Shown here in pieces: positions 1-64,000 of a DNA stretch of 64,000 nucleotides. A program made the position numbers and the translations under genes. The notes below the pieces were generated by a model. It made no database searches, had not been told where the DNA came from, and was given only the letters and a program-made list of their open reading frames with translations. The DNA comes from Verrucomicrobiia bacterium (lineage in GTDB: Bacteria > Verrucomicrobiota > Verrucomicrobiia > Limisphaerales > JAEYXS01). The stretch lies in NCBI GenBank assembly GCA_036405135.1, contig DASWYF010000009.1, positions 1 through 64,000 of the forward strand. Reading direction: 5' to 3'. Within the stretch, counting starts at the first letter, position 1; each line of letters begins with the position of its first letter.

Positions 1-124
1 ATTGCAAATCTGCCGCAGGACTTCCAGTTTCGAACGGTGCTGGTTTGAGTGCTTTTTTGTTTTCACCTGCTCCGTGTGGCGCAGTCAAAATCCTCAGACC
101 AGCATTTTCTGCTTCTACTCCTGT

Positions 125-358
125 GGTTTGCTACTGATTCACAATGTTAAAAACAGCAAAGGATTGACGGGCACCAAAGGTAGAAATCCGTTAGACGATT
201 TCACAATTGAAGTGGAAGACCCGATTTTTGGTGCTTGGGGCACAAAGTACCAGAAGCCATTATCTAGCATTTTCCCAGCATACGATTGGGTATACGACAA
301 TGGCAGAAAAAACATGCCATCTTGGATTGAAGAGGCTGCAAAAATTGCCGGCCGTTAG
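125..358 (+). pseudogene. ThsB-like (MTH538/DUF1863 TIR-like) C-terminal fragment
   Basis: The last ~75 codons before the TAG at 356-358 read like the C-terminus of MTH538-type TIR-like ThsB proteins. They have an IHN-K segment, then a KGRNPLDDF block, PAYDWVYDNGRKN, and an end on WIEEAAKIAGR. The reading frame stays open to the window edge, but the ~40 codons before about position 125 are Cys/Phe/Trp-rich and unlike the family. The gene therefore looks cut at its 5' end by a rearrangement or frameshift. It lies 44 bp upstream of thsA on the same strand, where a first ThsB would be expected. Family membership is from recalled motifs. The truncation is inference, because the window starts here. 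Confidence 0.55.
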
Positions 359-402
359 CTGTTTTCCCGAGACAATTGCACTTTTTAACAAGAGCAAACG
401 TT

Positions 403-1869
403 ATGTCAGAATTAAAAAAAAGCGTATTTCTCAGAGATTTTTCTAAAGCTGTAATCAACAATGAAGCTGCTTTGTTCATTGGCGCTGGAATGTCAGCGGG
501 TGCTGGATTTGTTGATTGGCGTGGGCTACTTAGGGATATCGCCTCAGATTTGGAACTTCAAGTCGATGATGAGCATGACTTGATTGCTCTCGCACAGTAC
601 GAATACAACAGAAATCAGAATCGCGGGCGGCTTAACAATAAAATCATAGAAGAGTTTCGCGATCGGGCCACAGCCTCGGAAAATCATCGTTGGATAGCCA
701 GACTCCCCATCGATACCGTTTGGACGACCAATTATGACAAATTGCTAGAAAACTCGTACGAAAGCGTCTCCAAGGTAGTCGATGTTAAGCACTCTGTTGC
801 AGACCTTCTTCACCGCACACCGTATTCTGATGTTACGATACTCAAAATGCACGGCGACGTGGACCATGCTGACGAGGCAGTATTAATTAAAGATGATTAC
901 GAAAGATACGAGACCAAACGAGGGCTGTTCACCAATCGCCTGCAAGGGGATTTGACTTGGAAGCATTTTCTATTTTTAGGATACAGCTTCAATGACCCTA
1001 ATATTGACTATGTTTTCAGCCGTCTCCGTTGTCTCTTGGAAGCAAATGCAAAAAACCAACCGCCTAGATATTGCATATTAAGAAAACCGCAACCACCCAA
1101 AAAAGGGGGTAAAGGTTACGCGAAACTCAAGACTCAGTATGAGAGGGACAAAAACCACTTACCCCATAGAATTACCGATTTGGCTCGTTTTAATATCGAT
1201 GTTGTCCTGATTGATGACTATGCGGAAATCGGAGAAATTCTAAAGGAACTGGCACTACGAGTTTCCTCTAAAAACATTCTGATATCGGGAAGCGTTGTTG
1301 ATTACGGAACTATCAGCCGAGATAAATTTGACCAATTCTGCCGGAAGCTTGGATCTCAAATCATAGCAAGGGGTAACAATCTTGTTTCGGGCTTTGGGGT
1401 CGGAGTTGCTGATTCTTGCATAGTTGGCGCTCACGAGCAAACGCGAAGGGAGAAAACGGGCCGAGCGGGACAACGTCTATGGCTTCACCCATTTCCTCAA
1501 GAATTCAAGAATCAATCCGAGCGCAAACAGTTCTATTCAGAAATACGCAAAGAGTTAGTTCAAGAATCCGGGGTTACAATCTTCATAGCCGGAAACAAGA
1601 TAGACAGGACTACAAAAAAAATCGTCATTTCAGACGGAGTGCTCGAAGAATTTTCACAAGCAAAGGACAACTCTCACATTCTCATTCCAGTTCCAGCAAC
1701 AGGCGGAGCATCTTTAAAAATCTGGAACACCATGCGGCCCAATTTAAAAGATTATTTTGGTAAAGCAGATGTTCGAAAAGAGTTCGAAACTTTGGCCAAT
1801 CCAAAGGAAACAGAAGATAAATGGATAGAGGCAATTTTTTCCATTATCCAAAAAGCGCGGAAGGAGTAG
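403..1869 (+). CDS. thsA: Thoeris effector ThsA (SIR2 NADase + SLOG sensor)
   Basis: A 488-aa cytoplasmic NAD-cleaving effector of the Thoeris anti-phage system. Residues ~15-285 form a SIR2-like domain with GAGMSAG, a TTNYD motif (Asn110) and a KMHGD motif (His150). These match the catalytic Asn112/His152 pair described for Bacillus cereus ThsA. HFLFLGYSFNDPN follows. Residues ~290-488 form a SLOG/STALD domain (ISGSVVDYG, LVSGFGVGVADS, LWLHPFPQ) that in the family senses a cyclic ADP-ribose variant made by ThsB. I chose the ATG at 403; an upstream in-frame TTG would add only nine residues. The TIR gene starts 3 bp after the stop, so the two are probably co-translated. The gene is AT-richer than most of the window, which suggests transfer. 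Confidence 0.93.
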   Translation: MSELKKSVFLRDFSKAVINNEAALFIGAGMSAGAGFVDWRGLLRDIASDLELQVDDEHDLIALAQYEYNRNQNRGRLNNKIIEEFRDRATASENHRWIARLPIDTVWTTNYDKLLENSYESVSKVVDVKHSVADLLHRTPYSDVTILKMHGDVDHADEAVLIKDDYERYETKRGLFTNRLQGDLTWKHFLFLGYSFNDPNIDYVFSRLRCLLEANAKNQPPRYCILRKPQPPKKGGKGYAKLKTQYERDKNHLPHRITDLARFNIDVVLIDDYAEIGEILKELALRVSSKNILISGSVVDYGTISRDKFDQFCRKLGSQIIARGNNLVSGFGVGVADSCIVGAHEQTRREKTGRAGQRLWLHPFPQEFKNQSERKQFYSEIRKELVQESGVTIFIAGNKIDRTTKKIVISDGVLEEFSQAKDNSHILIPVPATGGASLKIWNTMRPNLKDYFGKADVRKEFETLANPKETEDKWIEAIFSIIQKARKE

Positions 1870-1872
1870 GTC

Positions 1873-2412
1873 ATGGCATTTTTCACAGAAAACGAACTAA
1901 GAGGCTATGCAAGAGATCAACGTTTTCGAACGTTTGCCCATGTCAAAGAAGCTCGAGAACAGGCAACAGTCTCAATCTTTCTTTCGCACAGCCATAAGGA
2001 TAAAGATTTAGTTTTGGGACTCATCGCCTATTTCGAAAAACTCGGAATCAAAATTTACGTAGACTGGAACGACAAGGAAATGCCTCGGGTAACCAACCGA
2101 GAGACAGCTGATAAAATCAAACAGAAGATTGCTGAAAACAACGCCTTTATGGTTTTAGCAACGCCGAATGCTATCGAATCAAAATGGGTTCCTTGGGAAG
2201 TAGGCATTGCAGATCAAGTTAAAGGCGAGCTGAAAGTAGTGGTAATCCCGGTCGCTGACTCCTCGGGACGATATGTTGGAGCCGAGTACCTCCAACTGTA
2301 TCAGCGCGTTGAGGAAGCACAGTCGGGAGGATATGGAGTTTTCCGACCTGAAGGAAAAGGACACTTAATGGACTTTTACCTCAAGATGGTCGGCTTCATG
2401 GGGTCATCTTGA
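1873..2412 (+). CDS. thsB: Thoeris TIR-domain protein ThsB
   Basis: A 179-aa TIR-domain protein directly behind thsA. The TIR fold spans ~30-150: a strand with VSIFLSHSHKDKD, an acidic loop with YVDWND, a helix, AFMVLATPNA, then SKWVPWEVG. The Glu109 in WEVG is at the usual catalytic position of TIR NADases/cyclases. In Thoeris, ThsB detects infection and makes the signal that opens ThsA. The short N-terminal helix region (1-30) lacks a signal peptide, so the protein should be cytoplasmic. Codon use and AT content match thsA. A generic TIR effector is possible, but the pairing with a SIR2-SLOG protein makes Thoeris by far the likeliest reading. Confidence 0.9.
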   Translation: MAFFTENELRGYARDQRFRTFAHVKEAREQATVSIFLSHSHKDKDLVLGLIAYFEKLGIKIYVDWNDKEMPRVTNRETADKIKQKIAENNAFMVLATPNAIESKWVPWEVGIADQVKGELKVVVIPVADSSGRYVGAEYLQLYQRVEEAQSGGYGVFRPEGKGHLMDFYLKMVGFMGSS

Positions 2413-2749
2413 TTCGACAAATATGAGTAAGGGGTGGTGCTCACTCCAAGCCAAGCTTCAAAAATATTCATTCGCAATTTATTGGGGCGCAATTTGTTGC
2501 GTTGGGGAGCCGATTTTCGGTGATTTTTTGATGGATAAATTGACGGTGGTTTGATACGGTTTGCAGTGCTGACAACTCGTTGTTGGTAAAGGAAGGGCTG
2601 CAAGCCGATTAAAGTGGTTTCGGGTTTCTAGGTTCGAGTTTCGAGTCTGGAAAAATGAGACCCACGAAAGGCTGAAATCCCCGCTGAATGGTTCATTGGA
2701 ATCGTTTTGGCAATCCTTATGGAATCATCAGGGTCGGGGATTTGGCAAC

Positions 2750-2769
2750 GGCGGAGCGGCAGCTCCGCC
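2750..2769. repeat. Hairpin GGCGGAGC-ggca-GCTCCGCC
   Basis: A perfect 8-bp inverted repeat with a 4-nt loop, preceded by TTTGGCAAC and followed by CTACC. It has no U-run and no adjacent gene end, so it looks like a dispersed intergenic repeat rather than a terminator. Confidence 0.6.
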
Positions 2770-3108
2770 CTACCTGGTTTTCGATCTTAGGATATGTGGG
2801 TGGATCGGGCGCTGGATCAGGGCTCGTAAGCCGGAGGGGGAACGGGACGTCGGTGGGCGTAGGAGTTTATGTCTCACCGGGGAATCCCTAGGTCGAAGTT
2901 CGACTTCCTTATTAATTTAAGGGGAGAACGAAATTCGGCCATGGTACTCACTGCGGAACCGGCCGGGTGCTGATTGGCGTCAAGAGTCTGGCCTCCCTAT
3001 TAGGAGGGGGCATAGATCAGATACATTCACAGGGGTCGGGTGGTTTCATTGCTCTTTGACATAGTTCCTTTTGAGGAATGCTGAATTAAGAAGGCGGAAT
3101 GAAGAAAT

Positions 3109-3170
3109 GGGGGCACCCCTCATCCTCAATCCTTCTCCCCTCCGAGAGGAGAAGGAAGATAGGGAGGTGC
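3109..3170. repeat. Dispersed palindromic repeat, family A copy 1
   Basis: Contains GGGGCACCCCTCATCCTCAA followed by CCTTCTCCCCTCC-GAGAGGAGAAGG, an imperfect hairpin. The same string recurs at about 16897-16945, 60863-60932 and 60955-61004, always between genes. Confidence 0.7.
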
Positions 3171-3343
3171 GCTCGTAAGCTCACCAAGCATTCTTTAGCT
3201 GCATTTCTTTGTGGAGTGGCTGGCGAGGGTCGCGAGCCGGGAGGTGTGGACTGGTTGCTAGAGTGCCGCAGGACAGGATGCAATCGAGATGAGGGAGCAC
3301 TGAACGGATCGGATGGAAGGCCACTTTGAGGGGAATTTACGAT

Positions 3344-3403
3344 TTACGAAGGACGATTTACGAGGTTGTGAATTGTTTCTGGTTTCTGGTTTCTGGTTTT
3401 GAG
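3344..3403. repeat. Text-like imperfect tandem repeats
   Basis: Two adjacent degenerate tandem arrays. The first repeats GATTTACGA with variations; the second repeats TTTCTGG about three times. They are non-coding and of the same general kind as the arrays at 17873-17905 and 52872-52897, but with different words. Confidence 0.6.
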
Positions 3404-3733
3404 TTTCGGGTCGTATGGTTTTGGAGCCGGCTGGTGCTTAAAGAATAGGACGAATAGGTCTAATGGGGCTGATAGGACTTATGAGGCTACAGAAACATCC
3501 AGAGTGGGAGGTTTGGCTTCGCAAGGAAGGGGCGGCCGTCGGTTGCACCGATGGCCACCAGACACTCAGCCCTACCTTTCCACGAGTTTGAGCCTCCTTA
3601 CGTCGGCTGCTACTGTTTGAGCAAGGAGGAAGGTTAGAGCCTCGTCACCTCGGCGGCTACGATTGGCTGGTTGACCGCTTGCATTATCCGGCCCACGCGG
3701 TAGTCTGCGGGAACTTGTTTGATTCATTTGTTT

Positions 3734-4882
3734 ATGGAACTGAGTAACGACGAAATTAAGCGGTATTCCCGGCACTTGATCCTGCCGGAAGTGGGGTTGG
3801 CCGGGCAGAAGAAGATCAAGGGCACCAGCGTGTTATGCATCGGTGCGGGTGGTCTCGGCTCGCCGATCGCCATGTATCTGGCGGCAGCGGGCGTGGGCAA
3901 GATCGGCCTGGTGGATTTCGATACGGTGGATTTCTCGAATCTCCAGCGGCAGATCATCCACGGAACGGAGGACGTGGGCCGGCATAAGGGGGAATCCGCC
4001 CGGGATACGATCCGAAGCATCAATCCGAATGTGGAGGTGGTGCTGCATAGCGTGCGCCTCAGCAGCGAGAACGCGATGGAGATCATCAAGCCGTATGACA
4101 TCGTGGTGGATGGCACGGATAATTTCCCGACTCGTTACCTGACGAATGACGCGTGTGTGCTGCTCAAGAAGCCGAATGTTTACGGATCGATCTTCCGGTT
4201 CGAGGGTCAGGCGAGTGTGTTCGCGCCGCATTTGGGCGGACCGTGCTATCGCTGTCTGTATCCGGAACCGCCGCCGCCGGGCATGGTGCCGAGTTGCGCC
4301 GAGGGTGGTGTGCTGGGCGTGCTGCCGGGTATCATCGGTTGCATCCAGACGAACGAGATCTTGAAGCTGGCCTTGGGCAAGGGTAATCCCTTGATCAATC
4401 GCTTGCTGCTCTTCAATGCGTTGGACATGAAGTTCAAGGAGTTGAAGTTGCGTCGTGATCCGGCGTGCCCGATCTGCGGTGATAACGCGACGATCAAGGA
4501 GTTGATCGATTACGAGGTGTTCTGCGGCATCCCGACGCAGCCGGAGAATCCGTCTGCAAATCCCGATGAGGTGGATGTGCACGAGATGAAGAAGGCGCTG
4601 GATAACCCGAGCCTCAACATCAAGGTCATCGATGTGCGGGATGCGGATGAGTACGAGATCGCGCATATCAAGGGCGTGCCCCTGCTGCCGCTGGGCGAGC
4701 TGCCACAGCGCTTCACGGAGCTGGACCCGAACCAGCAGTATTACATCCATTGCAAGATGGGCGGTCGCTCGATGAAGGCGTTGAAGTTCCTGCGCGAGCA
4801 GGGTTTCAAATATATCAAGAGCGTGAAGGGCGGCATCAACGCGTGGTCGGATGAGATCGATTCCAACGTGGCGAAATATTGA
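3734..4882 (+). CDS. moeB: MoeB/ThiF-type adenylyltransferase with C-terminal rhodanese domain
   Basis: An E1-like enzyme of 382 aa that adenylates the C-terminal glycine of a sulfur-carrier protein (MoaD or ThiS type); the fused rhodanese can then supply sulfur. The N-terminal domain has the nucleotide motif GAGGLGS (~37-43), DFDTVDFSNLQRQ, a zinc-type Cys pair in CYRCLYP (~171) and a second in CPICG (~245). The rhodanese domain (~280-380) has VIDVRDADEYEIAHI and the active-site loop HCKMGGRS with its Cys at ~340. I start at ATG 3734 because it gives the usual MELSNDEIKRYSRH opening; a TTG 15 bp upstream is possible. nusB follows 3 bp later. No carrier protein is encoded nearby, so MoaD versus ThiS is open. 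Confidence 0.88.
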   Translation: MELSNDEIKRYSRHLILPEVGLAGQKKIKGTSVLCIGAGGLGSPIAMYLAAAGVGKIGLVDFDTVDFSNLQRQIIHGTEDVGRHKGESARDTIRSINPNVEVVLHSVRLSSENAMEIIKPYDIVVDGTDNFPTRYLTNDACVLLKKPNVYGSIFRFEGQASVFAPHLGGPCYRCLYPEPPPPGMVPSCAEGGVLGVLPGIIGCIQTNEILKLALGKGNPLINRLLLFNALDMKFKELKLRRDPACPICGDNATIKELIDYEVFCGIPTQPENPSANPDEVDVHEMKKALDNPSLNIKVIDVRDADEYEIAHIKGVPLLPLGELPQRFTELDPNQQYYIHCKMGGRSMKALKFLREQGFKYIKSVKGGINAWSDEIDSNVAKY

Positions 4883-4885
4883 TAA

Positions 4886-5422
4886 ATGAGCGAGAAGCAA
4901 GATAAGCGGAATCAGAACCTGGGCGTGCGCCGCCGGGCGAGACAGCGCGCGGTGCAGTTCCTGTTCCAGCACGACATGAACCCGCCGGAGAATATGCAGG
5001 CGGCACTGGACTTCTTGTTCAGCAGCCAGCATCCGGAAGCGGTGACGGAGGATAAATCCGGTCAGGCGCGTTGGGGCGAGGAACCGGAAACTCCTGTGGC
5101 AGCGGGTGATGAAGCGGCGTTGCGCCTCTTCGCGGAACCGTTGATCAAAGGTGTGCTGGAGAATCGCGAGAAGCTGGATGAGGAGATCAAGAAGCACGCG
5201 AAGAATTGGGACATTCATCGCATGGCGGTGGTGGACCGGAATATCTTGCGCCTGGCCATTTACGAGATGCGTCACCGAGACGATATTCCTCCGGTAGTCA
5301 GCATCAATGAAGCGGTGGAGATCGCGAAGTTGTTCTCCACGGATGATAGCGGCCGTTTCGTGAACGGCATCTTGGACAAGGTGCGTCAGGAGTTGATGCG
5401 CCCTGCCCGCACAGTGAAGTAA
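4886..5422 (+). CDS. nusB: Transcription antitermination factor NusB
   Basis: A 178-aa NusB. It binds the boxA element of rRNA leaders together with ribosomal protein S10. The N-terminal RRRARQRAVQFLFQHDM motif and the C-terminal part with DRNILRLAIYEM, PPVVSINEAVEIAK and FVNGILDKVRQE are diagnostic. About 35 residues between them (residues ~35-75, from FSSQHP to the next helix) form an acidic insert beyond the usual ~140-aa size. Start ATG 4886 lies 3 bp after the moeB stop, and the next gene starts 3 bp after this stop, so the three are one operon. Confidence 0.92.
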   Translation: MSEKQDKRNQNLGVRRRARQRAVQFLFQHDMNPPENMQAALDFLFSSQHPEAVTEDKSGQARWGEEPETPVAAGDEAALRLFAEPLIKGVLENREKLDEEIKKHAKNWDIHRMAVVDRNILRLAIYEMRHRDDIPPVVSINEAVEIAKLFSTDDSGRFVNGILDKVRQELMRPARTVK

Positions 5423-5425
5423 ATC

Positions 5426-6286
5426 ATGTTTGCCGATCTGCATCTCCACACCAGTTTTTCTGACGGAACGTATTCGCCAGAGGAGCTGACCATGGAGGGC
5501 AAGCGCTTCAATCTCTCGGTCCTCTCGCTCACGGATCATGACACGATGGAAGGGTGCGAACGCATGGCCGCAGCCTGCTCGAAGCAAGGCATCGAATTCG
5601 TGCCGGGCAGCGAACTGACCGCGGAGCAGGATGATTACGAACTGCACTTGCTCGGCTACTACCTGGATACGAGCAACGTGAAGCTCACCACGGCGCTTGC
5701 GGCCTTCCAGGCAGCGCGGCAGGAACGCATCCGCGAGATGGTGGAGCGCATCAAGAAATTGGGCATACCCATCGAGCCAGAGGATGTGTTCCGCATAGCG
5801 AGTTGCCAATCGCCGGGGCGTCCGCATGTGGGCCGGGTGCTGGTGGAAAAAGGCGTTTGCAAGACGATGGATGAGGCGTTCGAGCGGTTCTTGAAAAAAG
5901 GACGTGCGGGTTGGGTGCCGAAATTCCGCATCTCCGCGCCGGACGCAATCAAGCTCATCCACCAATCCGGCGGCGTGGCGGTGATGGCGCATCCGGGATT
6001 GAACCGCAGCGATGACATGATCCCCGAGCTTGTCGAAGCAGGCATGGACGGCATCGAGTGTTTTCACACGAAGCATTCCACCGCGGTGAGCCAGCATTAC
6101 CTGATGATGGCCGAGCAGAAGGATCTGCTGATCACGGGTGGCTCGGATTGTCACGGCATGAACAAAGGCAAACCGCTCATCGGCTCCATCCGCCTGCCCT
6201 ACAGCAACGTGGTGAAATTGCGCGAGCGCGCGGCCTTGAACAAGGCGCGTTACGGCCAGCCACCGGCGAATCCGTCGGTGAATTAG
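5426..6286 (+). CDS. PHP-domain phosphoesterase (TrpH/YciV-like)
   Basis: A 286-aa metal-dependent phosphoesterase of the PHP family. It has the metal motifs DLHLHTSFSDGTYSP at the start, LTDHDT at ~35, an E in PGSELTAE, a histidine in VMAHPGL (~190) and GGSDCHGMNKG near the end. Homologs of this length hydrolyse 3',5'-nucleoside bisphosphates or trim RNA 5' ends; the exact substrate cannot be read from sequence. It is the third gene of the moeB-nusB operon. Confidence 0.85.
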   Translation: MFADLHLHTSFSDGTYSPEELTMEGKRFNLSVLSLTDHDTMEGCERMAAACSKQGIEFVPGSELTAEQDDYELHLLGYYLDTSNVKLTTALAAFQAARQERIREMVERIKKLGIPIEPEDVFRIASCQSPGRPHVGRVLVEKGVCKTMDEAFERFLKKGRAGWVPKFRISAPDAIKLIHQSGGVAVMAHPGLNRSDDMIPELVEAGMDGIECFHTKHSTAVSQHYLMMAEQKDLLITGGSDCHGMNKGKPLIGSIRLPYSNVVKLRERAALNKARYGQPPANPSVN

Positions 6287-6310
6287 TGATTTAGCGAAGA
6301 GAGATTTTTC

Positions 6311-7222
6311 ATGGGATTTTTTCAACGACTCAAAGAGGGCCTTAAGAAAACCAGCGACAAGCTGGTGCACGAGATCAAGCGCATCGTCACGGGTTCACCA
6401 AAGCTGACCGCCAGCACCGTCGAAGAACTGGAAGCCGCCCTGCTCTCCGCCGACTTCGGCGTGCCGATGACGAATCAAATCCTCGCTGCCGTGCGGAAGG
6501 CCTACGAATCGCAAGGTGGACAGGGACTCGACGTGAGCAAGATCGCGGCACAAGAGGTCGAGAAATCTCTCGGTGAAGGCCAGCGCGAAATCAAAACGCA
6601 AGCGAACGGCGTGACGGTCATCGCCGTCGTAGGCGTGAACGGCACGGGCAAGACGACGACCACCGCGAAACTCGCGAAACGTTTCCATGATGAAGGGCAC
6701 GCCGTGGTCATGGCCGCGTGCGATACGTTCCGCGCAGCAGCTATCGAACAATTGAAGCTCTGGGGCACGAGACTGAATGCACCGGTGATCGCAGGCGCAT
6801 ACAACGCGGACCCAGCTGCCGTCGCGCACGATGCCGTCGCCGCTGCCACATCGCGCAACGCCAAGTATCTGCTCGTGGACACCGCTGGTCGCCTGCACAC
6901 GAAGAATAATTTGATGAAGGAACTGCAAAAGGTTCACCGCGTCATCGACAAGCAACTTCCCGGCGCACCCCACGAAGTCCTGCTCGTGCTCGATGCCACC
7001 ACCGGCATGAACGCGCTGAATCAAGCGAAAGAATTTCACAAGGCTGTGAACCTCACGGGCCTCGTCATCACGAAGCTCGACGGCACCAGCAAGGGCGGCA
7101 TGGTCGTAGCGATCCAAAAGGAACTCGGCATCCCCGTGAAGTTCATCGGTGTCGGCGAACAGGCGGATGATCTGCAACCGTTCGAGCCGAAGGAATTTGC
7201 GAAGGCCTTGTTCGGGGAATAG
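6311..7222 (+). CDS. ftsY: Signal recognition particle receptor FtsY
   Basis: A 303-aa SRP GTPase receptor that delivers ribosome-nascent chains to the Sec translocon. It is a short form: an N domain (1-95) without the long acidic A domain, then the NG GTPase with GVNGTGKTTTTAKLA (~108), DTFRAAAIEQL, DTAGRLHTK (~189) and TKLDGTSKGG (~254), ending in the GVGEQADDLQPF helix region. A GAGAG stretch lies upstream of ATG 6311. It follows the PHP gene by 24 bp and probably shares its transcript. Confidence 0.95.
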   Translation: MGFFQRLKEGLKKTSDKLVHEIKRIVTGSPKLTASTVEELEAALLSADFGVPMTNQILAAVRKAYESQGGQGLDVSKIAAQEVEKSLGEGQREIKTQANGVTVIAVVGVNGTGKTTTTAKLAKRFHDEGHAVVMAACDTFRAAAIEQLKLWGTRLNAPVIAGAYNADPAAVAHDAVAAATSRNAKYLLVDTAGRLHTKNNLMKELQKVHRVIDKQLPGAPHEVLLVLDATTGMNALNQAKEFHKAVNLTGLVITKLDGTSKGGMVVAIQKELGIPVKFIGVGEQADDLQPFEPKEFAKALFGE

Positions 7223-7426
7223 TGGTTTGCTCCACAAACAATCGTCCGTTAATTTTCTCATATGAAACGGACAACAAGAAGACAAACTAAGTTTCTTGTT
7301 ACTGCCCCCGAGCAAGCTGACGAAGATATCGCTGATGTCATCACATATCTCTCTTCCAAGCCCTTAGTGGAGCAAGAGATAGCGGCGGGTGAGTTTTCGA
7401 CTTTGGCTGAGTATAAAAGTAAACTC

Positions 7427-8563
7427 ATGTCCAACAAGAAAACTAAATCGACTGATGGCCGGCACATGCACGAGGCTCTCCGCCTCGCCCGCAAAGCCAC
7501 CGGGGCCACCTCCCCCAACCCGCTCGTCGGCGCCGTCATCGTGAAGAACGGCAAAGTGATCGGACGCGGCTACCACCATCGTGCCGGTCAACCTCACGCC
7601 GAAATCGAAGCCCTGCGCGATGCCGAAAAACACGGCGAATCTACTAAAGACGCCACCATCTACGTCACCCTCGAACCCTGCTGCACCCACGGTCGCACCC
7701 CGCCCTGCTCTGATGCGCTGATCAAAGCGGGCATCAAGCATGTCGTTGTCGCCGCCACTGATCCGAACCCTGCACATGCCGGACGCGCCTTCAAACTCCT
7801 GCGCGCCGCCGGCATTCAAGTGACTGAAGGCATTCTTGCAAGCGAAGCCACCGAGCTGAATCGCATTTTCAATCATTGGATCATCCATCGCACCCCGCTC
7901 ATCACGCTGAAAGCCGCGATGACACTCGATGGCAAAACCGCCACCGCAGATGGCGAATCCAAATGGATTACCAGCGAAGCCGCTCGCAATCACGCCATGA
8001 AATTGCGTGCGGAACATGATGCCATCCTCGTCGGCGTGAACACGATCATCGCCGATGACCCCAGCCTGACCATCCGTCTCGCCAAAGGCAAAGCACCCGA
8101 CAAGCTCCACGGCTTCCGTCGCATCATCCTGGATCCTCAAGCCCGCACGCCGCACACCGCGAAAGTCGTCACGGATGGTCAAAAGCACCTGACCACTATC
8201 GTCGTCACGAAAGCCGCGCCTGCTAAACGTATTGAAGCCCTCGCGAAACAAGTCCGCGTCATTACCGCCCCCATCACTAAACAAGGTGTAAACCTCCGCT
8301 GGCTCTTGAAGAAACTCGGCAAAGAAGAAATCACCTCACTACTCATCGAAGGCGGCGGCGAAACTGTCGCGAAGTTTGCCGAGCAACGTCTCGCCCATCG
8401 CATCGCCTTCTTCTACGCACCAAAAATCTTGGGTGGAAAAACTGCACGCAAAGGTGTCGCTGGAGCCGGTGCGACCAACTGGACCGAAGTGTTGAAGCTA
8501 AAAAATATTCAGTGGCGAAAATTGTCCCCAGACTTGTTGCTTACCGCCGATGTGGCAGACTGA
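7427..8563 (+). CDS. ribD: Bifunctional riboflavin biosynthesis protein RibD
   Basis: Pyrimidine deaminase/reductase that catalyses steps two and three of riboflavin synthesis. The deaminase zinc site is PHAEIEAL with TLEPCCTHGRTPPCSDAL. The reductase domain begins at about TLKAAMTLDGKTAT and contains ILVGVNTIIADDPSLT and IEGGGETVAKF. From ATG 7427 the product is 378 aa, the family's usual size. The same frame is open back to an ATG at 7262, which would add 55 unrelated residues; I consider that extension less likely. ribE follows after 9 bp. No FMN riboswitch is visible upstream. Confidence 0.9.
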   Translation: MSNKKTKSTDGRHMHEALRLARKATGATSPNPLVGAVIVKNGKVIGRGYHHRAGQPHAEIEALRDAEKHGESTKDATIYVTLEPCCTHGRTPPCSDALIKAGIKHVVVAATDPNPAHAGRAFKLLRAAGIQVTEGILASEATELNRIFNHWIIHRTPLITLKAAMTLDGKTATADGESKWITSEAARNHAMKLRAEHDAILVGVNTIIADDPSLTIRLAKGKAPDKLHGFRRIILDPQARTPHTAKVVTDGQKHLTTIVVTKAAPAKRIEALAKQVRVITAPITKQGVNLRWLLKKLGKEEITSLLIEGGGETVAKFAEQRLAHRIAFFYAPKILGGKTARKGVAGAGATNWTEVLKLKNIQWRKLSPDLLLTADVAD

Positions 8564-8572
8564 CGCCGTCAT

Positions 8573-9175
8573 ATGTTTACCGGCATCGTAGAAGAGACAG
8601 GCGTGGTGAAGGCGATCAAGCCCGGTGCGAAATCCATCGCGCTCACCGTTGAGACCCGCGTCTGCGGCAGTGATCTGCAGCTCGGCGACAGCCTTGCTGT
8701 AAACGGTTGCTGTCTCACCGCCGTAAAACTTAGCGGCCCGAAAACGCGTCGCCTCGTGCAAATGGACCTCCTGCAAGAAACTTGGACGCGCACGAATCTC
8801 CAGCACACAAAAGTCGGTGGCGTTGTAAATCTCGAACGCGCCCTTGCTGCGAATGGCCGTCTCGGCGGCCATTTCGTCAGCGGTCACATCGACGGCCTTG
8901 GCACGATCAAGCGCTGGGAAAAGAGCGGTTCAGATTTCGTCATCGAGATCGAAGCGCCACAGGATATCCTTCGCTACATGGTTTTCAAAGGCTCCATCGC
9001 CGTCGATGGCATCAGCCTAACCGTCGCTGAAGTGAAGAAAAAGAGCTTCGTCATCTGGATCATCCCGCACACGCACGAGGTCACCGCCTTGCGCGAACGC
9101 AAAGTGGGTGATCAAGTCAATCTTGAAGCAGACCTTCTCGCTAAGTACGTCGAGAAATTTACTGTCACCAAATAG
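8573..9175 (+). CDS. ribE: Riboflavin synthase alpha chain
   Basis: A 200-aa riboflavin synthase that dismutates two 6,7-dimethyl-8-ribityllumazine molecules. It shows the two tandem lumazine-binding barrels: MFTGIVEETG opening the first, with VNGCCLTA, and GGHFVSGHIDG opening the second, with VDGISLTV. The pairing with ribD 9 bp upstream is classical. The C-terminus VNLEADLLAKYVEK is typical of the family. No ribBA or ribH lies in the window; ribF is at 35154. Confidence 0.95.
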   Translation: MFTGIVEETGVVKAIKPGAKSIALTVETRVCGSDLQLGDSLAVNGCCLTAVKLSGPKTRRLVQMDLLQETWTRTNLQHTKVGGVVNLERALAANGRLGGHFVSGHIDGLGTIKRWEKSGSDFVIEIEAPQDILRYMVFKGSIAVDGISLTVAEVKKKSFVIWIIPHTHEVTALRERKVGDQVNLEADLLAKYVEKFTVTK

Positions 9176-9236
9176 TTACATTTCGGGCTTCACCCCATCT
9201 TGTTCCCGCTGCGAACCAGATGTATCCTTCTTGCAG

Positions 9237-9740
9237 ATGAGTAAAGCATTCACTCGTGAAGATGACAGCATCGCCGAAGAACCGATCCGGCGACCTGCAT
9301 CCTCCTTGCCCAATGGCGCCAAGAATTACATCACGCCCAAGGGTGAACAAAACATGCGCGCCGAACTAGCGCGTCTCATCGAAGTTGAGCGCCCGACTGC
9401 GGCTTCTCTGCCGGATGAAGAAGAGTCCGCTCGCGAACTCCAACTCCTCGACGCCCGCATCAACCACCTGCAATCGAGCTTGGAAACCGCTGTCGTGATC
9501 CAACCTCCCGCTCCCCCTCACGAACAAGTCCTCTTCGGAGCTACCGTCACTGTCCGTGATCAGTTCGGCGAATCCCGCTATCGCATTGTCGGAGTGGATG
9601 AAACCGATCTCGATAACGACGAAGTCAGTTGGATGTCCCCTATCGCCAAAGCCCTCTTAAACGCCAAGCTCGGCCAGCGTGTGAAATTCAGCTTCCCTGC
9701 CGGTGAAGACATCTTGGAGATCATCGACATCTCCTACTGA
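9237..9740 (+). CDS. GreA/GreB-family transcription elongation factor
   Basis: A 167-aa protein of the Gre family, which enters the RNA polymerase secondary channel and rescues backtracked complexes. The N-terminal coiled-coil hairpin starts at NYITPKGEQNMRAELARL (residue ~33) with an acidic tip region PDEEESA. The C-terminal FKBP-like domain begins at VLFGATVTV and contains RYRIVGVDETD, the WMSPIAKALLNAKLG block and EILEI-type ending. The hairpin seems somewhat short compared with GreA. I start at ATG 9237; a longer frame reaches back into ribE and is unlikely. The gene converges with the minus-strand cluster after 11 bp. Confidence 0.85.
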   Translation: MSKAFTREDDSIAEEPIRRPASSLPNGAKNYITPKGEQNMRAELARLIEVERPTAASLPDEEESARELQLLDARINHLQSSLETAVVIQPPAPPHEQVLFGATVTVRDQFGESRYRIVGVDETDLDNDEVSWMSPIAKALLNAKLGQRVKFSFPAGEDILEIIDISY

Positions 9741-9751
9741 GAGATTCTGCC

Positions 9752-10879
9752 TTACTCAGGCGGCTTTTCCGGTGTCTTCGCGATAAGATCACTCCGCTGC
9801 TTAAGCAAGGTATCCACCGTGAACTTGTTCACATAATACGTGTATCCCTCGAACTGCTTCTCCTGCTTCAGTTTCTCAGCAAGCTTGCTCGAACGATCCG
9901 TAAATTCCTTGTCCAGCTTCGCCTTATCCTCCGCCTTCTCATCCTTGCCCACCATTCTTTCTTTCGCCAAGTTCGCATTCACCAGCAACTTCATATGATA
10001 ACCCTCCGGCGACTCAGTCGGCGCCAGCGTCAGCTCATACTTGAAACCTTCAAACGTCTCGATCGTCGCTTTGATCGGATTCTTCAACTCCATATTTTCC
10101 GTCAACACATCGCTGAACGCCGCTGATGACAGCAAGTGATTAAACGCTCCCGTTGACGCCACATCCATTTTCTCCGCTTCTTTGATCCCCTCGAGCTTCC
10201 ACTCACCCGCCTCTGTTTCGCGATAGATGCTCCACGCTGCTGTTCCATTCGTGGAAACACTCACCGTCTTGATCTTCTCGATCTTGAAGAACTCCTTCGC
10301 CAGCCACTCGGATGCCTTTGGCGCGATATCATCGAAGCTCTCCGACACCAGCGCGAGCGACTCCAGCTTTCCCGGGATCATCAGATAACGCCCGTCCGCA
10401 AAACTTCCGCCACCGAACTGCGCGTTGCCTTCCTTCATATGCTTCTTGCCCAGCAACACCGCTCCGAGCGTCTTGCCACCAGCGCCCTTGAACTCCACCA
10501 ACGTGCCGGACTTGTCACCCTTGCCTGGCTCCAGCAATTCCAGCCGTCCCAGTTGCGATTCACCCACCGTCGGTTGCTGCACTGGTTTCAGATCCCATAC
10601 TTTCCTGAGCAAATCACCGATTTCCGTGAAGTTCGCTGGATAATGACCGCGCTCTTTCACCGTCCAGCGCTCCTCTTTCTTGATTAAGGTAAGTGAACCC
10701 TCCTTGTCCTTGATCACGATCTCCGTCACATCGTTCAGCGGAAAATCTTTGAAGATGGTTCCGCTCATTGCCTTCTCCGGCGATTTCCACGTCGTCGCAT
10801 TGCGATTGCTCAATACAAACGCCAACCCGCCGATCACCGCGACCAGCACCACCAATACTATGAATTGTTTCCGGTTCAT
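9752..10879 (-). CDS. DUF4340-domain membrane-anchored protein
   Basis: A 375-aa protein with one N-terminal transmembrane anchor (FIVLVVLVAVIGGLAFVL) followed by a large extracytoplasmic domain of the DUF4340 type (DVTEIVIKDKEGSLTLIKKEERWTV pattern, VVAP-type repeats). Its start overlaps the stop of the GldG-like gene by 4 bp (ATGA), so it is the last gene of a translationally coupled ABC operon. DUF4340 proteins commonly accompany GldG-like ABC systems; their molecular role is unknown. Confidence 0.8.
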   Translation of the reverse strand: MNRKQFIVLVVLVAVIGGLAFVLSNRNATTWKSPEKAMSGTIFKDFPLNDVTEIVIKDKEGSLTLIKKEERWTVKERGHYPANFTEIGDLLRKVWDLKPVQQPTVGESQLGRLELLEPGKGDKSGTLVEFKGAGGKTLGAVLLGKKHMKEGNAQFGGGSFADGRYLMIPGKLESLALVSESFDDIAPKASEWLAKEFFKIEKIKTVSVSTNGTAAWSIYRETEAGEWKLEGIKEAEKMDVASTGAFNHLLSSAAFSDVLTENMELKNPIKATIETFEGFKYELTLAPTESPEGYHMKLLVNANLAKERMVGKDEKAEDKAKLDKEFTDRSSKLAEKLKQEKQFEGYTYYVNKFTVDTLLKQRSDLIAKTPEKPPE

Positions 10880-12786
10880 CTTGCTGCCGTACGTTTCCGT
10901 TTGATTAAGAACAATCCGATGCCGAACAGCGCCACCAGCGCAGGCATCCCCGCGATATTTCCGAGCTTCAATTTGAATTGCAGCGCATCGATATCCTTCC
11001 GCAACTTCTTCCGCTCTTCCTTGAGTTGCTTGTTCACTTCGGATTCCTTTTTGCGGAATTCTTTGATCTCCTGCTGCTGCTCAGGAGACATGATCAGACG
11101 CTGACCTTTCTCCTTCTGCTGCTGCAATTCGCTCAGGCGTTTCTGCGTTTCCGCCAGGCTGCCTTCCAGCTCCTTGATCTTGCTCTGGAAACGCTCGTTC
11201 GCATCCGCTTCCATCTTGGTCATCACCGTGAATGGCCGGCTCTGGCTCGCGCGACTCCGCACATGGATCAGGCTGCTGTCCCCAGCGAATTGCTCCACCA
11301 TGTTCTGGAAGAAACCCAAGTTCCCGCTCACCGGTGTCACGATGCGTTGCCCGAAAAAGTTCTGCACCTGCACGCAGAATTGATCATATAGCCAATCCAC
11401 ATCCGCCACGATGATCACTGCATTGTCCGATTTTCCTTCCTTCAGCGATTCCGCAGACTTGCTCTCAGCTTTCTTCTCAGCATCAGGGCCGGCTTCTGCT
11501 GGCGCATCCTTCGGTTTGCCATCCGGGAATGCCGTCTTGAACTTGCCCGTCAATCGCACCGCCAACGGCAATTCTTTTCCGCCCGATTTGAACTCCTTCA
11601 CGATATTCTCACCAGACATCTGCGCGATGAATCCTTCCACCATCTGCGAATTAGAGGAACTCTTCACCAACACAGTCTGTTGCAGACCCATTGCTGGCGT
11701 ACCACCGATCGCGCCAGCGAACGGCACCAGCAAGTTATCCACCGAGCTCGTGATCACATCATCCTTGTTCAAGGCTTCCTCCAATAGCGATAACACTGCC
11801 GGATTTGTCTGCGGCTGACCACCCCGCCCGCCCAGTTGCGTCGGGTAATTCATATCCGCAATCACTTTGCCGGACTCCATCGTGATGCCCCATGCCGCGA
11901 AAAGCTTATCCAGCGAGGAATTCCCCGGCATGCTGCCCATCATCGGATTGCTGCCGCCTTGGCTGTCCATCACCGCATTCGGGTCCACCAGCACGATCAA
12001 CTTGCCACCGCGCAAAACATATTGGTCGATCTCATATTGCGTCTTGTCCGGCAGATTCTTCGGGTGCAGCACCACCAGCACCTTGAATTTCTTCTCATCG
12101 ATCTGCTCTACCGATGGCTCCACCTGTTGCACGTTGAAGTCCTGCTTCAACTCACTGATCAGCACCCACGGATCCTGCCCGCGCTGTCCCATCTGCGCCA
12201 TCATCGGATTCATCGGTATGCCGAATATCGGCAGGCTCGTCATGATGCCAACAGTCGGCTTCTCTTCCGTCAACACTCCGGCGATCGCTCGTGACAGATC
12301 ATACTCCAAAAGCCTTTCCCGATCCGGCATCAGGAACGGCAACGCCACCTTCTGTCCCACGAACTCGATCGCCAATCCGAGGAACACCTTGTCGCCCGTC
12401 TGGAGCATCTGGCCTTCCACCCCATCCAGTACGGCTGAATCTTCCGCATCCGAATCCGGCTTCGGATCCAATTTTTTGACGATAAGTTTCTTGCCCGCCA
12501 CCTGTTGATATTCTGCCAGCAGATCCTCCACCCGTTGTGCGTAGGCCTTCAGCACCATCGGCATCTCCTTCTCGCCGCGCGTGCAGTAAAAACGGATCTC
12601 CACCTGCCCATCGATCTTGCCGAGGATTTCTTTGCTGCCTTGGGACAGCGTATAAAGTTTCTCCTTCGTCAGGTCGATGCGTTGCTTGCCCAATCCCGCG
12701 ATGTAATTCAGCGCCACCAGGATGACGAACATCGCCGCCACACCGGCCACCGAGAAAAGCATTGTTTCGAGCTTCTTATTTTTCAT
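10876..12786 (-). CDS. GldG-like ABC-associated protein
   Basis: A 636-aa protein with an N-terminal transmembrane helix (LFSVAGVAAMFVILVALNYI), a long extracytoplasmic region of the GldG/ABC_transp_aux type (DLTKEKLYTLSQGSKEIL opening, later VLVVLHPKNLPD and GGKLIVLVDP), a charged coiled coil at ~535-605 and a C-terminal transmembrane helix followed by KRKR. GldG pairs with GldA/GldF ABC components in Bacteroidota gliding; elsewhere such cassettes are of unknown function. It lies 10 bp after the permease gene. Confidence 0.85.
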   Translation of the reverse strand: MKNKKLETMLFSVAGVAAMFVILVALNYIAGLGKQRIDLTKEKLYTLSQGSKEILGKIDGQVEIRFYCTRGEKEMPMVLKAYAQRVEDLLAEYQQVAGKKLIVKKLDPKPDSDAEDSAVLDGVEGQMLQTGDKVFLGLAIEFVGQKVALPFLMPDRERLLEYDLSRAIAGVLTEEKPTVGIMTSLPIFGIPMNPMMAQMGQRGQDPWVLISELKQDFNVQQVEPSVEQIDEKKFKVLVVLHPKNLPDKTQYEIDQYVLRGGKLIVLVDPNAVMDSQGGSNPMMGSMPGNSSLDKLFAAWGITMESGKVIADMNYPTQLGGRGGQPQTNPAVLSLLEEALNKDDVITSSVDNLLVPFAGAIGGTPAMGLQQTVLVKSSSNSQMVEGFIAQMSGENIVKEFKSGGKELPLAVRLTGKFKTAFPDGKPKDAPAEAGPDAEKKAESKSAESLKEGKSDNAVIIVADVDWLYDQFCVQVQNFFGQRIVTPVSGNLGFFQNMVEQFAGDSSLIHVRSRASQSRPFTVMTKMEADANERFQSKIKELEGSLAETQKRLSELQQQKEKGQRLIMSPEQQQEIKEFRKKESEVNKQLKEERKKLRKDIDALQFKLKLGNIAGMPALVALFGIGLFLIKRKRTAAR

Positions 12787-12796
12787 ACGCCTCCTT

Positions 12797-13546
12797 TTAG
12801 CCCGCTCGTTGACTCCGGATGATCACGCCTGTGGTGAACAGCGAGAACCCGATCACCGAGAAGAAGAACAGCACATCCCGTGAATCGATCACGCCCCGTT
12901 GCAGGCTTTCGAAATGCGGCATCACACTGAAGGCCGCGACCGTCTCCACCAACCAGTTCGGCGCACCCACGCCGATGAAGAAATTCGTTACCGGCGGCCA
13001 TCCCGCCAAAATCATGAACAGACAGATCACCACCGACAGGATGAAACTCACCACCTGATTCCGCGTGATCGCCGATGTCATGCACCCCACCGCCAGATAA
13101 GCTCCCGCCATCAGCAATCCCCCCAGATAACCGCAGAAGATTACTCCATTATCCGGTGATCCGAGATAATTCACCGTCCACACCACCGGGAATGTCAGCC
13201 CCAGCGCCAATCCCAGAAAGGCCCACGATGCGAGGAATTTCCCCACGATCGCCTGCCATGCCGTGATCGGCATCGTCAGCAAAAGCTCAATTGTGCCTAA
13301 TCGCCGCTCCTCCGCCCACAATCCCATCGCCACCGCTGGTACCAAGATCAGGAAGAACCATGGCAACCACATGAAGAACGAACTCAGCACCGCCTCCCGC
13401 CGTTCAAAGAATCCGCCGATCATGAACGTGAAAAATCCTGTCAGCAGAAGGAAGATCACGATGAACACATATGCCACCGGCGAGCTGAAATACGCACTCA
13501 ACTCCCGCTTAGTGATTGTCCAGATATGTCGCCAGGCCGAATTCAT
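12797..13546 (-). CDS. ABC-2 type transporter permease (GldF-like)
   Basis: A 249-aa integral membrane permease with about six hydrophobic segments, starting with the typical cytoplasmic IWTITKRELSAYFSSPVAY motif of ABC-2/GldF permeases. It has EERRLGTIELLLTMPIT, the conserved motif before the coupling region. Its ATG overlaps the stop of the ATPase gene by 4 bp. Substrate unknown. Confidence 0.9.
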   Translation of the reverse strand: MNSAWRHIWTITKRELSAYFSSPVAYVFIVIFLLLTGFFTFMIGGFFERREAVLSSFFMWLPWFFLILVPAVAMGLWAEERRLGTIELLLTMPITAWQAIVGKFLASWAFLGLALGLTFPVVWTVNYLGSPDNGVIFCGYLGGLLMAGAYLAVGCMTSAITRNQVVSFILSVVICLFMILAGWPPVTNFFIGVGAPNWLVETVAAFSVMPHFESLQRGVIDSRDVLFFFSVIGFSLFTTGVIIRSQRAG

Positions 13547-14508
13547 TTCGCACCGCCTTTCACCGTATCCGGCAGCGTGATACTGCGGAACACCTCATCC
13601 AATCGTCCTTCCTCCGTATGCAATTCTTCCATCTTCCAATTCTCCTTCACCACCAGCTCAGCCACACTCCGTGCCAGCGCACCATTCGCGCCTCCATCCT
13701 TCGCCTGCACGCGCACTTCCACCACCGGACCATCCTCACGCAAGAGCACCGTCTTCCGCGCAATCGGCAATCCCGAAAGCTTCTGCGTCACCACACCGGA
13801 AGCAGCTCCCTGCACGCGCAACCTTACCGAACCCGCCACCTCCGATTTCGCCTTAAGTTCCGCTGGAGTTCCATTCGCCACGATCTGCCCGCGATCAATG
13901 ATCACCGCCCGCGAGCAAACCGCCTCCACTTCCTCAAGGATGTGCGTCGAGAAAATGATCGCCTTCTTCTCACCCATGCGCCGGATCAGATTCCGCACCT
14001 CATGCTTCTGATTCGGATCCAAGCCATCCGTGGGTTCATCCAAAATCAAAACGTCCGGATCATGGATGATCGACTGCGCGAAACACGTGCGATGCAAGTA
14101 ACCCTTGGACAGCGTCTCAATGCTTTGATGCAGCACATTCTCCAGGAAACACATCTCCACCACCCGATGCACCGCCTTCTTCCGCGCGTCCCCGTTGAAC
14201 CCCCGTATCTCCGCCGCAAAATTCAGGAACCCATACACCGTCATGTCCGTATAGGCCGGCGCATTCTCCGGCAGATACCCGATCAATTTCTTCGCCGGAA
14301 TGGGATTCTCCACCATGTCAAAGCCGCCCACCGTCACCTTCCCCCCGCTCGGCGGCACGAAGCCCGTCACCATCCGCATCGTCGTGGACTTCCCCGCCCC
14401 GTTTGGCCCCAAGAAGCCCAACACCTCGCCGCGCTCCACCGTGAACGAGATTCCGTTCACCGCCCGCTTCGGCCCAAAATTCTTCACTAAATCTTCGACG
14501 CGTATCAT
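13543..14508 (-). CDS. ABC transporter ATP-binding protein (GldA-like)
   Basis: A 321-aa ABC ATPase, first gene of the four-gene cassette. Walker A is GPNGAGKST (~39-47), Q-loop region GYLPENAPAYTDMTVYGFL, signature region LSKGYLHRTCFAQS, Walker B VLILDEPTDGLDP, switch His in STHILEEVEA. The signature segment is odd: where relatives usually have RQRVGLAQ or similar, this protein has LHRTCFAQ, although LSKGY itself is kept. A C-terminal ~100-aa accessory domain follows. The cassette would power extrusion or an envelope process of unknown substrate. Confidence 0.92.
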   Translation of the reverse strand: MIRVEDLVKNFGPKRAVNGISFTVERGEVLGFLGPNGAGKSTTMRMVTGFVPPSGGKVTVGGFDMVENPIPAKKLIGYLPENAPAYTDMTVYGFLNFAAEIRGFNGDARKKAVHRVVEMCFLENVLHQSIETLSKGYLHRTCFAQSIIHDPDVLILDEPTDGLDPNQKHEVRNLIRRMGEKKAIIFSTHILEEVEAVCSRAVIIDRGQIVANGTPAELKAKSEVAGSVRLRVQGAASGVVTQKLSGLPIARKTVLLREDGPVVEVRVQAKDGGANGALARSVAELVVKENWKMEELHTEEGRLDEVFRSITLPDTVKGGAK

Positions 14509-14641
14509 GTCGTTTACGATTTCCCTATTTAGCTGTCAGCCAGCCTATTGGGCAATAGCTGCCACGCTTTATTACGCTTGCTGAAAAAAGACAATTTACC
14601 CGCCCCCATGTTCAAGAAAATTTTTAGAGATGGTGAGTCAT

Positions 14642-14674
14642 AGCGGCTTGCCCCGATTCGGTATCGGGGCCGCT
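14642..14674. other. Hairpin with CCCCGAT/ATCGGGG core
   Basis: CCCCGAT-tcggt-ATCGGGG at 14651-14669 is perfect, extended outside by AGCGG/CCGCT with a 4-nt bulge on one side. No T-run follows on either strand, so a structured RNA or a dispersed repeat is as likely as a terminator. Confidence 0.45.
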
Positions 14675-14880
14675 TTGCCCAAACTTTGGCCTTCACCACC
14701 GACCTCCCAAATTGAACCGTCCACTCAAAGATACCATTCACCCTGTCATTCACCTGACCATTCCTGACTTTGATGACTCGTGAAGAATGCCCAACATGTT
14801 GGGTGAAGGTTCCAAATGCGTTCGCCTACTCCCTGCTTTTCTAAAAATCTCCACACTCATATCTCTTCCTCCTTTATCCC

Positions 14881-14910
14881 ACGACACACCTCATCCGTGT
14901 CGTAACTTTT
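14881..14910 (+). terminator. Possible intrinsic terminator
   Basis: ACGACAC (14881-14887) pairs with GTGTCGT (14897-14903) across a 9-nt loop, followed by AACTTTT. No gene ends just upstream on this strand, so the assignment is weak. Confidence 0.3.
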
Positions 14911-15129
14911 CATTCATCGGGTAAGCAGAACTCAGAATTTACTTCTGCCACCTCCTATTTGCTGACAACGACCGCCAGCAATGAAAACAATACTAAAACC
15001 TCACAAGAAAACCACCATTTTTCACTAAAATTTGTCATAAAATTCCAACCTTCTCCCCCTCAAGAACATCCAAGAATCCCAATCCACGTAACTCGCATTT
15101 TTAAAATCAATTCCTCTGCTGCTTCTTCT

Positions 15130-15330
15130 CCGCGCACTCCGTGTCTCCGTGGTGAATATCCCTATCCTGTCCCACCTGTTAATCCTGTCAAAAAACCTCC
15201 ATTCGCTTACCCCCATTCGGTATTCCCATCTGTGTGATCAGTGTTTCATCTGTGGCTAAAATCTCCGACCACTGAAAACTTGAAACTCATTCCACGAAAC
15301 CTGACATTAAACCAGAAACTCCCCTGATAC
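15130..15330. repeat. Dispersed text-like repeat block
   Basis: Contains CTCCGTGTCTCCGTGGTGAA, CATCTGTGTGATCAGTGTTT and CATCTGTGGCTAAAA. Closely similar phrases recur at 17047-17090 and 42972-43035, also between genes. Non-coding. Confidence 0.6.
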
Positions 15331-15341
15331 CCGCACATCGT

Positions 15342-15767
15342 ATGAACACACCAAAAGACCCCAAGAGCTACGACTTCGGTGATAATCAGCATTACGCGTC
15401 TTTAGCTACTCACCTGCATGATACCAAGCAGCCCGACGCCCTCCAGCAACTCCACGATTACACGACTGCGTCCAATGCTGCCCGCTATTATCTAGAACTC
15501 GCAAATACGTTGGCCGTTTTGCAGCGCCTGCGAGAGGGACGCACCGAGCAGGCATACAAACTACTGGAAGGCCGGCTGGACTCTCACCTCCTCAGCTTCG
15601 TCTCAAACTACCGTCAACTCCCCGCCTCAGTCCGGGCCAATCAGCCGGGTATGACTATGCTTCAACACACCAAAGACTACCGCGCCAAGTTCCCCTACAA
15701 GGAAGACCACCCGATCATCGATGAAGCCGTAGCAAACGCCTTCAAATTTTTAGATGAGCAGAAGTGA
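15342..15767 (+). CDS. Hypothetical protein
   Basis: A 141-aa soluble, mixed-charge protein that I do not recognise. It looks largely helical (for example the stretch ALQQLHDYTTASNAARYYLE and a segment around LAVLQRLREGRTEQAYKLLE), with no signal peptide. It could be a small TPR-like helical bundle. Its stop overlaps the GTG of the next frame, suggesting coupling to the lipoprotein gene. Confidence 0.65.
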   Translation: MNTPKDPKSYDFGDNQHYASLATHLHDTKQPDALQQLHDYTTASNAARYYLELANTLAVLQRLREGRTEQAYKLLEGRLDSHLLSFVSNYRQLPASVRANQPGMTMLQHTKDYRAKFPYKEDHPIIDEAVANAFKFLDEQK

Positions 15768-15781
15768 ACAGATGCCTGACC

Positions 15782-16255
15782 ATGCGCCTTCTCTTCGCCA
15801 CTCTGCTGACGTTTGTGCTTGTCGGATGCTCTCACCGGCCAGCAACCAGCAGTGCCGAACTGGCCGACTTCATTGCTGAATTAAAACGCGATATCCCCAT
15901 CCGGGCAGGCATGACGATTGAACAGGTCAAAAGTTTCATCACGGAGAATAACCAGAGAATTCGCGACAGCGAACCGAAGTGGTCCGGGAAATTTGAGCCT
16001 CCGATCTATTCACGACCTGAACTTCATCTCTACATTTTCTTGGACATGAGCAACCCGACCTCACCATCAGATCGACGTTCACTGACATATCTCGCCAACG
16101 GGCGGTACCAATTCTGGATGGACATGGCCATCCATGATGGGCGCATTAAAAATATCTATATAGCTCCCGGAAACCTGAGCCATATTTCACTTCCAGCGTT
16201 TCTCTACGACGGAGCAGGAGAACACATCGGCATGCTTGCAGATCAAAAGCAGTGA
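15782..16255 (+). CDS. Putative lipoprotein of unknown function
   Basis: A 157-aa protein starting MRLLFATLLTFVLVGCSH, a classical lipoprotein signal with lipobox LVGC and the lipidated Cys at residue 16. The mature part has an acidic/basic mix and a segment IRAGMTIEQVKSFI. I prefer ATG 15782; a GTG at 15764 overlapping the preceding stop would add six residues. No family recognised. Confidence 0.65.
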   Translation: MRLLFATLLTFVLVGCSHRPATSSAELADFIAELKRDIPIRAGMTIEQVKSFITENNQRIRDSEPKWSGKFEPPIYSRPELHLYIFLDMSNPTSPSDRRSLTYLANGRYQFWMDMAIHDGRIKNIYIAPGNLSHISLPAFLYDGAGEHIGMLADQKQ

Positions 16256-16297
16256 GCGCCATGCAACCTCCCGTGTAGCTTTCTTACATTTGTAACC

Positions 16298-16855
16298 ATG
16301 CACCACCCCGCTGACCACCTCCTCCCCCGCCCATTCCCCAACGGCACCCTCCGCCGCCTGCGTCATTCCGACCTCCGCGCATTTCAGGCTTACCGCAACA
16401 CCCCCGGGCTCAATCGCTATCAAGGCTGGTCTCCCATGAGCGAGACTGATGCGTTGGTCTTTCTGACCGAGATGGAAACCACCGCCTTCTTCCAACCCGG
16501 CCAATGGATTCAGCTAGGTATTGCCGATCCTCACACAGATGCCCTCCTCGGCGACATCGGCCTCCACCTCTCCAGCAACAGCCAGACCGGCGAAGTCGGC
16601 TTCACCCTTGCCCCCTCAGCCCAAGGCCGCGGCATCGCCACCAACGCCGTGCGCGAAGCCATCCAACTCTTTTTCACCGCCACTCCGGCCTCACAAATCC
16701 TCGGCATCACCGACGCCCGCAACACCCCCAGCATCCGCCTCCTCAATCGCCTGAACTTCAAACACACCGAAACCCGCCCAGCAATATTTCGCGATGAACA
16801 ATGCACCGAACAGGTCTTTATACTATCAAGATGCGACAGCCAGAAGCTGTCATGA
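16298..16855 (+). CDS. GNAT family N-acetyltransferase (RimJ/RimL-like)
   Basis: A 185-aa acetyltransferase of the Acetyltransf_3 type. It shows the N-terminal LRRLRHSDLRAFQAYRNTP region, the strand LLGDIGLHL, EVGFTLAPSAQGRGIATNAV with the acetyl-CoA loop QGRGIAT, and the NTPSIRLLNRLNFKHTET segment typical of RimJ/RimL and ribosomal-protein or small-molecule acetylators. Substrate unknown. It is followed by repeat-rich DNA. Confidence 0.88.
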   Translation: MHHPADHLLPRPFPNGTLRRLRHSDLRAFQAYRNTPGLNRYQGWSPMSETDALVFLTEMETTAFFQPGQWIQLGIADPHTDALLGDIGLHLSSNSQTGEVGFTLAPSAQGRGIATNAVREAIQLFFTATPASQILGITDARNTPSIRLLNRLNFKHTETRPAIFRDEQCTEQVFILSRCDSQKLS

Positions 16856-16896
16856 ACTTTGAATAAAATAAGCGGGTGAAAAAGTTCGAGGATATA

Positions 16897-16945
16897 GCAC
16901 CCTCGCCCCTCGGAGGGGAGAGGGCCGGGGTGAGGGGTGCCAACG
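16897..16945. repeat. Dispersed palindromic repeat, family A copy 2
   Basis: CACCCTCGCCCCTCGGAGGG then a GGAGAGGGCCGGGGTGAGGG-type half followed by GTGCC. It is the same inverted-repeat unit as at 3109, 60863 and 60955. Confidence 0.7.
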
Positions 16946-16990
16946 TTTTCGTCAATAAACACAGTCTGATTCTGAAAAGGATTACCCCTC

Positions 16991-17090
16991 CACATTGGTC
17001 ATTGCTCATTCCTTCGTCATTCGAGCTTCGTCATTGGTCATTCTTCATCCGTACATATCCTGTTCCATCAGTGGCTAAAGAACTTCCCTG
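16991..17090. repeat. Dispersed repeat family B copy 1 plus family C copy
   Basis: Starts with CATTGGTCATTGCTCATTCC and continues TTCGTCATTCGAGCTTCGTC, ending CATTGGTCATTCTTCATC. It is nearly the same ~50-bp string as at 50184-50240, with a shorter copy at 54544-54578. The right part (17047-17090) holds CATCAGTGGCTAAAG, related to the blocks at 15216 and 42972. Confidence 0.7.
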
Positions 17091-17100
17091 AGTGAAAATG

Positions 17101-17940
17101 TTATAACTCCTCCAACCTCACCACCGCCTCCCCCTTCACCCAACCCGTCCGCCCCTGACCATCCCGCACCTGCCACCACGCGTCCTTCTGATCCGTGACG
17201 ACCACCTCCGCCCCATCCGGCAATGTGAACGCGCTCTGCGAATCCTCCAACGGTCCGAAGCGCACCACCGCCTCCTTCACCTTCACCACCGCCGCCTTCT
17301 GCCCATACGTTCCCTGCCAAGCCGTCGCCCCCGCCACCCCCCCTAGCACGACAGTGAATAACGCGATCACAAACGCCGGCTTCAACCCCGTCCGCCAAGC
17401 CGGTTTCATCATCCGTATGATTCCCAATATCGCCAACACCCACACCGCTCCGCCCGTGATCCAAGCCCACTCCCGCAAACTCGTCTGCTGACACCACGCC
17501 TGCCAGATCGACACCGGCCTGCCCGATCTCACCCCCGCCGACTCCTGCACAAACCGCAGATTCGCCTTCAAGTCCGCATCACGCGGCGTGATCCGCTGTG
17601 CCAGCCGATAACTCGCCACCGCCTCACCCACACGCCCCGCCTTGTAATACGCATTCCCCAGATTGAAATAAACCGCCGCCGAAGCCTCCCCCGCCTTCAC
17701 CATCTCCCGATACGCCGCGATCGCCTCCGCGTATTTCCCCTGCTCATAAAACTTATTCGCCGCATCAAATTTCCCCTCAGCCTCTCCCGCCAAACCCGTA
17801 AACGGCGCCCCCAACAAGCAGCCGAGCAATAGCAGCCACCAAATCGTGCTCGTCCTCGCTCCCTCCCTCTGGACGTTGAACGTTGAGCGTTGAACGTTGG
17901 AAGTTTCTCTCTTCCCCCATTCGATGTTCGATGTTTTCAC
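17101..17940 (-). CDS. batE: BatE-like TPR/SH3 protein
   Basis: A 279-aa membrane protein ending the Bat operon. After a basic N-terminus there is a signal or anchor segment (WWLLLLGCLLGAPFTGLAG), TPR repeats (KFDAANKFYEQGKYAEAI..., AVYFNLGNAYYKAGRVGEAV), two transmembrane helices (~150-220) and a C-terminal SH3-like domain (AAVVKVKEAVVRFGPLED..., WWQVRDGQGRTGWV). I start at the GTG at 17940, which overlaps the batD stop by 4 bp; longer frames run into batD. The first ~20 residues are encoded by a short dispersed DNA repeat. Assignment as BatE comes from domain order and operon position. Confidence 0.8.
   Translation of the reverse strand: MKTSNIEWGKRETSNVQRSTFNVQREGARTSTIWWLLLLGCLLGAPFTGLAGEAEGKFDAANKFYEQGKYAEAIAAYREMVKAGEASAAVYFNLGNAYYKAGRVGEAVASYRLAQRITPRDADLKANLRFVQESAGVRSGRPVSIWQAWCQQTSLREWAWITGGAVWVLAILGIIRMMKPAWRTGLKPAFVIALFTVVLGGVAGATAWQGTYGQKAAVVKVKEAVVRFGPLEDSQSAFTLPDGAEVVVTDQKDAWWQVRDGQGRTGWVKGEAVVRLEEL
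17873..17905. repeat. Imperfect GTTGAACGTTGA-type tandem repeat inside batE 5' end
   Basis: Plus-strand text ACGTTGAACGTTGAGCGTTG continues into AACGTTGG, a degenerate unit of about 7-8 bp repeated three to four times. Read on the minus strand it encodes SNVQRSTFNVQR, in the N-terminal part of BatE before its hydrophobic segment. Confidence 0.65.
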
Positions 17941-19697
17941 GCTTTCACCTCCCTCAACTCCCCAAAAACCCTCCGCCCCTTCTCCACCAGCGCATCCAGC
18001 TTCGCCACATCCGATACCGGAGCATACCGCGCCTGATTGCACGCCTGGAACAACTCATGCAACTCGCTGCGCAAACCCGCATCCACTTTGCCCAACCGCT
18101 CATCCACCACTGACTCCGTTATCGCCGAGGCAGGCATATCCAGCCGCTCACCCAATCGCTCCTGCAACAGCTTCGTCAGCAGATCAAAAAACTCTTTGCT
18201 CTTCCCCGCCGATGCCAATTCACCCAGCTGCGCCAGTCCCGCCGCCTCACCCTGCGCCACCGCCTTCGCCCGGAGAGCCCGTGGATCACGTCCCGCCCGT
18301 TCCGTTTGTCTCCTCCAGAACACCAGCCACGCCCAAGCCAGCAGCGGCAACAGACTCATCACCCAAAAGACCGGCTTCACCACCACCGGATTTGAAACAT
18401 TCGCCAACGTCCCGAAGTGCGGTTTGATATGCAGGATGTCCTTCACCACCGCCTGCTCTTCCGTTTTCGCAATCATATTGCCAGAAGCCACCGTCGGCTG
18501 CACTGGCGCTCCACTGCTCGCCCGCACCTTCAACGGCACCGCAGGCACCACCACCGTCTGATACTTCTTCACCTCCGTGTCAAAATATGCGAACGAGATC
18601 GCCGGTATCTCCTTCACATCCGCATTCTCAGGCACCACCACGATCTCAAATCGTTTCACCCCTTGGATGCCCAGATCATCCTGCGCCTTGAATTCGCTGT
18701 TCGGTGGATAAATTTTGAAATCACGCCAATCATCCATCTTCGGCAACTGCACCGCATCCCACGCACCCGTGCCCGTGATCTCCGCCTGCAAAATGATCGG
18801 GTCGCCCACCGCCACATCATTCTTCGTCGCCACCGCGCGAAAACTGAACTGGCCGATTGCTCCGTTGAAACTCGCAGGTTTTCCCTCCTCCGGCAGCGGC
18901 CACACCTTCAGGTTCATCACTTCGCTCTTCACCTTCACCGGCTGGGAACGATAACTCTGTATCAACCGCCCAAATACCGGATCAGGCTCTTGCACCGGGA
19001 TCTGTATCTCCAGATCCGATTCCGCCGGTCCCAATGGGACATCCCCCGTTTTCAACGCCTTTGCCACATAACGGAAGACATGCTGCTGATATGTTCCATT
19101 GGGAAGACGTACCCGCCCCTGCGTATGCTGCGGCGGTGAACTCAAAGAGAACCCATCCGCTTTGACCTGCGGGATCTCCCCCCGCGCCGTCTGGAAATAA
19201 AGCCGGACCTCGAGAGGAAAAACCTCGCCCGCAAACACCTCCGGCTTGGGAACATTCAATTGCATGAACGCCGCCTTGTTCATCTCTTCCGCCGTCGGCT
19301 TCCGTGCCGCCGTCACTTTGAACTTCACCGGCTGTGATTGATGCACCTTGCCCCCCGATTTCACCTTCACCGGCCCGATCAGGAAATCACCTTCCCGGCT
19401 CGCTCTCACCGTGTAACCGATGTTGATCTTCACAGACCTCACACCATTGATGATATTCATGCTCTGGCTGGCCGTCGTCTGTGCAAATCCCAGTCCGTCC
19501 ACTGGCGGAATCTCCGGATAAGAATTCAGATCCGTCCCATCGATGGAAACCGTCAACGTCGCCGTCTCCCCCATCGCTATGCTCGACCGGTCCAGCGACA
19601 CCTGCACCTGCGCCATCAGCAACCACGGCATAATTAGAATCGCCGTCAGCAGGCCAACCTTCACAGATCGTTGTATAAAAACTCGATGCATCACCAA
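17937..19697 (-). CDS. batD: BatD-family protein
   Basis: A 586-aa BatD (oxygen-tolerance family) protein with a signal peptide (VGLLTAILIMPWLLMAQ), beta-rich extracytoplasmic domains (VQVSLDRSSIAMGETATLTV opening is typical), a transmembrane helix at ~430 (VFWVMSLLPLLAWAWLVFW) and a helical cytoplasmic tail. Bat proteins form an envelope complex with VWA proteins. The start overlaps the end of the batB-batC fusion by 7 bp, and batE overlaps its stop, so these genes are tightly coupled. Confidence 0.88.
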   Translation of the reverse strand: MVMHRVFIQRSVKVGLLTAILIMPWLLMAQVQVSLDRSSIAMGETATLTVSIDGTDLNSYPEIPPVDGLGFAQTTASQSMNIINGVRSVKINIGYTVRASREGDFLIGPVKVKSGGKVHQSQPVKFKVTAARKPTAEEMNKAAFMQLNVPKPEVFAGEVFPLEVRLYFQTARGEIPQVKADGFSLSSPPQHTQGRVRLPNGTYQQHVFRYVAKALKTGDVPLGPAESDLEIQIPVQEPDPVFGRLIQSYRSQPVKVKSEVMNLKVWPLPEEGKPASFNGAIGQFSFRAVATKNDVAVGDPIILQAEITGTGAWDAVQLPKMDDWRDFKIYPPNSEFKAQDDLGIQGVKRFEIVVVPENADVKEIPAISFAYFDTEVKKYQTVVVPAVPLKVRASSGAPVQPTVASGNMIAKTEEQAVVKDILHIKPHFGTLANVSNPVVVKPVFWVMSLLPLLAWAWLVFWRRQTERAGRDPRALRAKAVAQGEAAGLAQLGELASAGKSKEFFDLLTKLLQERLGERLDMPASAITESVVDERLGKVDAGLRSELHELFQACNQARYAPVSDVAKLDALVEKGRRVFGELREVKA

Positions 19698-21694
19698 TCC
19701 TTGAAAATCTTGGGCTTTGCCTTGCCATCCTTCGGCGGTGGCTGGAATATCAACGCCCGTTCCTGGCTCTTCAAGTCGTCCAGCAACTGCATCGCCTGCT
19801 CCTTCGTCATTTCTCCATTGCCTTGCGCCATCCTGGGCTGGCCGTTCTCGTCCGGTTCCGGCTGTTTGCCATCCTTCTTGTCATCCCCCTGTTTCTTCTG
19901 ATCCTGATCGGCCTGCTGTTTATCCTGCTTTTTGGACTCATCCCCGGTATTCTGCTTGTCCTCATTCTTGGCCTGATCCTGTTTCTCGCCGCCCTGCTGT
20001 TTCTCTTCTTCGTTCTTCTGGCTCTGTTTATCCTGCTTCTTCTGCTCGTCTTTGTTTTGCTGGTTCTCCTGCTTGTTGTCCTGTTTCTGTTTTTGATCCT
20101 GCTTTTGCTTCTCGTCCCGGTTCTCCTTCTGGTCCTGATTCTTGTCATCAGGGTTTTGCTCTTTCTGTTGCTCCTGCTGTTTCTTCAATTCCTCCAGCTT
20201 CCGCCTTACCAGATCACGGTTGAACTTTGCATCCGCATCCTCCGGGTTCAATTTCAACGCCCGCTCATAATCGTTGATCGCCGATTCCCACATCTGCTGT
20301 TTGTCCTCCGCTCCCCCGCTCTTCTCACCCTGCCGGTAGCGCACGTTGCCGCGATTGTAGTAAGCATCCCGTTGCAGATTCAGATCCGGCGTCCGCAAAG
20401 CCTCATTGAACCGGTTTACCGCCGTGTCCAGATCATCCGCCCGATACGCCGCATTGCCCGCATTATAATGCAACCTCGCATCGTTCGGCCTCTCCTTCAG
20501 CAACCGTTGATACTCCTCCAGCGCCGCCTTGTATTCCCCTGCTTCAAATGACCTCTTTGCTCCTGCCGGTGATGCTGAAACCACAGGCGTCATCAGGCAA
20601 AACATCAAAGCCGCCAGGACCGCCACTCGCGGCCCTGACTTGCTGCTTTTTACTAGAACCGCTCCGGCAGCTTCATTCTTCACCGCCACTCCCTGCAACA
20701 GCCACTCCGCGATCAACAACACGATGACGATCCCCAACGGCCACTGATACCGCTCCTGAAAACGCTGCACAAACCTGGAGCTGGACTCCGATTTCGGCAA
20801 CGCCGCCAAACCCTGCTCATATAAAGTCTCCATCGTCTTCGCCCCCGTCAGCGGCAGGTAAAAGCCATTGCCCGCCGTGGCGATTTCGCGCAGCAGATTC
20901 TCATTCAACTTCGAGCGCACGATGTTCCCCTCCTCATCCCTTACATATTCCTGCCGTCCCCGTTCATCGCGATAGCTCAACAGCTCTCCATTCGGCGTGC
21001 CCACCCCGATCGTATAAATCTTGAAACCCGCTTTCGCAGCTTCCTTCGCCGCCTCGATCGCCCCCTCCTCATGATCTTCACCATCGGTCATCAGGATGAG
21101 CACCTTGTGATTGTCCTCATCCTTCTTGAACGCATCCATCGCCGTCCGCACTGCTTCCGCCATGGAACTGCCGCCCTGAGGGATCACCCCCGTATCGACC
21201 GCCGCCAGACTCATCCGGAACGCCTCATCATCAAACGTCAACGGACACTGCAGGAACGCACTCCCCGCAAAAGCCACCAGCCCCAGCCGGTCCGTCTTCG
21301 CCACCCGCATCAGGTCGATGCATGCCAGCCGCGCCCGCTCGATGCGCGTGGGCGGCACATCCGGTGCCAGCATGCTGCGGCTCGTATCCACCGCCACCAC
21401 CACATCCAGTCCGCGCTGCCGCACCTCTTCCCAAGTAAAGCCCCAGCGCGGCTGAGACAACGTCAGCAACCCGAAGAACACCGCAGTGCCCAGCAAGACA
21501 TACCGCACCTTCTCCCTCCGCGCCGAATAGCCGCTCAGCAAAGTATCGAAAAGCCGTGACGGTACAAACAGTGCCATGGCCGCCTGCTTCCGCCGCCACA
21601 CCCTCATGAAGAACACGATCAGGCACGGCACTGCTCCCAGCGCCACCCATATCAGCACCGGTGTCTGAAACTGTATGTTTTCCGTTCCGTCCAT
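19691..21694 (-). CDS. batB: BatB-BatC fusion: VWA domain + TPR + Gln/Lys-rich tail
   Basis: 667 aa from ATG 21694, 5 bp after the batA stop. The BatB part (1-~330) has two N-terminal transmembrane helices and a VWA domain with MIDAS motif DTSRSM, LVAFAGSAFLQCPLT and MTDGEDHEEG, then a helix at ~325-345. The BatC part has TPR units (GEYKAALEEYQRLLKERP..., YNRGNVRYRQGE, ERALKLNPEDADAKFNRDLV) and then ~110 residues made almost only of K, Q, E, D and N. In many bacteria BatB and BatC are separate genes; here they are one chain. A longer start at 21778 lies inside batA and is unlikely. Confidence 0.88.
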   Translation of the reverse strand: MDGTENIQFQTPVLIWVALGAVPCLIVFFMRVWRRKQAAMALFVPSRLFDTLLSGYSARREKVRYVLLGTAVFFGLLTLSQPRWGFTWEEVRQRGLDVVVAVDTSRSMLAPDVPPTRIERARLACIDLMRVAKTDRLGLVAFAGSAFLQCPLTFDDEAFRMSLAAVDTGVIPQGGSSMAEAVRTAMDAFKKDEDNHKVLILMTDGEDHEEGAIEAAKEAAKAGFKIYTIGVGTPNGELLSYRDERGRQEYVRDEEGNIVRSKLNENLLREIATAGNGFYLPLTGAKTMETLYEQGLAALPKSESSSRFVQRFQERYQWPLGIVIVLLIAEWLLQGVAVKNEAAGAVLVKSSKSGPRVAVLAALMFCLMTPVVSASPAGAKRSFEAGEYKAALEEYQRLLKERPNDARLHYNAGNAAYRADDLDTAVNRFNEALRTPDLNLQRDAYYNRGNVRYRQGEKSGGAEDKQQMWESAINDYERALKLNPEDADAKFNRDLVRRKLEELKKQQEQQKEQNPDDKNQDQKENRDEKQKQDQKQKQDNKQENQQNKDEQKKQDKQSQKNEEEKQQGGEKQDQAKNEDKQNTGDESKKQDKQQADQDQKKQGDDKKDGKQPEPDENGQPRMAQGNGEMTKEQAMQLLDDLKSQERALIFQPPPKDGKAKPKIFKDW

Positions 21695-21699
21695 TCTCT

Positions 21700-22704
21700 T
21701 TAAGGCAATCTCCGCCAGATCGTGTGCCCCAGCAACACTTCCAGCAAGACCAGCGCCAGTCCGGGCCACAAGAACCACGGAAAAAGTTCCGTCACATGCT
21801 GATACTGCTTCACCTCGATCTCCGTCTTCTCGAGCCGGTCGATCTCATCGTAGATCTTGCGCAAAGTTTCCGGTCTGTCTCCGCGGAAGTATTTGCCGCC
21901 GGTCATGTCCGCGATCTTCGTCAAAGTCTCCTCATCGATGTCCACCTGCACCGGCCGGTAACCTTTCCGCCCGAAAACATCCGTATACGGTTCACGGGCT
22001 CTGCCCCGCGTACCGATACCGATCGTATACACTTTCACACCCATCGTCTTGGCTGCCTCTGCCGCCGTCAATGGCGAGATCTTTCCCGCATTGCTCTGTC
22101 CGTCCGTGATCACGATCACTATCTTGCTCTTGGACTGCAAATCCCGCAACCGGTTGAGCGACGTGGTAATGGCCGAACCGATCGCCGTTCCACCTTCTTT
22201 GATGGTTTCCAACGAAAGCCGCTCCAGTGTCATCAATAGAAAGTCGTGATCCAGAGACAACGGCGCAGCGATATAAGGCTGCCCCGAAAAAGCCACCAGC
22301 CCGATCCGGTCATTAGTGCGTTTCTGGATGAACTCCTGCAACACCTGCCGCGAGATGAACAAACGGTTCACCTGTTCACCCTGGTAGAGAAACCCCTCAT
22401 CCTCCGCCGCCATGCTTTGTGAAAGATCGAACGCCACCACGATGTCCACCCCGCTCGCCGAGATGCGCGACTCTCCCTCCATGAACTGCGGCCGTGCCAG
22501 CGCCACGATGAGCACGATCAAACTCAACCACCGCAACGCGCCCAGCACAATCCTGCCCCAATCCCGCCGCGCTGCATGCACTTCACCCAATACCCCCAGC
22601 GATGAAAAGACGAACGCTGCCCGCCCGGACCGCTTCATCCGCCACCAAGCGACGAATGGCAACACCAGCAGCAACAGGAGAAACCATGGATGCGCAAACT
22701 TCAC
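21700..22704 (-). CDS. batA: BatA-like VWA-domain membrane protein
   Basis: 334 aa from a GTG at 22704 that overlaps the preceding stop by 4 bp. Two N-terminal membrane segments (WFLLLLLVLPFVAWW and a second ~55-75) precede a VWA domain with MIDAS DLSQSM, LVAFSGQPYIAAPL, EGGTAIGSAI and VITDGQSNAGK. A C-terminal helix (FPWFLWPGLALVLLEVLLG) closes it. This is the standard BatA layout, working with BatB in the envelope. Confidence 0.88.
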   Translation of the reverse strand: MKFAHPWFLLLLLVLPFVAWWRMKRSGRAAFVFSSLGVLGEVHAARRDWGRIVLGALRWLSLIVLIVALARPQFMEGESRISASGVDIVVAFDLSQSMAAEDEGFLYQGEQVNRLFISRQVLQEFIQKRTNDRIGLVAFSGQPYIAAPLSLDHDFLLMTLERLSLETIKEGGTAIGSAITTSLNRLRDLQSKSKIVIVITDGQSNAGKISPLTAAEAAKTMGVKVYTIGIGTRGRAREPYTDVFGRKGYRPVQVDIDEETLTKIADMTGGKYFRGDRPETLRKIYDEIDRLEKTEIEVKQYQHVTELFPWFLWPGLALVLLEVLLGHTIWRRLP

Positions 22705-23564
22705 AGCTCCACCTTTCCCGCCTTGCACGAAACAGCTTCCACCAAATAGGTGATACTGAGGATCATCACGGCCACCGCCACCGGCTTGGACCACACCGCC
22801 TCCGCCATGTACTTAAGCGTGCTCCATTTTCCCTCCGCTGATGAAGAACCAAAGTCCGCTTCACTCCACGCAAACATCAGCAGACCGAAAACAAAGACCA
22901 CAACGGTCTGCGTGATGCTTTTGACCAGTCTTCTGTGCAACAATAAGTTCTGCGCCACCGCTTTCGCCCGTTTCTCTTCTTCCTCTGCCGTTTCTCTGGT
23001 GAGGACGGCAGCCTCAACCATCGGCTTCGATTCATCCACCAACCGGTGCGCTATCGAATACAACTCCTTCAGCTCCGTTTCCGCCGGTTGAAATCCTGCG
23101 AACTTCACCAAGTCGCAACGCCCCAAAAATGTCGCCAATGTCTTCTTTTGCTCCCCGTTCAGTCGTGGACTTTTCTGCAGCTCCAGCAGAAACTCTTCCG
23201 TGGTCCGTTCCGGTGCACGGAAATGGAATCGATCCTCCAGATATACCCGTACCGCATCTGAAACCACCGAGCAAAACACCTTCGGCTCGATCAAGAGACG
23301 TAAAGCCCCATCCAGTTGCTGATACGCTTTCTGTTCTGGCGAAAGGGCCGGTTTCTTGGGCTTCTCCGGTGGACGGTTCTGCCAAAGGACATAGATACGC
23401 CAAAGGATAACTCCTCCAATCAATGCCACCACCGCCCACGTCAACCACTCCCACCCCAGCGGCACATCCACCAGCGCACGGATGTCACGGATATCCGCGC
23501 CCGCTACATCATTTGTAGCGCTGCCCGGATGCGGGACAATGACTGCTCCAGTGTTCTTAATCAT
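22701..23564 (-). CDS. DUF4381-like membrane protein of the Bat operon
   Basis: A 287-aa protein with a transmembrane helix at ~40-62 (WLTWAVVALIGGVILWRIYVL), followed by a cytoplasmic helical domain with AYQQLDGALRLL, SDAVRVYLEDRFHFRAPERT and FLGRCDLVKFAGFQPAETEL, and two further hydrophobic segments near the C-terminus. Position between DUF58 and batA is where DUF4381-type proteins usually sit. It overlaps the DUF58 gene by 4 bp. Confidence 0.75.
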   Translation of the reverse strand: MIKNTGAVIVPHPGSATNDVAGADIRDIRALVDVPLGWEWLTWAVVALIGGVILWRIYVLWQNRPPEKPKKPALSPEQKAYQQLDGALRLLIEPKVFCSVVSDAVRVYLEDRFHFRAPERTTEEFLLELQKSPRLNGEQKKTLATFLGRCDLVKFAGFQPAETELKELYSIAHRLVDESKPMVEAAVLTRETAEEEEKRAKAVAQNLLLHRRLVKSITQTVVVFVFGLLMFAWSEADFGSSSAEGKWSTLKYMAEAVWSKPVAVAVMILSITYLVEAVSCKAGKVEL

Positions 23565-24493
23565 CCGTGACGACGCCGTTTCTCGCGGGTTTCAAAAAAG
23601 CTGGCCAAGGCCGCCCCATACGCCTCATCCGTGCGCAAGCGTATGGTATCCACACCCAGCGAACGGAAATACCGGCTCAATTCCGAAAGCTCGCTCTCCT
23701 GCCGTTCGCGATAACGGCTGCGAAAGCCCTCGTCATTTGTGTTCACCTCCAGCACCTCACCCGACTCCGCATCACGCAAAGTCAGTCTGCCCACCTTCGG
23801 CAATTCCAGCTCATGCTTGTCTGTGATCTGCACCGCCACCACATCATGTCTGCGATTTGCCTGCCGTATCGCCGCCGTGGCGACCGCTGAAAGTTTCTTC
23901 TCCGCCCGCGGTTTGCTGATGCGCGTCCGGTTCTGCTCCAGAAAATCCGACACCATCACCACGATGGCATGACGGCTGATGACACGGTTCAAGAAGTCGA
24001 TCGCATTGCGCAAATCCGTCCCATGCGATTGCGGCTCGAAGCAAAGCACTTCACGGATCACGCGCAACACATGGCGGCGTCCCTTGCGCGGAGGAATATA
24101 TTTCTCCACCACATCACTGTAGAGCAGCACTCCCACCTTGTCCTGATTGCGAATCGCCGAGAACGCCAGCACGGATGCGATCTCCGCCGCCAGCTCACGT
24201 TTCGATTGTGCACCCGAGCCAAACCAACCAGACGCACTGACATCCACCAGCAAAATCACAGTCAGCTCACGCTCCTCCACGAATTTCTTCACGAAGGGAT
24301 GATTCATCCGCGCCGTCACATTCCAGTCGATGGAGCGCACCTCATCGCCCGGCTGATACTCGCGCACCTCATCGAAGTTCATCCCCTGCCCCTTGAAGAC
24401 ACTGTGATAGTGCCCGGAGAGCGACTCACTCACCAGTCTGCTGGTGCGCAACTCGATCTGCCGCACTTTCTTCAATATCTCGCGGGGAATCAT
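23561..24493 (-). CDS. DUF58-domain protein
   Basis: A 310-aa VWA-like DUF58 protein. The signature PGDEVRSIDWNVTARMNHPFVKKF sits at ~48-72 and is followed by ERELTVILLVDVSASGWFG (MIDAS-like), then DKVGVLLYSD and ISRHAIVVMVSDFLE. DUF58 proteins act with MoxR AAA ATPases as a chaperone-like pair that matures or assembles envelope and metalloenzyme complexes. It is the second gene of the operon, 77 bp after moxR. Confidence 0.9.
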   Translation of the reverse strand: MIPREILKKVRQIELRTSRLVSESLSGHYHSVFKGQGMNFDEVREYQPGDEVRSIDWNVTARMNHPFVKKFVEERELTVILLVDVSASGWFGSGAQSKRELAAEIASVLAFSAIRNQDKVGVLLYSDVVEKYIPPRKGRRHVLRVIREVLCFEPQSHGTDLRNAIDFLNRVISRHAIVVMVSDFLEQNRTRISKPRAEKKLSAVATAAIRQANRRHDVVAVQITDKHELELPKVGRLTLRDAESGEVLEVNTNDEGFRSRYRERQESELSELSRYFRSLGVDTIRLRTDEAYGAALASFFETREKRRRHG

Positions 24494-24570
24494 ATCAGGG
24501 CCGAGGAATAAGAAAATGTGAAGGTCGATGCAAGTATCGCACTTCTCACTTCATACCTCGCGTTTTTGAA

Positions 24571-25560
24571 TCACGGCACCGGCAGCTCATCCAGCAGCTT
24601 CTGCACGATCGTCTCGCTCGTCTTGTCCTCCGCTTCCGCCTCATACGTCACCGTCACGCGATGCCGTAATACATCCATCGCGATGGTCTTCACATCTTGC
24701 GGCGTGACATAACCCCGCCCTTTCAAGAACGCATGTGCCTTCGCCGCCAAGGTCAGCGCGATCGTCGCACGCGGTGAAGCGCCGAGCTGGATCATGCCGT
24801 CCAGGTTGATCTTGTAGTTACGCGGATCACGCGTCGCACAGACCAGGTCCACGATGTAATCCTTCACCTTGTCATCGATGTAGATGTCATTGATCACCTG
24901 CCGCGCACCGAGAATCTGTTTTGGATTCACCACCGCTTGTGCGCTTGGCAATCCCGATGTGCGCGCCATCAGATCAAGGATCTGTCGCTCCTCATCACGC
25001 GAAGGATAACCGATCTTCAGCTTCAACATGAAGCGGTCCACCTGCGCTTCCGGCAGCGGATACGTTCCCTCTTGCTCGATCGGATTCTGCGTGGCCAGTA
25101 CGAGAAACGGCTCTTCCAGCGCATATGTCTTGTCGCCGATCGTCACCTGCCGTTCCTGCATCGCCTCCAGCAAGGCACTTTGCACTTTCGCGGGCGCGCG
25201 GTTGATTTCATCCGCCAGGACAATATTTGCAAAGACCGGGCCCTTGCGTGTCGTGAACGCACCTGACTGGGGATTGAATATCTGCGTGCCGATCACATCC
25301 GCGGGCAGCATGTCCGGCGTGAACTGCAGGCGGGAGAACCGCACATCCAGCGAGTTCGCCAAGGTCTTTACCGATAGCGTTTTGGCCAGGCCCGGCACGC
25401 CTTCCAGCAAAACGTGCCCATTCGCCAAAAGACCGATGACCAGTCGCTCCACCAGATACTTCTGGCCTACCACCACCCGGTTGATCTCACCTAACAATCC
25501 GGGCACAAAAGCCGAGGCTTCCTGCACCGCGGCGTTGATCGCGCTAATTCCTGTGCTCAT
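24571..25560 (-). CDS. moxR: MoxR family AAA+ ATPase
   Basis: 329 aa from ATG 25560. Walker A variant LLEGVPGLAKT, Walker B VLADEINRAPAKVQSALLEAMQE, sensor ATQNPIEQEGTYPLPEAQVDRFMLKL: all standard MoxR. It heads the moxR-DUF58-DUF4381-batA-batBC-batD-batE operon and would act as the ATP-driven chaperone for that membrane complex. A start 102 bp further upstream is open but gives an atypical N-terminus. Confidence 0.93.
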   Translation of the reverse strand: MSTGISAINAAVQEASAFVPGLLGEINRVVVGQKYLVERLVIGLLANGHVLLEGVPGLAKTLSVKTLANSLDVRFSRLQFTPDMLPADVIGTQIFNPQSGAFTTRKGPVFANIVLADEINRAPAKVQSALLEAMQERQVTIGDKTYALEEPFLVLATQNPIEQEGTYPLPEAQVDRFMLKLKIGYPSRDEERQILDLMARTSGLPSAQAVVNPKQILGARQVINDIYIDDKVKDYIVDLVCATRDPRNYKINLDGMIQLGASPRATIALTLAAKAHAFLKGRGYVTPQDVKTIAMDVLRHRVTVTYEAEAEDKTSETIVQKLLDELPVP

Positions 25561-25703
25561 GCAATTTTTCAACAAATCTCTCACACAAAGACAAATCCTG
25601 CGGAGAACGCGTTCAGAAAAAACGGTCTTAAAGACGATTGCAATCGTGAATCCATTTGCCATGCGGATTAATTGACCTATTCTAGCCCCGCATTTGGGCT
25701 GCT

Positions 25704-28700
25704 ATGTTGCCTGCCAGGAAGTTCATCTTAGGGAATCACCTCAGACAATTCTGGGCCGCTTATCTTGTTCTGGTCATCTCGCTGGCACCCGCGCTCATCG
25801 TGTGGACTGAAGTAAAAGACACCGTCCATGAACACGACGTCGCCCGTTTCAGGGCTCTGGTCCGGGAAAATCATCGCGAAATGGAACAAAAAGCCCGGAT
25901 GCATTTCCCTGCCTTGCGCGAAACACGCGGTTTCTTTGAAGCCAGTGAAATCGTGGAACCCTCCGAATGGGATCGCTACATCGCCAGCCTGGAGCTCAAC
26001 CTGCGCTTCCCCGCCTTCAGTGCCATCGGTTTTGCCAAACTGGTTCGTTCCGCGGAAAAAGAATCCTTCGAAAGAGTTTGGCGTACGCAAGGCCTGACCG
26101 CCTACACATTGGCCGAAAGTGCTTCCGGCACAAATTACCCCGTCATTCTGATTTCCCCTGATCAAATCTATCCGGTCAAAGATAAACCCCTGGACTTGGC
26201 CCTCCTGCCCGGGGTGCAGGACGCCATGTCCGCATCGCTGAAAACAAACCGGCCCGAGGCCACCGGCGCCCTCTCCCTCTCTCTCCGGGGCCAATCCGCA
26301 TCCACCACCGGCATCCTGCTCGTCCTGCCAGTTTACGACCGCTCCCGCATTACTGGCTCTGACCGCCTCGACGGCTTCATGGTCGGCATAATGGAATTGG
26401 AACGTCTCTTCATGGTCCTGCTGGAAAATGCCCAGCGCAACCACCTCTACTTCACCTTCAGCGAATCCGGTTCCAACCAGCCGCTCTACACCTCACGCGA
26501 TGCCCTCGCCGAAGCCCAGGCTAAATTCTCGGAAGACCGCGAATTCGCCTTCGCCGGACACAAATGGACAATGCGTGTGGAAACCCAGCCCGATTTTTTC
26601 CAAACCTCGGAAAACTTCCTGCCCCAGCTCAGCCTCATCGGCGGTCTGCTCATCAGTGCCGCCCTGTTTGGCATCACTTGGAGCCAGGTCCGGGCCCGCG
26701 CCATGGCCGAAACCCTTTCCAACAACCTTGCCACCGGCGATGAACGCTTCCGCCTCGTCAACAAAGCCACCAATGACATCATCTACGACTGGGACACCAT
26801 CGCCAATCACATCACCTGGAATGAAGCGATGTCCCTGAGCTTTGCCTACGGTCCCGATAAAATCATACCTTCCGTCGAATGGTGGGAGGACAAGATCCAT
26901 CCCCTAGACCGCGTCCGTGTCGTCCGCGGCCTTGAATCCGCGCTCAAAAAAGGCGGTGAATTCTGGGCGGATGAATACCGCTTCCGCCGTGGCGACAATG
27001 AATATGCCACCGTCATCGATCGCGGCTACATCTTGCGTAACGAAAAAGGCGATGTCATCCGCATGATCGGCTCCATGATGGACATCACGGACCGCAAAAA
27101 GTCCGAAGCCGCCCGCCACCGTTCCGATCAAAAACTCAAACTGCATTTCGAACAGACTCCGCTGGCTGTGATCGAATGGGATTTGGGCTTCCATGCCATC
27201 GATTGGAACCCCGGCGCCGAAAAAACCTTTGGCTATTCCGCTCAGGAAGCCATCGGTCGCCACGCCTCAGAGCTGATCGTGCCCGAGTCGGCCCGCCGTC
27301 ATGTGAATGAAGTTTGGCAGGCACTGCTGGTGGCGAACAGCTTCGGCCAGCGCAGCACGAATCAGAACTGCACCAAAGACGGGCGGATGATCGTCTGCGA
27401 CTGGTATAACACCCCGGTCACAGATCGCGAAGGCAAAGTCATCAGCGTCATCACCCTCGCCATGGATGTCACCGAGCAACGCCATGTTGCCGACGCCTTG
27501 GAAGAAGAGAAAGAACTCCTCTCCGTCACCATGCGTTCCATCGGTGAAGGCGTCGTCGCCACCGACACCGCAGAGAACATCGTGCTGCTCAATCGTGTGG
27601 GCGAACACATGCTCGGCTGCCACCAGCGTGATGTCCTTGGCCAACCCCTCTCCCGCTGGCTCAAGCTGCAACATATCAAATCCGGGGAAATGCTGGAAAG
27701 CCCCGTGACCAAAGTGATCCGCGCCAACGGCCAGGTGGAATTTCACAGCCAGCAAGCCCTGCTGGTGGACGTTCCCAACGAACGCCGCATCTCTTTTTCA
27801 TGCAGCCCCATCTATGGGGGCGATAGCAGGTTGCTCGGCAGCGTCCTCGTCTTTCGTGATGTGACCGATGAAACCCGCACTGCCGAGGAACTTCTCCGCA
27901 CCAGCAAACTGGAATCCCTGGGCATACTCGCCGGTGGCATTGCCCATGATTTCAATAACATCCTCACCGTCATCATCGGCAACATCTCCATCGCCAAGAT
28001 GCAGACGCCGCAAGGCAACCCGGCTCAAAACCGTCTGGATGAAGCAGAAAAAGCCAGCCTGCGCGCCCGCGATCTGACATTGCAACTCCTCACCTTCGCC
28101 AAAGGAGGCGCCCCCATCAAACAGACCGCTTCCATCACCGACATCATCAAAGACACCACCGGCTTCGTGCTGCACGGTTCCAAAGTCCAATGCGTATACG
28201 ATCTCGCCCCAGACCTCTGGGCCGTGGAAGTCGATGAGGGCCAGATCAGCCAGGTGATGGACAATCTCGTCATCAACGCCGTGCAAGCCATGCCCAACGG
28301 GGGTAAGATTTTCGTCAGCGGCCAGAATGTCACCTTGGATGCCAATTCAGGCATTCACCTGCCCGCCGGCAAATACGTACAAGTCTCCGTGCAAGATGAA
28401 GGTACTGGCATTCCGATGGATATCTTGCCGAAAATATTCGACCCTTATTTCACCACCAAAGCCTCAGGCAACGGCCTCGGTCTGGCCACCTCCCACTCCA
28501 TCATCCGCAACCATAACGGACTGATGACCGTCCAATCCATCGTAGGCGAAGGCACCACCTTCAAACTCTACCTCCCGGCATCCGACAAACCACTCCGTCA
28601 GACCCGCATCGACCTGAAACCGCTCACCAAATGCCAGGGACGCGTGCTGGTGATGGATGATGACGACCGCATCCGTGACCTCCTGAAATCCATGATTGAA

Positions 28701-29027
28701 GCCCTGGGATATGAGGCCGAAACGACCGCCACCGGCAACGAAGCCGTAAACCGCTACCGCGATGCCATGTCTGCCGGCAAACGCTTTGATGTCTCCATCA
28801 TGGACCTCACCATACCCGGCGGCATGGGTGGCAAGGAAGCCGTGAAACTGATCAAAGAACTCGATCCCAAGGCAAAAGCCATTGTCTCCAGCGGTTATTC
28901 CAACGATCCTGTAATGGCCAACCATCAGGAAAACGGCTTCATCGGCGTCCTGTCCAAACCCTATAAGATTCAGGACTTGGCGCGGGTATTGGAAGACACC
29001 ATCGGCCACCAAGATAAGCAAAACTAA
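25704..29027 (+). CDS. CHASE-PAS hybrid sensor histidine kinase/response regulator
   Basis: A 1107-aa membrane sensor. A transmembrane helix at ~15-36 is followed by a periplasmic CHASE domain (~60-295, with ARMHFPALRETRGFFEAS), a second helix at ~305-328, three PAS/PAC modules (~345-470, ~475-595, ~600-720), a histidine kinase dimerisation region LAGGIAHDFNNIL with phospho-acceptor His748, an ATPase domain ending in GNGLGLATSHSIIRNHNG, and a C-terminal receiver with VMDDDDR and phospho-acceptor Asp1034 in IMDLTIPGG. A short hairpin AGCCC/GGGCT lies at 25684-25700, right before the ATG. It stands beside the exosortase genes and may control them; no output regulator is adjacent. Confidence 0.92.
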   Translation: MLPARKFILGNHLRQFWAAYLVLVISLAPALIVWTEVKDTVHEHDVARFRALVRENHREMEQKARMHFPALRETRGFFEASEIVEPSEWDRYIASLELNLRFPAFSAIGFAKLVRSAEKESFERVWRTQGLTAYTLAESASGTNYPVILISPDQIYPVKDKPLDLALLPGVQDAMSASLKTNRPEATGALSLSLRGQSASTTGILLVLPVYDRSRITGSDRLDGFMVGIMELERLFMVLLENAQRNHLYFTFSESGSNQPLYTSRDALAEAQAKFSEDREFAFAGHKWTMRVETQPDFFQTSENFLPQLSLIGGLLISAALFGITWSQVRARAMAETLSNNLATGDERFRLVNKATNDIIYDWDTIANHITWNEAMSLSFAYGPDKIIPSVEWWEDKIHPLDRVRVVRGLESALKKGGEFWADEYRFRRGDNEYATVIDRGYILRNEKGDVIRMIGSMMDITDRKKSEAARHRSDQKLKLHFEQTPLAVIEWDLGFHAIDWNPGAEKTFGYSAQEAIGRHASELIVPESARRHVNEVWQALLVANSFGQRSTNQNCTKDGRMIVCDWYNTPVTDREGKVISVITLAMDVTEQRHVADALEEEKELLSVTMRSIGEGVVATDTAENIVLLNRVGEHMLGCHQRDVLGQPLSRWLKLQHIKSGEMLESPVTKVIRANGQVEFHSQQALLVDVPNERRISFSCSPIYGGDSRLLGSVLVFRDVTDETRTAEELLRTSKLESLGILAGGIAHDFNNILTVIIGNISIAKMQTPQGNPAQNRLDEAEKASLRARDLTLQLLTFAKGGAPIKQTASITDIIKDTTGFVLHGSKVQCVYDLAPDLWAVEVDEGQISQVMDNLVINAVQAMPNGGKIFVSGQNVTLDANSGIHLPAGKYVQVSVQDEGTGIPMDILPKIFDPYFTTKASGNGLGLATSHSIIRNHNGLMTVQSIVGEGTTFKLYLPASDKPLRQTRIDLKPLTKCQGRVLVMDDDDRIRDLLKSMIEALGYEAETTATGNEAVNRYRDAMSAGKRFDVSIMDLTIPGGMGGKEAVKLIKELDPKAKAIVSSGYSNDPVMANHQENGFIGVLSKPYKIQDLARVLEDTIGHQDKQN

Positions 29028-29076
29028 GTAGTTAAGGGTATTAATGAGCCATTCAGCCTTTCACCACTAAAGCTGG

Positions 29077-29106
29077 TTGACCCTTTACCGATAATGCTGT
29101 CATAGT
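29077..29106 (+). promoter_or_regulatory. Promoter-like element of first PEP-CTERM-type gene
   Basis: GTTGACC with TTGACC at 29077-29082, an 18-bp spacer, then CATAGT at 29101-29106, only 7 bp before the ATG. The same layout precedes the paralog at 29911. If used, the transcript would start at or very near the ATG. Confidence 0.4.
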
Positions 29107-29113
29107 AATCACT

Positions 29114-29797
29114 ATGAAAGCTGTGCTCACAACTCTGGCACTAGCCATTCTGCCGTTGATGGATGTTCAGGGTGCCACCATTGACACGTTCAAGACCGGT
29201 ATCGATGAATCCACCGGCAATGTACTCGCGGATAACGCCGCCGATGTCAATTGGACTATCGTCTCTCTGACCGGGGGAAGCGATGGTAGTTTTCCTCGAG
29301 CAGCAGTCGCTACGGGCAAGGAACCTGGCTGGCACTCCAGCATTCCCATGGCAGGCACAGGCCTCATCACCCGCGGCACCGATTGGAACGGGCAAAACGG
29401 CACCTATGCTTACCAATACCAGTTCACCGCAAATACTGCGAGTTACACTAATTTCGCCGTCGGTGGTCTGGCGTGGGCCGATGACCAGGTTCGCGTCTTG
29501 CTGAATGGCAACGAAATCATGGCCATGTCCAGCACCATCTGGAACGCCAACCCTGTTTCCTTCACCAATGCCACCCAGGCATATTTCGTTAACGGGTTAA
29601 ACACTCTTACCTTCGAAGTTTACAATTCAGGGGGTGGTCCCACCGCTTTGAACGTCAGCGGTATCGTAACTGCCACCCCCATCCCCGAAGCCCACGAATG
29701 GGCCATGATGCTCCTCGCCCTCGGTATGGTCGGTTATTTCCGCCGCGAGCAGATCGCAGAATGGTGGAACCGCCAGCAAGCTCAGATAACCACTTGA
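29114..29797 (+). CDS. Secreted protein with PEP-CTERM-like sorting signal (PEAHEW type), paralog 1
   Basis: 227 aa: signal peptide (LTTLALAILPLMDVQG), a beta-rich body with DTFKTGIDESTG, NWTIVSLTGGSDGSFPRA and RVLLNGNEIMAMSSTIWN, and a tripartite C-terminus. The C-terminus has a short motif IPEAHEW, a hydrophobic helix AMMLLALGMVGYF and basic residues RREQ. This is the architecture of exosortase substrates, with PEAHEW in place of the usual PEP motif. An exosortase is encoded convergently 0.8 kb away. The body may be a carbohydrate- or matrix-binding beta-sandwich; that is a guess. Confidence 0.82.
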   Translation: MKAVLTTLALAILPLMDVQGATIDTFKTGIDESTGNVLADNAADVNWTIVSLTGGSDGSFPRAAVATGKEPGWHSSIPMAGTGLITRGTDWNGQNGTYAYQYQFTANTASYTNFAVGGLAWADDQVRVLLNGNEIMAMSSTIWNANPVSFTNATQAYFVNGLNTLTFEVYNSGGGPTALNVSGIVTATPIPEAHEWAMMLLALGMVGYFRREQIAEWWNRQQAQITT

Positions 29798-29872
29798 GGT
29801 CCGCTGGCAATCCACTGCCGTTTATGCCCTATATGGTGAACAGGCGGCGCAATTATTGTAAATCATACCTCG

Positions 29873-29902
29873 TTGACCTTTCCTCTTCAGTTGCTGCATA
29901 AC
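29873..29902 (+). promoter_or_regulatory. Promoter-like element of second PEP-CTERM-type gene
   Basis: TTGACC at 29873-29878, an 18-bp spacer ending TTGCTG, and CATAAC at 29897-29902, 8 bp before the ATG. Word, spacing and distance repeat those of the paralog at 29077. Confidence 0.4.
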
Positions 29903-29910
29903 TCTGCTCC

Positions 29911-30594
29911 ATGAGAGCAGCCGTTCCCGCACTCGCTTTGGCAGTCTTGCCCCTTACTTGCCTTCAGGCCATCGTCATAGATACATTTAAGACGGGCGTG
30001 AACGAAACCACAGGTACAATCCTCGCGGACAACGCCACGGACAGCAACTGGATCATAACCTCCTTAACGGGCGGCAATTCTGATGGCACCTTTCCTCGTC
30101 CTGCCACAGTCACTGATCCCGCCTCCGGCTGGTCAAGCGCGCTGCCCATCGCAGGAACCGCACTCATCACCCGTGGCACGACTGTGGCCGGTGTTTATGG
30201 CACATATACCTTCGCCTACCAGTTCAGCATCAACACCGCCACCCATTCCGGCTTCGCCATCGGTGGCCTCACTTGGGCGGATGATTATATCCGCGTGCTG
30301 CTGAACGGCAATGAGATCATGGCGATGTCCGGACACATCTGGAACCAGCCTCCCGTCAGCTTTACCAATTCCAACCAGGCTTATTTTCTGAACGGCCTCA
30401 ACACGCTGACCTTCGAAGTGTTGAACACCGGTGGAGACGTGGCCATGAACGCCAGCGGCGTGGTCACTGCCACTCCCATTCCTGAAGCACATGAATGGGC
30501 CATGATGATGCTGGCCTTCGGAATCATGGGGTATTTCAGCCTGAAACGCGACTCCGCCCAGAAACTGCCTTCCCAAGCACAGACATCCTTCTAA
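29911..30594 (+). CDS. Secreted protein with PEP-CTERM-like sorting signal (PEAHEW type), paralog 2
   Basis: Also 227 aa and homologous to its neighbour over the full length. It has a signal peptide ending near LTCLQA, then DTFKTGVNETTG, NWIITSLTGGNSDGTFPRP, the central RVLLNGNEIMAMSGHIWN and the C-terminal IPEAHEW, AMMMLAFGIMGYF and KRD. The two genes arose by tandem duplication. The strictly kept sorting-like tail, against a more divergent body, supports its function as an exosortase signal. It converges with the exosortase gene, with only 7 bp between the stops. Confidence 0.82.
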   Translation: MRAAVPALALAVLPLTCLQAIVIDTFKTGVNETTGTILADNATDSNWIITSLTGGNSDGTFPRPATVTDPASGWSSALPIAGTALITRGTTVAGVYGTYTFAYQFSINTATHSGFAIGGLTWADDYIRVLLNGNEIMAMSGHIWNQPPVSFTNSNQAYFLNGLNTLTFEVLNTGGDVAMNASGVVTATPIPEAHEWAMMMLAFGIMGYFSLKRDSAQKLPSQAQTSF

Positions 30595-30601
30595 CCCCAG
30601 T

Positions 30602-32152
30602 TCATTTATCAAACCGCTCTAAATTTCCTCCTGTCTCCAGTTCATCCACCAAACCAAGCGCGAAATCTTCCGCAGTTTTCCTGGCCCCCGCCCAGTCATC
30701 CGCAATCACGGAAACGGCTGCTGTGTGCAACGTCCAGACCTCCTCCGGTTTAAGCAGCAACCTGCGCCTGAGCACATGCCACGTAAGCTCCCGTTCTCCG
30801 GCCAAATACTTTCCCAGGCCATCGGCAAACCAGAAAATCACGTACTGTTTCATCCCCGTTGCTGGCCGGTCAAGCTGCAGCATCACCACCGGCACCTTTC
30901 TCCCATTTCCTGCCAGTTCAATTTCCTCCCTTGCCAGCAACCGCCACCCAAATGAGGTAAAACACCCGGTTGGCTCATGCAAACCCTCACGGGATACCAG
31001 CGCCGTATTGCTCACATACTCCACCCTGCTTTCCCCCCTCAGATAAAGCCGCTTACGCAGTCCGCTCACCCCGTAAAAAAGCACTTCGTGATGCGCGAGT
31101 AATTCATCACGGCCAGACCAGTCGGCCAGCAGGTAAGGCAGTTCTGGCAAAATGATCTCCATCTGGGCATGCCGTTGAAAAGATTGCCGGACCAGAAATA
31201 ACATCGTCAGAACCAGCAGCAGGCCATGCACCACCAGGATCATCGCATGGTCAGATGAATGATTCTTCCGCACCGGCCCCTGCACCGGGGCATCTGCCCG
31301 CCGGTTTCCCCATCGGCTCACGGCATACGCCAGGGGAAAAAACGTCACCATGAAAAAAAACAAGCCCGTCAACTCATGCGCCGCCCCCTCCAGCCATTTG
31401 GGATCCAGCCGGGCAGCGATCAATACCAGTGCTGCCACCCGCACACCGTTCGCAAGCACCGACACGATGAAAAACACCGGCAACAACGCAAAGAAACGCA
31501 ACGGACGCTGGCGCAGCGGTTGCAACAGCATCAACGCCGCCACGAGGAACACATGCATTGTTTTCACCCCGCTGCAAGCATTGCCCACATCCAGTGAAAT
31601 CCCTGTATCCGTCGTCAAAAATGTGCCCGCACGCTCCAGGGCCATTCCCGCTGTGCTCAACATGACCTGCGCCAGAAACGCCGACCATATACGAGCATGC
31701 AACCCCAGGTGATGCTCAATGATCCCGGGAACCGGAAACGCCATGGCGATGCACAACGCCGGAAACCAGGCCATCTTTAAGCCCTCCCTTCCCCCATATA
31801 ACCAGGCCATCGCGGGAATCACCAACGAACAAGACCAGCCCATGATCGCAGAAGCCTCAGCAGACCAACCTGCGAGCAACAACCATAAACCCGCTGTGAA
31901 CAGCAGTAACGCCGCCGTCGGGAATGGCTCATGGTTGGCTCTCGTTGGCGAGTGCTGCCATAAATGACGCAACCAGAAGCCGCCCAACACCAACGGGATA
32001 ATCCCCAGCAAACTCCCTTCAAAGCGGTACCAATGATCGTAGATGAGCCAGTAAAAGGCGGGCACATACAATCCCAACGTCAGGAAACACAACAATGCCG
32101 CCGGCCACGGCAACGGCAACTTCTCAAGCAAGCGCGCTGCCGATGCATTCAT
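30602..32152 (-). CDS. Exosortase fused to an EpsI-like domain
   Basis: 516 aa. Residues 1-~285 are a multi-spanning exosortase with the three expected active-site residues: Cys193 in NACSGVKTMH, Arg238 in LANGVRVAAL and His259 in AAHELTGLFFF. After a further membrane helix (~303-318), residues ~320-516 are an extracytoplasmic EpsI-like domain (WSGRDELLAHHEVLFYGVSG..., RVEYVSNTALVSREGLHEPTGCF). Exosortases are thought to cleave PEP-CTERM signals and transfer the protein to the surface or matrix. The ATG overlaps the stop of the TPR lipoprotein gene by 4 bp (ATGA), so the two are coupled. Confidence 0.9.
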   Translation of the reverse strand: MNASAARLLEKLPLPWPAALLCFLTLGLYVPAFYWLIYDHWYRFEGSLLGIIPLVLGGFWLRHLWQHSPTRANHEPFPTAALLLFTAGLWLLLAGWSAEASAIMGWSCSLVIPAMAWLYGGREGLKMAWFPALCIAMAFPVPGIIEHHLGLHARIWSAFLAQVMLSTAGMALERAGTFLTTDTGISLDVGNACSGVKTMHVFLVAALMLLQPLRQRPLRFFALLPVFFIVSVLANGVRVAALVLIAARLDPKWLEGAAHELTGLFFFMVTFFPLAYAVSRWGNRRADAPVQGPVRKNHSSDHAMILVVHGLLLVLTMLFLVRQSFQRHAQMEIILPELPYLLADWSGRDELLAHHEVLFYGVSGLRKRLYLRGESRVEYVSNTALVSREGLHEPTGCFTSFGWRLLAREEIELAGNGRKVPVVMLQLDRPATGMKQYVIFWFADGLGKYLAGERELTWHVLRRRLLLKPEEVWTLHTAAVSVIADDWAGARKTAEDFALGLVDELETGGNLERFDK

Positions 32153-35052
32153 CTCTTAGTTTTGCCCTGCTCCCTGGCCGCCAGTTCCAGCTTGGCGGAG
32201 ACCGCCTCATGGCGGCTGTGATTCCTGGCCGCCGGCAACTCCCTATTCAACAAGTCGAATTCCAACCGCGCCTCCATCATCGCGCCTTTGGCCAGCAACG
32301 CCTCCACCAGATGCAACCTTATCTCCACGCTGTTCGGCGCCCGCTTGCGCGCATCCTCCAGCAATGTAACCGCCTGCCGGCTGTCCCCACGGGCCAGCAA
32401 CAATGTGGCGTACGTATCCGCCACCGCCGGATTCCGGCTGTCCAGCACATAAGCCCGTTGCGCCAGTTTGGCCGCTTCATCTAGCTTCTTCTCATCGCGC
32501 GCAATCACCAGACTCAGGTTGTTCAATGTTGCCACATTCTGCGGCTCCTTCTCCAGAACGGTCCGGTAATGATTCTCCGCCAGGCTCCAGTCTCCCCGCA
32601 CCTCCCGCAAACGACCGCAAATGAACCGCAAGGCGGCGTTCTCAGGATCCAGCTTCAACACCTCTTCCATCACCGGGGCGGCATCCCTCTCCATGCCCGT
32701 TTGCACGAATGTGTCCAGCACCCGCTGTTGCAACCTGGGTTCACTTGCCGCCTTCTTCAATCCTTCCAGGGACAGCCTGCGGGCTCCTTCAAAATCCTTG
32801 TCATCCATCAGCATGTTCACCTCTGCGAGATAGCGGTCCGGCTCATCCGGAAAATCGTGCTTCAACCGGTCCAACCGCTCGCGGGCCTGATTGGTTTGTC
32901 CCATGGCACGCAGCAACTCAACCTCCAGCGGCTGCAACAACAGGTTGGTGGACTGTAGCTGCAACCCTTTCTGCACATGCGCCAAGGCGGGAGCAACCCC
33001 GTTGGTACTCAACGCCAGCAATGCCCGGGCGTGTTCAGCCGGAGCATACCCAGGATGCATCGTGCTCAACTCCGTCGCGTTCTTGCGAGCTCTCGGCCAT
33101 TCGCTGTTCATCATGTTTCCCCGCACTTCGAGATAACGGGCGAACGCATTCGTAGGCGAAAGTTTCACAGCCAGCTCCGCCGCCTGCAGCGCCCTTTTGA
33201 AATTGTCCCGTGCGAACTCTGCCAACGACCACAGAAGCGCTGCCTCCACCTCCGGGCGCTTCAAGTTTGCCGCCCTTTCAAAATACTCGGCTGCCTGCGC
33301 GTAATTCTCCTTCTCCTGGTTCAAATACCCCGATCCCATCAACGCGATCCGGTCGGAAGCATCATGGACCAGCGCATCAGCAAAATGCTTCCCTGCCGCC
33401 ATGGTGTCTCCCTTCGCCCGGCTGATCACACCCCAGAGCGCGTAAGCCCGGGCGTTTTTCGGGTCCAGTTCCAGTGTCCTCCTCAAATGCCTCTCCGCCT
33501 CATCCGCCTCCTGTAACCTCAGATGTATCTCCGCCAGCAGCAGATTCGGCCCTGCTTGGGAGGAGATGAGTTCGTTGCCAGTTTTCAACAAGGTCACCGC
33601 CTCGTTCAAACGATTGCTGCTGACGAGCAATTGCGCCCGCGCATATACACCCGCCGCACTCTCCGGATCGCTCACCGCGATCTGCTCGAAATGGCTTCTG
33701 CCCATCCCGTCTATCTCCAGCCTGCGGGCCGCTTCTGCCGCGATCAAACGCGCTGAAACTGAGGTAGGCTCGTCCTTCAACCATATCTGTGCGTTCTTAT
33801 ATGCGGAACTCAAGTCCCCCATGCCGAACTGCGCCTGGGTCAAGGGACCGATGCGGTCTTTTCCCCGGGCGACCTCCAGCCAGCGCACCGCCCGGGCATA
33901 ATTGGTGATGGACAAATAGCTGCGCCCCAAGGCGCTCCAAACCTGCTCCTGCATCGCCTCATCATGCGGCAGCTTGGCAAATGAAATCTCTGCCTGCATC
34001 GGATCACCCAATTTCAGGTAACAAAGCCCTATCTTGTCAAAAAGACCGGGATAACCGCCCAGCATTGGCTTCAACCGTTCCAGTTCCTTCAAAGCCGCCT
34101 TGTACTCTCCCGCCCCCATCTGCTCCAGCGCACGCAAATATCCCTGAAAGATTTCCTTCTCCCACTTTCTGCCCTGCGCCTTGTTCTTCAAATCGGCCAG
34201 TGCCGCCTTGTCACCCCGCTCGAAATGCAGTTCAGCCAGCCAGAAAAGTACATCCGAATCTTTCGGGTTGATGGCGTGCGCCTGCTCATAAGAGGCGATG
34301 GCATCGGTCATCCGCCCCTCCTGCACAGCCAGCGAAGCCAGCCCCAACCACGCCTCATGCTCTGCCGGATACAGAAGCAGGAGGGCCTCATATGCAGCCT
34401 TGGCTTCAGCATACTTTTTACTCGCCATGAAAAGATTGGCCCGCAGCAAGGCAGCTTCACGATCTTTTGGATCGCTCTCCAGCAAGGCATCAAACTCTTT
34501 CAAAGCAGAGTCTGAACGCCCCATCTGATGCAGCACACGCCCTTGGCGAAGCCGGGCGGACCGGATGATCTCCGGAGGCGTTTGCGCCTCTGCCGCCAAT
34601 GCCGCCAGAATTTTTAAAGCCTCCTCCAGCTTCGCTTCCCGGATCAGGAGCTCGGCCTGCATTTCACGCACTGCCGGCCGGTCTTTGACCGCTTGCGGCG
34701 CCAGATCATACAGCTCCTTGGATTCTTTCCAACCGCCAAACTGCAGAAGCAGCCCGACAGTACGCACCAGCAGCGCCTCATCATTTGGCACGGCCCGCAC
34801 CAGCAACATCAGATGCGGCAAGGCCTGCTCGTCCCGTGACTCTTTCAACAGAAGTTCTATCAATCCGTGCCGGAGAGAAAGATCCCCAGGCGCCTCGCGG
34901 ATCGCACGCTCATAAGCCTGGATCGCTCCGGAAAAATTTCCTTTCGCCTCTGCCTCTCGCGCCTGCGCGGCAAAATCGATGCGCTCTTTCTTGCAGCCGG
35001 AAAAAATCAGCCCGGCAACAAGCAAAATCACTATGTAAGCAAGCCCTTTCAA
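32149..35052 (-). CDS. PrsT-like TPR lipoprotein of the exosortase system
   Basis: 967 aa starting at TTG 35052; an in-frame TAG lies two codons upstream, so a longer start is impossible. The N-terminus MKGLAYIVILLVAGLIFSGC is a lipoprotein signal with the lipidated Cys at ~20. The rest is about twenty tetratricopeptide-type repeats (for example FSGAIQAYERAIREAPGDL, DAIASYEQAHAINPKDSDVL, HLRRTLELDPKNARAYALWG). Size and layout match the PEP-CTERM-system TPR protein PrsT, often found next to exosortases. It is the first gene of the two-gene operon and probably organises substrate or matrix assembly at the outer membrane. Confidence 0.85.
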   Translation of the reverse strand: MKGLAYIVILLVAGLIFSGCKKERIDFAAQAREAEAKGNFSGAIQAYERAIREAPGDLSLRHGLIELLLKESRDEQALPHLMLLVRAVPNDEALLVRTVGLLLQFGGWKESKELYDLAPQAVKDRPAVREMQAELLIREAKLEEALKILAALAAEAQTPPEIIRSARLRQGRVLHQMGRSDSALKEFDALLESDPKDREAALLRANLFMASKKYAEAKAAYEALLLLYPAEHEAWLGLASLAVQEGRMTDAIASYEQAHAINPKDSDVLFWLAELHFERGDKAALADLKNKAQGRKWEKEIFQGYLRALEQMGAGEYKAALKELERLKPMLGGYPGLFDKIGLCYLKLGDPMQAEISFAKLPHDEAMQEQVWSALGRSYLSITNYARAVRWLEVARGKDRIGPLTQAQFGMGDLSSAYKNAQIWLKDEPTSVSARLIAAEAARRLEIDGMGRSHFEQIAVSDPESAAGVYARAQLLVSSNRLNEAVTLLKTGNELISSQAGPNLLLAEIHLRLQEADEAERHLRRTLELDPKNARAYALWGVISRAKGDTMAAGKHFADALVHDASDRIALMGSGYLNQEKENYAQAAEYFERAANLKRPEVEAALLWSLAEFARDNFKRALQAAELAVKLSPTNAFARYLEVRGNMMNSEWPRARKNATELSTMHPGYAPAEHARALLALSTNGVAPALAHVQKGLQLQSTNLLLQPLEVELLRAMGQTNQARERLDRLKHDFPDEPDRYLAEVNMLMDDKDFEGARRLSLEGLKKAASEPRLQQRVLDTFVQTGMERDAAPVMEEVLKLDPENAALRFICGRLREVRGDWSLAENHYRTVLEKEPQNVATLNNLSLVIARDEKKLDEAAKLAQRAYVLDSRNPAVADTYATLLLARGDSRQAVTLLEDARKRAPNSVEIRLHLVEALLAKGAMMEARLEFDLLNRELPAARNHSRHEAVSAKLELAAREQGKTKR

Positions 35053-35073
35053 TACCTATGACTTTTACCAGGA

Positions 35074-35102
35074 AATATAGAGCGTTTAGGCCCTGTTGCG
35101 AA
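35074..35102 (-). promoter_or_regulatory. Candidate promoter of the prsT-exosortase operon
   Basis: On the minus strand TTCGCA (35102-35097), 17 bp, then TATATT (35079-35074), about 20 bp before the TTG start at 35052. The -10 box is good and the -35 box moderate. Confidence 0.4.
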
Positions 35103-35125
35103 AGCAAAAGTCTTCTCTCCTTCGA

Positions 35126-35149
35126 AAAATTTTTGGGTGCAGCCAAAAA
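35126..35149 (-). terminator. Probable terminator after ribF
   Basis: TTTTTGG (35130-35136) and CCAAAAA (35143-35149) form a 7-bp stem with a 6-nt loop immediately after the ribF stop. On the minus strand it is followed by AAAAATTTTTCG, giving a T-run. Confidence 0.5.
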
Positions 35150-35153
35150 CGAT

Positions 35154-36089
35154 CTAGCGGCAGGAGGCGAACAATTCCCGCACCTGCTGGATATCTGAGC
35201 TGATCTGCTCCTTGAGGGCATCCAAGGATGGAAACCGTTGCTCATCCCGTAATTTCTCCACGAAGCTGAGTTCGATGGATTGTCCGTAAATATCGGCTGT
35301 GAAATCCAGCAGATGCGCCTCCACATGCAGCACCGGCTTGGGCTCGCGCAAAGTCGGGCGCATCCCGATATTCACCGCCGCCCGCCAGTTCTTGCCGCCC
35401 ACTTTTGCATGAGCCGCATAAACACCATTCGGCGGGGTCACGCGTCCACGCACATCCAGATTGGCCGTAGGAAAACCCAGTTTGCGCCCCACCTGATCAC
35501 CCGAGATGACTGCCCCTGCCAGCGAGTAATCTCTGCCCAGCAATTGTCCCGCCATGTCCAGTTCCCCTTTTCGAATCACCTCGCGGACGCGCGTGCTGCT
35601 CACCGCTTCGTTGCCCAAGGACACCGCTTCCAACCCATGAGCCGTGAAGCGCAGCTCCTTGCCCAAGTGCCGCAACAAAGCCACATCCCCGCTCCGCTTG
35701 TGACCGAAGACAAAATTCTCTCCTACACAAACACTGTGGACGCGTCCCAGATCACTTGCCAAGCCACGCACAAAGCTCTCTCCATCTACGCGACTGAACG
35801 CTTCATCAAATGGTAACAGTAACAATGCATCGGCACCGAGTGAACTGATCGCGTCGATGCGCTGCTGTTGCGTGTAGATAAGCGATGGAACGCGATCGGG
35901 CGCAATGACCTCTGCCGGATGCCGGTCAAAAGTGACGACAAGCGCGAGCCCTTCCTGCTGGCGCGCATCCGAGATGGTTTGCCGGATGACTTGCTGATGT
36001 CCGAGATGGACGCCATCAAAAAAACCGATGGCCAAAGACACTTTTCGTCCGCCAGTTTCCAGTTCGCGGGCGGAGCGAATAATCTTCAT
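35154..36089 (-). CDS. ribF: Bifunctional riboflavin kinase/FAD synthetase
   Basis: A 311-aa RibF making FMN and FAD from riboflavin. The N-terminal FAD-synthetase half has AIGFFDGVHLGHQQVI (nucleotidyltransferase HxGH-type motif) and VSSTRVREVIRKGEL. The C-terminal kinase half has GRKLGFPTANLDV, PPNGVYAAHAKVG and AVNIGMRPTL, ending in the FVEKLRDEQRFPSLDALKEQI helix. It is the last gene of the nusA-infB-rbfA-nrnA-truB-ribF cluster, 13 bp after truB. Confidence 0.95.
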   Translation of the reverse strand: MKIIRSARELETGGRKVSLAIGFFDGVHLGHQQVIRQTISDARQQEGLALVVTFDRHPAEVIAPDRVPSLIYTQQQRIDAISSLGADALLLLPFDEAFSRVDGESFVRGLASDLGRVHSVCVGENFVFGHKRSGDVALLRHLGKELRFTAHGLEAVSLGNEAVSSTRVREVIRKGELDMAGQLLGRDYSLAGAVISGDQVGRKLGFPTANLDVRGRVTPPNGVYAAHAKVGGKNWRAAVNIGMRPTLREPKPVLHVEAHLLDFTADIYGQSIELSFVEKLRDEQRFPSLDALKEQISSDIQQVRELFASCR

Positions 36090-36102
36090 GATTTTACGCA
36101 GC

Positions 36103-36816
36103 TCAGGTGAGTTTCAGGAACGGAATCACGCGGGCGGCAAACTCCGCAGGCTTCAAGACCAGGAGCTTGTCCAAGTGCATCGCATCCGCCACATCGAACT
36201 TGCCGGACACCGTGCGGCGCAACGTCGTGAGATGCGCCCCGCAACCAATCTTCTGCCCCAGATCATGCACCAGGCTGCGAACATACGTGCCCTTCGTGCA
36301 GGCCACACGAAACGTCGCCAGCGGTTCTTCGTAGGTAAGAAAACGATACGTGTAGATGTGGATCAAACGCGGCTTGCGCTCCACCTCCACACCTTTGCGC
36401 GCGAGCTTGTAGAGCGGCACACCATCCTTCTTGATAGCCGAAGCCATCGGCGGCGTTTGCAAGATATCACCCACGAACGTGTCCGCCTCTTGATTGAGGA
36501 TATCCAGCGTCATGGGCGGCACCGGCAAGGATGCCGTGAGTTCACCATCCACATCATAGCTGTCCGTGGTCTCGCCAAATTTGGCCGTCCCCTCATACAC
36601 CTTGTCATCAGACATCAGGCGTTCGGAAAGTTTCGTGGCCTTGCCCAGTACAAGGATCAGCAAGCCAGTCGCATTCGGATCAAGCGTGCCGCAATGACCG
36701 ACCTTCTTGATGTTAAAATAACGCCTCACCTCGTCCACCACATCGTGTGAGGTCATACCGGCGGGCTTGTCCACCAAGAGTGCGCCATCCAGCGCATCGA
36801 AATTCTGCAAACTCAT
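36103..36816 (-). CDS. truB: tRNA pseudouridine55 synthase TruB
   Basis: A 237-aa TruB converting U55 of the tRNA T-loop to pseudouridine. It has GALLVDKPAGMTSHDVV, the catalytic-Asp motif GHCGTLDPNATGLL and TPPMASAIKKDGVPLYKLAR, with the RSLVHDLGQKIGCGAHLTTLRR block near the end. No C-terminal PUA extension is present, as in short TruB forms. Its ATG overlaps the nrnA stop by 4 bp. Confidence 0.95.
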   Translation of the reverse strand: MSLQNFDALDGALLVDKPAGMTSHDVVDEVRRYFNIKKVGHCGTLDPNATGLLILVLGKATKLSERLMSDDKVYEGTAKFGETTDSYDVDGELTASLPVPPMTLDILNQEADTFVGDILQTPPMASAIKKDGVPLYKLARKGVEVERKPRLIHIYTYRFLTYEEPLATFRVACTKGTYVRSLVHDLGQKIGCGAHLTTLRRTVSGKFDVADAMHLDKLLVLKPAEFAARVIPFLKLT

Positions 36817-37802
36817 TTTGATTTTACTGCATCCAAAGCTTTGCGCACCGAAGCCAGCAGCTTGCGCTGCACTGAGAGCGGCTTGCCCTTGATCCGCGCA
36901 CCTGCAGCTGCCGGATGGCCGCCTCCACCGAACTCTTGCACAATATGGCTTACGTTCACCTCTTCCGTCTTGGAACGCAGACTCACCCGTGTGACTTCCG
37001 GTTCCAATTCCTCAAATACTATCGCCACTACCACCGGTTCAATATCGCGGATATGATCGATCAATCCTTCGCTATCCGCCGTCGTTGCACCTGTGCGCGC
37101 AAAGTCAGCGGGCTTCAACCAGAAGTAACCGATCTGGTCATCATGCGTGAGACGGAAGGAATTATAGACATGCCGTAACAAACGCACGCGGGAGATCGGA
37201 TACGATTGATACACCTCGTGGCAAATGCGCCCAAGTTCCGCACCAAACTTCACCAGCTCCGCCGCCGTGTGATACGTGGAAGGCCGTGTGGACGGATACT
37301 GGAACGAACCTGTATCCGTACTGACTGCCGTGAAGAGACAGTTGGCGATCGCCGGTGTCACCGGCCACTTCGCATCCTTCAACAGACGGAAAATCAACTC
37401 ACCCGAGGACGGCTCCTTCGGCGAGATCCAGTTGATATCACCATAGCGCGTGTTGCTGCCGTGATGATCGATGTTGATGAGGATACCACGGTCTTTGATA
37501 TGCTCCGTCACCGTACCGAGGCGCTCATAGCTCGCGCAATCCGTCGCGATGACACAATCAAACTTCTTCCCCCTCACCGAAGTGGAAACCACCTTGTCCG
37601 GGTCCAGGAAGGAAAGCTTTTGCGGCACCTTGTCCTGGTTCCAGCAGACAACATCTTTACCAAGCCCCTTCAGTGCCAGCGTCAAACCAAGCTGCGAGCC
37701 TATGCAATCACCATCTGGACGGATGTGGCCGACGATACAAAAAGTCTGGCATTCGCGCACCGTATCGATGATGCGCTGGACAGTTTTCGGAACGGATTTC
37801 AT
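36813..37802 (-). CDS. nrnA: DHH-family phosphoesterase (NrnA-like oligoribonuclease/pAp phosphatase)
   Basis: 329 aa. DHH motifs: VGHIRPDGDCIGSQLGL, ATDCASYERLG and NIDHHGSNTRYGDIN; the DHHA1 domain ends with FGGGGHPAAAGARIKG. NrnA enzymes degrade nanoRNAs and pAp. Overlaps with rbfA upstream and truB downstream (4 bp each, ATGA) show tight coupling in the translation-factor cluster, the usual place for this gene in several phyla. Confidence 0.9.
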   Translation of the reverse strand: MKSVPKTVQRIIDTVRECQTFCIVGHIRPDGDCIGSQLGLTLALKGLGKDVVCWNQDKVPQKLSFLDPDKVVSTSVRGKKFDCVIATDCASYERLGTVTEHIKDRGILINIDHHGSNTRYGDINWISPKEPSSGELIFRLLKDAKWPVTPAIANCLFTAVSTDTGSFQYPSTRPSTYHTAAELVKFGAELGRICHEVYQSYPISRVRLLRHVYNSFRLTHDDQIGYFWLKPADFARTGATTADSEGLIDHIRDIEPVVVAIVFEELEPEVTRVSLRSKTEEVNVSHIVQEFGGGGHPAAAGARIKGKPLSVQRKLLASVRKALDAVKSK

Positions 37803-38158
37803 GAAGCCGGATCGTTCTTCTTCTCCAGCTCCTCGATGATCTGGAGCACGCGGTCACCACGCTCGATGGAATCATCCACTACGAGGCGCAGGACCGGCGT
37901 GTAGCGCAGCACCACTTCCTTGCCCAACAGGCCTTGGATGTGTTTGCGCTCGGATTGAAGTTTTGCCTCACCATCCCGCTTCTGGTTTTTCGTGCCGATG
38001 ATGCTGAGAAAGACGGTGGCGTTCTGCAGATCGCCCGACACCTGCACATCGTTCACCGAAATGACCCCGTAATCATTCGTCGGAAATTCCCGGCGGATGA
38101 TCTCACCTAGCGCGCGCTTCAACAGCTCGCGCACCCGTGCTTCCCTGACTGATGCCAT
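37799..38158 (-). CDS. rbfA: Ribosome-binding factor A
   Basis: 119 aa from ATG 38158. RbfA assists late maturation of the 30S subunit. It shows MASVREARVRELLKRALGEI, the KH-like core GVISVNDVQVSGDLQNATVF and the LRYTPVLRLVVDDSIERG signature. A frame extending to 38404 runs into infB and gives an Arg/Ser-rich, atypical N-terminus, so I reject it. infB ends 22 bp upstream. Confidence 0.93.
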   Translation of the reverse strand: MASVREARVRELLKRALGEIIRREFPTNDYGVISVNDVQVSGDLQNATVFLSIIGTKNQKRDGEAKLQSERKHIQGLLGKEVVLRYTPVLRLVVDDSIERGDRVLQIIEELEKKNDPAS

Positions 38159-38180
38159 ATCGGAAACCAGCTTACACCGT

Positions 38181-40793
38181 TTACAGTTTCTGCGCCACCT
38201 TCTCCTGCGTGAAGCATTCGATGGTGTCACCAGTCTGGAACTCGTTGAAGCCGTCCAGACGGATACCGCACTCCATGCCGGAGCGCACTTCGTTGACTTC
38301 GTCCTGGAAGCGGCGCAGGGAGGACATGCCGCCTTCGAAGATGAGGTTCTTGCGGCGCATGACGCGCACCTTGCCCTTGACCAGACGGCCCGTGGTGACC
38401 GCACAACCGGCCACGCTGCCGCCCTTGGAGAGCTGGAATATCTGGCGCACTTCCGCCGAGCCCACGACCACGTCTTTGACGAGCGGGTCGAGCAGACCGG
38501 CCATACCTTCCTTCACCTGATCGATCAGCTCGTAGATGATGGAGTAAAGCTTGATCTGGATGCCCTCGCGCTTGGCCACATCCGACACACCGTTATCGAT
38601 GCGCGTATGGAAGCCGAGGATGATCGCCTTTGAAGCCGAGCAAAGCAGCACATCGGATTCTGTGATCGTACCCACTGCGTAATGGATGATCTCGAGGGAA
38701 ACCTTGTCGGACTCGATCTTATTGAGTGCATCCACGATGGCTTCGACAGAACCTTGCGTGTCCGCCTTGACCACGACCTTGAGCACTTTCGCCGAACTTT
38801 CGGCGAGCGTATCGAAAAGATTCTCGAGACTGACCTTCGGGCGCGCTTCCTGGGCTGCTTCGTCACGCGCTGCCTGGATACGTTTTCCAGCCTCTTCACG
38901 GGCCTGCTTCTCGTTCTCCAGCACGACGAACTCAGCCCCCGCGTCCGGCACACCATTCAATCCCAGCACCTTGACGGCGTAGGAAGGACCGGCGGATTGC
39001 ATGCGTTTGTCGTCCTCATTGATGAGGGCGCGCACCTTGCCGTAATTCTCACCGCACAGGATGACATCGCCCACCTTGAGCGTGCCCTTGCGCACCAGCA
39101 CCGTGGCGGTCGGACCGCCCGGTTGCAGACCGGACTCGATGACGTTGCCCTTGGCCTTGCGGTCCGGGTTCGCCTTGAGTTCCAGCAAGTCCGCTTGCAG
39201 CAGGATCATCTCCAGCAGCTTGTCGATGCCCAGCTTGGTCAGGCCGGAGCAATCCACATAAATCGTTTCACCACCCCAATCATCCGGCACCAAGCCCTTT
39301 TCCTGCAACTGCTGGCGCACCTTCAACGGGTTGGCATTCGGATGATCGCACTTGTTCACGGCCACGATGATCGGGACCTTGGCCGCCTGGGCGTGGCTCA
39401 AGGCTTCCAATGTCTGCGGCATCACACCGTCATTCGCCGCGACGACGAGGATGACGATGTCCGTGACGTTCGCACCGCGCGCACGCATGGCGCTGAAAGC
39501 CGCGTGACCCGGCGTGTCGAGGAACGTGATCTGTTGCACGTCACCCTTGCGTTCCGGATGCGGGAAAGAAATCGTGTAAGCACCGATGTGCTGCGTGATG
39601 CCACCGGCTTCACCTGCGGCCACGTCCGCCTTGCGGATGCTGTCGAGCAACGTGGTCTTGCCATGGTCAACGTGCCCCATGATCGTCACCACTGGAGCGC
39701 GCGGCTTGAGCTGCTCCGGCTTGTCGTGTTCATCGTCCTCGATCTTCTTGATCGGGGCATGCACCACACCGCCGCCGCGTTCGCGCTTCTCCAACTCGAA
39801 CTTCACGCCATGCTTGGCGCATAGACGCTTGGCAACATCTTCTTCGATGGCCTGATTGACGTTCGCAAAAACGCCCAGTTCCATCAGATCAGCGATCAAT
39901 TGGAACGGCTTGCGCTTGAGCTGCTCGGCCAGATCACGGACGACTACCGGCGCTTTCATCGTGATCACCGGCGCACCTGGAGGCAGCACTGGACCGGTAG
40001 GTTTCGCCGGAGCTGCGGGAGCCTGCCCCGGACGCTGACCGAATTGCTGGCCACGATTGCCGAACTGTCCACCACCCTGCTGATAACCGCCACCTTGACG
40101 GTCCTGACGACCACCACCAAAGCGTTGATCCTGACCGCGTCCCTGCCCTTGCTGACCGGGACGTTGCTGGCCGAACTGCTGACCCGGGCGTTGTTGACCA
40201 AATTGTTGGCCGGGACGTTGCTGGCCCTGTTGACCACCACGATCGCCCTGACGATTTCCCTGTTGTTGTGCAGGCGGAGGTGTCGGCGGAGCGGCCTTCT
40301 TGGGCAAGTTGATGAAACCGATCTTCTCGCCGATCTTTGGCCCCGCTTCCACCGGCGGCGCAGGCTTCACAGGTACAGGCGGAGGTGGCGGCTCCGCAGG
40401 CGCAACCAAGACTGGAGCTTCTGAAACAAATGGAGCTTCGGCTGGTTCCGCAACGGGTGCCTCGGCTGCTGGAGCTTGTTCTGCAGGAGCTTCGGCGGGT
40501 ATCTCCATGACCGGCTCTGGCGCAGACTCTTCTGCTACAGGCTCGGGTTGGGGTGGTGGTTCCGGCGGCGCGGAAATGATGACGACTGGCGCGGCTTCCT
40601 GAACCGGCGCTGGCGTGGCCGAAGGCGGCGGAGCACTTCCCGCCATCTGCTCTTCCAGATATTCTGCGGTGATCTTGTCGAGCGAACTGGACGCGACGCG
40701 CGCCTCGTTTATGCCGAGCTCTTTCGCCTTGGCAAGGACGTCCTTGCTTTCAAGTCCCAACTTCTTTGCAATGTCGTAAATACGAACCGGCAT
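38181..40793 (-). CDS. infB: Translation initiation factor IF-2
   Basis: 870 aa. An N-terminal IF2_N domain ([25 protein letters not shown]) is followed by a ~230-residue low-complexity linker: an Ala/Pro/Glu-rich part, then a Gln/Gly/Arg part with tandem GQQRPGQQF units. A second IF2_N domain ([20 protein letters not shown]) precedes the GTPase, with G1 GHVDHGKTT (~372), DTPGHAAF and NKCDHP. The C-terminal domains end in [15 protein letters not shown]-2 places initiator tRNA on the 30S subunit. It lies 91 bp after nusA. Confidence 0.97.
40085..40260 (-). repeat. Tandem repeat in infB linker (GQQRPGQQF units)
   Basis: Coding repeat with unit ~27-30 bp; on the protein it gives three to four copies of GQQRPGQQF or close variants between residues ~185 and 235. 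Such Gln/Gly/Arg linkers in IF-2 are variable and disordered. Confidence 0.6.
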
Positions 40794-40884
40794 ATTATAA
40801 ACTTTTCTCTCGTCTCTTCCGCTACCTTCGACGTTCTCATGATCACCCCGGCCATCTTCATCAGATGACCGCTGTCACATTGAT

Positions 40885-42153
40885 TTACTTGCTGTCGCCC
40901 AATAGACGGCGGCGCAACGATTCAGCCTGCACCGAGTCCATAATGGACTGGGCGCGGTCTGCGATCTGCGGGATCGCCTGCAAATCACCGAGTTCAGCCT
41001 GCATGAGCGCATCGAATCCCAAGAAACCTTGATGCACAAGCACATCCGCATCTGCGGCAGAAATACCAGGGATGGAAGCCACTTCTTTCACCGCCCCAGC
41101 CACCTTCTGCTCAAAACCCACCGTCGTCACCTGCTCCTGCTGGATGTCCACATGCCAGCCCGTCAGCTTCGAGGTCAGACGCGCATTCTGCCCACGCTTG
41201 CCAATGGCCAAGGATAGCTGATCCTCGCTCACCAGGATGCGCACGCGGCGGCTGTTCTCATCCACTTCAAAGTTCTTCAACTGGGCTGGCGCCAGCGCGT
41301 TCGTGATGAACGTGCGGATATTCGCATCCCACTTGATGATGTCCACCTTCTCGTTGTTGAGTTCGCGGACGATATTCTTCACGCGTTGACCGCGCAGACC
41401 GACGCATGCACCCACGGGATCCACCTTCGAATCACGGGAGTAAACTGCCAGCTTCGTGCGGAAGCCCGGCTCACGCGCCACCGACTTGATCTCCACGGTG
41501 CCATCGCTGATCTCGGAAACTTCGAGCTGGAACAGCTTCACCACAAATTGCGGGTCAGCCCTTGAAAGGATGATCTCAGGCCCATGATTCGTATGCTCCA
41601 CCGCCTTGACGAAACAACGGATACGCTCGCCCACCTGATACTCTTCGATCGGCACGCGCTCACGATTCGGCATCAACGCCTCGTAGCGGCCCAAATCCAC
41701 AATCACATCCGATCGCTCGAACCGGCGGACGACACCGCTCACGATGTCTCCCGTGCGATCCTTGAACTCGGCGTAGATCAAATCTTTTTCCGCGCGACGC
41801 ACCTGCTGGAGCAGTGCCTGCTTGGCATACTGCGCCGCGATACGGCCGAAACCCGTCGGAGTCACTTCCACCTCAAGCTCTTCACCGATGGCCGCATTCG
41901 GATTGATCCGGCGGGCATCGATCAGGGAAATCTGGTCATGCTTGGAGATGACTTTGTCCGAAACGATCAAACGTGCAAAAGCTTGGATATCACCGGTTTT
42001 CGGATTGATGCTGCAACGCAACTCACGCGCTGGTCCGACGGCCTTCTTGGCCGCCGACACCAACGATTCTTCCACCGCAGTCACCAGAGTCTGCTTGCTA
42101 ATGCCCTTCTCTTTTTCCCAGTACTCTAAAATGGTCAAAAATTCGGCGTTCAT
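40885..42153 (-). CDS. nusA: Transcription termination/antitermination factor NusA
   Basis: 422 aa. N-terminal RNA polymerase-binding domain (1-~125), S1 domain with GDIVSGVVRRFERSDVIVDLG, two KH domains with GACVGLRGQRVKNIVREL and AIGKRGQNARLTSKLTGW, and a C-terminal helix-hairpin-helix segment (SIPGISAADADVLVHQGF). It opens the nusA-infB-rbfA-nrnA-truB-ribF cluster. A rimP gene normally precedes nusA in bacteria but none is seen here. The leader carries a terminator-like hairpin. Confidence 0.96.
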   Translation of the reverse strand: MNAEFLTILEYWEKEKGISKQTLVTAVEESLVSAAKKAVGPARELRCSINPKTGDIQAFARLIVSDKVISKHDQISLIDARRINPNAAIGEELEVEVTPTGFGRIAAQYAKQALLQQVRRAEKDLIYAEFKDRTGDIVSGVVRRFERSDVIVDLGRYEALMPNRERVPIEEYQVGERIRCFVKAVEHTNHGPEIILSRADPQFVVKLFQLEVSEISDGTVEIKSVAREPGFRTKLAVYSRDSKVDPVGACVGLRGQRVKNIVRELNNEKVDIIKWDANIRTFITNALAPAQLKNFEVDENSRRVRILVSEDQLSLAIGKRGQNARLTSKLTGWHVDIQQEQVTTVGFEQKVAGAVKEVASIPGISAADADVLVHQGFLGFDALMQAELGDLQAIPQIADRAQSIMDSVQAESLRRRLLGDSK

Positions 42154-42188
42154 AAGACTGCTGTCCGTTCTCTCCCCATCAGGGGAAT

Positions 42189-42218
42189 AAAAAAGTCGGC
42201 AGAATTTATCTCCGACTT
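42189..42218 (-). terminator. Terminator-like hairpin in the nusA leader
   Basis: On the minus strand AAGTCGG (42218-42212) pairs with CCGACTT (42199-42193) across a 12-nt loop, followed directly by T-rich TTTTTTATT. It lies 35 nt upstream of the nusA start, between it and the likely promoter, so it could act as an attenuator. Confidence 0.55.
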
Positions 42219-42253
42219 ACGCTCACGCTGGCCGACCCAGCATTAAATCGTTT

Positions 42254-42287
42254 TGTATAAGGTAAAAATCGTTAAAGGGAGCGTCAA
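42254..42287 (-). promoter_or_regulatory. Possible nusA operon promoter
   Basis: TTGACG (42287-42282 on the minus strand) and TATACA (42259-42254) are both good boxes, but the spacer is 22 bp, longer than normal. Treat as tentative. Confidence 0.25.
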
Positions 42288-42570
42288 GCGTCAATTGCCC
42301 GACCGCACCTTCCAACGGCTTTCACCTAAAACCATCGTAGAACCATCAATAACACCATTTTGCGACAAGACCAAGCATTAAAAGCAAAAGCAACTAACCC
42401 AAGACGCATTCGGATACAGCCCGCCGCACAACACCTCCCCTTTCTTCCAACTGGAGGCCGAACTTCGGTTAGTCGGAGGACAGGAGTTACTCATCGGCAA
42501 ACCCATGGACAAAACTAACCACCCCATCGAACAAACTTACCGCCCTCCCTCCCCCAACCTCACGGCGATG

Positions 42571-42960
42571 TCAGAGCTCGCGTTTGAGAAGGTTTAAGGC
42601 CAGCCGCCGCAAGGTGGCGAGGTTTTCGCCGGCATGGCCAGTGCGGGCGAGGCTGCGGTCTTCGCCGCATTGCCCGTTCAAGCACCCACTCCACGCTCCA
42701 GTGCCAGCGCAAACGGTTGGGCTCCCACCGGCAGGCTGCTCAAGTAGTAACGGCGTTCCCTCGCGGGCGGCTGGTCGCCCCCCCGCTGCTGCACACTTTC
42801 CTCCACCCACACACTCCGCACCCCCGCCCATTGGCAAACCATTCATGTCCACGCTCTGCCAGTAACGCATGAAACATTCCTGAAAGTCCTTCGGTTTGAG
42901 CGCGGCAAACACGCGATTTCGCCGTTATCCGCTTCCCCAACAAGCCTTCTGCTCTCCTTT
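42571..42960 (-). pseudogene. Decayed ISAs1-family transposase fragment
   Basis: On the minus strand two parts of an ISAs1/H-repeat transposase can be read in sequence. An N-terminal piece has VFAALKPKDFQECFMRYWQS. After a gap comes a C-terminal piece with EDRSLARTGHAGENLATLRR and LALNLLKREL. Between them a segment RWHWSVEWVLE is in another frame. The central catalytic region is missing, so this is a deleted, frameshifted remnant, not an active element. I found no terminal inverted repeats. Confidence 0.7.
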
Positions 42961-42971
42961 GCGGCCATTCC

Positions 42972-43035
42972 CCATCTGTATTTTGTCTGCTCATCTGTGG
43001 CTAAAAAACTCTCAGTGTTTCCGTGGTGATCTCTA
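42972..43035. repeat. Dispersed text-like repeat (family C)
   Basis: CATCTGTATTTTGTCTGCTC then ATCTGTGGCTAAAAAA and GTGTTTCCGTGGTGATCTC. It matches phrases at 15139-15275 and 17047-17090. Confidence 0.6.
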
Positions 43036-43040
43036 GACGC

Positions 43041-43072
43041 AAAAAGTCCCCGGATAGAAAATCCATCCGGGG
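43041..43072 (-). terminator. Intrinsic terminator of the tol-pal-tat operon
   Basis: CCCCGGAT (43048-43055) and ATCCGGGG (43065-43072) form a perfect 8-bp stem with a 9-nt loop. On the minus strand it is followed by ACTTTTT. It lies about 50 bp after the tatC stop. Confidence 0.8.
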
Positions 43073-43123
43073 AATTGTCTCAATTCATTCATTGCGGCGC
43101 TCACCATCACCGCCGCTCACCAC

Positions 43124-44617
43124 TTACTTGCCTTCGCGCTCGGCTTTCGCTGCAGCCGCTTCCTCACGCAGATCGCGACGATGCCAGATATACGCCACCA
43201 AGATGCTGATCTCATAGAGCAGATACAACGGTGCCGCCATCAGCAACATGGTGAACGGATCACCTGTCGGCGTCACAAAGGCCGAGATCACCAGCAAGAT
43301 GACGAACATATAAGAACGGAAATCTGCCAGCTTGCGATAGCTCAATAGCCGGATCTTAACCAGCGTCAGGATCAGCACCGGCAATTCGAAGCAAATGCCC
43401 ATGCCCACCAGGAATTTGCACATGAAGCTGATATACTCCGCTGCGCGCCATTGTTCGGAGACAAAACCCATCCATTCCGCGATCTCCGCCGTGGCAAACA
43501 ACGTGATCTTCATCAACAAGAAATAGCAGAAGACCACACCGGCAAGGAACAAGCCCGCACCGATGCTCACACCCTGCACCAGCCACTTCCTTTCCTTGGG
43601 CCGGAGCGCCGGCATCACGAACTGTCCGATGAACACCAGCACGAAAGGCAACGCCAGCGCCACACCGCCATACAGCACGATGTCCAGCATCACCGCGAAC
43701 ACCTCACCCGGCCCCATGATGCTGACATCGATATGCTTATGCGGACCTTTTGGCGGATTCGGATTATATTCGAATCCCAATACAACATTCGTTCCAATCT
43801 GCATGGGCACGAGGTTGAAGGACATCACCTTGTTCGTCCCCATGTTCACCGGTTTAAAAAAATGATTGGTGCTCACCGGCAACCACATCTCATTCGTGCC
43901 CAAGGTCAGCTGCACCATAGGTGGTTGCTCGCCAACCGTGATCTCATTGGCCAGAACCAGCGGATACTTCAATATCGACACGATCATATTCCCCGCCACC
44001 AAACAAACCACCGCGCTCACCAGCAGTGCGGCCACGCACTTGACTAGCATCCAGCGCAGATCTTCCAGATGATCAATGAACCCCTTTATCGGGCCGCCGT
44101 ATCCCTCCTCTTCATCACTGTTACCGCTTCCATCTCCACCATCAGAACCCGTGCCGGTTGGCGGCACCCACCCTCCACTGCTGCCATGACCATGATCTTC
44201 TCCCTGATAATGATAAGGATCATTATGATACTGGTCGTGATGCGGGTCATCATGATGATGATAGTCATCGTGATGATAATCCGTTGTCTCCTGATGAAAC
44301 GGATTGTCCTCTTCAGTAGCACGATGTCCCGGTGTGATCTCTATCGTGGGAGAAGATGCGGACTCAACCGGAGCAGATTCCGTATTGGCAGTTTCATCAG
44401 CACTTTCAGACTCCTTTGCCGTCTCTTTTTTAGACTCATCGGCAACAGGCTTGTTCTCCATTGTCGGAGCAGCGGCGTCTGGCCTGGTTTCGCCAGTAGC
44501 GTTTTCGTCAGCAATAGGTGCAGCGGAATCCCCCCGTGCCACTATGTCGCTGGCCGGTTGGATCTTGATCCCTGGAGACGAACTCCCCGTCTCGGAATTT
44601 TTGCCCTCGGATGCCAC
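43124..44617 (-). CDS. tatC: Sec-independent translocase TatC with long His-rich N-terminal extension
   Basis: 497 aa, about twice the family's usual ~250. The TatC core starts near residue 176 with FIDHLEDLRWMLVKC (conserved Glu185) and has six membrane helices, with PGEVFAVML after the first loop and FELPVLILTLVKIRLLS near the end. Two oddities stand out. The first is a ~175-aa acidic, disordered extension with a His/Asp/Tyr-rich block at 108-144. The second is a first periplasmic loop of ~85 residues, with repeated GTN motifs, much longer than usual. The start ATG 44617 is supported by an open, well-composed frame, but a shorter start near the core cannot be excluded. It ends the tat cluster. 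Confidence 0.9.
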   Translation of the reverse strand: MASEGKNSETGSSSPGIKIQPASDIVARGDSAAPIADENATGETRPDAAAPTMENKPVADESKKETAKESESADETANTESAPVESASSPTIEITPGHRATEEDNPFHQETTDYHHDDYHHHDDPHHDQYHNDPYHYQGEDHGHGSSGGWVPPTGTGSDGGDGSGNSDEEEGYGGPIKGFIDHLEDLRWMLVKCVAALLVSAVVCLVAGNMIVSILKYPLVLANEITVGEQPPMVQLTLGTNEMWLPVSTNHFFKPVNMGTNKVMSFNLVPMQIGTNVVLGFEYNPNPPKGPHKHIDVSIMGPGEVFAVMLDIVLYGGVALALPFVLVFIGQFVMPALRPKERKWLVQGVSIGAGLFLAGVVFCYFLLMKITLFATAEIAEWMGFVSEQWRAAEYISFMCKFLVGMGICFELPVLILTLVKIRLLSYRKLADFRSYMFVILLVISAFVTPTGDPFTMLLMAAPLYLLYEISILVAYIWHRRDLREEAAAAKAEREGK

Positions 44618-44785
44618 GGAAGATTTTTGTGCCCGTTGAAACGCTCCGGCTGCCCATGCGTATATCCATGGTGCAGCCGAAGCAGAATCAGTCAGTTTAC
44701 TCGTGCCTGGTGAGTCGCGTAAGGATTTAAACCTGGCATTGATGCCTTAAAGAACATCATGACAGACCAACCCCGCGAACGGACA

Positions 44786-45067
44786 TCAAGACTTGAGCTG
44801 CTGCTTCTCAGCGGCTTCTTCTTGGGCGATCTTGCGCGGCTCCACGGGACGCGGTGCCGGAGGCGGACTTTGCGGAGGAGGTTCCTGCATCGAACGATGC
44901 AGTTCATCCTGCATGTCGTTCGAGGCTTTCTTGAATTCCTTGATACCCTGCCCCAAACCCTTCGCGAGTTCGGGGATCTTCTTGGCTCCGAACAGAACCA
45001 ATACGATGACCAAGATGCCAATCACCTCCGGCATACCCAGTCCCAAGGCGAAAAATGCGGTGTTCAT
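44786..45067 (-). CDS. TatA/TatB-family translocase protein with Pro-rich tail
   Basis: 93 aa. N-terminal helix with the Tat motif [35 protein letters not shown], then an amphipathic helix and a ~35-residue Pro/Glu/Lys-rich tail. FG at the hinge and the absence of TatB-specific features make it TatA-like, though it may serve as TatB since it is longer and lies next to tatC. A 168-bp gap separates it from tatC. Confidence 0.88.
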
Positions 45068-45136
45068 ATGCTTACACTATCTCTACTGCACCCGTCCGTA
45101 AAGCTTTCTGGCTTTTCAGACCGGGCTTGCGGCCTT

Positions 45137-45313
45137 TCATTCGGCCTTCTCAGTAGTGTCGCTCGCGGCCTTCTTGAATTCCTTAATGCCTTGGCCTAAC
45201 CCCTTAGCCAGCTCCGGAATCATCTTGGCCCCGAACAGGAGCAGCACGATGGCCGAGATGCCGAGCACCTCCGGTAAACCCAAGCCAAATACGGCCAGCA
45301 ATGCTGCATTCAT
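45137..45313 (-). CDS. tatA: Twin-arginine translocase TatA
   Basis: 58 aa from ATG 45313 ([18 protein letters not shown]). It has the TatA pattern: membrane helix [22 protein letters not shown] hinge, amphipathic helix [11 protein letters not shown] and a short acidic end. It is a close paralog of the following tatA/B gene, so the pair is a tandem duplication. A GTG-type start further upstream would add an unusual Cys-containing leader. Confidence 0.9.
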
Positions 45314-45405
45314 GGTTTGTTTGCTAAACCCGGAACTGCAATCTCCTGCCAACTAAACAGACTGGCAGACGGACCTTACAGTTTCAGGCACATTAAAAAT
45401 ATACC

Positions 45406-46053
45406 TTATTGACGCGGCTTTAACAGAATAAATTCACCACGACGGTTCTTGGCCCAAGCACCCTCGCTGGAACCGATCTCCGCCGGGCGATCCTCGCCAT
45501 AGCTGATCGTATGCACCCGCTGTGCCTCTACACCCGAATTGATCAGATACTCACGCACCGCCAACGCGCGGCGTTCACCCAAGGAACGGTTATACTCCTC
45601 CGTGCCACGCTCATCGCAATGCCCCTCGATCTGCACCATGTACGTCGGCTTCCCCTTCAAATATGCCGCAACCTCATCGATACGAACACGTTCAGCCGCA
45701 CGAACCGTGGCGCGATCATAGTCGAAATACACCGTGTTCGCTTTGAAGAACGAAGGATCGGGATCGAAATTGCCGATATCAAACTGCGCCAAGGGATCTT
45801 TGTTCACCCCATCTCCCACCGGCGGCAGATTCTCAAAAGGCGTAGTTTTCGTGACCAAGTTGGGATTGTTGATCGGCCTGCCGCTATCCAAGATAGGGCC
45901 ACTCTGCGTCGAACTGCCAGTTCCTGGAGGATTTCCCGCGATCCCGTTCGACCCGATCTGCGTCACCGGCTTCGGTTTGCGTTTGCAACCCACCCCGCCC
46001 ATCACGAGCGACGCCATCAAAACAGCCCAGACCGTAAACCTAAAAAATTTCAT
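45406..46053 (-). CDS. pal: Peptidoglycan-associated lipoprotein Pal
   Basis: 215 aa. Lipoprotein signal FTVWAVLMASLVMGGVGC (lipidated Cys ~23), a Pro/Asn/Gly-rich linker, and an OmpA-like domain with TVYFDYDRATVRAAERVRID, GHCDERGTEEYNRSLGERRA and RVHTISYGEDRP. Pal binds peptidoglycan and TolB and keeps the outer membrane attached during division. It lies 26 bp after tolB. Confidence 0.94.
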   Translation of the reverse strand: MKFFRFTVWAVLMASLVMGGVGCKRKPKPVTQIGSNGIAGNPPGTGSSTQSGPILDSGRPINNPNLVTKTTPFENLPPVGDGVNKDPLAQFDIGNFDPDPSFFKANTVYFDYDRATVRAAERVRIDEVAAYLKGKPTYMVQIEGHCDERGTEEYNRSLGERRALAVREYLINSGVEAQRVHTISYGEDRPAEIGSSEGAWAKNRRGEFILLKPRQ

Positions 46054-46079
46054 AATTCGTTTATTTGTAGGGGATTGCG

Positions 46080-47255
46080 TTACCGAGCCCAGACAGGCTG
46101 AGAGCTGCTACCCGCAGTTTGTTTAATATCCTTTACACGTTTGGTTGGCACGTCAAGCAAAGACAGGACTCGCCGCCCGCCGACACGACGGGCAAAGATC
46201 ACTGTCCGCGAGTTCGGAGCCCATGAGGGATCCTCGCCCGTGGCCAATACCGTAGCGCTGCCTCCCGTTGCTGGAACCGTGCAAATGTTGAAATCCCCCA
46301 TCAAAGACGTGAACACGATGGTCTTGCCATCCGGCGACCAATCCGGCTCCGTCGCATTGCTCACACCCGCCGTCGTCAGGCGCTTCATCGCCCCGCCACT
46401 GGCCGGCACCGTGTAAAGTCCACGCCCCATCCGCGAATAAAAACAGATCGTCTTGCCATCGGGCGACCAGCACGGAGAACTCTCATCCTCCGTCGTCTTC
46501 GTCAACTGCACCAGACCGCTCCCGTCTGCATTCGCCACGTAGATGTCCGGGCTGCCGTTCTTGCTCAACACCATCGCGATCTTCGAGCCATCCGGAGAAA
46601 TCGCCACACTAGTGTTCAAACCCGGCTGCCCCGATGCTATCTTCCGCTCACCCGTGGACAAGTTGTGTGCGAATATCTTCGGCGTGCCCAGTTTGTAAGA
46701 CGTGTAATAGATCGCGCCGTTCGCCTTCACCCAGGAAGGCGCCGCCACCAGCGAATTGTCCGATGTCAACGGCACCGCGTTCGCCCCATCATAATCCGCC
46801 ACAAAGATCTCGCTGTAACCTTGTCGTTGCTCGCCCTTGAACGCGATGCGCGTCTGCCCCACACCGCTCACCCCGCGGATCGACTGCACAATCTCGTCAG
46901 CAAACGCATGTGCGAGCCGACGCTGATCACTGCCTGCGTAACGCTTGCCCAATATCTGCTGCTTGCTGCCCACATGGATCAGCCGCCCCTCCAACCCGTC
47001 TCCCTGCGTGACCTTAACCTCAAAGCGCGCCCGGTCCGCCGAAACAAATTCGCACCCCAACACCTCCAGGTCGAACTTCAACGTCGAGGCGATCTCGCCC
47101 GAGGCTCCCGTCATCGTGACCGGGATCACCTGGTTCACCACCAGTTCCTGATCACGCTTGAGATCGATCACCGTTCCCTGTGCGTACACTGCATTGCTGC
47201 TGCAGACCATCGCGGCGCATAGCATCGCCGCTGTCAAAATTCGTTTCAGAGTCAT
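46080..47255 (-). CDS. tolB: Tol-Pal system protein TolB
   Basis: 391 aa periplasmic protein with a signal peptide (LTAAMLCAAMVCSSNAVYAQ), an N-terminal alpha/beta domain and a six-bladed propeller of PD40-type repeats (SWVKANGAIYYTS..., AISPDGSKIAMVLS, CWSPDGKTICFYSR, DWSPDGKTIVFTS). It links Pal to TolA. Located 6 bp after tolA. Confidence 0.93.
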   Translation of the reverse strand: MTLKRILTAAMLCAAMVCSSNAVYAQGTVIDLKRDQELVVNQVIPVTMTGASGEIASTLKFDLEVLGCEFVSADRARFEVKVTQGDGLEGRLIHVGSKQQILGKRYAGSDQRRLAHAFADEIVQSIRGVSGVGQTRIAFKGEQRQGYSEIFVADYDGANAVPLTSDNSLVAAPSWVKANGAIYYTSYKLGTPKIFAHNLSTGERKIASGQPGLNTSVAISPDGSKIAMVLSKNGSPDIYVANADGSGLVQLTKTTEDESSPCWSPDGKTICFYSRMGRGLYTVPASGGAMKRLTTAGVSNATEPDWSPDGKTIVFTSLMGDFNICTVPATGGSATVLATGEDPSWAPNSRTVIFARRVGGRRVLSLLDVPTKRVKDIKQTAGSSSQPVWAR

Positions 47256-47261
47256 GTATGT

Positions 47262-48302
47262 TTAGCCCGTCCCTCGCTTGGACGTCAGGTTAAAGTTGAT
47301 GGTGAATGTTCGGCTGCTGTCCGTGGCCCCTTCCGGGAACGGCCTCCCGATGTTCTTCACATTGTCCAATGCCTTCTGCACCGACCGGTCCAGCATGGTA
47401 TTGCCTGAAGGCCTGATGATACGGCCCCTCGCCGCACCATTCCGCTGCACCACGATCTCCACGCGGACGATCCCTGCATCCCCCGTCACCGCTTCCGTGA
47501 CGATCCAGTTCAGGTCGTAGATCTCCCGCACATACTGCGCGTAATTCATCAACGTCGGCCCGTTGCCCACGCCCCAGCCCTTGCCGGAACCCACGCCAAA
47601 GCTCGCGATGTCCAGCCCCTCTCCCGGCTGCGACAGCCCCTGGTTCAGTTTGTCGAAAGTATTGCCGATGGCATTTCTGATTGCTGCCTGCTGCGCCCGC
47701 TGATTGCGGATCGCCTGCGCATCCGCCTCCTTCCTAGCCTTGTCCGCTGCGGCTGCCGCCTTCTTTTTATTCTCCGCATCACGGTCCGTGCGCGTCACAC
47801 TGTTCAAATTCACCGCCACCTTCTTCGCCTCCTGCTTCGGCACTTCCCTCTTGGTGGGCGCATCCGCCTTCACTTCTTTTTTAGGCTCATCCTTGGGCGT
47901 CTTCTTCTTGTTGTCCGGCGGACGCAGAGCAGTTCTCGTATCCTGTGGTGGCACCACCACCGCTTCGATCGGCTGCGGCTTCGGTATCTCCACCGGCGGT
48001 TTCGCCACCGGCTCGGACTTCGGCGGCTCCGGCTCAGGCTCTGGTTCCGGCGCGCGCGGCGCAGGTGCAGGTGCTGGAGCCTGAACGGCCGCCGGGCTGC
48101 CCCCGCCGCCACCACCACCCTGCTGCGAAGGCCCGTCTGTAAGTCCTTGGATGTCGATCAATTTGATATCGACATGCTGCTCATCCATCTTGGCCGGCTT
48201 GAACGTCTTCTCTCCAAAAGCAGTCGCCACCGCCAGCACCACCACGAGAATGCCGTGGGAAGCCAGCGATCCGACCAGACACTTTTTTTGCAGACGTTCC
48301 AT
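47262..48302 (-). CDS. tolA: TolA/TonB-like energy transducer
   Basis: 346 aa from ATG 48302, 7 bp after the tolR stop. One N-terminal membrane helix (VGSLASHGILVVVLAVATAF), a Gly run followed by Pro/Ala/Glu repeats, a Lys/Ala-rich helical stretch (~165-215) and a C-terminal TonB_C-type domain (DLNWIVTEAVTGDAGIVRVE, PSGNTMLDRSVQKALDNV). It spans the periplasm and passes energy from TolQR to TolB-Pal. The family also contains TonB; operon context decides for TolA. Confidence 0.85.
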   Translation of the reverse strand: MERLQKKCLVGSLASHGILVVVLAVATAFGEKTFKPAKMDEQHVDIKLIDIQGLTDGPSQQGGGGGGGSPAAVQAPAPAPAPRAPEPEPEPEPPKSEPVAKPPVEIPKPQPIEAVVVPPQDTRTALRPPDNKKKTPKDEPKKEVKADAPTKREVPKQEAKKVAVNLNSVTRTDRDAENKKKAAAAADKARKEADAQAIRNQRAQQAAIRNAIGNTFDKLNQGLSQPGEGLDIASFGVGSGKGWGVGNGPTLMNYAQYVREIYDLNWIVTEAVTGDAGIVRVEIVVQRNGAARGRIIRPSGNTMLDRSVQKALDNVKNIGRPFPEGATDSSRTFTINFNLTSKRGTG

Positions 48303-48309
48303 GTAATCT

Positions 48310-48735
48310 TCAGCGTTTACCAGGACGGGGGTCCGTCCGCAGCGAGATGCGGCTGATGCCATTCCGGTCGCATCGCTGCAAAATGGCCGCCACGTGCTTG
48401 TAGGGTCCGTTTTCATCCGCCCGGATATAAACTACCATATTCTTGTTCTTCGCAAACCTCTCGCGCAATGCCTTTTCCACATCGTCCAGCGGCGCTATCC
48501 GGCTGTTGATCATGTACTGGCCGGCCGCATTCACTTCCACCGTCACGATGTCATTTGGGCTGACCTTGGTATCCGGCCGCCCCGCCTCATGTGGCAGGCT
48601 CAGATCCATTCCCTGCTCCAAGAGCGGCGTGGTGATGATAAAGATGATCAGCAACACAAACGCCAGATCCAATAGCGGCGTGATGTTGATCTCATTCAAC
48701 GTCACCAAATGCCCTCTCTGTGATACGCGCCGCAT
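48310..48735 (-). CDS. tolR: TolR/ExbD-family protein
   Basis: 141 aa. A single N-terminal membrane helix with the proton-channel Asp in INITPLLDLAFVLLIIFIITTPL, followed by a periplasmic domain ending in the pattern KHVAAILQRCDRNGISRISLRTD. It forms the proton-driven motor with TolQ. Context (tolA, tolB, pal) favours TolR. Confidence 0.92.
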   Translation of the reverse strand: MRRVSQRGHLVTLNEINITPLLDLAFVLLIIFIITTPLLEQGMDLSLPHEAGRPDTKVSPNDIVTVEVNAAGQYMINSRIAPLDDVEKALRERFAKNKNMVVYIRADENGPYKHVAAILQRCDRNGISRISLRTDPRPGKR

Positions 48736-48803
48736 GACTTCTTTCTTTTTTCGCTTTAGCTCAGACGGAACAACTCGACCTTTGCTCCGTTCTAAAATTA
48801 AAA

Positions 48804-49526
48804 TTATTCATCCTTCAAATATTCCGTCTCCATCTTGGAAACGAGTTCCTGCGCGAAGTTATCCAGCTCCACCGTGAACACGCGCAAGCTATGCACCAGC
48901 CAGTTGTAGGCGAACATGGATGGGATCGCCACCAAAAGACCCGCCACCGTAGTGAGCAACGCGCACGCCACACCAGGAGCCATCGTCGCCAGATCCGCAC
49001 GACCGCCCGCCTGCACCGCCATCGCCACGTAACTGAACGCGCTCATCACGCCCCACACCGTACCCAGCAACCCAAGGAACGGCCCGCCGCTCACCGCGAT
49101 CGCCAGCAGGATGAGACCAGACTCCAGCTTCAGCGCCTCCCGTGCCACTGCCGATTCGAGAGCACGTTTCACATGTTCCATCACCTTCAAGGAAACTTCT
49201 TTCTTCCGCCCCTCGTTCGCTTCCGTGCGGAGCCTCGCATCAAGCTGATCGCAACCGTCCTTGTAAACTGTATACAGCGGGCAACCCTCCACCGTCAGAC
49301 GGCGATCATACACCTCCAACACATGCTTCTGGTTACGGAATTCTGTATCGAAAAAAGCGTTCAGCTTCTTGGCCCTGCGCATCTGCAATGTCTTCGCCAC
49401 CATCACCGACCACGCGAACGTTGAGAAGATACCCAATAAGATGATGATCGCTTTGCCCTCAATCGTGGAATTTTTCCAGATGAAAGGCAGATCGTTGACG
49501 GCTAAAATCGCGTTAATCATGATCAC
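48804..49526 (-). CDS. tolQ: TolQ/ExbB-family proton channel protein
   Basis: 240 aa with three membrane helices: ~25-45 (AIIILLGIFSTFAWSVMVAK), ~145-165 (GGPFLGLLGTVWGVMSAF) and ~185-210 (APGVACALLTTVAGLLVAIPSM). These match the MotA/TolQ/ExbB fold. It is the first gene of the tolQ-tolR-tolA-tolB-pal-tatA-tatA/B-tatC cluster. Two ATGs (49526, 49520) are both plausible starts. Confidence 0.93.
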   Translation of the reverse strand: MIMINAILAVNDLPFIWKNSTIEGKAIIILLGIFSTFAWSVMVAKTLQMRRAKKLNAFFDTEFRNQKHVLEVYDRRLTVEGCPLYTVYKDGCDQLDARLRTEANEGRKKEVSLKVMEHVKRALESAVAREALKLESGLILLAIAVSGGPFLGLLGTVWGVMSAFSYVAMAVQAGGRADLATMAPGVACALLTTVAGLLVAIPSMFAYNWLVHSLRVFTVELDNFAQELVSKMETEYLKDE

Positions 49527-49784
49527 AATGCCAGAGAACCGCTCCCCGGCCTCAAAAAAGCCAAAACCACCATATAGACTACCAACCGACGAACCAATAC
49601 TGCATTTTACTCAATCTATTGTGCGGTCGGACAAAAAAAGAAGCACCGAAAGAGAAGCCCGCCTATGGACCACCATCACACCATCCGATCACCCTGCCCT
49701 TGTAGCCGTAGAAAATGAAGAAAGCATCACTACCCTCTCCATTCATCCCAAGCAAACACCGCTTGCCACGCCTGCAAAAACCGC

Positions 49785-49997
49785 TTAACCCTGTCCCGCC
49801 TGCCCACCCGTTGGTCCTAACAACGTCCGCTCCCGCAAATGCTGCTCAATTCCCCGCGCTATCAACCGCTCGGCCGCTTCCGCCGGATTCTTCCCAAACA
49901 ACCCCGTGGCCACCAATTGCTTCAAAAAGTCATGCACTGGCGGCGTCGTGGACACCGTTATCGTTATTGTGTCGACTGAATTGGGCGTGCGTGCCAT
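49785..49997 (-). CDS. Small ribbon-helix-helix-type DNA-binding protein
   Basis: 70 aa. The order beta-strand (DTITITVST), helix (PPVHDFLKQLVATG), turn and second helix (PAEAAERLIARGIEQHL) is that of Arc/MetJ/ParD-type ribbon-helix-helix regulators. The start codon ATG (49997-49995) falls inside a three-copy 11-bp direct repeat that would suit cooperative binding by such a dimer, so autoregulation is likely. No toxin partner is adjacent. The fold is inferred from pattern only. Confidence 0.65.
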   Translation of the reverse strand: MARTPNSVDTITITVSTTPPVHDFLKQLVATGLFGKNPAEAAERLIARGIEQHLRERTLLGPTGGQAGQG

Positions 49998-50036
49998 TAC
50001 TTTGCCATAAGTATGCCATTACTTTAGAAACGTCAA
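49992..50036 (-). promoter_or_regulatory. Triple 11-bp operator repeat and promoter of the RHH gene
   Basis: Plus-strand copies TGCCATTACTT (49992-50002), TGCCATAAGTA (50003-50013) and TGCCATTACTT (50014-50024) follow head to tail at exactly 11 bp, one helical turn. On the minus strand a TTGACG box lies at 50036-50031 and a CATACT box at 50015-50010, inside the repeats (15-bp spacer). Binding would cover the -10 box and the start codon. Confidence 0.6.
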
Positions 50037-50183
50037 GGGGTTAAAACCGAAAATAATGACAATTTTGCAATTTTCTTCTCGTGCTCGTAATCGTCCTCGA
50101 ATAGCCGTCAAATCGTTTCCCTTTTGTGCTTTCTGCGCCTTATTGTGGCCAGTCTTTCCCCTTCCCTTTGATGTTCGCGGTTT

Positions 50184-50240
50184 CCATTGATCATTACTCA
50201 TTCCTTCGTCATTCGGATTTCGTCATTGGTCATTTTTCAG
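50184..50240. repeat. Dispersed repeat family B copy 2
   Basis: CATTGATCATTACTCATTCC, then TTCGTCATTCGGATTTCGTC and CATTGGTCATTTTTCA. It is nearly identical to 16991-17050 and ends ~25 bp before the permease start. Confidence 0.7.
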
Positions 50241-50264
50241 TTCCCCCTTATCCTCCGCCCGCCC

Positions 50265-51407
50265 ATGACCCAAGAGAATGCCAAAAAGCCCGCGTCGTCC
50301 CGCTTCCGTTTCCAAGAAGCCGGACTGCTTTGGGTCATCCTCTTCCTCGGCATCATCCTCACCTGGCAAGGCGGCACCGTCAAAGTCCCCGTATTCGAGA
50401 TCGGCCCCGATGGCGAACGCCAACGCGTATTCGATGTCGGCGCCGATGGCGAGCGCACCCCACGCTTCGAAGAAAAGAATAAATTCCTCAACGCTCAAAA
50501 CCTCGCGCTTCTCGCAAAAGATACCAGCTTCATTGCCATCATGGCGATTGGTGTGACACTGGTCATCATCGCCGGTGGAATAGATCTTTCGGTAGGTTCC
50601 ATTTATGCCTTGGCTTCCGTAACCGCCGCACTCGTGATGCGAAGTTTTGGCCCTGAAGGAGCGAATGCAGGCACTTCACCTTGGATTTCAGTTTCTCTAG
50701 GAATTTCCACCTGCCTCGGCGTGGCCGTCTTATGCGGTTTGTTCAATGGTGGAATGACCACGCTGCTAAAAGTCCATCCTTTCATCATCACACTCGGCAC
50801 CATGGCCATCTTTCGCGGTATCGCCTTTGTGATGACCAAGGGCCAGTCAATCGGCGGATTTCCCGAAGCATTTCGTAAACTCATCCAGTGGGGCACCAGT
50901 GATGGCCCAAGCCTGATGCCCATGATTGTGATGATATTGGTCACTATTATCGGCAGCATATATTTAAGCCGGATGGCTGCTGGCCGCCGCATCTACGCCA
51001 TCGGCGGCAACGAACTCGCCAGCCGCTTCAGCGGCATCCGTGTGGAGCGCGTAAAGCTCGGTGTTTTCATCATCTCCGGCCTCACTGCGGGTGTGGCTGC
51101 CATGATTGCTCTTGGCTACTATGGCAGCGCCACTTCAGGCGATGGCCAAGGATATGAATTGAGAGTGATCGCTGCTGCCGTAGTAGGCGGCGCGAGCCTC
51201 TCCGGCGGCAAAGGCACCGCGCTCGGCGCCCTCCTCGGTGCCCTCATCATCCAGATGATCGATAGCGGCATCGTCATCCTCGGCATCGATCAAAACTACA
51301 GCCAGATCATCATCGGCGCCGTCGTCATCATCGCCGTCGTGCTGGACCAGTTCAACGCATGGCTCGCAAGAAAACGCCTCGTCTCTGTGCCGGAGAAAAA
51401 AACATAG
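50265..51407 (+). CDS. Sugar ABC transporter permease (RbsC-like)
   Basis: 380 aa from ATG 50265; a longer frame would translate the repeat upstream. It is a ribose/xylose-type permease with FIAIMAIGVTLVIIAGGIDLSVGSIYAL, HPFIITLGTMAIFRGIAFVMTKGQSI, RFSGIRVERVKLGVFIISGL and VIAAAVVGGASLSGGKGTALG. It is unusual in having a ~45-residue hydrophilic insert after the first helix, with two copies of a GxDGER-type unit (EIGPDGERQRVF, DVGADGERTPRF). The matching ATPase is at 52904; no binding protein is seen. Confidence 0.9.
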   Translation: MTQENAKKPASSRFRFQEAGLLWVILFLGIILTWQGGTVKVPVFEIGPDGERQRVFDVGADGERTPRFEEKNKFLNAQNLALLAKDTSFIAIMAIGVTLVIIAGGIDLSVGSIYALASVTAALVMRSFGPEGANAGTSPWISVSLGISTCLGVAVLCGLFNGGMTTLLKVHPFIITLGTMAIFRGIAFVMTKGQSIGGFPEAFRKLIQWGTSDGPSLMPMIVMILVTIIGSIYLSRMAAGRRIYAIGGNELASRFSGIRVERVKLGVFIISGLTAGVAAMIALGYYGSATSGDGQGYELRVIAAAVVGGASLSGGKGTALGALLGALIIQMIDSGIVILGIDQNYSQIIIGAVVIIAVVLDQFNAWLARKRLVSVPEKKT

Positions 51408-51423
51408 TTCCTTCGATATTTTT

Positions 51424-51756
51424 ATGCCGCGCACTGAAGAAGAAATCCTTGCCTGCATCCACAGTTTCGAACCGCAGAACGGCAATTGGCGCGCCTTGGA
51501 CACATTGCTTGATGAACTCTGGCAACATCCACCCAAACTCTTATGGGTGAAACCGCTGTTTAGTATCTTTGAAAGATTTCCAGATGAAGATGGCGCAGGA
51601 GTTTTCTGGAGCATCATTCACGGTGTGGAAACGATTGATGGTTACGAAGACATATTACTTATTTCACAACAAGAGAGGCCGTGTGAGTTGAAAGAGGTAA
51701 TGCTCACTCGCATTGCTAACTCCAATAAACGCACCCCTGAATCTGACTCACCTTAG
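51424..51756 (+). CDS. Conserved hypothetical protein
   Basis: A 110-aa acidic soluble protein (PRTEEEILACIHSFEPQNG..., NWRALDTLLDELW, IFERFPDEDGAGVFWSIIHG). I recall similar short proteins annotated as hypothetical but no function. It starts 16 bp after the permease stop and sits inside the sugar-transport cluster by position only. Confidence 0.65.
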   Translation: MPRTEEEILACIHSFEPQNGNWRALDTLLDELWQHPPKLLWVKPLFSIFERFPDEDGAGVFWSIIHGVETIDGYEDILLISQQERPCELKEVMLTRIANSNKRTPESDSP

Positions 51757-51847
51757 CCCCAGCGGGGCGACCCGACGGTAGCCGTGGGTGACCAACGGGA
51801 ACCTACGGAAACATGACCTACCACACCCGCGCCACGTAGTGGCGCGA
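51756..51847. repeat. Two intergenic hairpins
   Basis: GCCCC-agc-GGGGC at 51756-51768 and CGCGCCAC-gta-GTGGCGCG at 51829-51847, joined by text with ACCCGACGGTAGCCGTGGG. They look like a dispersed repeat; the first may help terminate the preceding gene but lacks a T-run. Confidence 0.5.
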
Positions 51848-51955
51848 CGACCCACTATTTCATCCGATCCAAAAAATCTCTACTCCTCCTGTTACATTCC
51901 CGCAACACCACCATTCCCTATTCCCATCCCCGTCAATTTATCCTAATATCTCCTC

Positions 51956-52771
51956 ATGCTTTCGAACCTGAAACCCTTCGTCCTCGGCATTTCCCTTTGC
52001 CTCGCTGCCCCTATGCTTCACGCCGTCGAGATCATCGCCCATCGCGGCGCGTCCCATGATGCGCCGGAAAACACCGTCGCATCCTCCAAGCTCGGCTTCC
52101 AGCAAAAGGCCGACGGTGTGGAGCTCGACGTCTATCTCGGCAAGGACAATTCCCTCCCCGTCATCCACGATGCCACCACCAAGCGCACTACCGGAGTGGA
52201 CGGCAAGATCAAAGAGATGACCCTCGATGAATTCAAGAAGCTCGATGCCGGCACGTGGAAGAATCCGAAATATGCGGGCGAGAAAATCCCCACCCTCGAC
52301 GAGATGCTTGAGACCGTGCCCAAGGGCAAGAAGATGGTCATCGAGATCAAAGACAAAGACGTCGCCATCGTCCCGCCTATGGTCGAATCTGTGAAGCGCA
52401 AGAAGATGACGCCGAAGGACGCGCTCTTCATCAGCTTCAACTATCCCGTGCTCGTCGCCACCAAGAAAGCGCTCCCCGAATACACCGCTCTTTACCTCGC
52501 CAGCTACAAGCAGGACAAAACCACCGGCGAAGTGAAACCCACCCTCGATGAACTTATCAAGCAGGCGAAAGACGCGAACTTCGAAGGCCTCAACCTCGAT
52601 TACAAATGGCCCATCGACGAAGCCTTCGTAAAAAAGATTCACGGCGCCGGATTGAAATTCTACGTGTGGACCGTGAACGATGCCGAAGTCGCCAAACGCC
52701 TCGTCGCCGCCGGCGTAGACGGCATCACCACCGACCGCCCCGAATGGCTCCGCGAACAATTGAAGAAGTAA
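51956..52771 (+). CDS. Glycerophosphodiester phosphodiesterase (exported)
   Basis: 271 aa. A signal peptide (LGISLCLAAPMLHA) precedes a GDPD barrel: IIAHRGASHDAPENTVASS with catalytic His-Arg and the Glu-Asn pair, GVELDVYLGKDNSLPVIHDAT with the second His and metal ligands, and VWTVNDAEVAKRLVAAGVDGITTDRPEWL at the end. The enzyme hydrolyses glycerophosphodiesters to glycerol 3-phosphate and alcohol in the periplasm. It lies between the two sugar ABC genes, perhaps by chance. Confidence 0.92.
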   Translation: MLSNLKPFVLGISLCLAAPMLHAVEIIAHRGASHDAPENTVASSKLGFQQKADGVELDVYLGKDNSLPVIHDATTKRTTGVDGKIKEMTLDEFKKLDAGTWKNPKYAGEKIPTLDEMLETVPKGKKMVIEIKDKDVAIVPPMVESVKRKKMTPKDALFISFNYPVLVATKKALPEYTALYLASYKQDKTTGEVKPTLDELIKQAKDANFEGLNLDYKWPIDEAFVKKIHGAGLKFYVWTVNDAEVAKRLVAAGVDGITTDRPEWLREQLKK

Positions 52772-52779
52772 TCAACGTG

Positions 52780-52800
52780 CTGCCGGATTCCAGCCGGCAG
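52780..52800 (+). other. Hairpin after the GDPD gene
   Basis: CTGCCGG (52780-52786) and CCGGCAG (52794-52800) with a 7-nt loop, 9 bp after the stop. No clear T-run follows. Confidence 0.4.
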
Positions 52801-52871
52801 TATTGAGGCATCCGAATACCAACCGCCGGATAATGATAAACGGCCATCACAAAACGTAGCCGTTCCCTTCA

Positions 52872-52897
52872 TACCTCATACTTCATAATTCATACTT
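52872..52897. repeat. Imperfect TTCATACcTCATAC-type tandem repeat
   Basis: CATACCTCATACTTCATAAT followed by TCATACTT, a degenerate unit of ~9 bp, seven bases before the GTG start of the ABC ATPase gene. A short echo (CTCACTTCATACCT) lies at about 24545. Confidence 0.5.
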
Positions 52898-52903
52898 GTT
52901 GCT

Positions 52904-54403
52904 GTGGCTTTCCTAACACTCAACGGCATTTGCAAACGCTTCCCCGGCGTCCTCGCCCTGGATGATGTTAGCGTGTCTGTGGCAAAGGGCAGTTGCCACG
53001 CCTTGATGGGCGAGAACGGCGCAGGCAAAAGCACCCTCGGAAAAATCCTCTCCGGCATCTATCCCGCCGACGCTGGCGAGATCACGCTGAACGGCCAGAC
53101 CATCCATCCCACCGATCCTCTCACCGCCCGCAAGCTCGGCATCGCGATGGTCCATCAGGAACTCGCCTTCTGCCCCAACCTCAGCGTTGCCGAAAACCTC
53201 TGCCTCGGCGAGCTGCCCCAGCAATTCGGCATCGTGAACAAGCCGAAGATGCGCGAACTCGCCCGCGCCATGCTGCATGAGATTGAGGCGGATAACATCG
53301 ATGTGGACCTGCCCATCAGCAGCCTTTCCACGGGCCAAGAGCAACTCGTGCAGATCGCCGCCGCCGTCGGCACGCACGCGCAAGTCATCGTGATGGATGA
53401 ACCCACCAGCTCCCTCTCCGCGCACGAGAGCGAGCATCTCTTTCACTTGCTCGCGAAACTAAAAGCACGCGGTATTACCATCCTTTACGTCTCGCACCGC
53501 ATGGAAGAAATCTTCCGGCTGTGCGATACCATCACCGTCCTGCGCGATGGCAAACACGTCAGCACCGAGAAGACGAGCGAGACGAATCCCGACCGCGTCA
53601 TCCAGCAAATGGTCGGTCGCCAAGTCATCTGGCACACGCCCAAGCATCTGGAGAAAACGCCCGGCGAAGAACTCCTCCGCGTAGAAAACCTTTCCTCACC
53701 CGGCAAGTTCCGCGACATCAGCTTCACCCTTCGCGCCGGTGAAGTCCTCGGTTTCGCCGGACTCGTTGGTGCGGGCCGCAGTGAAGTCGCCCAAGCCATC
53801 TTCGGCCTTGATCCCCAAGCCACCGGCCGCGTGTGGATCGCTGGCAAAGAACTCCCGCTCGGCCACGTCAACGCCGCGCTCAATGCCGGACTCGGCCTAT
53901 TGCCTGAAGACCGCAAACGCCAAGGCCTCGTCCTCTCCATGAACTGCCGCGAGAACACCTCTCTCGCCGCTCTCTCCCGCTTCACGCAATTCGGCTTTCT
54001 GAAACTCGGCGAAGAACAAACTCTCGCCCGCGAATATTCCGAACGCCTGCGTGTAAAAACTCCTTCACTCGAAACCGGCATCAACGGCCTCAGCGGCGGC
54101 AACCAGCAAAAGATCGCCCTCGCCAAATGGCTCGCCCGTCAGTGCAAAGTCCTCATCGTGGATGAACCCACCCGTGGCATCGACGTCGGTGCGAAATCTG
54201 AGATCTACGATCTCCTCGATGACCTCGCCTGCCAAGGCATCGCCCTTCTCGTCATCTCCTCCGAACTTCCCGAAGTCATGGGCCTCAGCCGCCGCATCCT
54301 CGTCCTCCGCGATGGCTCCATAGCCGGAGAAATCCAGCGCCCCGATTTCACCCAAGACTCCCTCATGCGCCTCATGGCCGGCCTAACCGCCGAAGCCGCT
54401 TAA
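52904..54403 (+). CDS. Sugar ABC transporter ATP-binding protein (RbsA/MglA-like)
   Basis: 499 aa with two nucleotide-binding domains, from GTG 52904. Domain 1: Walker A GENGAGKSTLGK, signature LSTGQEQLVQIA, Walker B VIVMDEPTSSLS. Domain 2: degenerate Walker A GLVGAGRSEVAQ (as usual in this family), signature LSGGNQQKIALAKWL, VLIVDEPTRGIDVGAKSEIY. It pairs with the permease at 50265 for uptake of a monosaccharide or similar compound; the binding protein must be elsewhere. Confidence 0.93.
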   Translation: MAFLTLNGICKRFPGVLALDDVSVSVAKGSCHALMGENGAGKSTLGKILSGIYPADAGEITLNGQTIHPTDPLTARKLGIAMVHQELAFCPNLSVAENLCLGELPQQFGIVNKPKMRELARAMLHEIEADNIDVDLPISSLSTGQEQLVQIAAAVGTHAQVIVMDEPTSSLSAHESEHLFHLLAKLKARGITILYVSHRMEEIFRLCDTITVLRDGKHVSTEKTSETNPDRVIQQMVGRQVIWHTPKHLEKTPGEELLRVENLSSPGKFRDISFTLRAGEVLGFAGLVGAGRSEVAQAIFGLDPQATGRVWIAGKELPLGHVNAALNAGLGLLPEDRKRQGLVLSMNCRENTSLAALSRFTQFGFLKLGEEQTLAREYSERLRVKTPSLETGINGLSGGNQQKIALAKWLARQCKVLIVDEPTRGIDVGAKSEIYDLLDDLACQGIALLVISSELPEVMGLSRRILVLRDGSIAGEIQRPDFTQDSLMRLMAGLTAEAA

Positions 54404-54543
54404 GTGGAGCGTCGGCCCCATGCTCCTCCAATGCTTTCCGGGCAGGAACTTACCGGCGGGAGCCCACCAATACCTTCTCCCCCTTGGCTCCTCTGGGGCA
54501 GTATCAAGGATGTCGTAACCCTGTGCCCCCGAATGCGGTCAGT

Positions 54544-54578
54544 CCCTTCGTCATTCGTGCTTGGACATTGGTCATTCA
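54544..54578. repeat. Dispersed repeat family B copy 3 (partial)
   Basis: CCCTTCGTCATTCGTGCTTG then GACATTGGTCATTCAT; a shortened version of the blocks at 16991 and 50184, ~20 bp before the mnmA start. Confidence 0.6.
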
Positions 54579-54598
54579 TACCGCTAAGGTATGCTGCT

Positions 54599-55717
54599 AT
54601 GTCGTTGGTGAAGAAGACGCGGATTTTGGTCGGGATGAGCGGTGGAGTGGATTCCTCCGCCACGGCGGCTTTGCTGATTGAGCAGGGCTTCGACGTGGTG
54701 GGGGTGACGCTGAAGCTCTGGCCGCAGGATTGCGTCTCGCGGGCGGAGGATAAGTGCTGCGGGCCGCAGGCGGTGATGGATGCGCGGTCCGTGTGTCATA
54801 AGCTGGGGGTGCCCTACTATCTCATCGATGAATCGGCGGATTTTCAGAAGAAGGTGATCCAGTATTTTGCGGATGAGTATAAGTCCGGGCGCACGCCGAA
54901 TCCGTGTGTGATGTGCAATCAGCATCTGAAGTTCGGCACGTTGCTGGAGCGGGCGCGGCAGTTGGGCGCGGAGTTCATCGCTACGGGGCATTTTGCGCGA
55001 CTGGAGAAAGATCCGGTGACGGGTCGCACGTTGTTGAAGCGCGGGAAGGATTTGAAGAAGGATCAGAGTTACTTCCTCTTTTCGCTGCGGCAGGAGCAGC
55101 TTTCTCGCGCGATGTTCCCGCTGGGTGAACGCACGAAGAGTGATACGCGGGAGGTGGCGCGGTCGTGCAATCTCAAGACGGCGGACAAGGAGGAGAGCAT
55201 GGAGATCTGCTTCGTGCCGGATAATAATTACGGGCGATTCCTGCAAGAGGCGAAGCTGGTGAGCAAGTCGCGCGGGGAGATCGTGGATGTGTATGGCACG
55301 AAGCTGGGTGAGCACGATGGCATCGCGTTTTATACAATCGGGCAGCGGAAGGGCTTGGGGATTTCTTCGGCGAAACCTCTCTATGTGATCGAGCTGGATG
55401 CGGAGACGAATCGCGTGATCGTGGGGGATGATACGTTACTGGAGCGGGATGAGTTCACGGTGCAGTATTGCAACTGGATCCCCTTCGAGCAGCCGCCGGA
55501 GTCGTTCGAGGCGATGGCGAAGATCCGTTACAATCATCCGGGCGCGATGGCGACGGTGTATCCGCAGGCGAACGGGACGGCGCGGGTGAAATTACACACG
55601 CCGCAACGCGCGGTGACGCCGGGGCAGGCGTGCGTGTTTTATCAGGAGGATTTGGTCGTGGGTGGCGGGTGGATTATGGTGCATAAGAGGGCGGTATCAG
55701 TGGGCGGGGGTAATTAA
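54599..55717 (+). CDS. mnmA: tRNA-specific 2-thiouridylase MnmA
   Basis: 372 aa from ATG 54599. It makes 2-thiouridine at position 34 of Lys, Glu and Gln tRNAs. PP-loop GMSGGVDSSATAALL, LKLWPQDC, the first catalytic Cys in TPNPCVMCNQHLKF, ATGHFARL, KGKDLKKDQSYFL, and the second catalytic Cys in EESMEICFVPDNNYG are present, with C-terminal beta-barrel motifs YTIGQRKGLGI and PGQACVFY. A longer frame back to 54404 would translate the dispersed repeat. Codon use is strongly G/C-ending. Confidence 0.95.
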   Translation: MSLVKKTRILVGMSGGVDSSATAALLIEQGFDVVGVTLKLWPQDCVSRAEDKCCGPQAVMDARSVCHKLGVPYYLIDESADFQKKVIQYFADEYKSGRTPNPCVMCNQHLKFGTLLERARQLGAEFIATGHFARLEKDPVTGRTLLKRGKDLKKDQSYFLFSLRQEQLSRAMFPLGERTKSDTREVARSCNLKTADKEESMEICFVPDNNYGRFLQEAKLVSKSRGEIVDVYGTKLGEHDGIAFYTIGQRKGLGISSAKPLYVIELDAETNRVIVGDDTLLERDEFTVQYCNWIPFEQPPESFEAMAKIRYNHPGAMATVYPQANGTARVKLHTPQRAVTPGQACVFYQEDLVVGGGWIMVHKRAVSVGGGN

Positions 55718-56201
55718 GATTCATCCTACATCTGCAATATTCCAAAGTCCCCGTCACGATGAGAGGGGGGATCGCGGTCGCGCTTTCCCGAAGCAACTTC
55801 ATGCAATCCAAATTAGCGCACAAATTTGACGAAACTCAACTGGGTAAGTAACAACCTTTACCTAATCAGAATGTAAAATCAGCTCGAAATTGAGACTCTC
55901 AAAAATTCATACCACCTACCCTGCCTAACGTTAGCTAACGCGGAAACGCCCCTCAGAAAATGCTTGCGCGCAATTCAACCACATTCAAAACAAACTTGAG
56001 CAATCGCTTTGACGCACAAACAAAAAGCATAACCTTGCACTTCAAATCCAACCTCCACTACAGACTGGATTAAACTCACTCCGACTGTTTCCCTAATAAA
56101 TGAGCTCTAATTCAAGTCACAAAACAATTGCAACTTAATACTTCTTGACATAATTAAAGCGTAATTAGATAAGAATCCAAGCTAACCCTCAGATAGAAAT
56201 C
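55718..56201. other. 480-bp AT-rich interval
   Basis: No gene seen. It holds a perfect 12-bp palindrome CGTTAGCTAACG at 55929-55940 and the promoter of the next gene at its right end. Composition shifts here from GC-rich mnmA to the AT-rich island that continues to about 58480. Confidence 0.55.
56145..56173 (+). promoter_or_regulatory. Sigma70-type promoter of the Tat-secreted protein gene
   Basis: TTGACA at 56145-56150, a 17-bp AT-rich spacer and GATAAG at 56168-56173, 28 bp before the ATG. The best promoter match in the window. Confidence 0.6.
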
Positions 56202-57728
56202 ATGAAAAACGGAAACCAAAACTTAAATCGACGTGATTTCCTAACATCAATTGGGGCCGGAAGCCTAGCTGGAATCCCTCTCGCAATTTCAACCAATGCA
56301 CAGGAACAAACTAAACCACTAAGTACTTTTGAAGCAAAAGCAAAAGATTTGGATAACCAGTTCAGCAAGCATCAAAGTTTACTTAAAGATTTCAACCGTC
56401 AACGTCATTCGAGAATAGCAACATTCGAGCACGGTGTTGGATTGACCAGATTTTCCGAAGAATATGAAGCTGGCTGGAGAATGTATTATGGCGCACTCCG
56501 GACAGCGATCTCAGGAGGGACTAATTGGAAAAATTTACAGCTTACAACTGTTCCAGAACGGGTAGAATGGGACAATAGCGAATTTGGCCCATATTATTTC
56601 CACAAGCATGCAGCTGATCATTTGCAGGAAGAAGGAGCCACATACAAAAAAACATCTAAGTCCTTCACAGACCGTTATCAAGCCTTCATAAGAGACATCA
56701 CCAGACCACCAATAGATGAAGCTGCATATGCCGAGCAAATCAAAATGGGTTTACGTTGGTCCGATGAAATGAGGATACTGTCCGAGCTTGAAGAAAGTCT
56801 TTCAACAGAATGGATGGCATTCGATGCCAGACAGCGTCAATCGTTTCCGAACGACCCAACAAAGTGGCGAAGCATGGCCCAATGGTATGAAAAAAACGGA
56901 GATCCTCAGATTGACGCTCAAATTACCTCTGTCAATTTGAGAAAAGCAAGCTGGCTGCATTGGGTTCAAAAAGCATTTGGCGGTGGAGAAGCTATATACA
57001 GTATCGGAGAAAAGTTTGATGCCAAAAATATGATTGAGGTCTCAGTGCCAGGAGTTCAATCAGGGCAACCAATTGGAAAAAAAAGGGTTTTCCCATACCA
57101 AATCTCATCGGATTTTCCCGACTGGCTGAAACAAGCAAGACAAGAGAATGCTCCTAATGTAGAGTTCACTATCCGCCAAAACAGCCAAGAATACGATTAT
57201 CGAAAACAGGACATTTGTGGTGGAGTTGGCGTATCCTTTGGTTTTTTCGGTTTTTTTGCAGGCGCGCAAAGACAATCAGTTGCGATCAACACAAAGAGCA
57301 GCAGCTTTTCATTAAACTTCAAAGCCACTTTGAAAGTGTTCGATATTTCACCAGGAGCCTGGTATGATTCTACAGCGTTTGAAATCTTCAGCAAGGGTCC
57401 GTTCAATGCCGGATCCCCAATGGATAATTTGCTCAAGAGAGATGGCTTAGTTGGACCAGGAAAATTTATAAGCCATCGTCCTTCACGTGCAATCATAGCA
57501 TATAAACCAAAAGTTACCGTTCGCGTGTCGAAAACGGAGTACCAGTATTTCCATGAGGTCACGCGAGGTGGGGGTGGTTTTTTCATTGGCCCATTCGCAA
57601 TTGGAGGGGGCAGTTATTACGATGAAAAAAAACACGTCCAATGGAATGAGAGGGACGCATCAATAACTATTCACGATGGTCCTGATGCAGCAATGTTGTT
57701 AGCCATGGATAGTGAACCACTCTATTGA
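56202..57728 (+). CDS. Tat-exported protein of unknown function
   Basis: 508 aa. The N-terminus NLNRRDFLTSIGAGSLAGIP is a twin-arginine signal (RRDFL) with cleavage probably after STNAQ. The first ~270 residues look helical and charged. The C-terminal part is beta-rich and Gly/Phe-rich, including GGVGVSFGFFGFFAGAQ and GGGGFFIGPFAIGGGSYYD, with an ending HDGPDAAMLLAMDSEPLY. I recognise no family. It is AT-rich, has its own promoter and is followed after 10 bp by two TRL-like genes. Export by the Tat machinery encoded at 43124-45313 is plausible. Confidence 0.8.
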   Translation: MKNGNQNLNRRDFLTSIGAGSLAGIPLAISTNAQEQTKPLSTFEAKAKDLDNQFSKHQSLLKDFNRQRHSRIATFEHGVGLTRFSEEYEAGWRMYYGALRTAISGGTNWKNLQLTTVPERVEWDNSEFGPYYFHKHAADHLQEEGATYKKTSKSFTDRYQAFIRDITRPPIDEAAYAEQIKMGLRWSDEMRILSELEESLSTEWMAFDARQRQSFPNDPTKWRSMAQWYEKNGDPQIDAQITSVNLRKASWLHWVQKAFGGGEAIYSIGEKFDAKNMIEVSVPGVQSGQPIGKKRVFPYQISSDFPDWLKQARQENAPNVEFTIRQNSQEYDYRKQDICGGVGVSFGFFGFFAGAQRQSVAINTKSSSFSLNFKATLKVFDISPGAWYDSTAFEIFSKGPFNAGSPMDNLLKRDGLVGPGKFISHRPSRAIIAYKPKVTVRVSKTEYQYFHEVTRGGGGFFIGPFAIGGGSYYDEKKHVQWNERDASITIHDGPDAAMLLAMDSEPLY

Positions 57729-57738
57729 ATAAACCAGA

Positions 57739-58161
57739 ATGACACCTCCCCCTCGAACCATTGCTCTTGCATTGGCAATTTTATCTCTATCAGCGGGCTG
57801 CTCGACTAATAACGGCCCCATAGGAGGTGTCTTGTTGTCGAATATCTCAGGACCGGTAGCAGTCACTTCCGATGCGAGCAAATGGGGCTATAACAGTGAA
57901 GGTTCATCATCATCATGGAACATATTCGGTTTGATAAGCATAGGTGACGCAAGCATCGACAAAGCGAAAAGGGACGGTGCATCTTCAAGTTTTTACAAAA
58001 TCAAAGTTACACACGTTGACTACACATGGAAGAGTTTCTTAGGAGTTGGGAAATATACAGTGAAAGTTTATTTTTATGACCCAGAAAAAGAAGCTCAAAC
58101 AATCAGCAGCCGCAATTTGGAAAACGGCCTTACTCACTCTGATAGTAATGTCACAGATTAG
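57739..58161 (+). CDS. TRL-like lipoprotein, copy 1
   Basis: 140 aa. Lipoprotein signal (TIALALAILSLSAGC, Cys ~21), then a TRL-family pattern: GGVLLSNISGPVAVTSD, KWGYNSEGS, FGLISIGDASIDKAKRDG, VTHVDYTWKSFLGVGKYTVKVY. The GDASI box and the HVD segment are diagnostic. The family is short, exported and of unknown function. The last ~27 residues go beyond the usual end and overlap the next gene in another frame, so the original stop may have been lost. Confidence 0.75.
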   Translation: MTPPPRTIALALAILSLSAGCSTNNGPIGGVLLSNISGPVAVTSDASKWGYNSEGSSSSWNIFGLISIGDASIDKAKRDGASSSFYKIKVTHVDYTWKSFLGVGKYTVKVYFYDPEKEAQTISSRNLENGLTHSDSNVTD

Positions 58162-58441
58162 TTGTGCATCCTGCCGACCACCATCCGGTACCATTTTCAA
58201 TCAGAGCTCCGAGCCATTTGCAGCAACGCCTTCGGGATATAGCGGTAACCCTCACCTTTCCAGCAAACAATGGAATTTTTTCTCCCTGTTTGCCTGGGGC
58301 GATGCCAGCATTAAAAACGCAAGAGAACTAGGCCCAAACGGCACTCCGAGAATCGGCACCATCAGCCACGTAGATTCCGTTCAAAAGAGGATATTAGGCG
58401 TGCACATTCAAGAGACCGTTGTTTACGGAAATGCTCCATGA
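58076..58441 (+). CDS. TRL-like lipoprotein, copy 2
   Basis: 121 aa. Basic N-terminus and hydrophobic segment (KTALLTLIVMSQISC) with a likely lipidated Cys at ~30, then GTIFNQSSEPFAATPSG, FFSLFAWGDASIKNAREL, ISHVDSVQKRILGVHIQETVVYG. It shares the GDASI and SHVD boxes with copy 1. The gene overlaps copy 1 by 86 bp out of frame. An internal ATG at 58148 would remove the signal and is less likely. Confidence 0.7.
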   Translation: MTQKKKLKQSAAAIWKTALLTLIVMSQISCASCRPPSGTIFNQSSEPFAATPSGYSGNPHLSSKQWNFFSLFAWGDASIKNARELGPNGTPRIGTISHVDSVQKRILGVHIQETVVYGNAP

Positions 58442-58499
58442 ATGGCGAGCTAAAAGCCCCCACTTCAAGGCACATTTGAATGAAATTCCGCACCCTCTA

Positions 58500-60086
58500 C
58501 TACTCTTTCGCTTTGGCTTTTCCTTTGCCCTTGGCTTTGGGTTGGGCGTCGGGGTCGGCTTGGGCGCCGGCTTGCGGGGGGTCTTCGGGGGTGACTTTCA
58601 GTTCTTTGCGGAGGCGGGCTAGTTCGGTTTGGAGGTCGGCTTGGATTTTGGCGTATTCGGGTTTGCCGTAAACGTCGGTGAGTTCTTTGGGGTCTTTTTT
58701 GAGGTCGATCATGCGCCATTCGTTGACGTCTTTTTCGTAGAAGTGGAAGAGTTTGTATTGGCCCTGGATGACGCCGTAGTGCTTACGGACGCTGTGGGCG
58801 CCGGGGTATTCGTAGTAGTGATAATACCAGCTTGTGCGCCAGTCTTTGGGCGTCTGGCCTTTCAGGACGGGGACGAGGCTCTTGCCTTGCATGTCGGCAG
58901 GCACGGGCAATCCGGCGGCGTCGAGGAAGGTTTCAGGGAGGTCGAGGATGGAGACCATGTCGTTATTCACGGTACCGGGTTTAGTCACGCCGGGCCAGCG
59001 GATGATGAAGGGGGTTTTCACGGATTCTTCGTAGATCCAGCGTTTATCGAACCAGCCGTGTTCGCCGAGGTAGAAACCCTGATCGGAGGCGTAGATGACG
59101 ATGGTGTTTTTCGCGAGGCCGGTTTCATCGAGGTAATTCAGGACGCGGCCGATCTGGTCATCCATGGCATCGACGCAGCGGAGGTAGTCCTTCATGTAGC
59201 GCTGGTATTTCCAGCGGATGAGGTCTTCACCTTGGAGATTGAGCTTTTTGAATTCTTCGTTCTGGGGTTCGTAGAAGGCGTTCCAGACTTTGAGTTGCTC
59301 AGGATTGAGGTTCTTGGGCGGGGTGAGTTTGAGGTCATCGGGCGTCATCGTTTTCTCGATGGTCATGTCTTGTTCGCGCTCGGGTTTGCCGCGGCCGGAG
59401 TAGTTATCGAACAGCGTGTCGGGCTCGGGGAATTTTGTGTCTTTATAGTGATCGAAGTAGGCGGGGGCGGGCTGCCAGTTGCGGTGCGGGGATTTGTGCT
59501 GGTACATCATGACGAAGGGTTTCGTCTTGTCGCGCTTGTTCTTGAGCCAATCGAGGGTGTAGTCGGTGATGATCTCGGTGGTGTAGCCGGTGTGGGGTTT
59601 GCGGACGCCGTTCTCGATCATGGGCGGGTTATAATATGGCCCCTGCCCGACGAGGATGTTCCAATAATCGAAGCCGGTGGGGTCCGTTTCCAAATGCCAT
59701 TTGCCGATGACGGCGGTCTGGTATCCGGCGGCTTGCATGTATTTCGGGAAGGTGGGTTGGGAACCGTCGAATTTATTGCCGTTCCGCACGAAGCCGTTCA
59801 GGTGGCTGTATTTGCCGCTCAGGATCGTCGCACGACTGGGGCCACAGATGGAGTTGCCGACGTAGCAGCGGTTGAAGAGCATGCCTTCTTTGGCAAGGCG
59901 GTCGATGTTCGGGGTTTTGTTATATTTAGAACCGTAGGCACTGATGGCGCCGTAGGCGTGGTCGTCAGAGAAGATGAGGAGGATGTTCGGGCGGGTGGTT
60001 TCGGCGGCGTGGGTGCTAACGAAGGAAGCCAAAACAAAAAGAGCCAGCGCCATCCAGGTGCGTAAGAGAAGATTCGGTTTTAGCAT
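58500..60086 (-). CDS. Cys-type sulfatase
   Basis: 528 aa. Signal peptide ([17 protein letters not shown]), metal-binding [18 protein letters not shown] and the formylglycine-forming motif [11 protein letters not shown] with Cys81 to be matured by an anaerobic or FGE-type enzyme. Further motifs are AVIGKWHLE, the metal ligands in [18 protein letters not shown] and PFIIRWPG. It probably removes sulfate from a polysaccharide in the periplasm; such enzymes are abundant in Verrucomicrobiota and Planctomycetota. The C-terminus ends in a Lys/Ala/Gly tail ([12 protein letters not shown]). Confidence 0.93.
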
Positions 60087-60271
60087 AAATCGTTTTGTCC
60101 CATAGGTTTGACGGAACGGGTGCGTTCGGGGTTACGTACTGATTTCAGCAGAAACTGGCCTAGGTGCAACAGCTATCATTTGATGTTCACCCGTAACCAG
60201 CAGCTTGACTTTCCGGGCTCCTTTTCCAATCGTCCCCGCGTCCGACCCATTTGGTCGCACCTGACGATACG

Positions 60272-60832
60272 ATGCCCCTGAGCGACACCATATCCGCCCT
60301 GCTGAACACGCCGGAACCGGCCGACCTCGGCCCTCATCCGCGCGCAGGCACGCTGTCTGTCCGCGACGTGAATGCGCGGTTGGATGAAGCATTTCGCTTT
60401 GGCGGCATTTCCGCAGGCAGTCAGCAACTCATCCGTAGCGCCGTCCTGCTCTGGCACGACCATCTGGACGCCTCGCACACCATTTCCCAAGACCTGCACT
60501 CCAGCGATGGCAGTTTCCTCCACGGCATCATGCACCGCCGCGAGCCGGATTATTTCAACGCCAAGTATTGGTTCGCCCGCGTCCGCAATCACGCCAGCTA
60601 CCCTGAGATCGCCCAACGCGTCAGCGCCTTCCTCGATGGCCAAGGTGCCACCGCCTTGAAGAGCGAACTCATCCCCGCTGGCAAATGGGACGCCGATGCC
60701 TTCGTGGACGCATGCGAAGCCGCCTCCGCCCGTCGCGGCACCGAAGCACAACGCACCCTGCTCCGCGAGATCCAACGCATCGAAACCACCGTGCTAATCG
60801 AGCGTTTCACCGGCACTGCTAGCCAGCGATGA
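60272..60832 (+). CDS. Hypothetical protein
   Basis: A 186-aa soluble protein without signal peptide, not recognised. It has a conserved-looking block AVLLWHDHLDASHTISQDL and SFLHGIMHRREPDYFNAKYW with several His/Trp/Asp residues, which could be a metal or ligand site, then a helical C-terminus. Start ATG 60272 preferred over a TTG at 60251. Divergent from the sulfatase gene. Confidence 0.7.
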   Translation: MPLSDTISALLNTPEPADLGPHPRAGTLSVRDVNARLDEAFRFGGISAGSQQLIRSAVLLWHDHLDASHTISQDLHSSDGSFLHGIMHRREPDYFNAKYWFARVRNHASYPEIAQRVSAFLDGQGATALKSELIPAGKWDADAFVDACEAASARRGTEAQRTLLREIQRIETTVLIERFTGTASQR

Positions 60833-60862
60833 ACTTTTCAATCGAACAGGTGACAAACACTG

Positions 60863-60932
60863 GCGGCTCCCTTTCCTCCTTCTCCCCTCGGAGGGGAGAA
60901 GGATTGAGAATGAGGGGTGCCCCCTGTTCGGA
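60863..60932. repeat. Dispersed palindromic repeat, family A copy 3
   Basis: CCTTCTCCCCTCGGAGGGGA with GAAGGATTGAGAATGAGGGG then TGCCCCC. It lies in opposite orientation to copy 4, 22 bp further. Confidence 0.7.
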
Positions 60933-60954
60933 TTGGCTGCTCAAACACATTCCC

Positions 60955-61004
60955 CGGCACCCCTCACCCCAGCCCTCTCCCCTCCGAGGGGGCGAGGGAG
61001 ATGG
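60955..61004. repeat. Dispersed palindromic repeat, family A copy 4
   Basis: GGCACCCCTCACCCCAGCCC followed by TCTCCCCTCCGAGGGGGCGA and GGGAG. Same unit as copies 1-3. Confidence 0.7.
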
Positions 61005-61029
61005 TCGATTCTGTGCGTAATCAATTTCT

Positions 61030-61983
61030 GTGAACGAATTTCTTGTAGTCCTTAACGCCGTGCTGCCGGTCTTTACCGTCGCGGGAGCTGGCTTTGGTTT
61101 GCGCCGTCTCGAATGGCTGACGGAAGAGGCGGATAAGAGCATGCTCAAGCTGCTCATCAATCTCCTCGTCCCTTGCCTCATCTTTGATTCCGTCCTCGGC
61201 AACAAGATGCTCACAGATATCGGCACCGTCTTCCTCGCGCCCATGGTCGGCTTCGGCACCGTGGCCGTGGGCGTGTTTATCTGCTGGCTCCTGCGCGGCA
61301 CCGCCGGCCTCACGGATAAAAGCCGCGAAGGCACCTTCGCCTTCGTCACCGGTGTTTACAATTACGGCTACGTCCCCCTGCCGCTCGTCTATCTGCTCTT
61401 CAAAGACTCACCGGACATGGTCGGCCTCCTGCTCGTCCACAACGTCGGTGTGGAAATCGCCATGTGGACGCTCGGTCTCATGCTCCTCAGCGGCGTCTCC
61501 ATCAAGACCGGCTGGCGCAAGCTCATCAACGCGCCTATCACCATGATCTTGGTATCGCTCGTGTTGAATCTTTTAGGCGCGGAGAATTGGATGCCCAAGT
61601 TCATCATACAGACCGCCCACATGCTCGGCCAATGCGCCATCCCCATCGGCATCTTGCTCGTGGGCGCAACGATTGCAGATCAACTCCCGGAATTCCACGC
61701 TGAGAAAGGCTGGCGCGTGATGGCTGCCTCCAGCTTCTTGCGACTCGCAATTCTGCCCGTGCTCTTCCTCCTGCTCGCGAAGTATCTCCCCTGCTCGCTC
61801 GAACTGAAACGCATCATCGTCATCCAAGGCGCGATGCCCGCCGCCGTCTTCCCCATCATCATGGCGCGCCACTACGGCGGCCATGCGCCAACGGCCTTGC
61901 GCATCGTCATCGGCACCACCGTGCTGGGTCTGCTGACCATTCCGCTGTGGATCAAGCTGGGCTTAAGATTTATCGAGCAATAG
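61030..61983 (+). CDS. AEC family transporter (auxin efflux carrier type)
   Basis: 317 aa from GTG 61030, about ten membrane helices in two halves. Motifs are VLNAVLPVFTVAGAGFGLRR near the start, LINLLVPCLIFDSVLG, GVYNYGYVPLPLVYLLF and GAMPAAVFPIIMARHYGG near the end. The family exports or imports organic acids and similar solutes; substrate unknown. It converges with the CobA-HemD gene across a hairpin. Confidence 0.9.
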   Translation: MNEFLVVLNAVLPVFTVAGAGFGLRRLEWLTEEADKSMLKLLINLLVPCLIFDSVLGNKMLTDIGTVFLAPMVGFGTVAVGVFICWLLRGTAGLTDKSREGTFAFVTGVYNYGYVPLPLVYLLFKDSPDMVGLLLVHNVGVEIAMWTLGLMLLSGVSIKTGWRKLINAPITMILVSLVLNLLGAENWMPKFIIQTAHMLGQCAIPIGILLVGATIADQLPEFHAEKGWRVMAASSFLRLAILPVLFLLLAKYLPCSLELKRIIVIQGAMPAAVFPIIMARHYGGHAPTALRIVIGTTVLGLLTIPLWIKLGLRFIEQ

Positions 61984-62023
61984 CCATCGTAGCCGCGGAG
62001 ATAAGTAGGCGGACCCCTTATCC

Positions 62024-62053
62024 CGTAGCCGCGGACGTCAGTCCGCGGTTACG
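62024..62053. repeat. Hairpin repeat CGTAGCCGCGGAC/GTCCGCGGTTACG
   Basis: A 13-bp stem with one wobble pair and a 4-nt loop, between convergent genes. A degenerate half copy (CGTAGCCGCGGAGATAAG) lies just left at 61989. It may work as a bidirectional terminator or be a dispersed repeat. Confidence 0.6.
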
Positions 62054-62057
62054 ATTA

Positions 62058-63674
62058 CTAAACCTTTTTCGCCGCCTTCTTGGCTTTCGATGTAGCCGGA
62101 GCCTTCTTCGCCACCGCTTTCTTCGGCGCAGGTGCCGCCGCGATCACCGGTGCTTTGATCTCCTTCTTCAACGCTGCCACGATGCCCGCGATGGTATGAT
62201 CCTTCGCCTCGATATCCGGCTTCAAGCCCAGCGCCTCGATCGCCTTCGTCGTTTCCGGTCCGATGGAGATCGTGCGCAACTGCGGGAACTGCTGCTTCAG
62301 CTTCGGCAGATCAAACCGCGCATGGAAGTTCTCCACTGTGGAACTGCTCGTGAACGTCACCCAATCCGCACCGCTCTCGGTAAGCTTCGCCGCATTACCT
62401 GAAACATCTTCCGTCTCCGGCACCGTGCGATAGCACGCCACGTCATCAATGATCGCGCCCATCTTGGAGAGTTCCTGCGGCAATTCCGGATTCGCCACCT
62501 CCGCGCGCATCAGCAGCATGCGCACGTTCTCCACATCCTGATATTCCTTGAACGTCTTGATGATCTCGCGCGTCACGAACTTCTCCGGCATCAAGTCCAC
62601 CTTGAGGTGCAACTCCTTCAGTTTCGACGCCGTCGCCGGACCCACTGCGAGGAATCGCGCACCGCCGATGGAGCGCACGTCATCGAACACGCGGAAGAAC
62701 GCGTTGAAAAATTCCGTCACGCCATTCGGGCTCGTGAACACGATCCATTCATACGAACCGATCTCCAACATCGCATCCGCCAGCGCCGCCTTTTCATTCG
62801 GCGGCACGATCTTGATCGTCGGAATCTCCAACACCTCTGCGCCCAGTTCCAGCAACTGGCTGGACAACTGGCTCGCCTGCTCCCGCGTGCGCGTCACCAC
62901 GATGCGTTTGCCGAAGAACTGCCGCTTCTCAAACCAGTTCAACTTCTCGCGCAAACCCACCACGCCACCGATGACCGTCACTGCGGGCGCTTTAAAACCC
63001 TTTTCCTCCACGATGTCCGCGATGGTCTCCAACGTGCCTTGGATCGATTCCTGATTCCCCCGCGTGCCCCAGCGCACCATCGCCACCGGCGTTCCCTTAT
63101 CCGCACCCGCTTTCACCAGCTCGCTCGTGATCTGCCGGATGCGCTCCACGCCCATCAACACCACCTTCGTCCCCTTGTCCGCCGCGAGATGCTTCCAATC
63201 CAGCGACGTCTCTTCTTTCGTCGGATCTTCATGCCCCGTCAAAACCGTGAAGCTCGAGCAATGCTCGCGATGTGTGATGGGAATGCCCGCATAATTCGGC
63301 GCGGCCACGATGGAGGAGATGCCCGGCACCACCTCGAACGGCACGCCTTCCGCCTGTAATTCTTCAGCCTCTTCCCCGCCGCGACCAAAGAGATAGGGAT
63401 CCCCGCCCTTGAGGCGCACCACGGTCTTGCCCTGCTTGGCCAGCTTCACGAGCAGTTGGTTCATCTCCTCCTGCGGGATGGCGTGATCCTTCGCGCGCTT
63501 GCCGCCGTAGATGATCTCGGCCGAGGACGGCGCGAGCCGCAGCAGGTCTGTGTTCACCAGCGCGTCATACACCACCACATCCGCGCGCTTGAGCAATTCC
63601 GCGCCACGCAACGTCAGGAGCCCGGCATCACCCGGACCCGCACCAACCAAGTAAACTGTGCCAATCGAACTCAT
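62058..63674 (-). CDS. cobA: Uroporphyrinogen-III C-methyltransferase/synthase fusion (CobA-HemD)
   Basis: 538 aa from ATG 63674. The N-terminal SUMT domain (1-~245) has VYLVGAGPGDAGLLTLRGAE, GGDPYLFGRGGEEAEEL and VVPGISS. The HemD domain (~258-505) begins GKRIVVTRTREQASQLSSQL and includes SYEWIVFTSPNGVTEFF and VTFTSSSTVENFHARF. A ~30-residue Ala/Lys/Pro-rich tail follows. HemD makes uroporphyrinogen III and CobA methylates it towards siroheme or cobalamin. The fusion is common in several phyla. No other heme gene is adjacent. Confidence 0.94.
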   Translation of the reverse strand: MSSIGTVYLVGAGPGDAGLLTLRGAELLKRADVVVYDALVNTDLLRLAPSSAEIIYGGKRAKDHAIPQEEMNQLLVKLAKQGKTVVRLKGGDPYLFGRGGEEAEELQAEGVPFEVVPGISSIVAAPNYAGIPITHREHCSSFTVLTGHEDPTKEETSLDWKHLAADKGTKVVLMGVERIRQITSELVKAGADKGTPVAMVRWGTRGNQESIQGTLETIADIVEEKGFKAPAVTVIGGVVGLREKLNWFEKRQFFGKRIVVTRTREQASQLSSQLLELGAEVLEIPTIKIVPPNEKAALADAMLEIGSYEWIVFTSPNGVTEFFNAFFRVFDDVRSIGGARFLAVGPATASKLKELHLKVDLMPEKFVTREIIKTFKEYQDVENVRMLLMRAEVANPELPQELSKMGAIIDDVACYRTVPETEDVSGNAAKLTESGADWVTFTSSSTVENFHARFDLPKLKQQFPQLRTISIGPETTKAIEALGLKPDIEAKDHTIAGIVAALKKEIKAPVIAAAPAPKKAVAKKAPATSKAKKAAKKV

Positions 63675-63797
63675 GGGACCGAGGAATGTAGAGACTTGAA
63701 GCCTTGCCCGCAAGCGGTGTCCGCAGAGAAATCATCCTTCGACAGCTCGAAAAATCAGTTGGAAAGGAGTCCGCTATGCTGTTATCAATTCCCTGCA

Positions 63798-64000
63798 ATG
63801 AAGTATCGTTTTTGGGGAGGGTTGTTCCTCGTATTCAGCATGTTGTCCGCCAAGTTGACTGGCCGGGCAGAAAGTTCACTCACACCCGGTCAGGTCGTGT
63901 GGTCTTACGCCTCCGGTTACACCAACCTCGTTGACTTCGCCGTTTCCAAAGATGGCCGGGTTTATCTCGGTTACTCTGACACCACAGCTGAATCAGTGCT
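63798..64000 (+). CDS. N-terminal part of an exported protein (runs off the window)
   Basis: From ATG 63798 the frame is open to the window end, 67 codons. It starts MKYRFWGGLFLVFSML, a likely signal peptide with cleavage near GRAES, then GQVVWSYASGYTNLVDFAVS and KDGRVYLGYSD. This looks like the first blade of a beta-propeller-type or repeat protein. A different frame with a good ribosome-binding site at 63776 ends at 63934 and looks less protein-like. No family call possible from this piece. Confidence 0.55.
   Translation, partial: MKYRFWGGLFLVFSMLSAKLTGRAESSLTPGQVVWSYASGYTNLVDFAVSKDGRVYLGYSDTTAESV

Follow-up and report, generated by a model that had tools for sequence, protein, structure and literature searches.

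The window analysed here, a 64,000-nucleotide stretch of a Verrucomicrobiia genome, likely carries a local and largely self-contained exosortase module acting on a PEP-CTERM-type signal with alanine as its third residue. The module combines one exosortase with a helper protein of the TPR type and a pair of paralogous surface proteins, in a genome of 5.8 Mb that encodes three exosortases in total. The window exosortase and the two substrates probably form a dedicated local pair, because their tail is confined to these two genes and its motif is more strongly constrained between them than any other stretch. What suggests the pairing of enzyme and substrate is their adjacency, and local pairing appears the best reading because a single-target sorting enzyme usually adjoins its target. 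Such enzymes tend to be encoded beside the target, as in the case of rhombosortase (PMC3237569), and XrtN likewise adjoins its target in the Bacteroidetes locus that was scored. Systems of this type are already known; new here is an isolated exosortase with a variant tail. No orthologous locus in which tail and enzyme travel together was found in the class and order genomes searched.

Layout of the locus

The features of the module and its neighbour are collected in Table 1. The two substrate genes stand in tandem and face the exosortase and TPR genes, and the housekeeping genes infB-rbfA-DHH-truB-ribF lie upstream of the TPR gene. The hexamer TTGACC occurs 37–38 nt upstream of the ATG in both substrate genes, which suggests near-leaderless transcripts from a promoter type common to both; no clear sigma-54 site was seen upstream of the substrates, these sigma-70-like elements being found instead.

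Table 1. Positions of the genes and sequence elements of the exosortase locus, numbered along the window
Feature	Position	Strand	Basis or remarks
Hybrid histidine kinase, CHASE-PAS-HisKA-HATPase-REC	25704-29027	+	domain and family matches
Possible sigma-70-type promoter of substrate 1, TTGACC -18- CATAGT	29077..29106	+	consensus match only
Substrate 1, 227 aa	29114-29797	+	N-terminal signal sequence, PEP-CTERM-like C-terminal tail IPEAHEWAMMLLALGMVGYFRR
PEAHEW motif, substrate 1	29684..29701	+	
TTGACC before substrate 2, possible -35 element	29873..29878	+	sequence
Substrate 2, 227 aa, paralogue of substrate 1	29911-30594	+	tail IPEAHEWAMMMLAFGIMGYF
PEAHEW motif, substrate 2	30481..30498	+	
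Exosortase-EpsI fusion, 516 aa	30602-32152	-	Cys193, Arg238, His259; EpsI/DUF3485 C-terminal domain
PrsT-like TPR lipoprotein, 967 aa, TTG start	32149-35052	-	lipobox LIFSGC

The large hybrid kinase that the earlier note placed beside the module does adjoin it, preceding substrate 1, but lies outside the stretch which that note had assigned to the system; it is tied to the module by position alone, and PrsK is not among the best 25 of its 122 NCBIfam matches. Directly behind the kinase, on the opposite strand, are genes for a MoxR AAA ATPase and DUF58/VWA proteins (23561-25662). Recent horizontal transfer, as judged by composition, was rejected, since the G+C content of all module genes equals that of the surroundings. 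Two congeneric genomes were found to have neither an exosortase nor the tail, and in the synteny comparison the sole ribF contig of the congeneric genomes stops within ribF.

The TPR protein, described beforehand as a PrsT-like lipoprotein, was corroborated as such by its lipobox, its TPR repeats and its match to PrsT (TIGR02917), which at 267.3 bits stays below the cut-off of 312.2. The end of its gene and the start of the exosortase gene overlap in an ATGA. No strong relative of the TPR protein (E<=1e-50) was found in 335 class genomes, where two candidates were scored per genome, so that misses are possible.

Substrate tails and the exosortase-EpsI fusion

The two substrates are paralogues with 132 of 208 aligned residues identical (63%); in each, IPEAHEWAMM near the C-terminus is followed by a hydrophobic helix and then by a weakly basic tail. 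This agrees with the tandem substrates and the identical IPEAHEW-plus-helix ending first recognised in the earlier note; the basic end that it described is also present, but it is weak, with a net charge of +1 / +2, and its 16–18 residues past the helix exceed the usual length of PEP-CTERM tails (PMC1569441). The stretch VTATPIPEAHEWAMM is identical between the substrates at 15 of 15 residues while 6 of its 15 codons differ silently, compared with 108 of 168 identical residues in the body and 9 of 25 in the helix and end. By our estimate, an identical run of 15 anywhere in the pair would arise by chance about 1 time in 12 at the observed identity; its position at the expected motif site strengthens the case for constraint. 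Tail identity alone is weak proof because the substrates are paralogues, and gene duplication would account for part of it, the motif nevertheless appearing more constrained than the rest. A search of the 5.8-Mb genome for the tail, which had been proposed as a check, located PEAHEW in the two substrate genes only, and a literature search for PEAHEW gave no match.

Neither substrate reaches the cut-off of a PEP-CTERM model, with 17.9 and 13.8 bits for PF07589 (cut-off 20.7) and 20.8 and 15.0 for NF035944 (cut-off 35). With PEA instead of PEP, a weak basic end and these scores they fall outside the PEP-CTERM sorting domain as modelled; they do carry a PEP-CTERM-like tripartite signal, in which the motif is followed by a hydrophobic helix at the C-terminus of a secreted protein. 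Only two other proteins of the genome match PEP-CTERM models above cut-off, both with canonical VPEP and both on other contigs. The structures predicted for one substrate and for the exosortase are of too low confidence for a structural comparison (pLDDT 35 and 44, respectively).

The exosortase belongs to the exosortase superfamily by its matches to PF09721 (130.9 bits, cut-off 25.7) and TIGR04178 (57.2 bits, cut-off 23), and its Cys193, Arg238 and His259 sit in ACSG, NGVR and HELTG motifs. The fused EpsI domain scores 43.9 bits with PF11984 (DUF3485/EpsI; cut-off 26.1) and 28.1 with TIGR02914, below the cut-off of 42.8. The fusion with a complete Cys/Arg/His triad that had been read from the letters is thereby upheld, both domains exceeding their Pfam cut-offs. 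No named exosortase class model (XrtA, B, C, D, N, O, Q, T, V, W and others) was matched above cut-off, the best scores being those of XrtD (109.6 of 400 bits), XrtW (103.8 of 425) and XrtA (79.4 of 208). A search of 293 genomes of the order found no relatives at E<=1e-30, plasmids had none either, and a pattern-based scan of species genomes, of limited sensitivity, likewise gave none; the best match in 384 class genomes reached 57 bits at 27% identity. The class phylogeny that the note had called for, a tree of 46 exosortases, places the window enzyme on the longest end branch (2.23), with identity of at most 26% and in no starred group. The enzyme thus appears to be an isolated branch; in the tree it does not group with XrtN, and tests do not reject a grouping with XrtN (AU p 0.096), XrtB or XrtA. 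That it is the first member of a new exosortase class, with a substrate specificity of its own that accepts alanine in the third position and reads EAHEW, and is kept apart from the PEP-reading exosortase or exosortases of the cell, is a proposal we hold to be unlikely while granting it an appreciable chance.

In the mechanism that we propose, signal peptides would export both paralogous substrates, and the C-terminal helix would hold them in the inner membrane so that IPEAHEW faces the periplasm. Cys193 of the neighbouring exosortase-EpsI fusion, with the help of Arg238 and His259, would then attack at or near PEA; the enzyme would remove the helix and pass on a surface protein, either free or anchored anew, whose destination would probably be the exopolysaccharide or the outer surface. 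This picture of cysteine-dependent cleavage at the motif, followed by transfer or release, follows the family and the archaeosortase model (PMC7157517). The PrsT-like TPR lipoprotein, translationally coupled to the enzyme, could serve as a periplasmic or outer-membrane partner, and PEAHEW would represent one flavour of PEP-CTERM-type signal with alanine as its third residue rather than a separate code.

Tails of the same kind in other genomes

The PEAHEW pattern was found in the DNA of 8 other genomes among the 384 of the class, and on reading none of these was a C-terminal tail. Across 84,980 species genomes, 116 stretches matched PE(P/A)HEWA(L/M/V), and 80 of them were read. The majority of those read belong to Bacteroidetes proteins of about 850 residues ending in VPEPHEWALI; the one that was scored is an XrtN target (TIGR04477, 902 bits), and the gene that immediately follows it encodes XrtN (305 bits, cut-off 200). 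In Alphaproteobacteria and Hydrogenedentota, PEPHEWA proteins adjoin XrtQ-like exosortases that score below the XrtQ cut-off. PEPHEWAM tails were found in Burkholderiales, where one protein (L126:881-1546), beside chain-length/EPS-type genes, has the tail VPEAHEWAMMLAGLGLVGWAVRRR with VPEAHEWAMM, in a genome encoding XrtB (336 bits, cut-off 275) and XrtA (253 bits, cut-off 208). Within the class of the window, a secreted protein (L055:954-1701, in genome G012) has the tail IPEASSWAMLSVGLLGLAG with IPEASSWAML, that is, PEA without HEW.

VIT-like PEPHEWAL proteins of Alphaproteobacteria and Hydrogenedentota stand directly beside XrtQ-resembling exosortases at L090:5572-8000, L078:2268-5461, L095:2198-6414, L138 and L099. 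These exosortases form a clade apart from XrtN, and the pairs are possibly an undescribed parallel to the XrtN pair.

The earlier note had suggested that PEA followed by a fixed HEW may define a dedicated signal of this exosortase. If so, the enzyme would read the third-position alanine and HEW and reject PEP tails, leaving them to the other exosortases, as would fit a tail that occurs in the genome only beside the window enzyme, two canonical VPEP proteins that lie on other contigs, a motif constrained between the copies and an enzyme on an isolated branch. We nonetheless regard this as rather unlikely. Two paralogues are too few to define a motif, and XrtA/XrtB, XrtN and XrtQ-like enzymes have PEAHEW or PEPHEW tails in the same genome or directly beside them. 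Tails without such an exosortase, which the note had named as refuting its reading, are thus found, strictly as PEAHEW in a single case and as PEPHEW in many. Because such tails accompany other exosortases, neither HEW nor PEA needs the window enzyme, and because HEW and alanine recur in unrelated settings, PEA-HEW is no private code. Judged from sequence, PEAHEW is thus a mild variant of the PEP-CTERM-type tag and not a new sorting code. The recurrence of PE(P/A)HEW with several exosortase classes argues, moreover, against assigning a class from the tail alone.

The two other exosortases of the genome could act on the PEAHEW tails. One, on contig C38, is closest to XrtA and lies with a separate EpsI in an EPS-type locus; the other belongs to a second module on contig C2. 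The high divergence of the window enzyme and the PEAHEWAMM tail of the XrtA/XrtB genome would both agree with processing by one of these two, the window enzyme being degenerate or otherwise employed, but that enzyme still has its full catalytic triad together with an EpsI domain, and adjacency and the exclusively local tails point to local pairing, which leaves this explanation little probability. Still less can be said for the tail being a relic in which a change from proline to alanine at a key position disabled sorting and left the proteins anchored in the membrane. The weak basic ends and the sub-cut-off PEP-CTERM scores would be expected of such a relic; the motif, however, is exact in both copies despite diverged silent sites, and PEA occurs independently in other genomes, so that we consider it very improbable. 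Local pairing therefore remains our preferred reading.

For the question of how exosortases recognise their tails, this genome is a compact natural experiment. Three exosortases share it, two of them beside candidate substrates of their own with differing tails (PEAHEW and PEVGTN), and a few canonical PEP proteins lie elsewhere, which would allow specificity set by the motif to be told from specificity that comes solely from where the genes lie and how they are expressed.

Comparison with known systems

The XrtA-XrtB systems of Betaproteobacteria, which include PrsT, resemble the window module in a PE(P)xxWAM tail with helix, a PrsT-like TPR lipoprotein, and exosortase and EpsI functions. Unlike them, the window tail has alanine for the second proline, the exosortase reaches 79 of 208 bits for XrtA and 61 of 275 for XrtB, and the module has no recognised PrsK/PrsR pair and lies outside an EPS locus. 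The XrtN system of Bacteroidetes (TIGR04476 with its TIGR04477 VIT-domain target) likewise has an exosortase adjoining its target, whose VPEPHEWAL shares P-E-x-H-E-W-A with the window tails; however, that target is a VIT protein of ~850 aa, and the window enzyme has an EpsI domain and scores 53 of 200 bits with XrtN. XrtD and XrtW, whose long models extend into the C-terminal domain, are the best NCBIfam matches, and the XrtD alignment covers both domains, but the window enzyme remains far under the cut-offs of 400 and 425, and XrtD is named for VPLPA tails.

Parallels in gene order come from the class itself. On contig C2 of the window genome (G000, L067:7968-12151), the second module comprises a TPR protein, a 563-residue exosortase and a 278-residue protein ending in VPEVGTNLAAFCLCACVVLGRYIRRYR, a VPEVGTN tail whose PEV variant is unmatched by any family model. 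In genome G115 (L208:7068-18582), a TPR gene overlaps an exosortase gene of fused length, followed by two proteins with the canonical PEP tails VPEPSLIGL and VPEPALIGL, almost identical as VPEP(S/A)LIGLxGVGALLG. Both modules share with the window the overlap of TPR and exosortase genes and nearby substrates, and differ from it in their tails, VPEVGTN or VPEPxLIGL; their exosortases form with other class members a separate clade (98/98), outside which the window enzyme falls. A TPR gene, an exosortase and nearby substrates thus make up a recurrent plan in this class, with the third residue of the motif varying.
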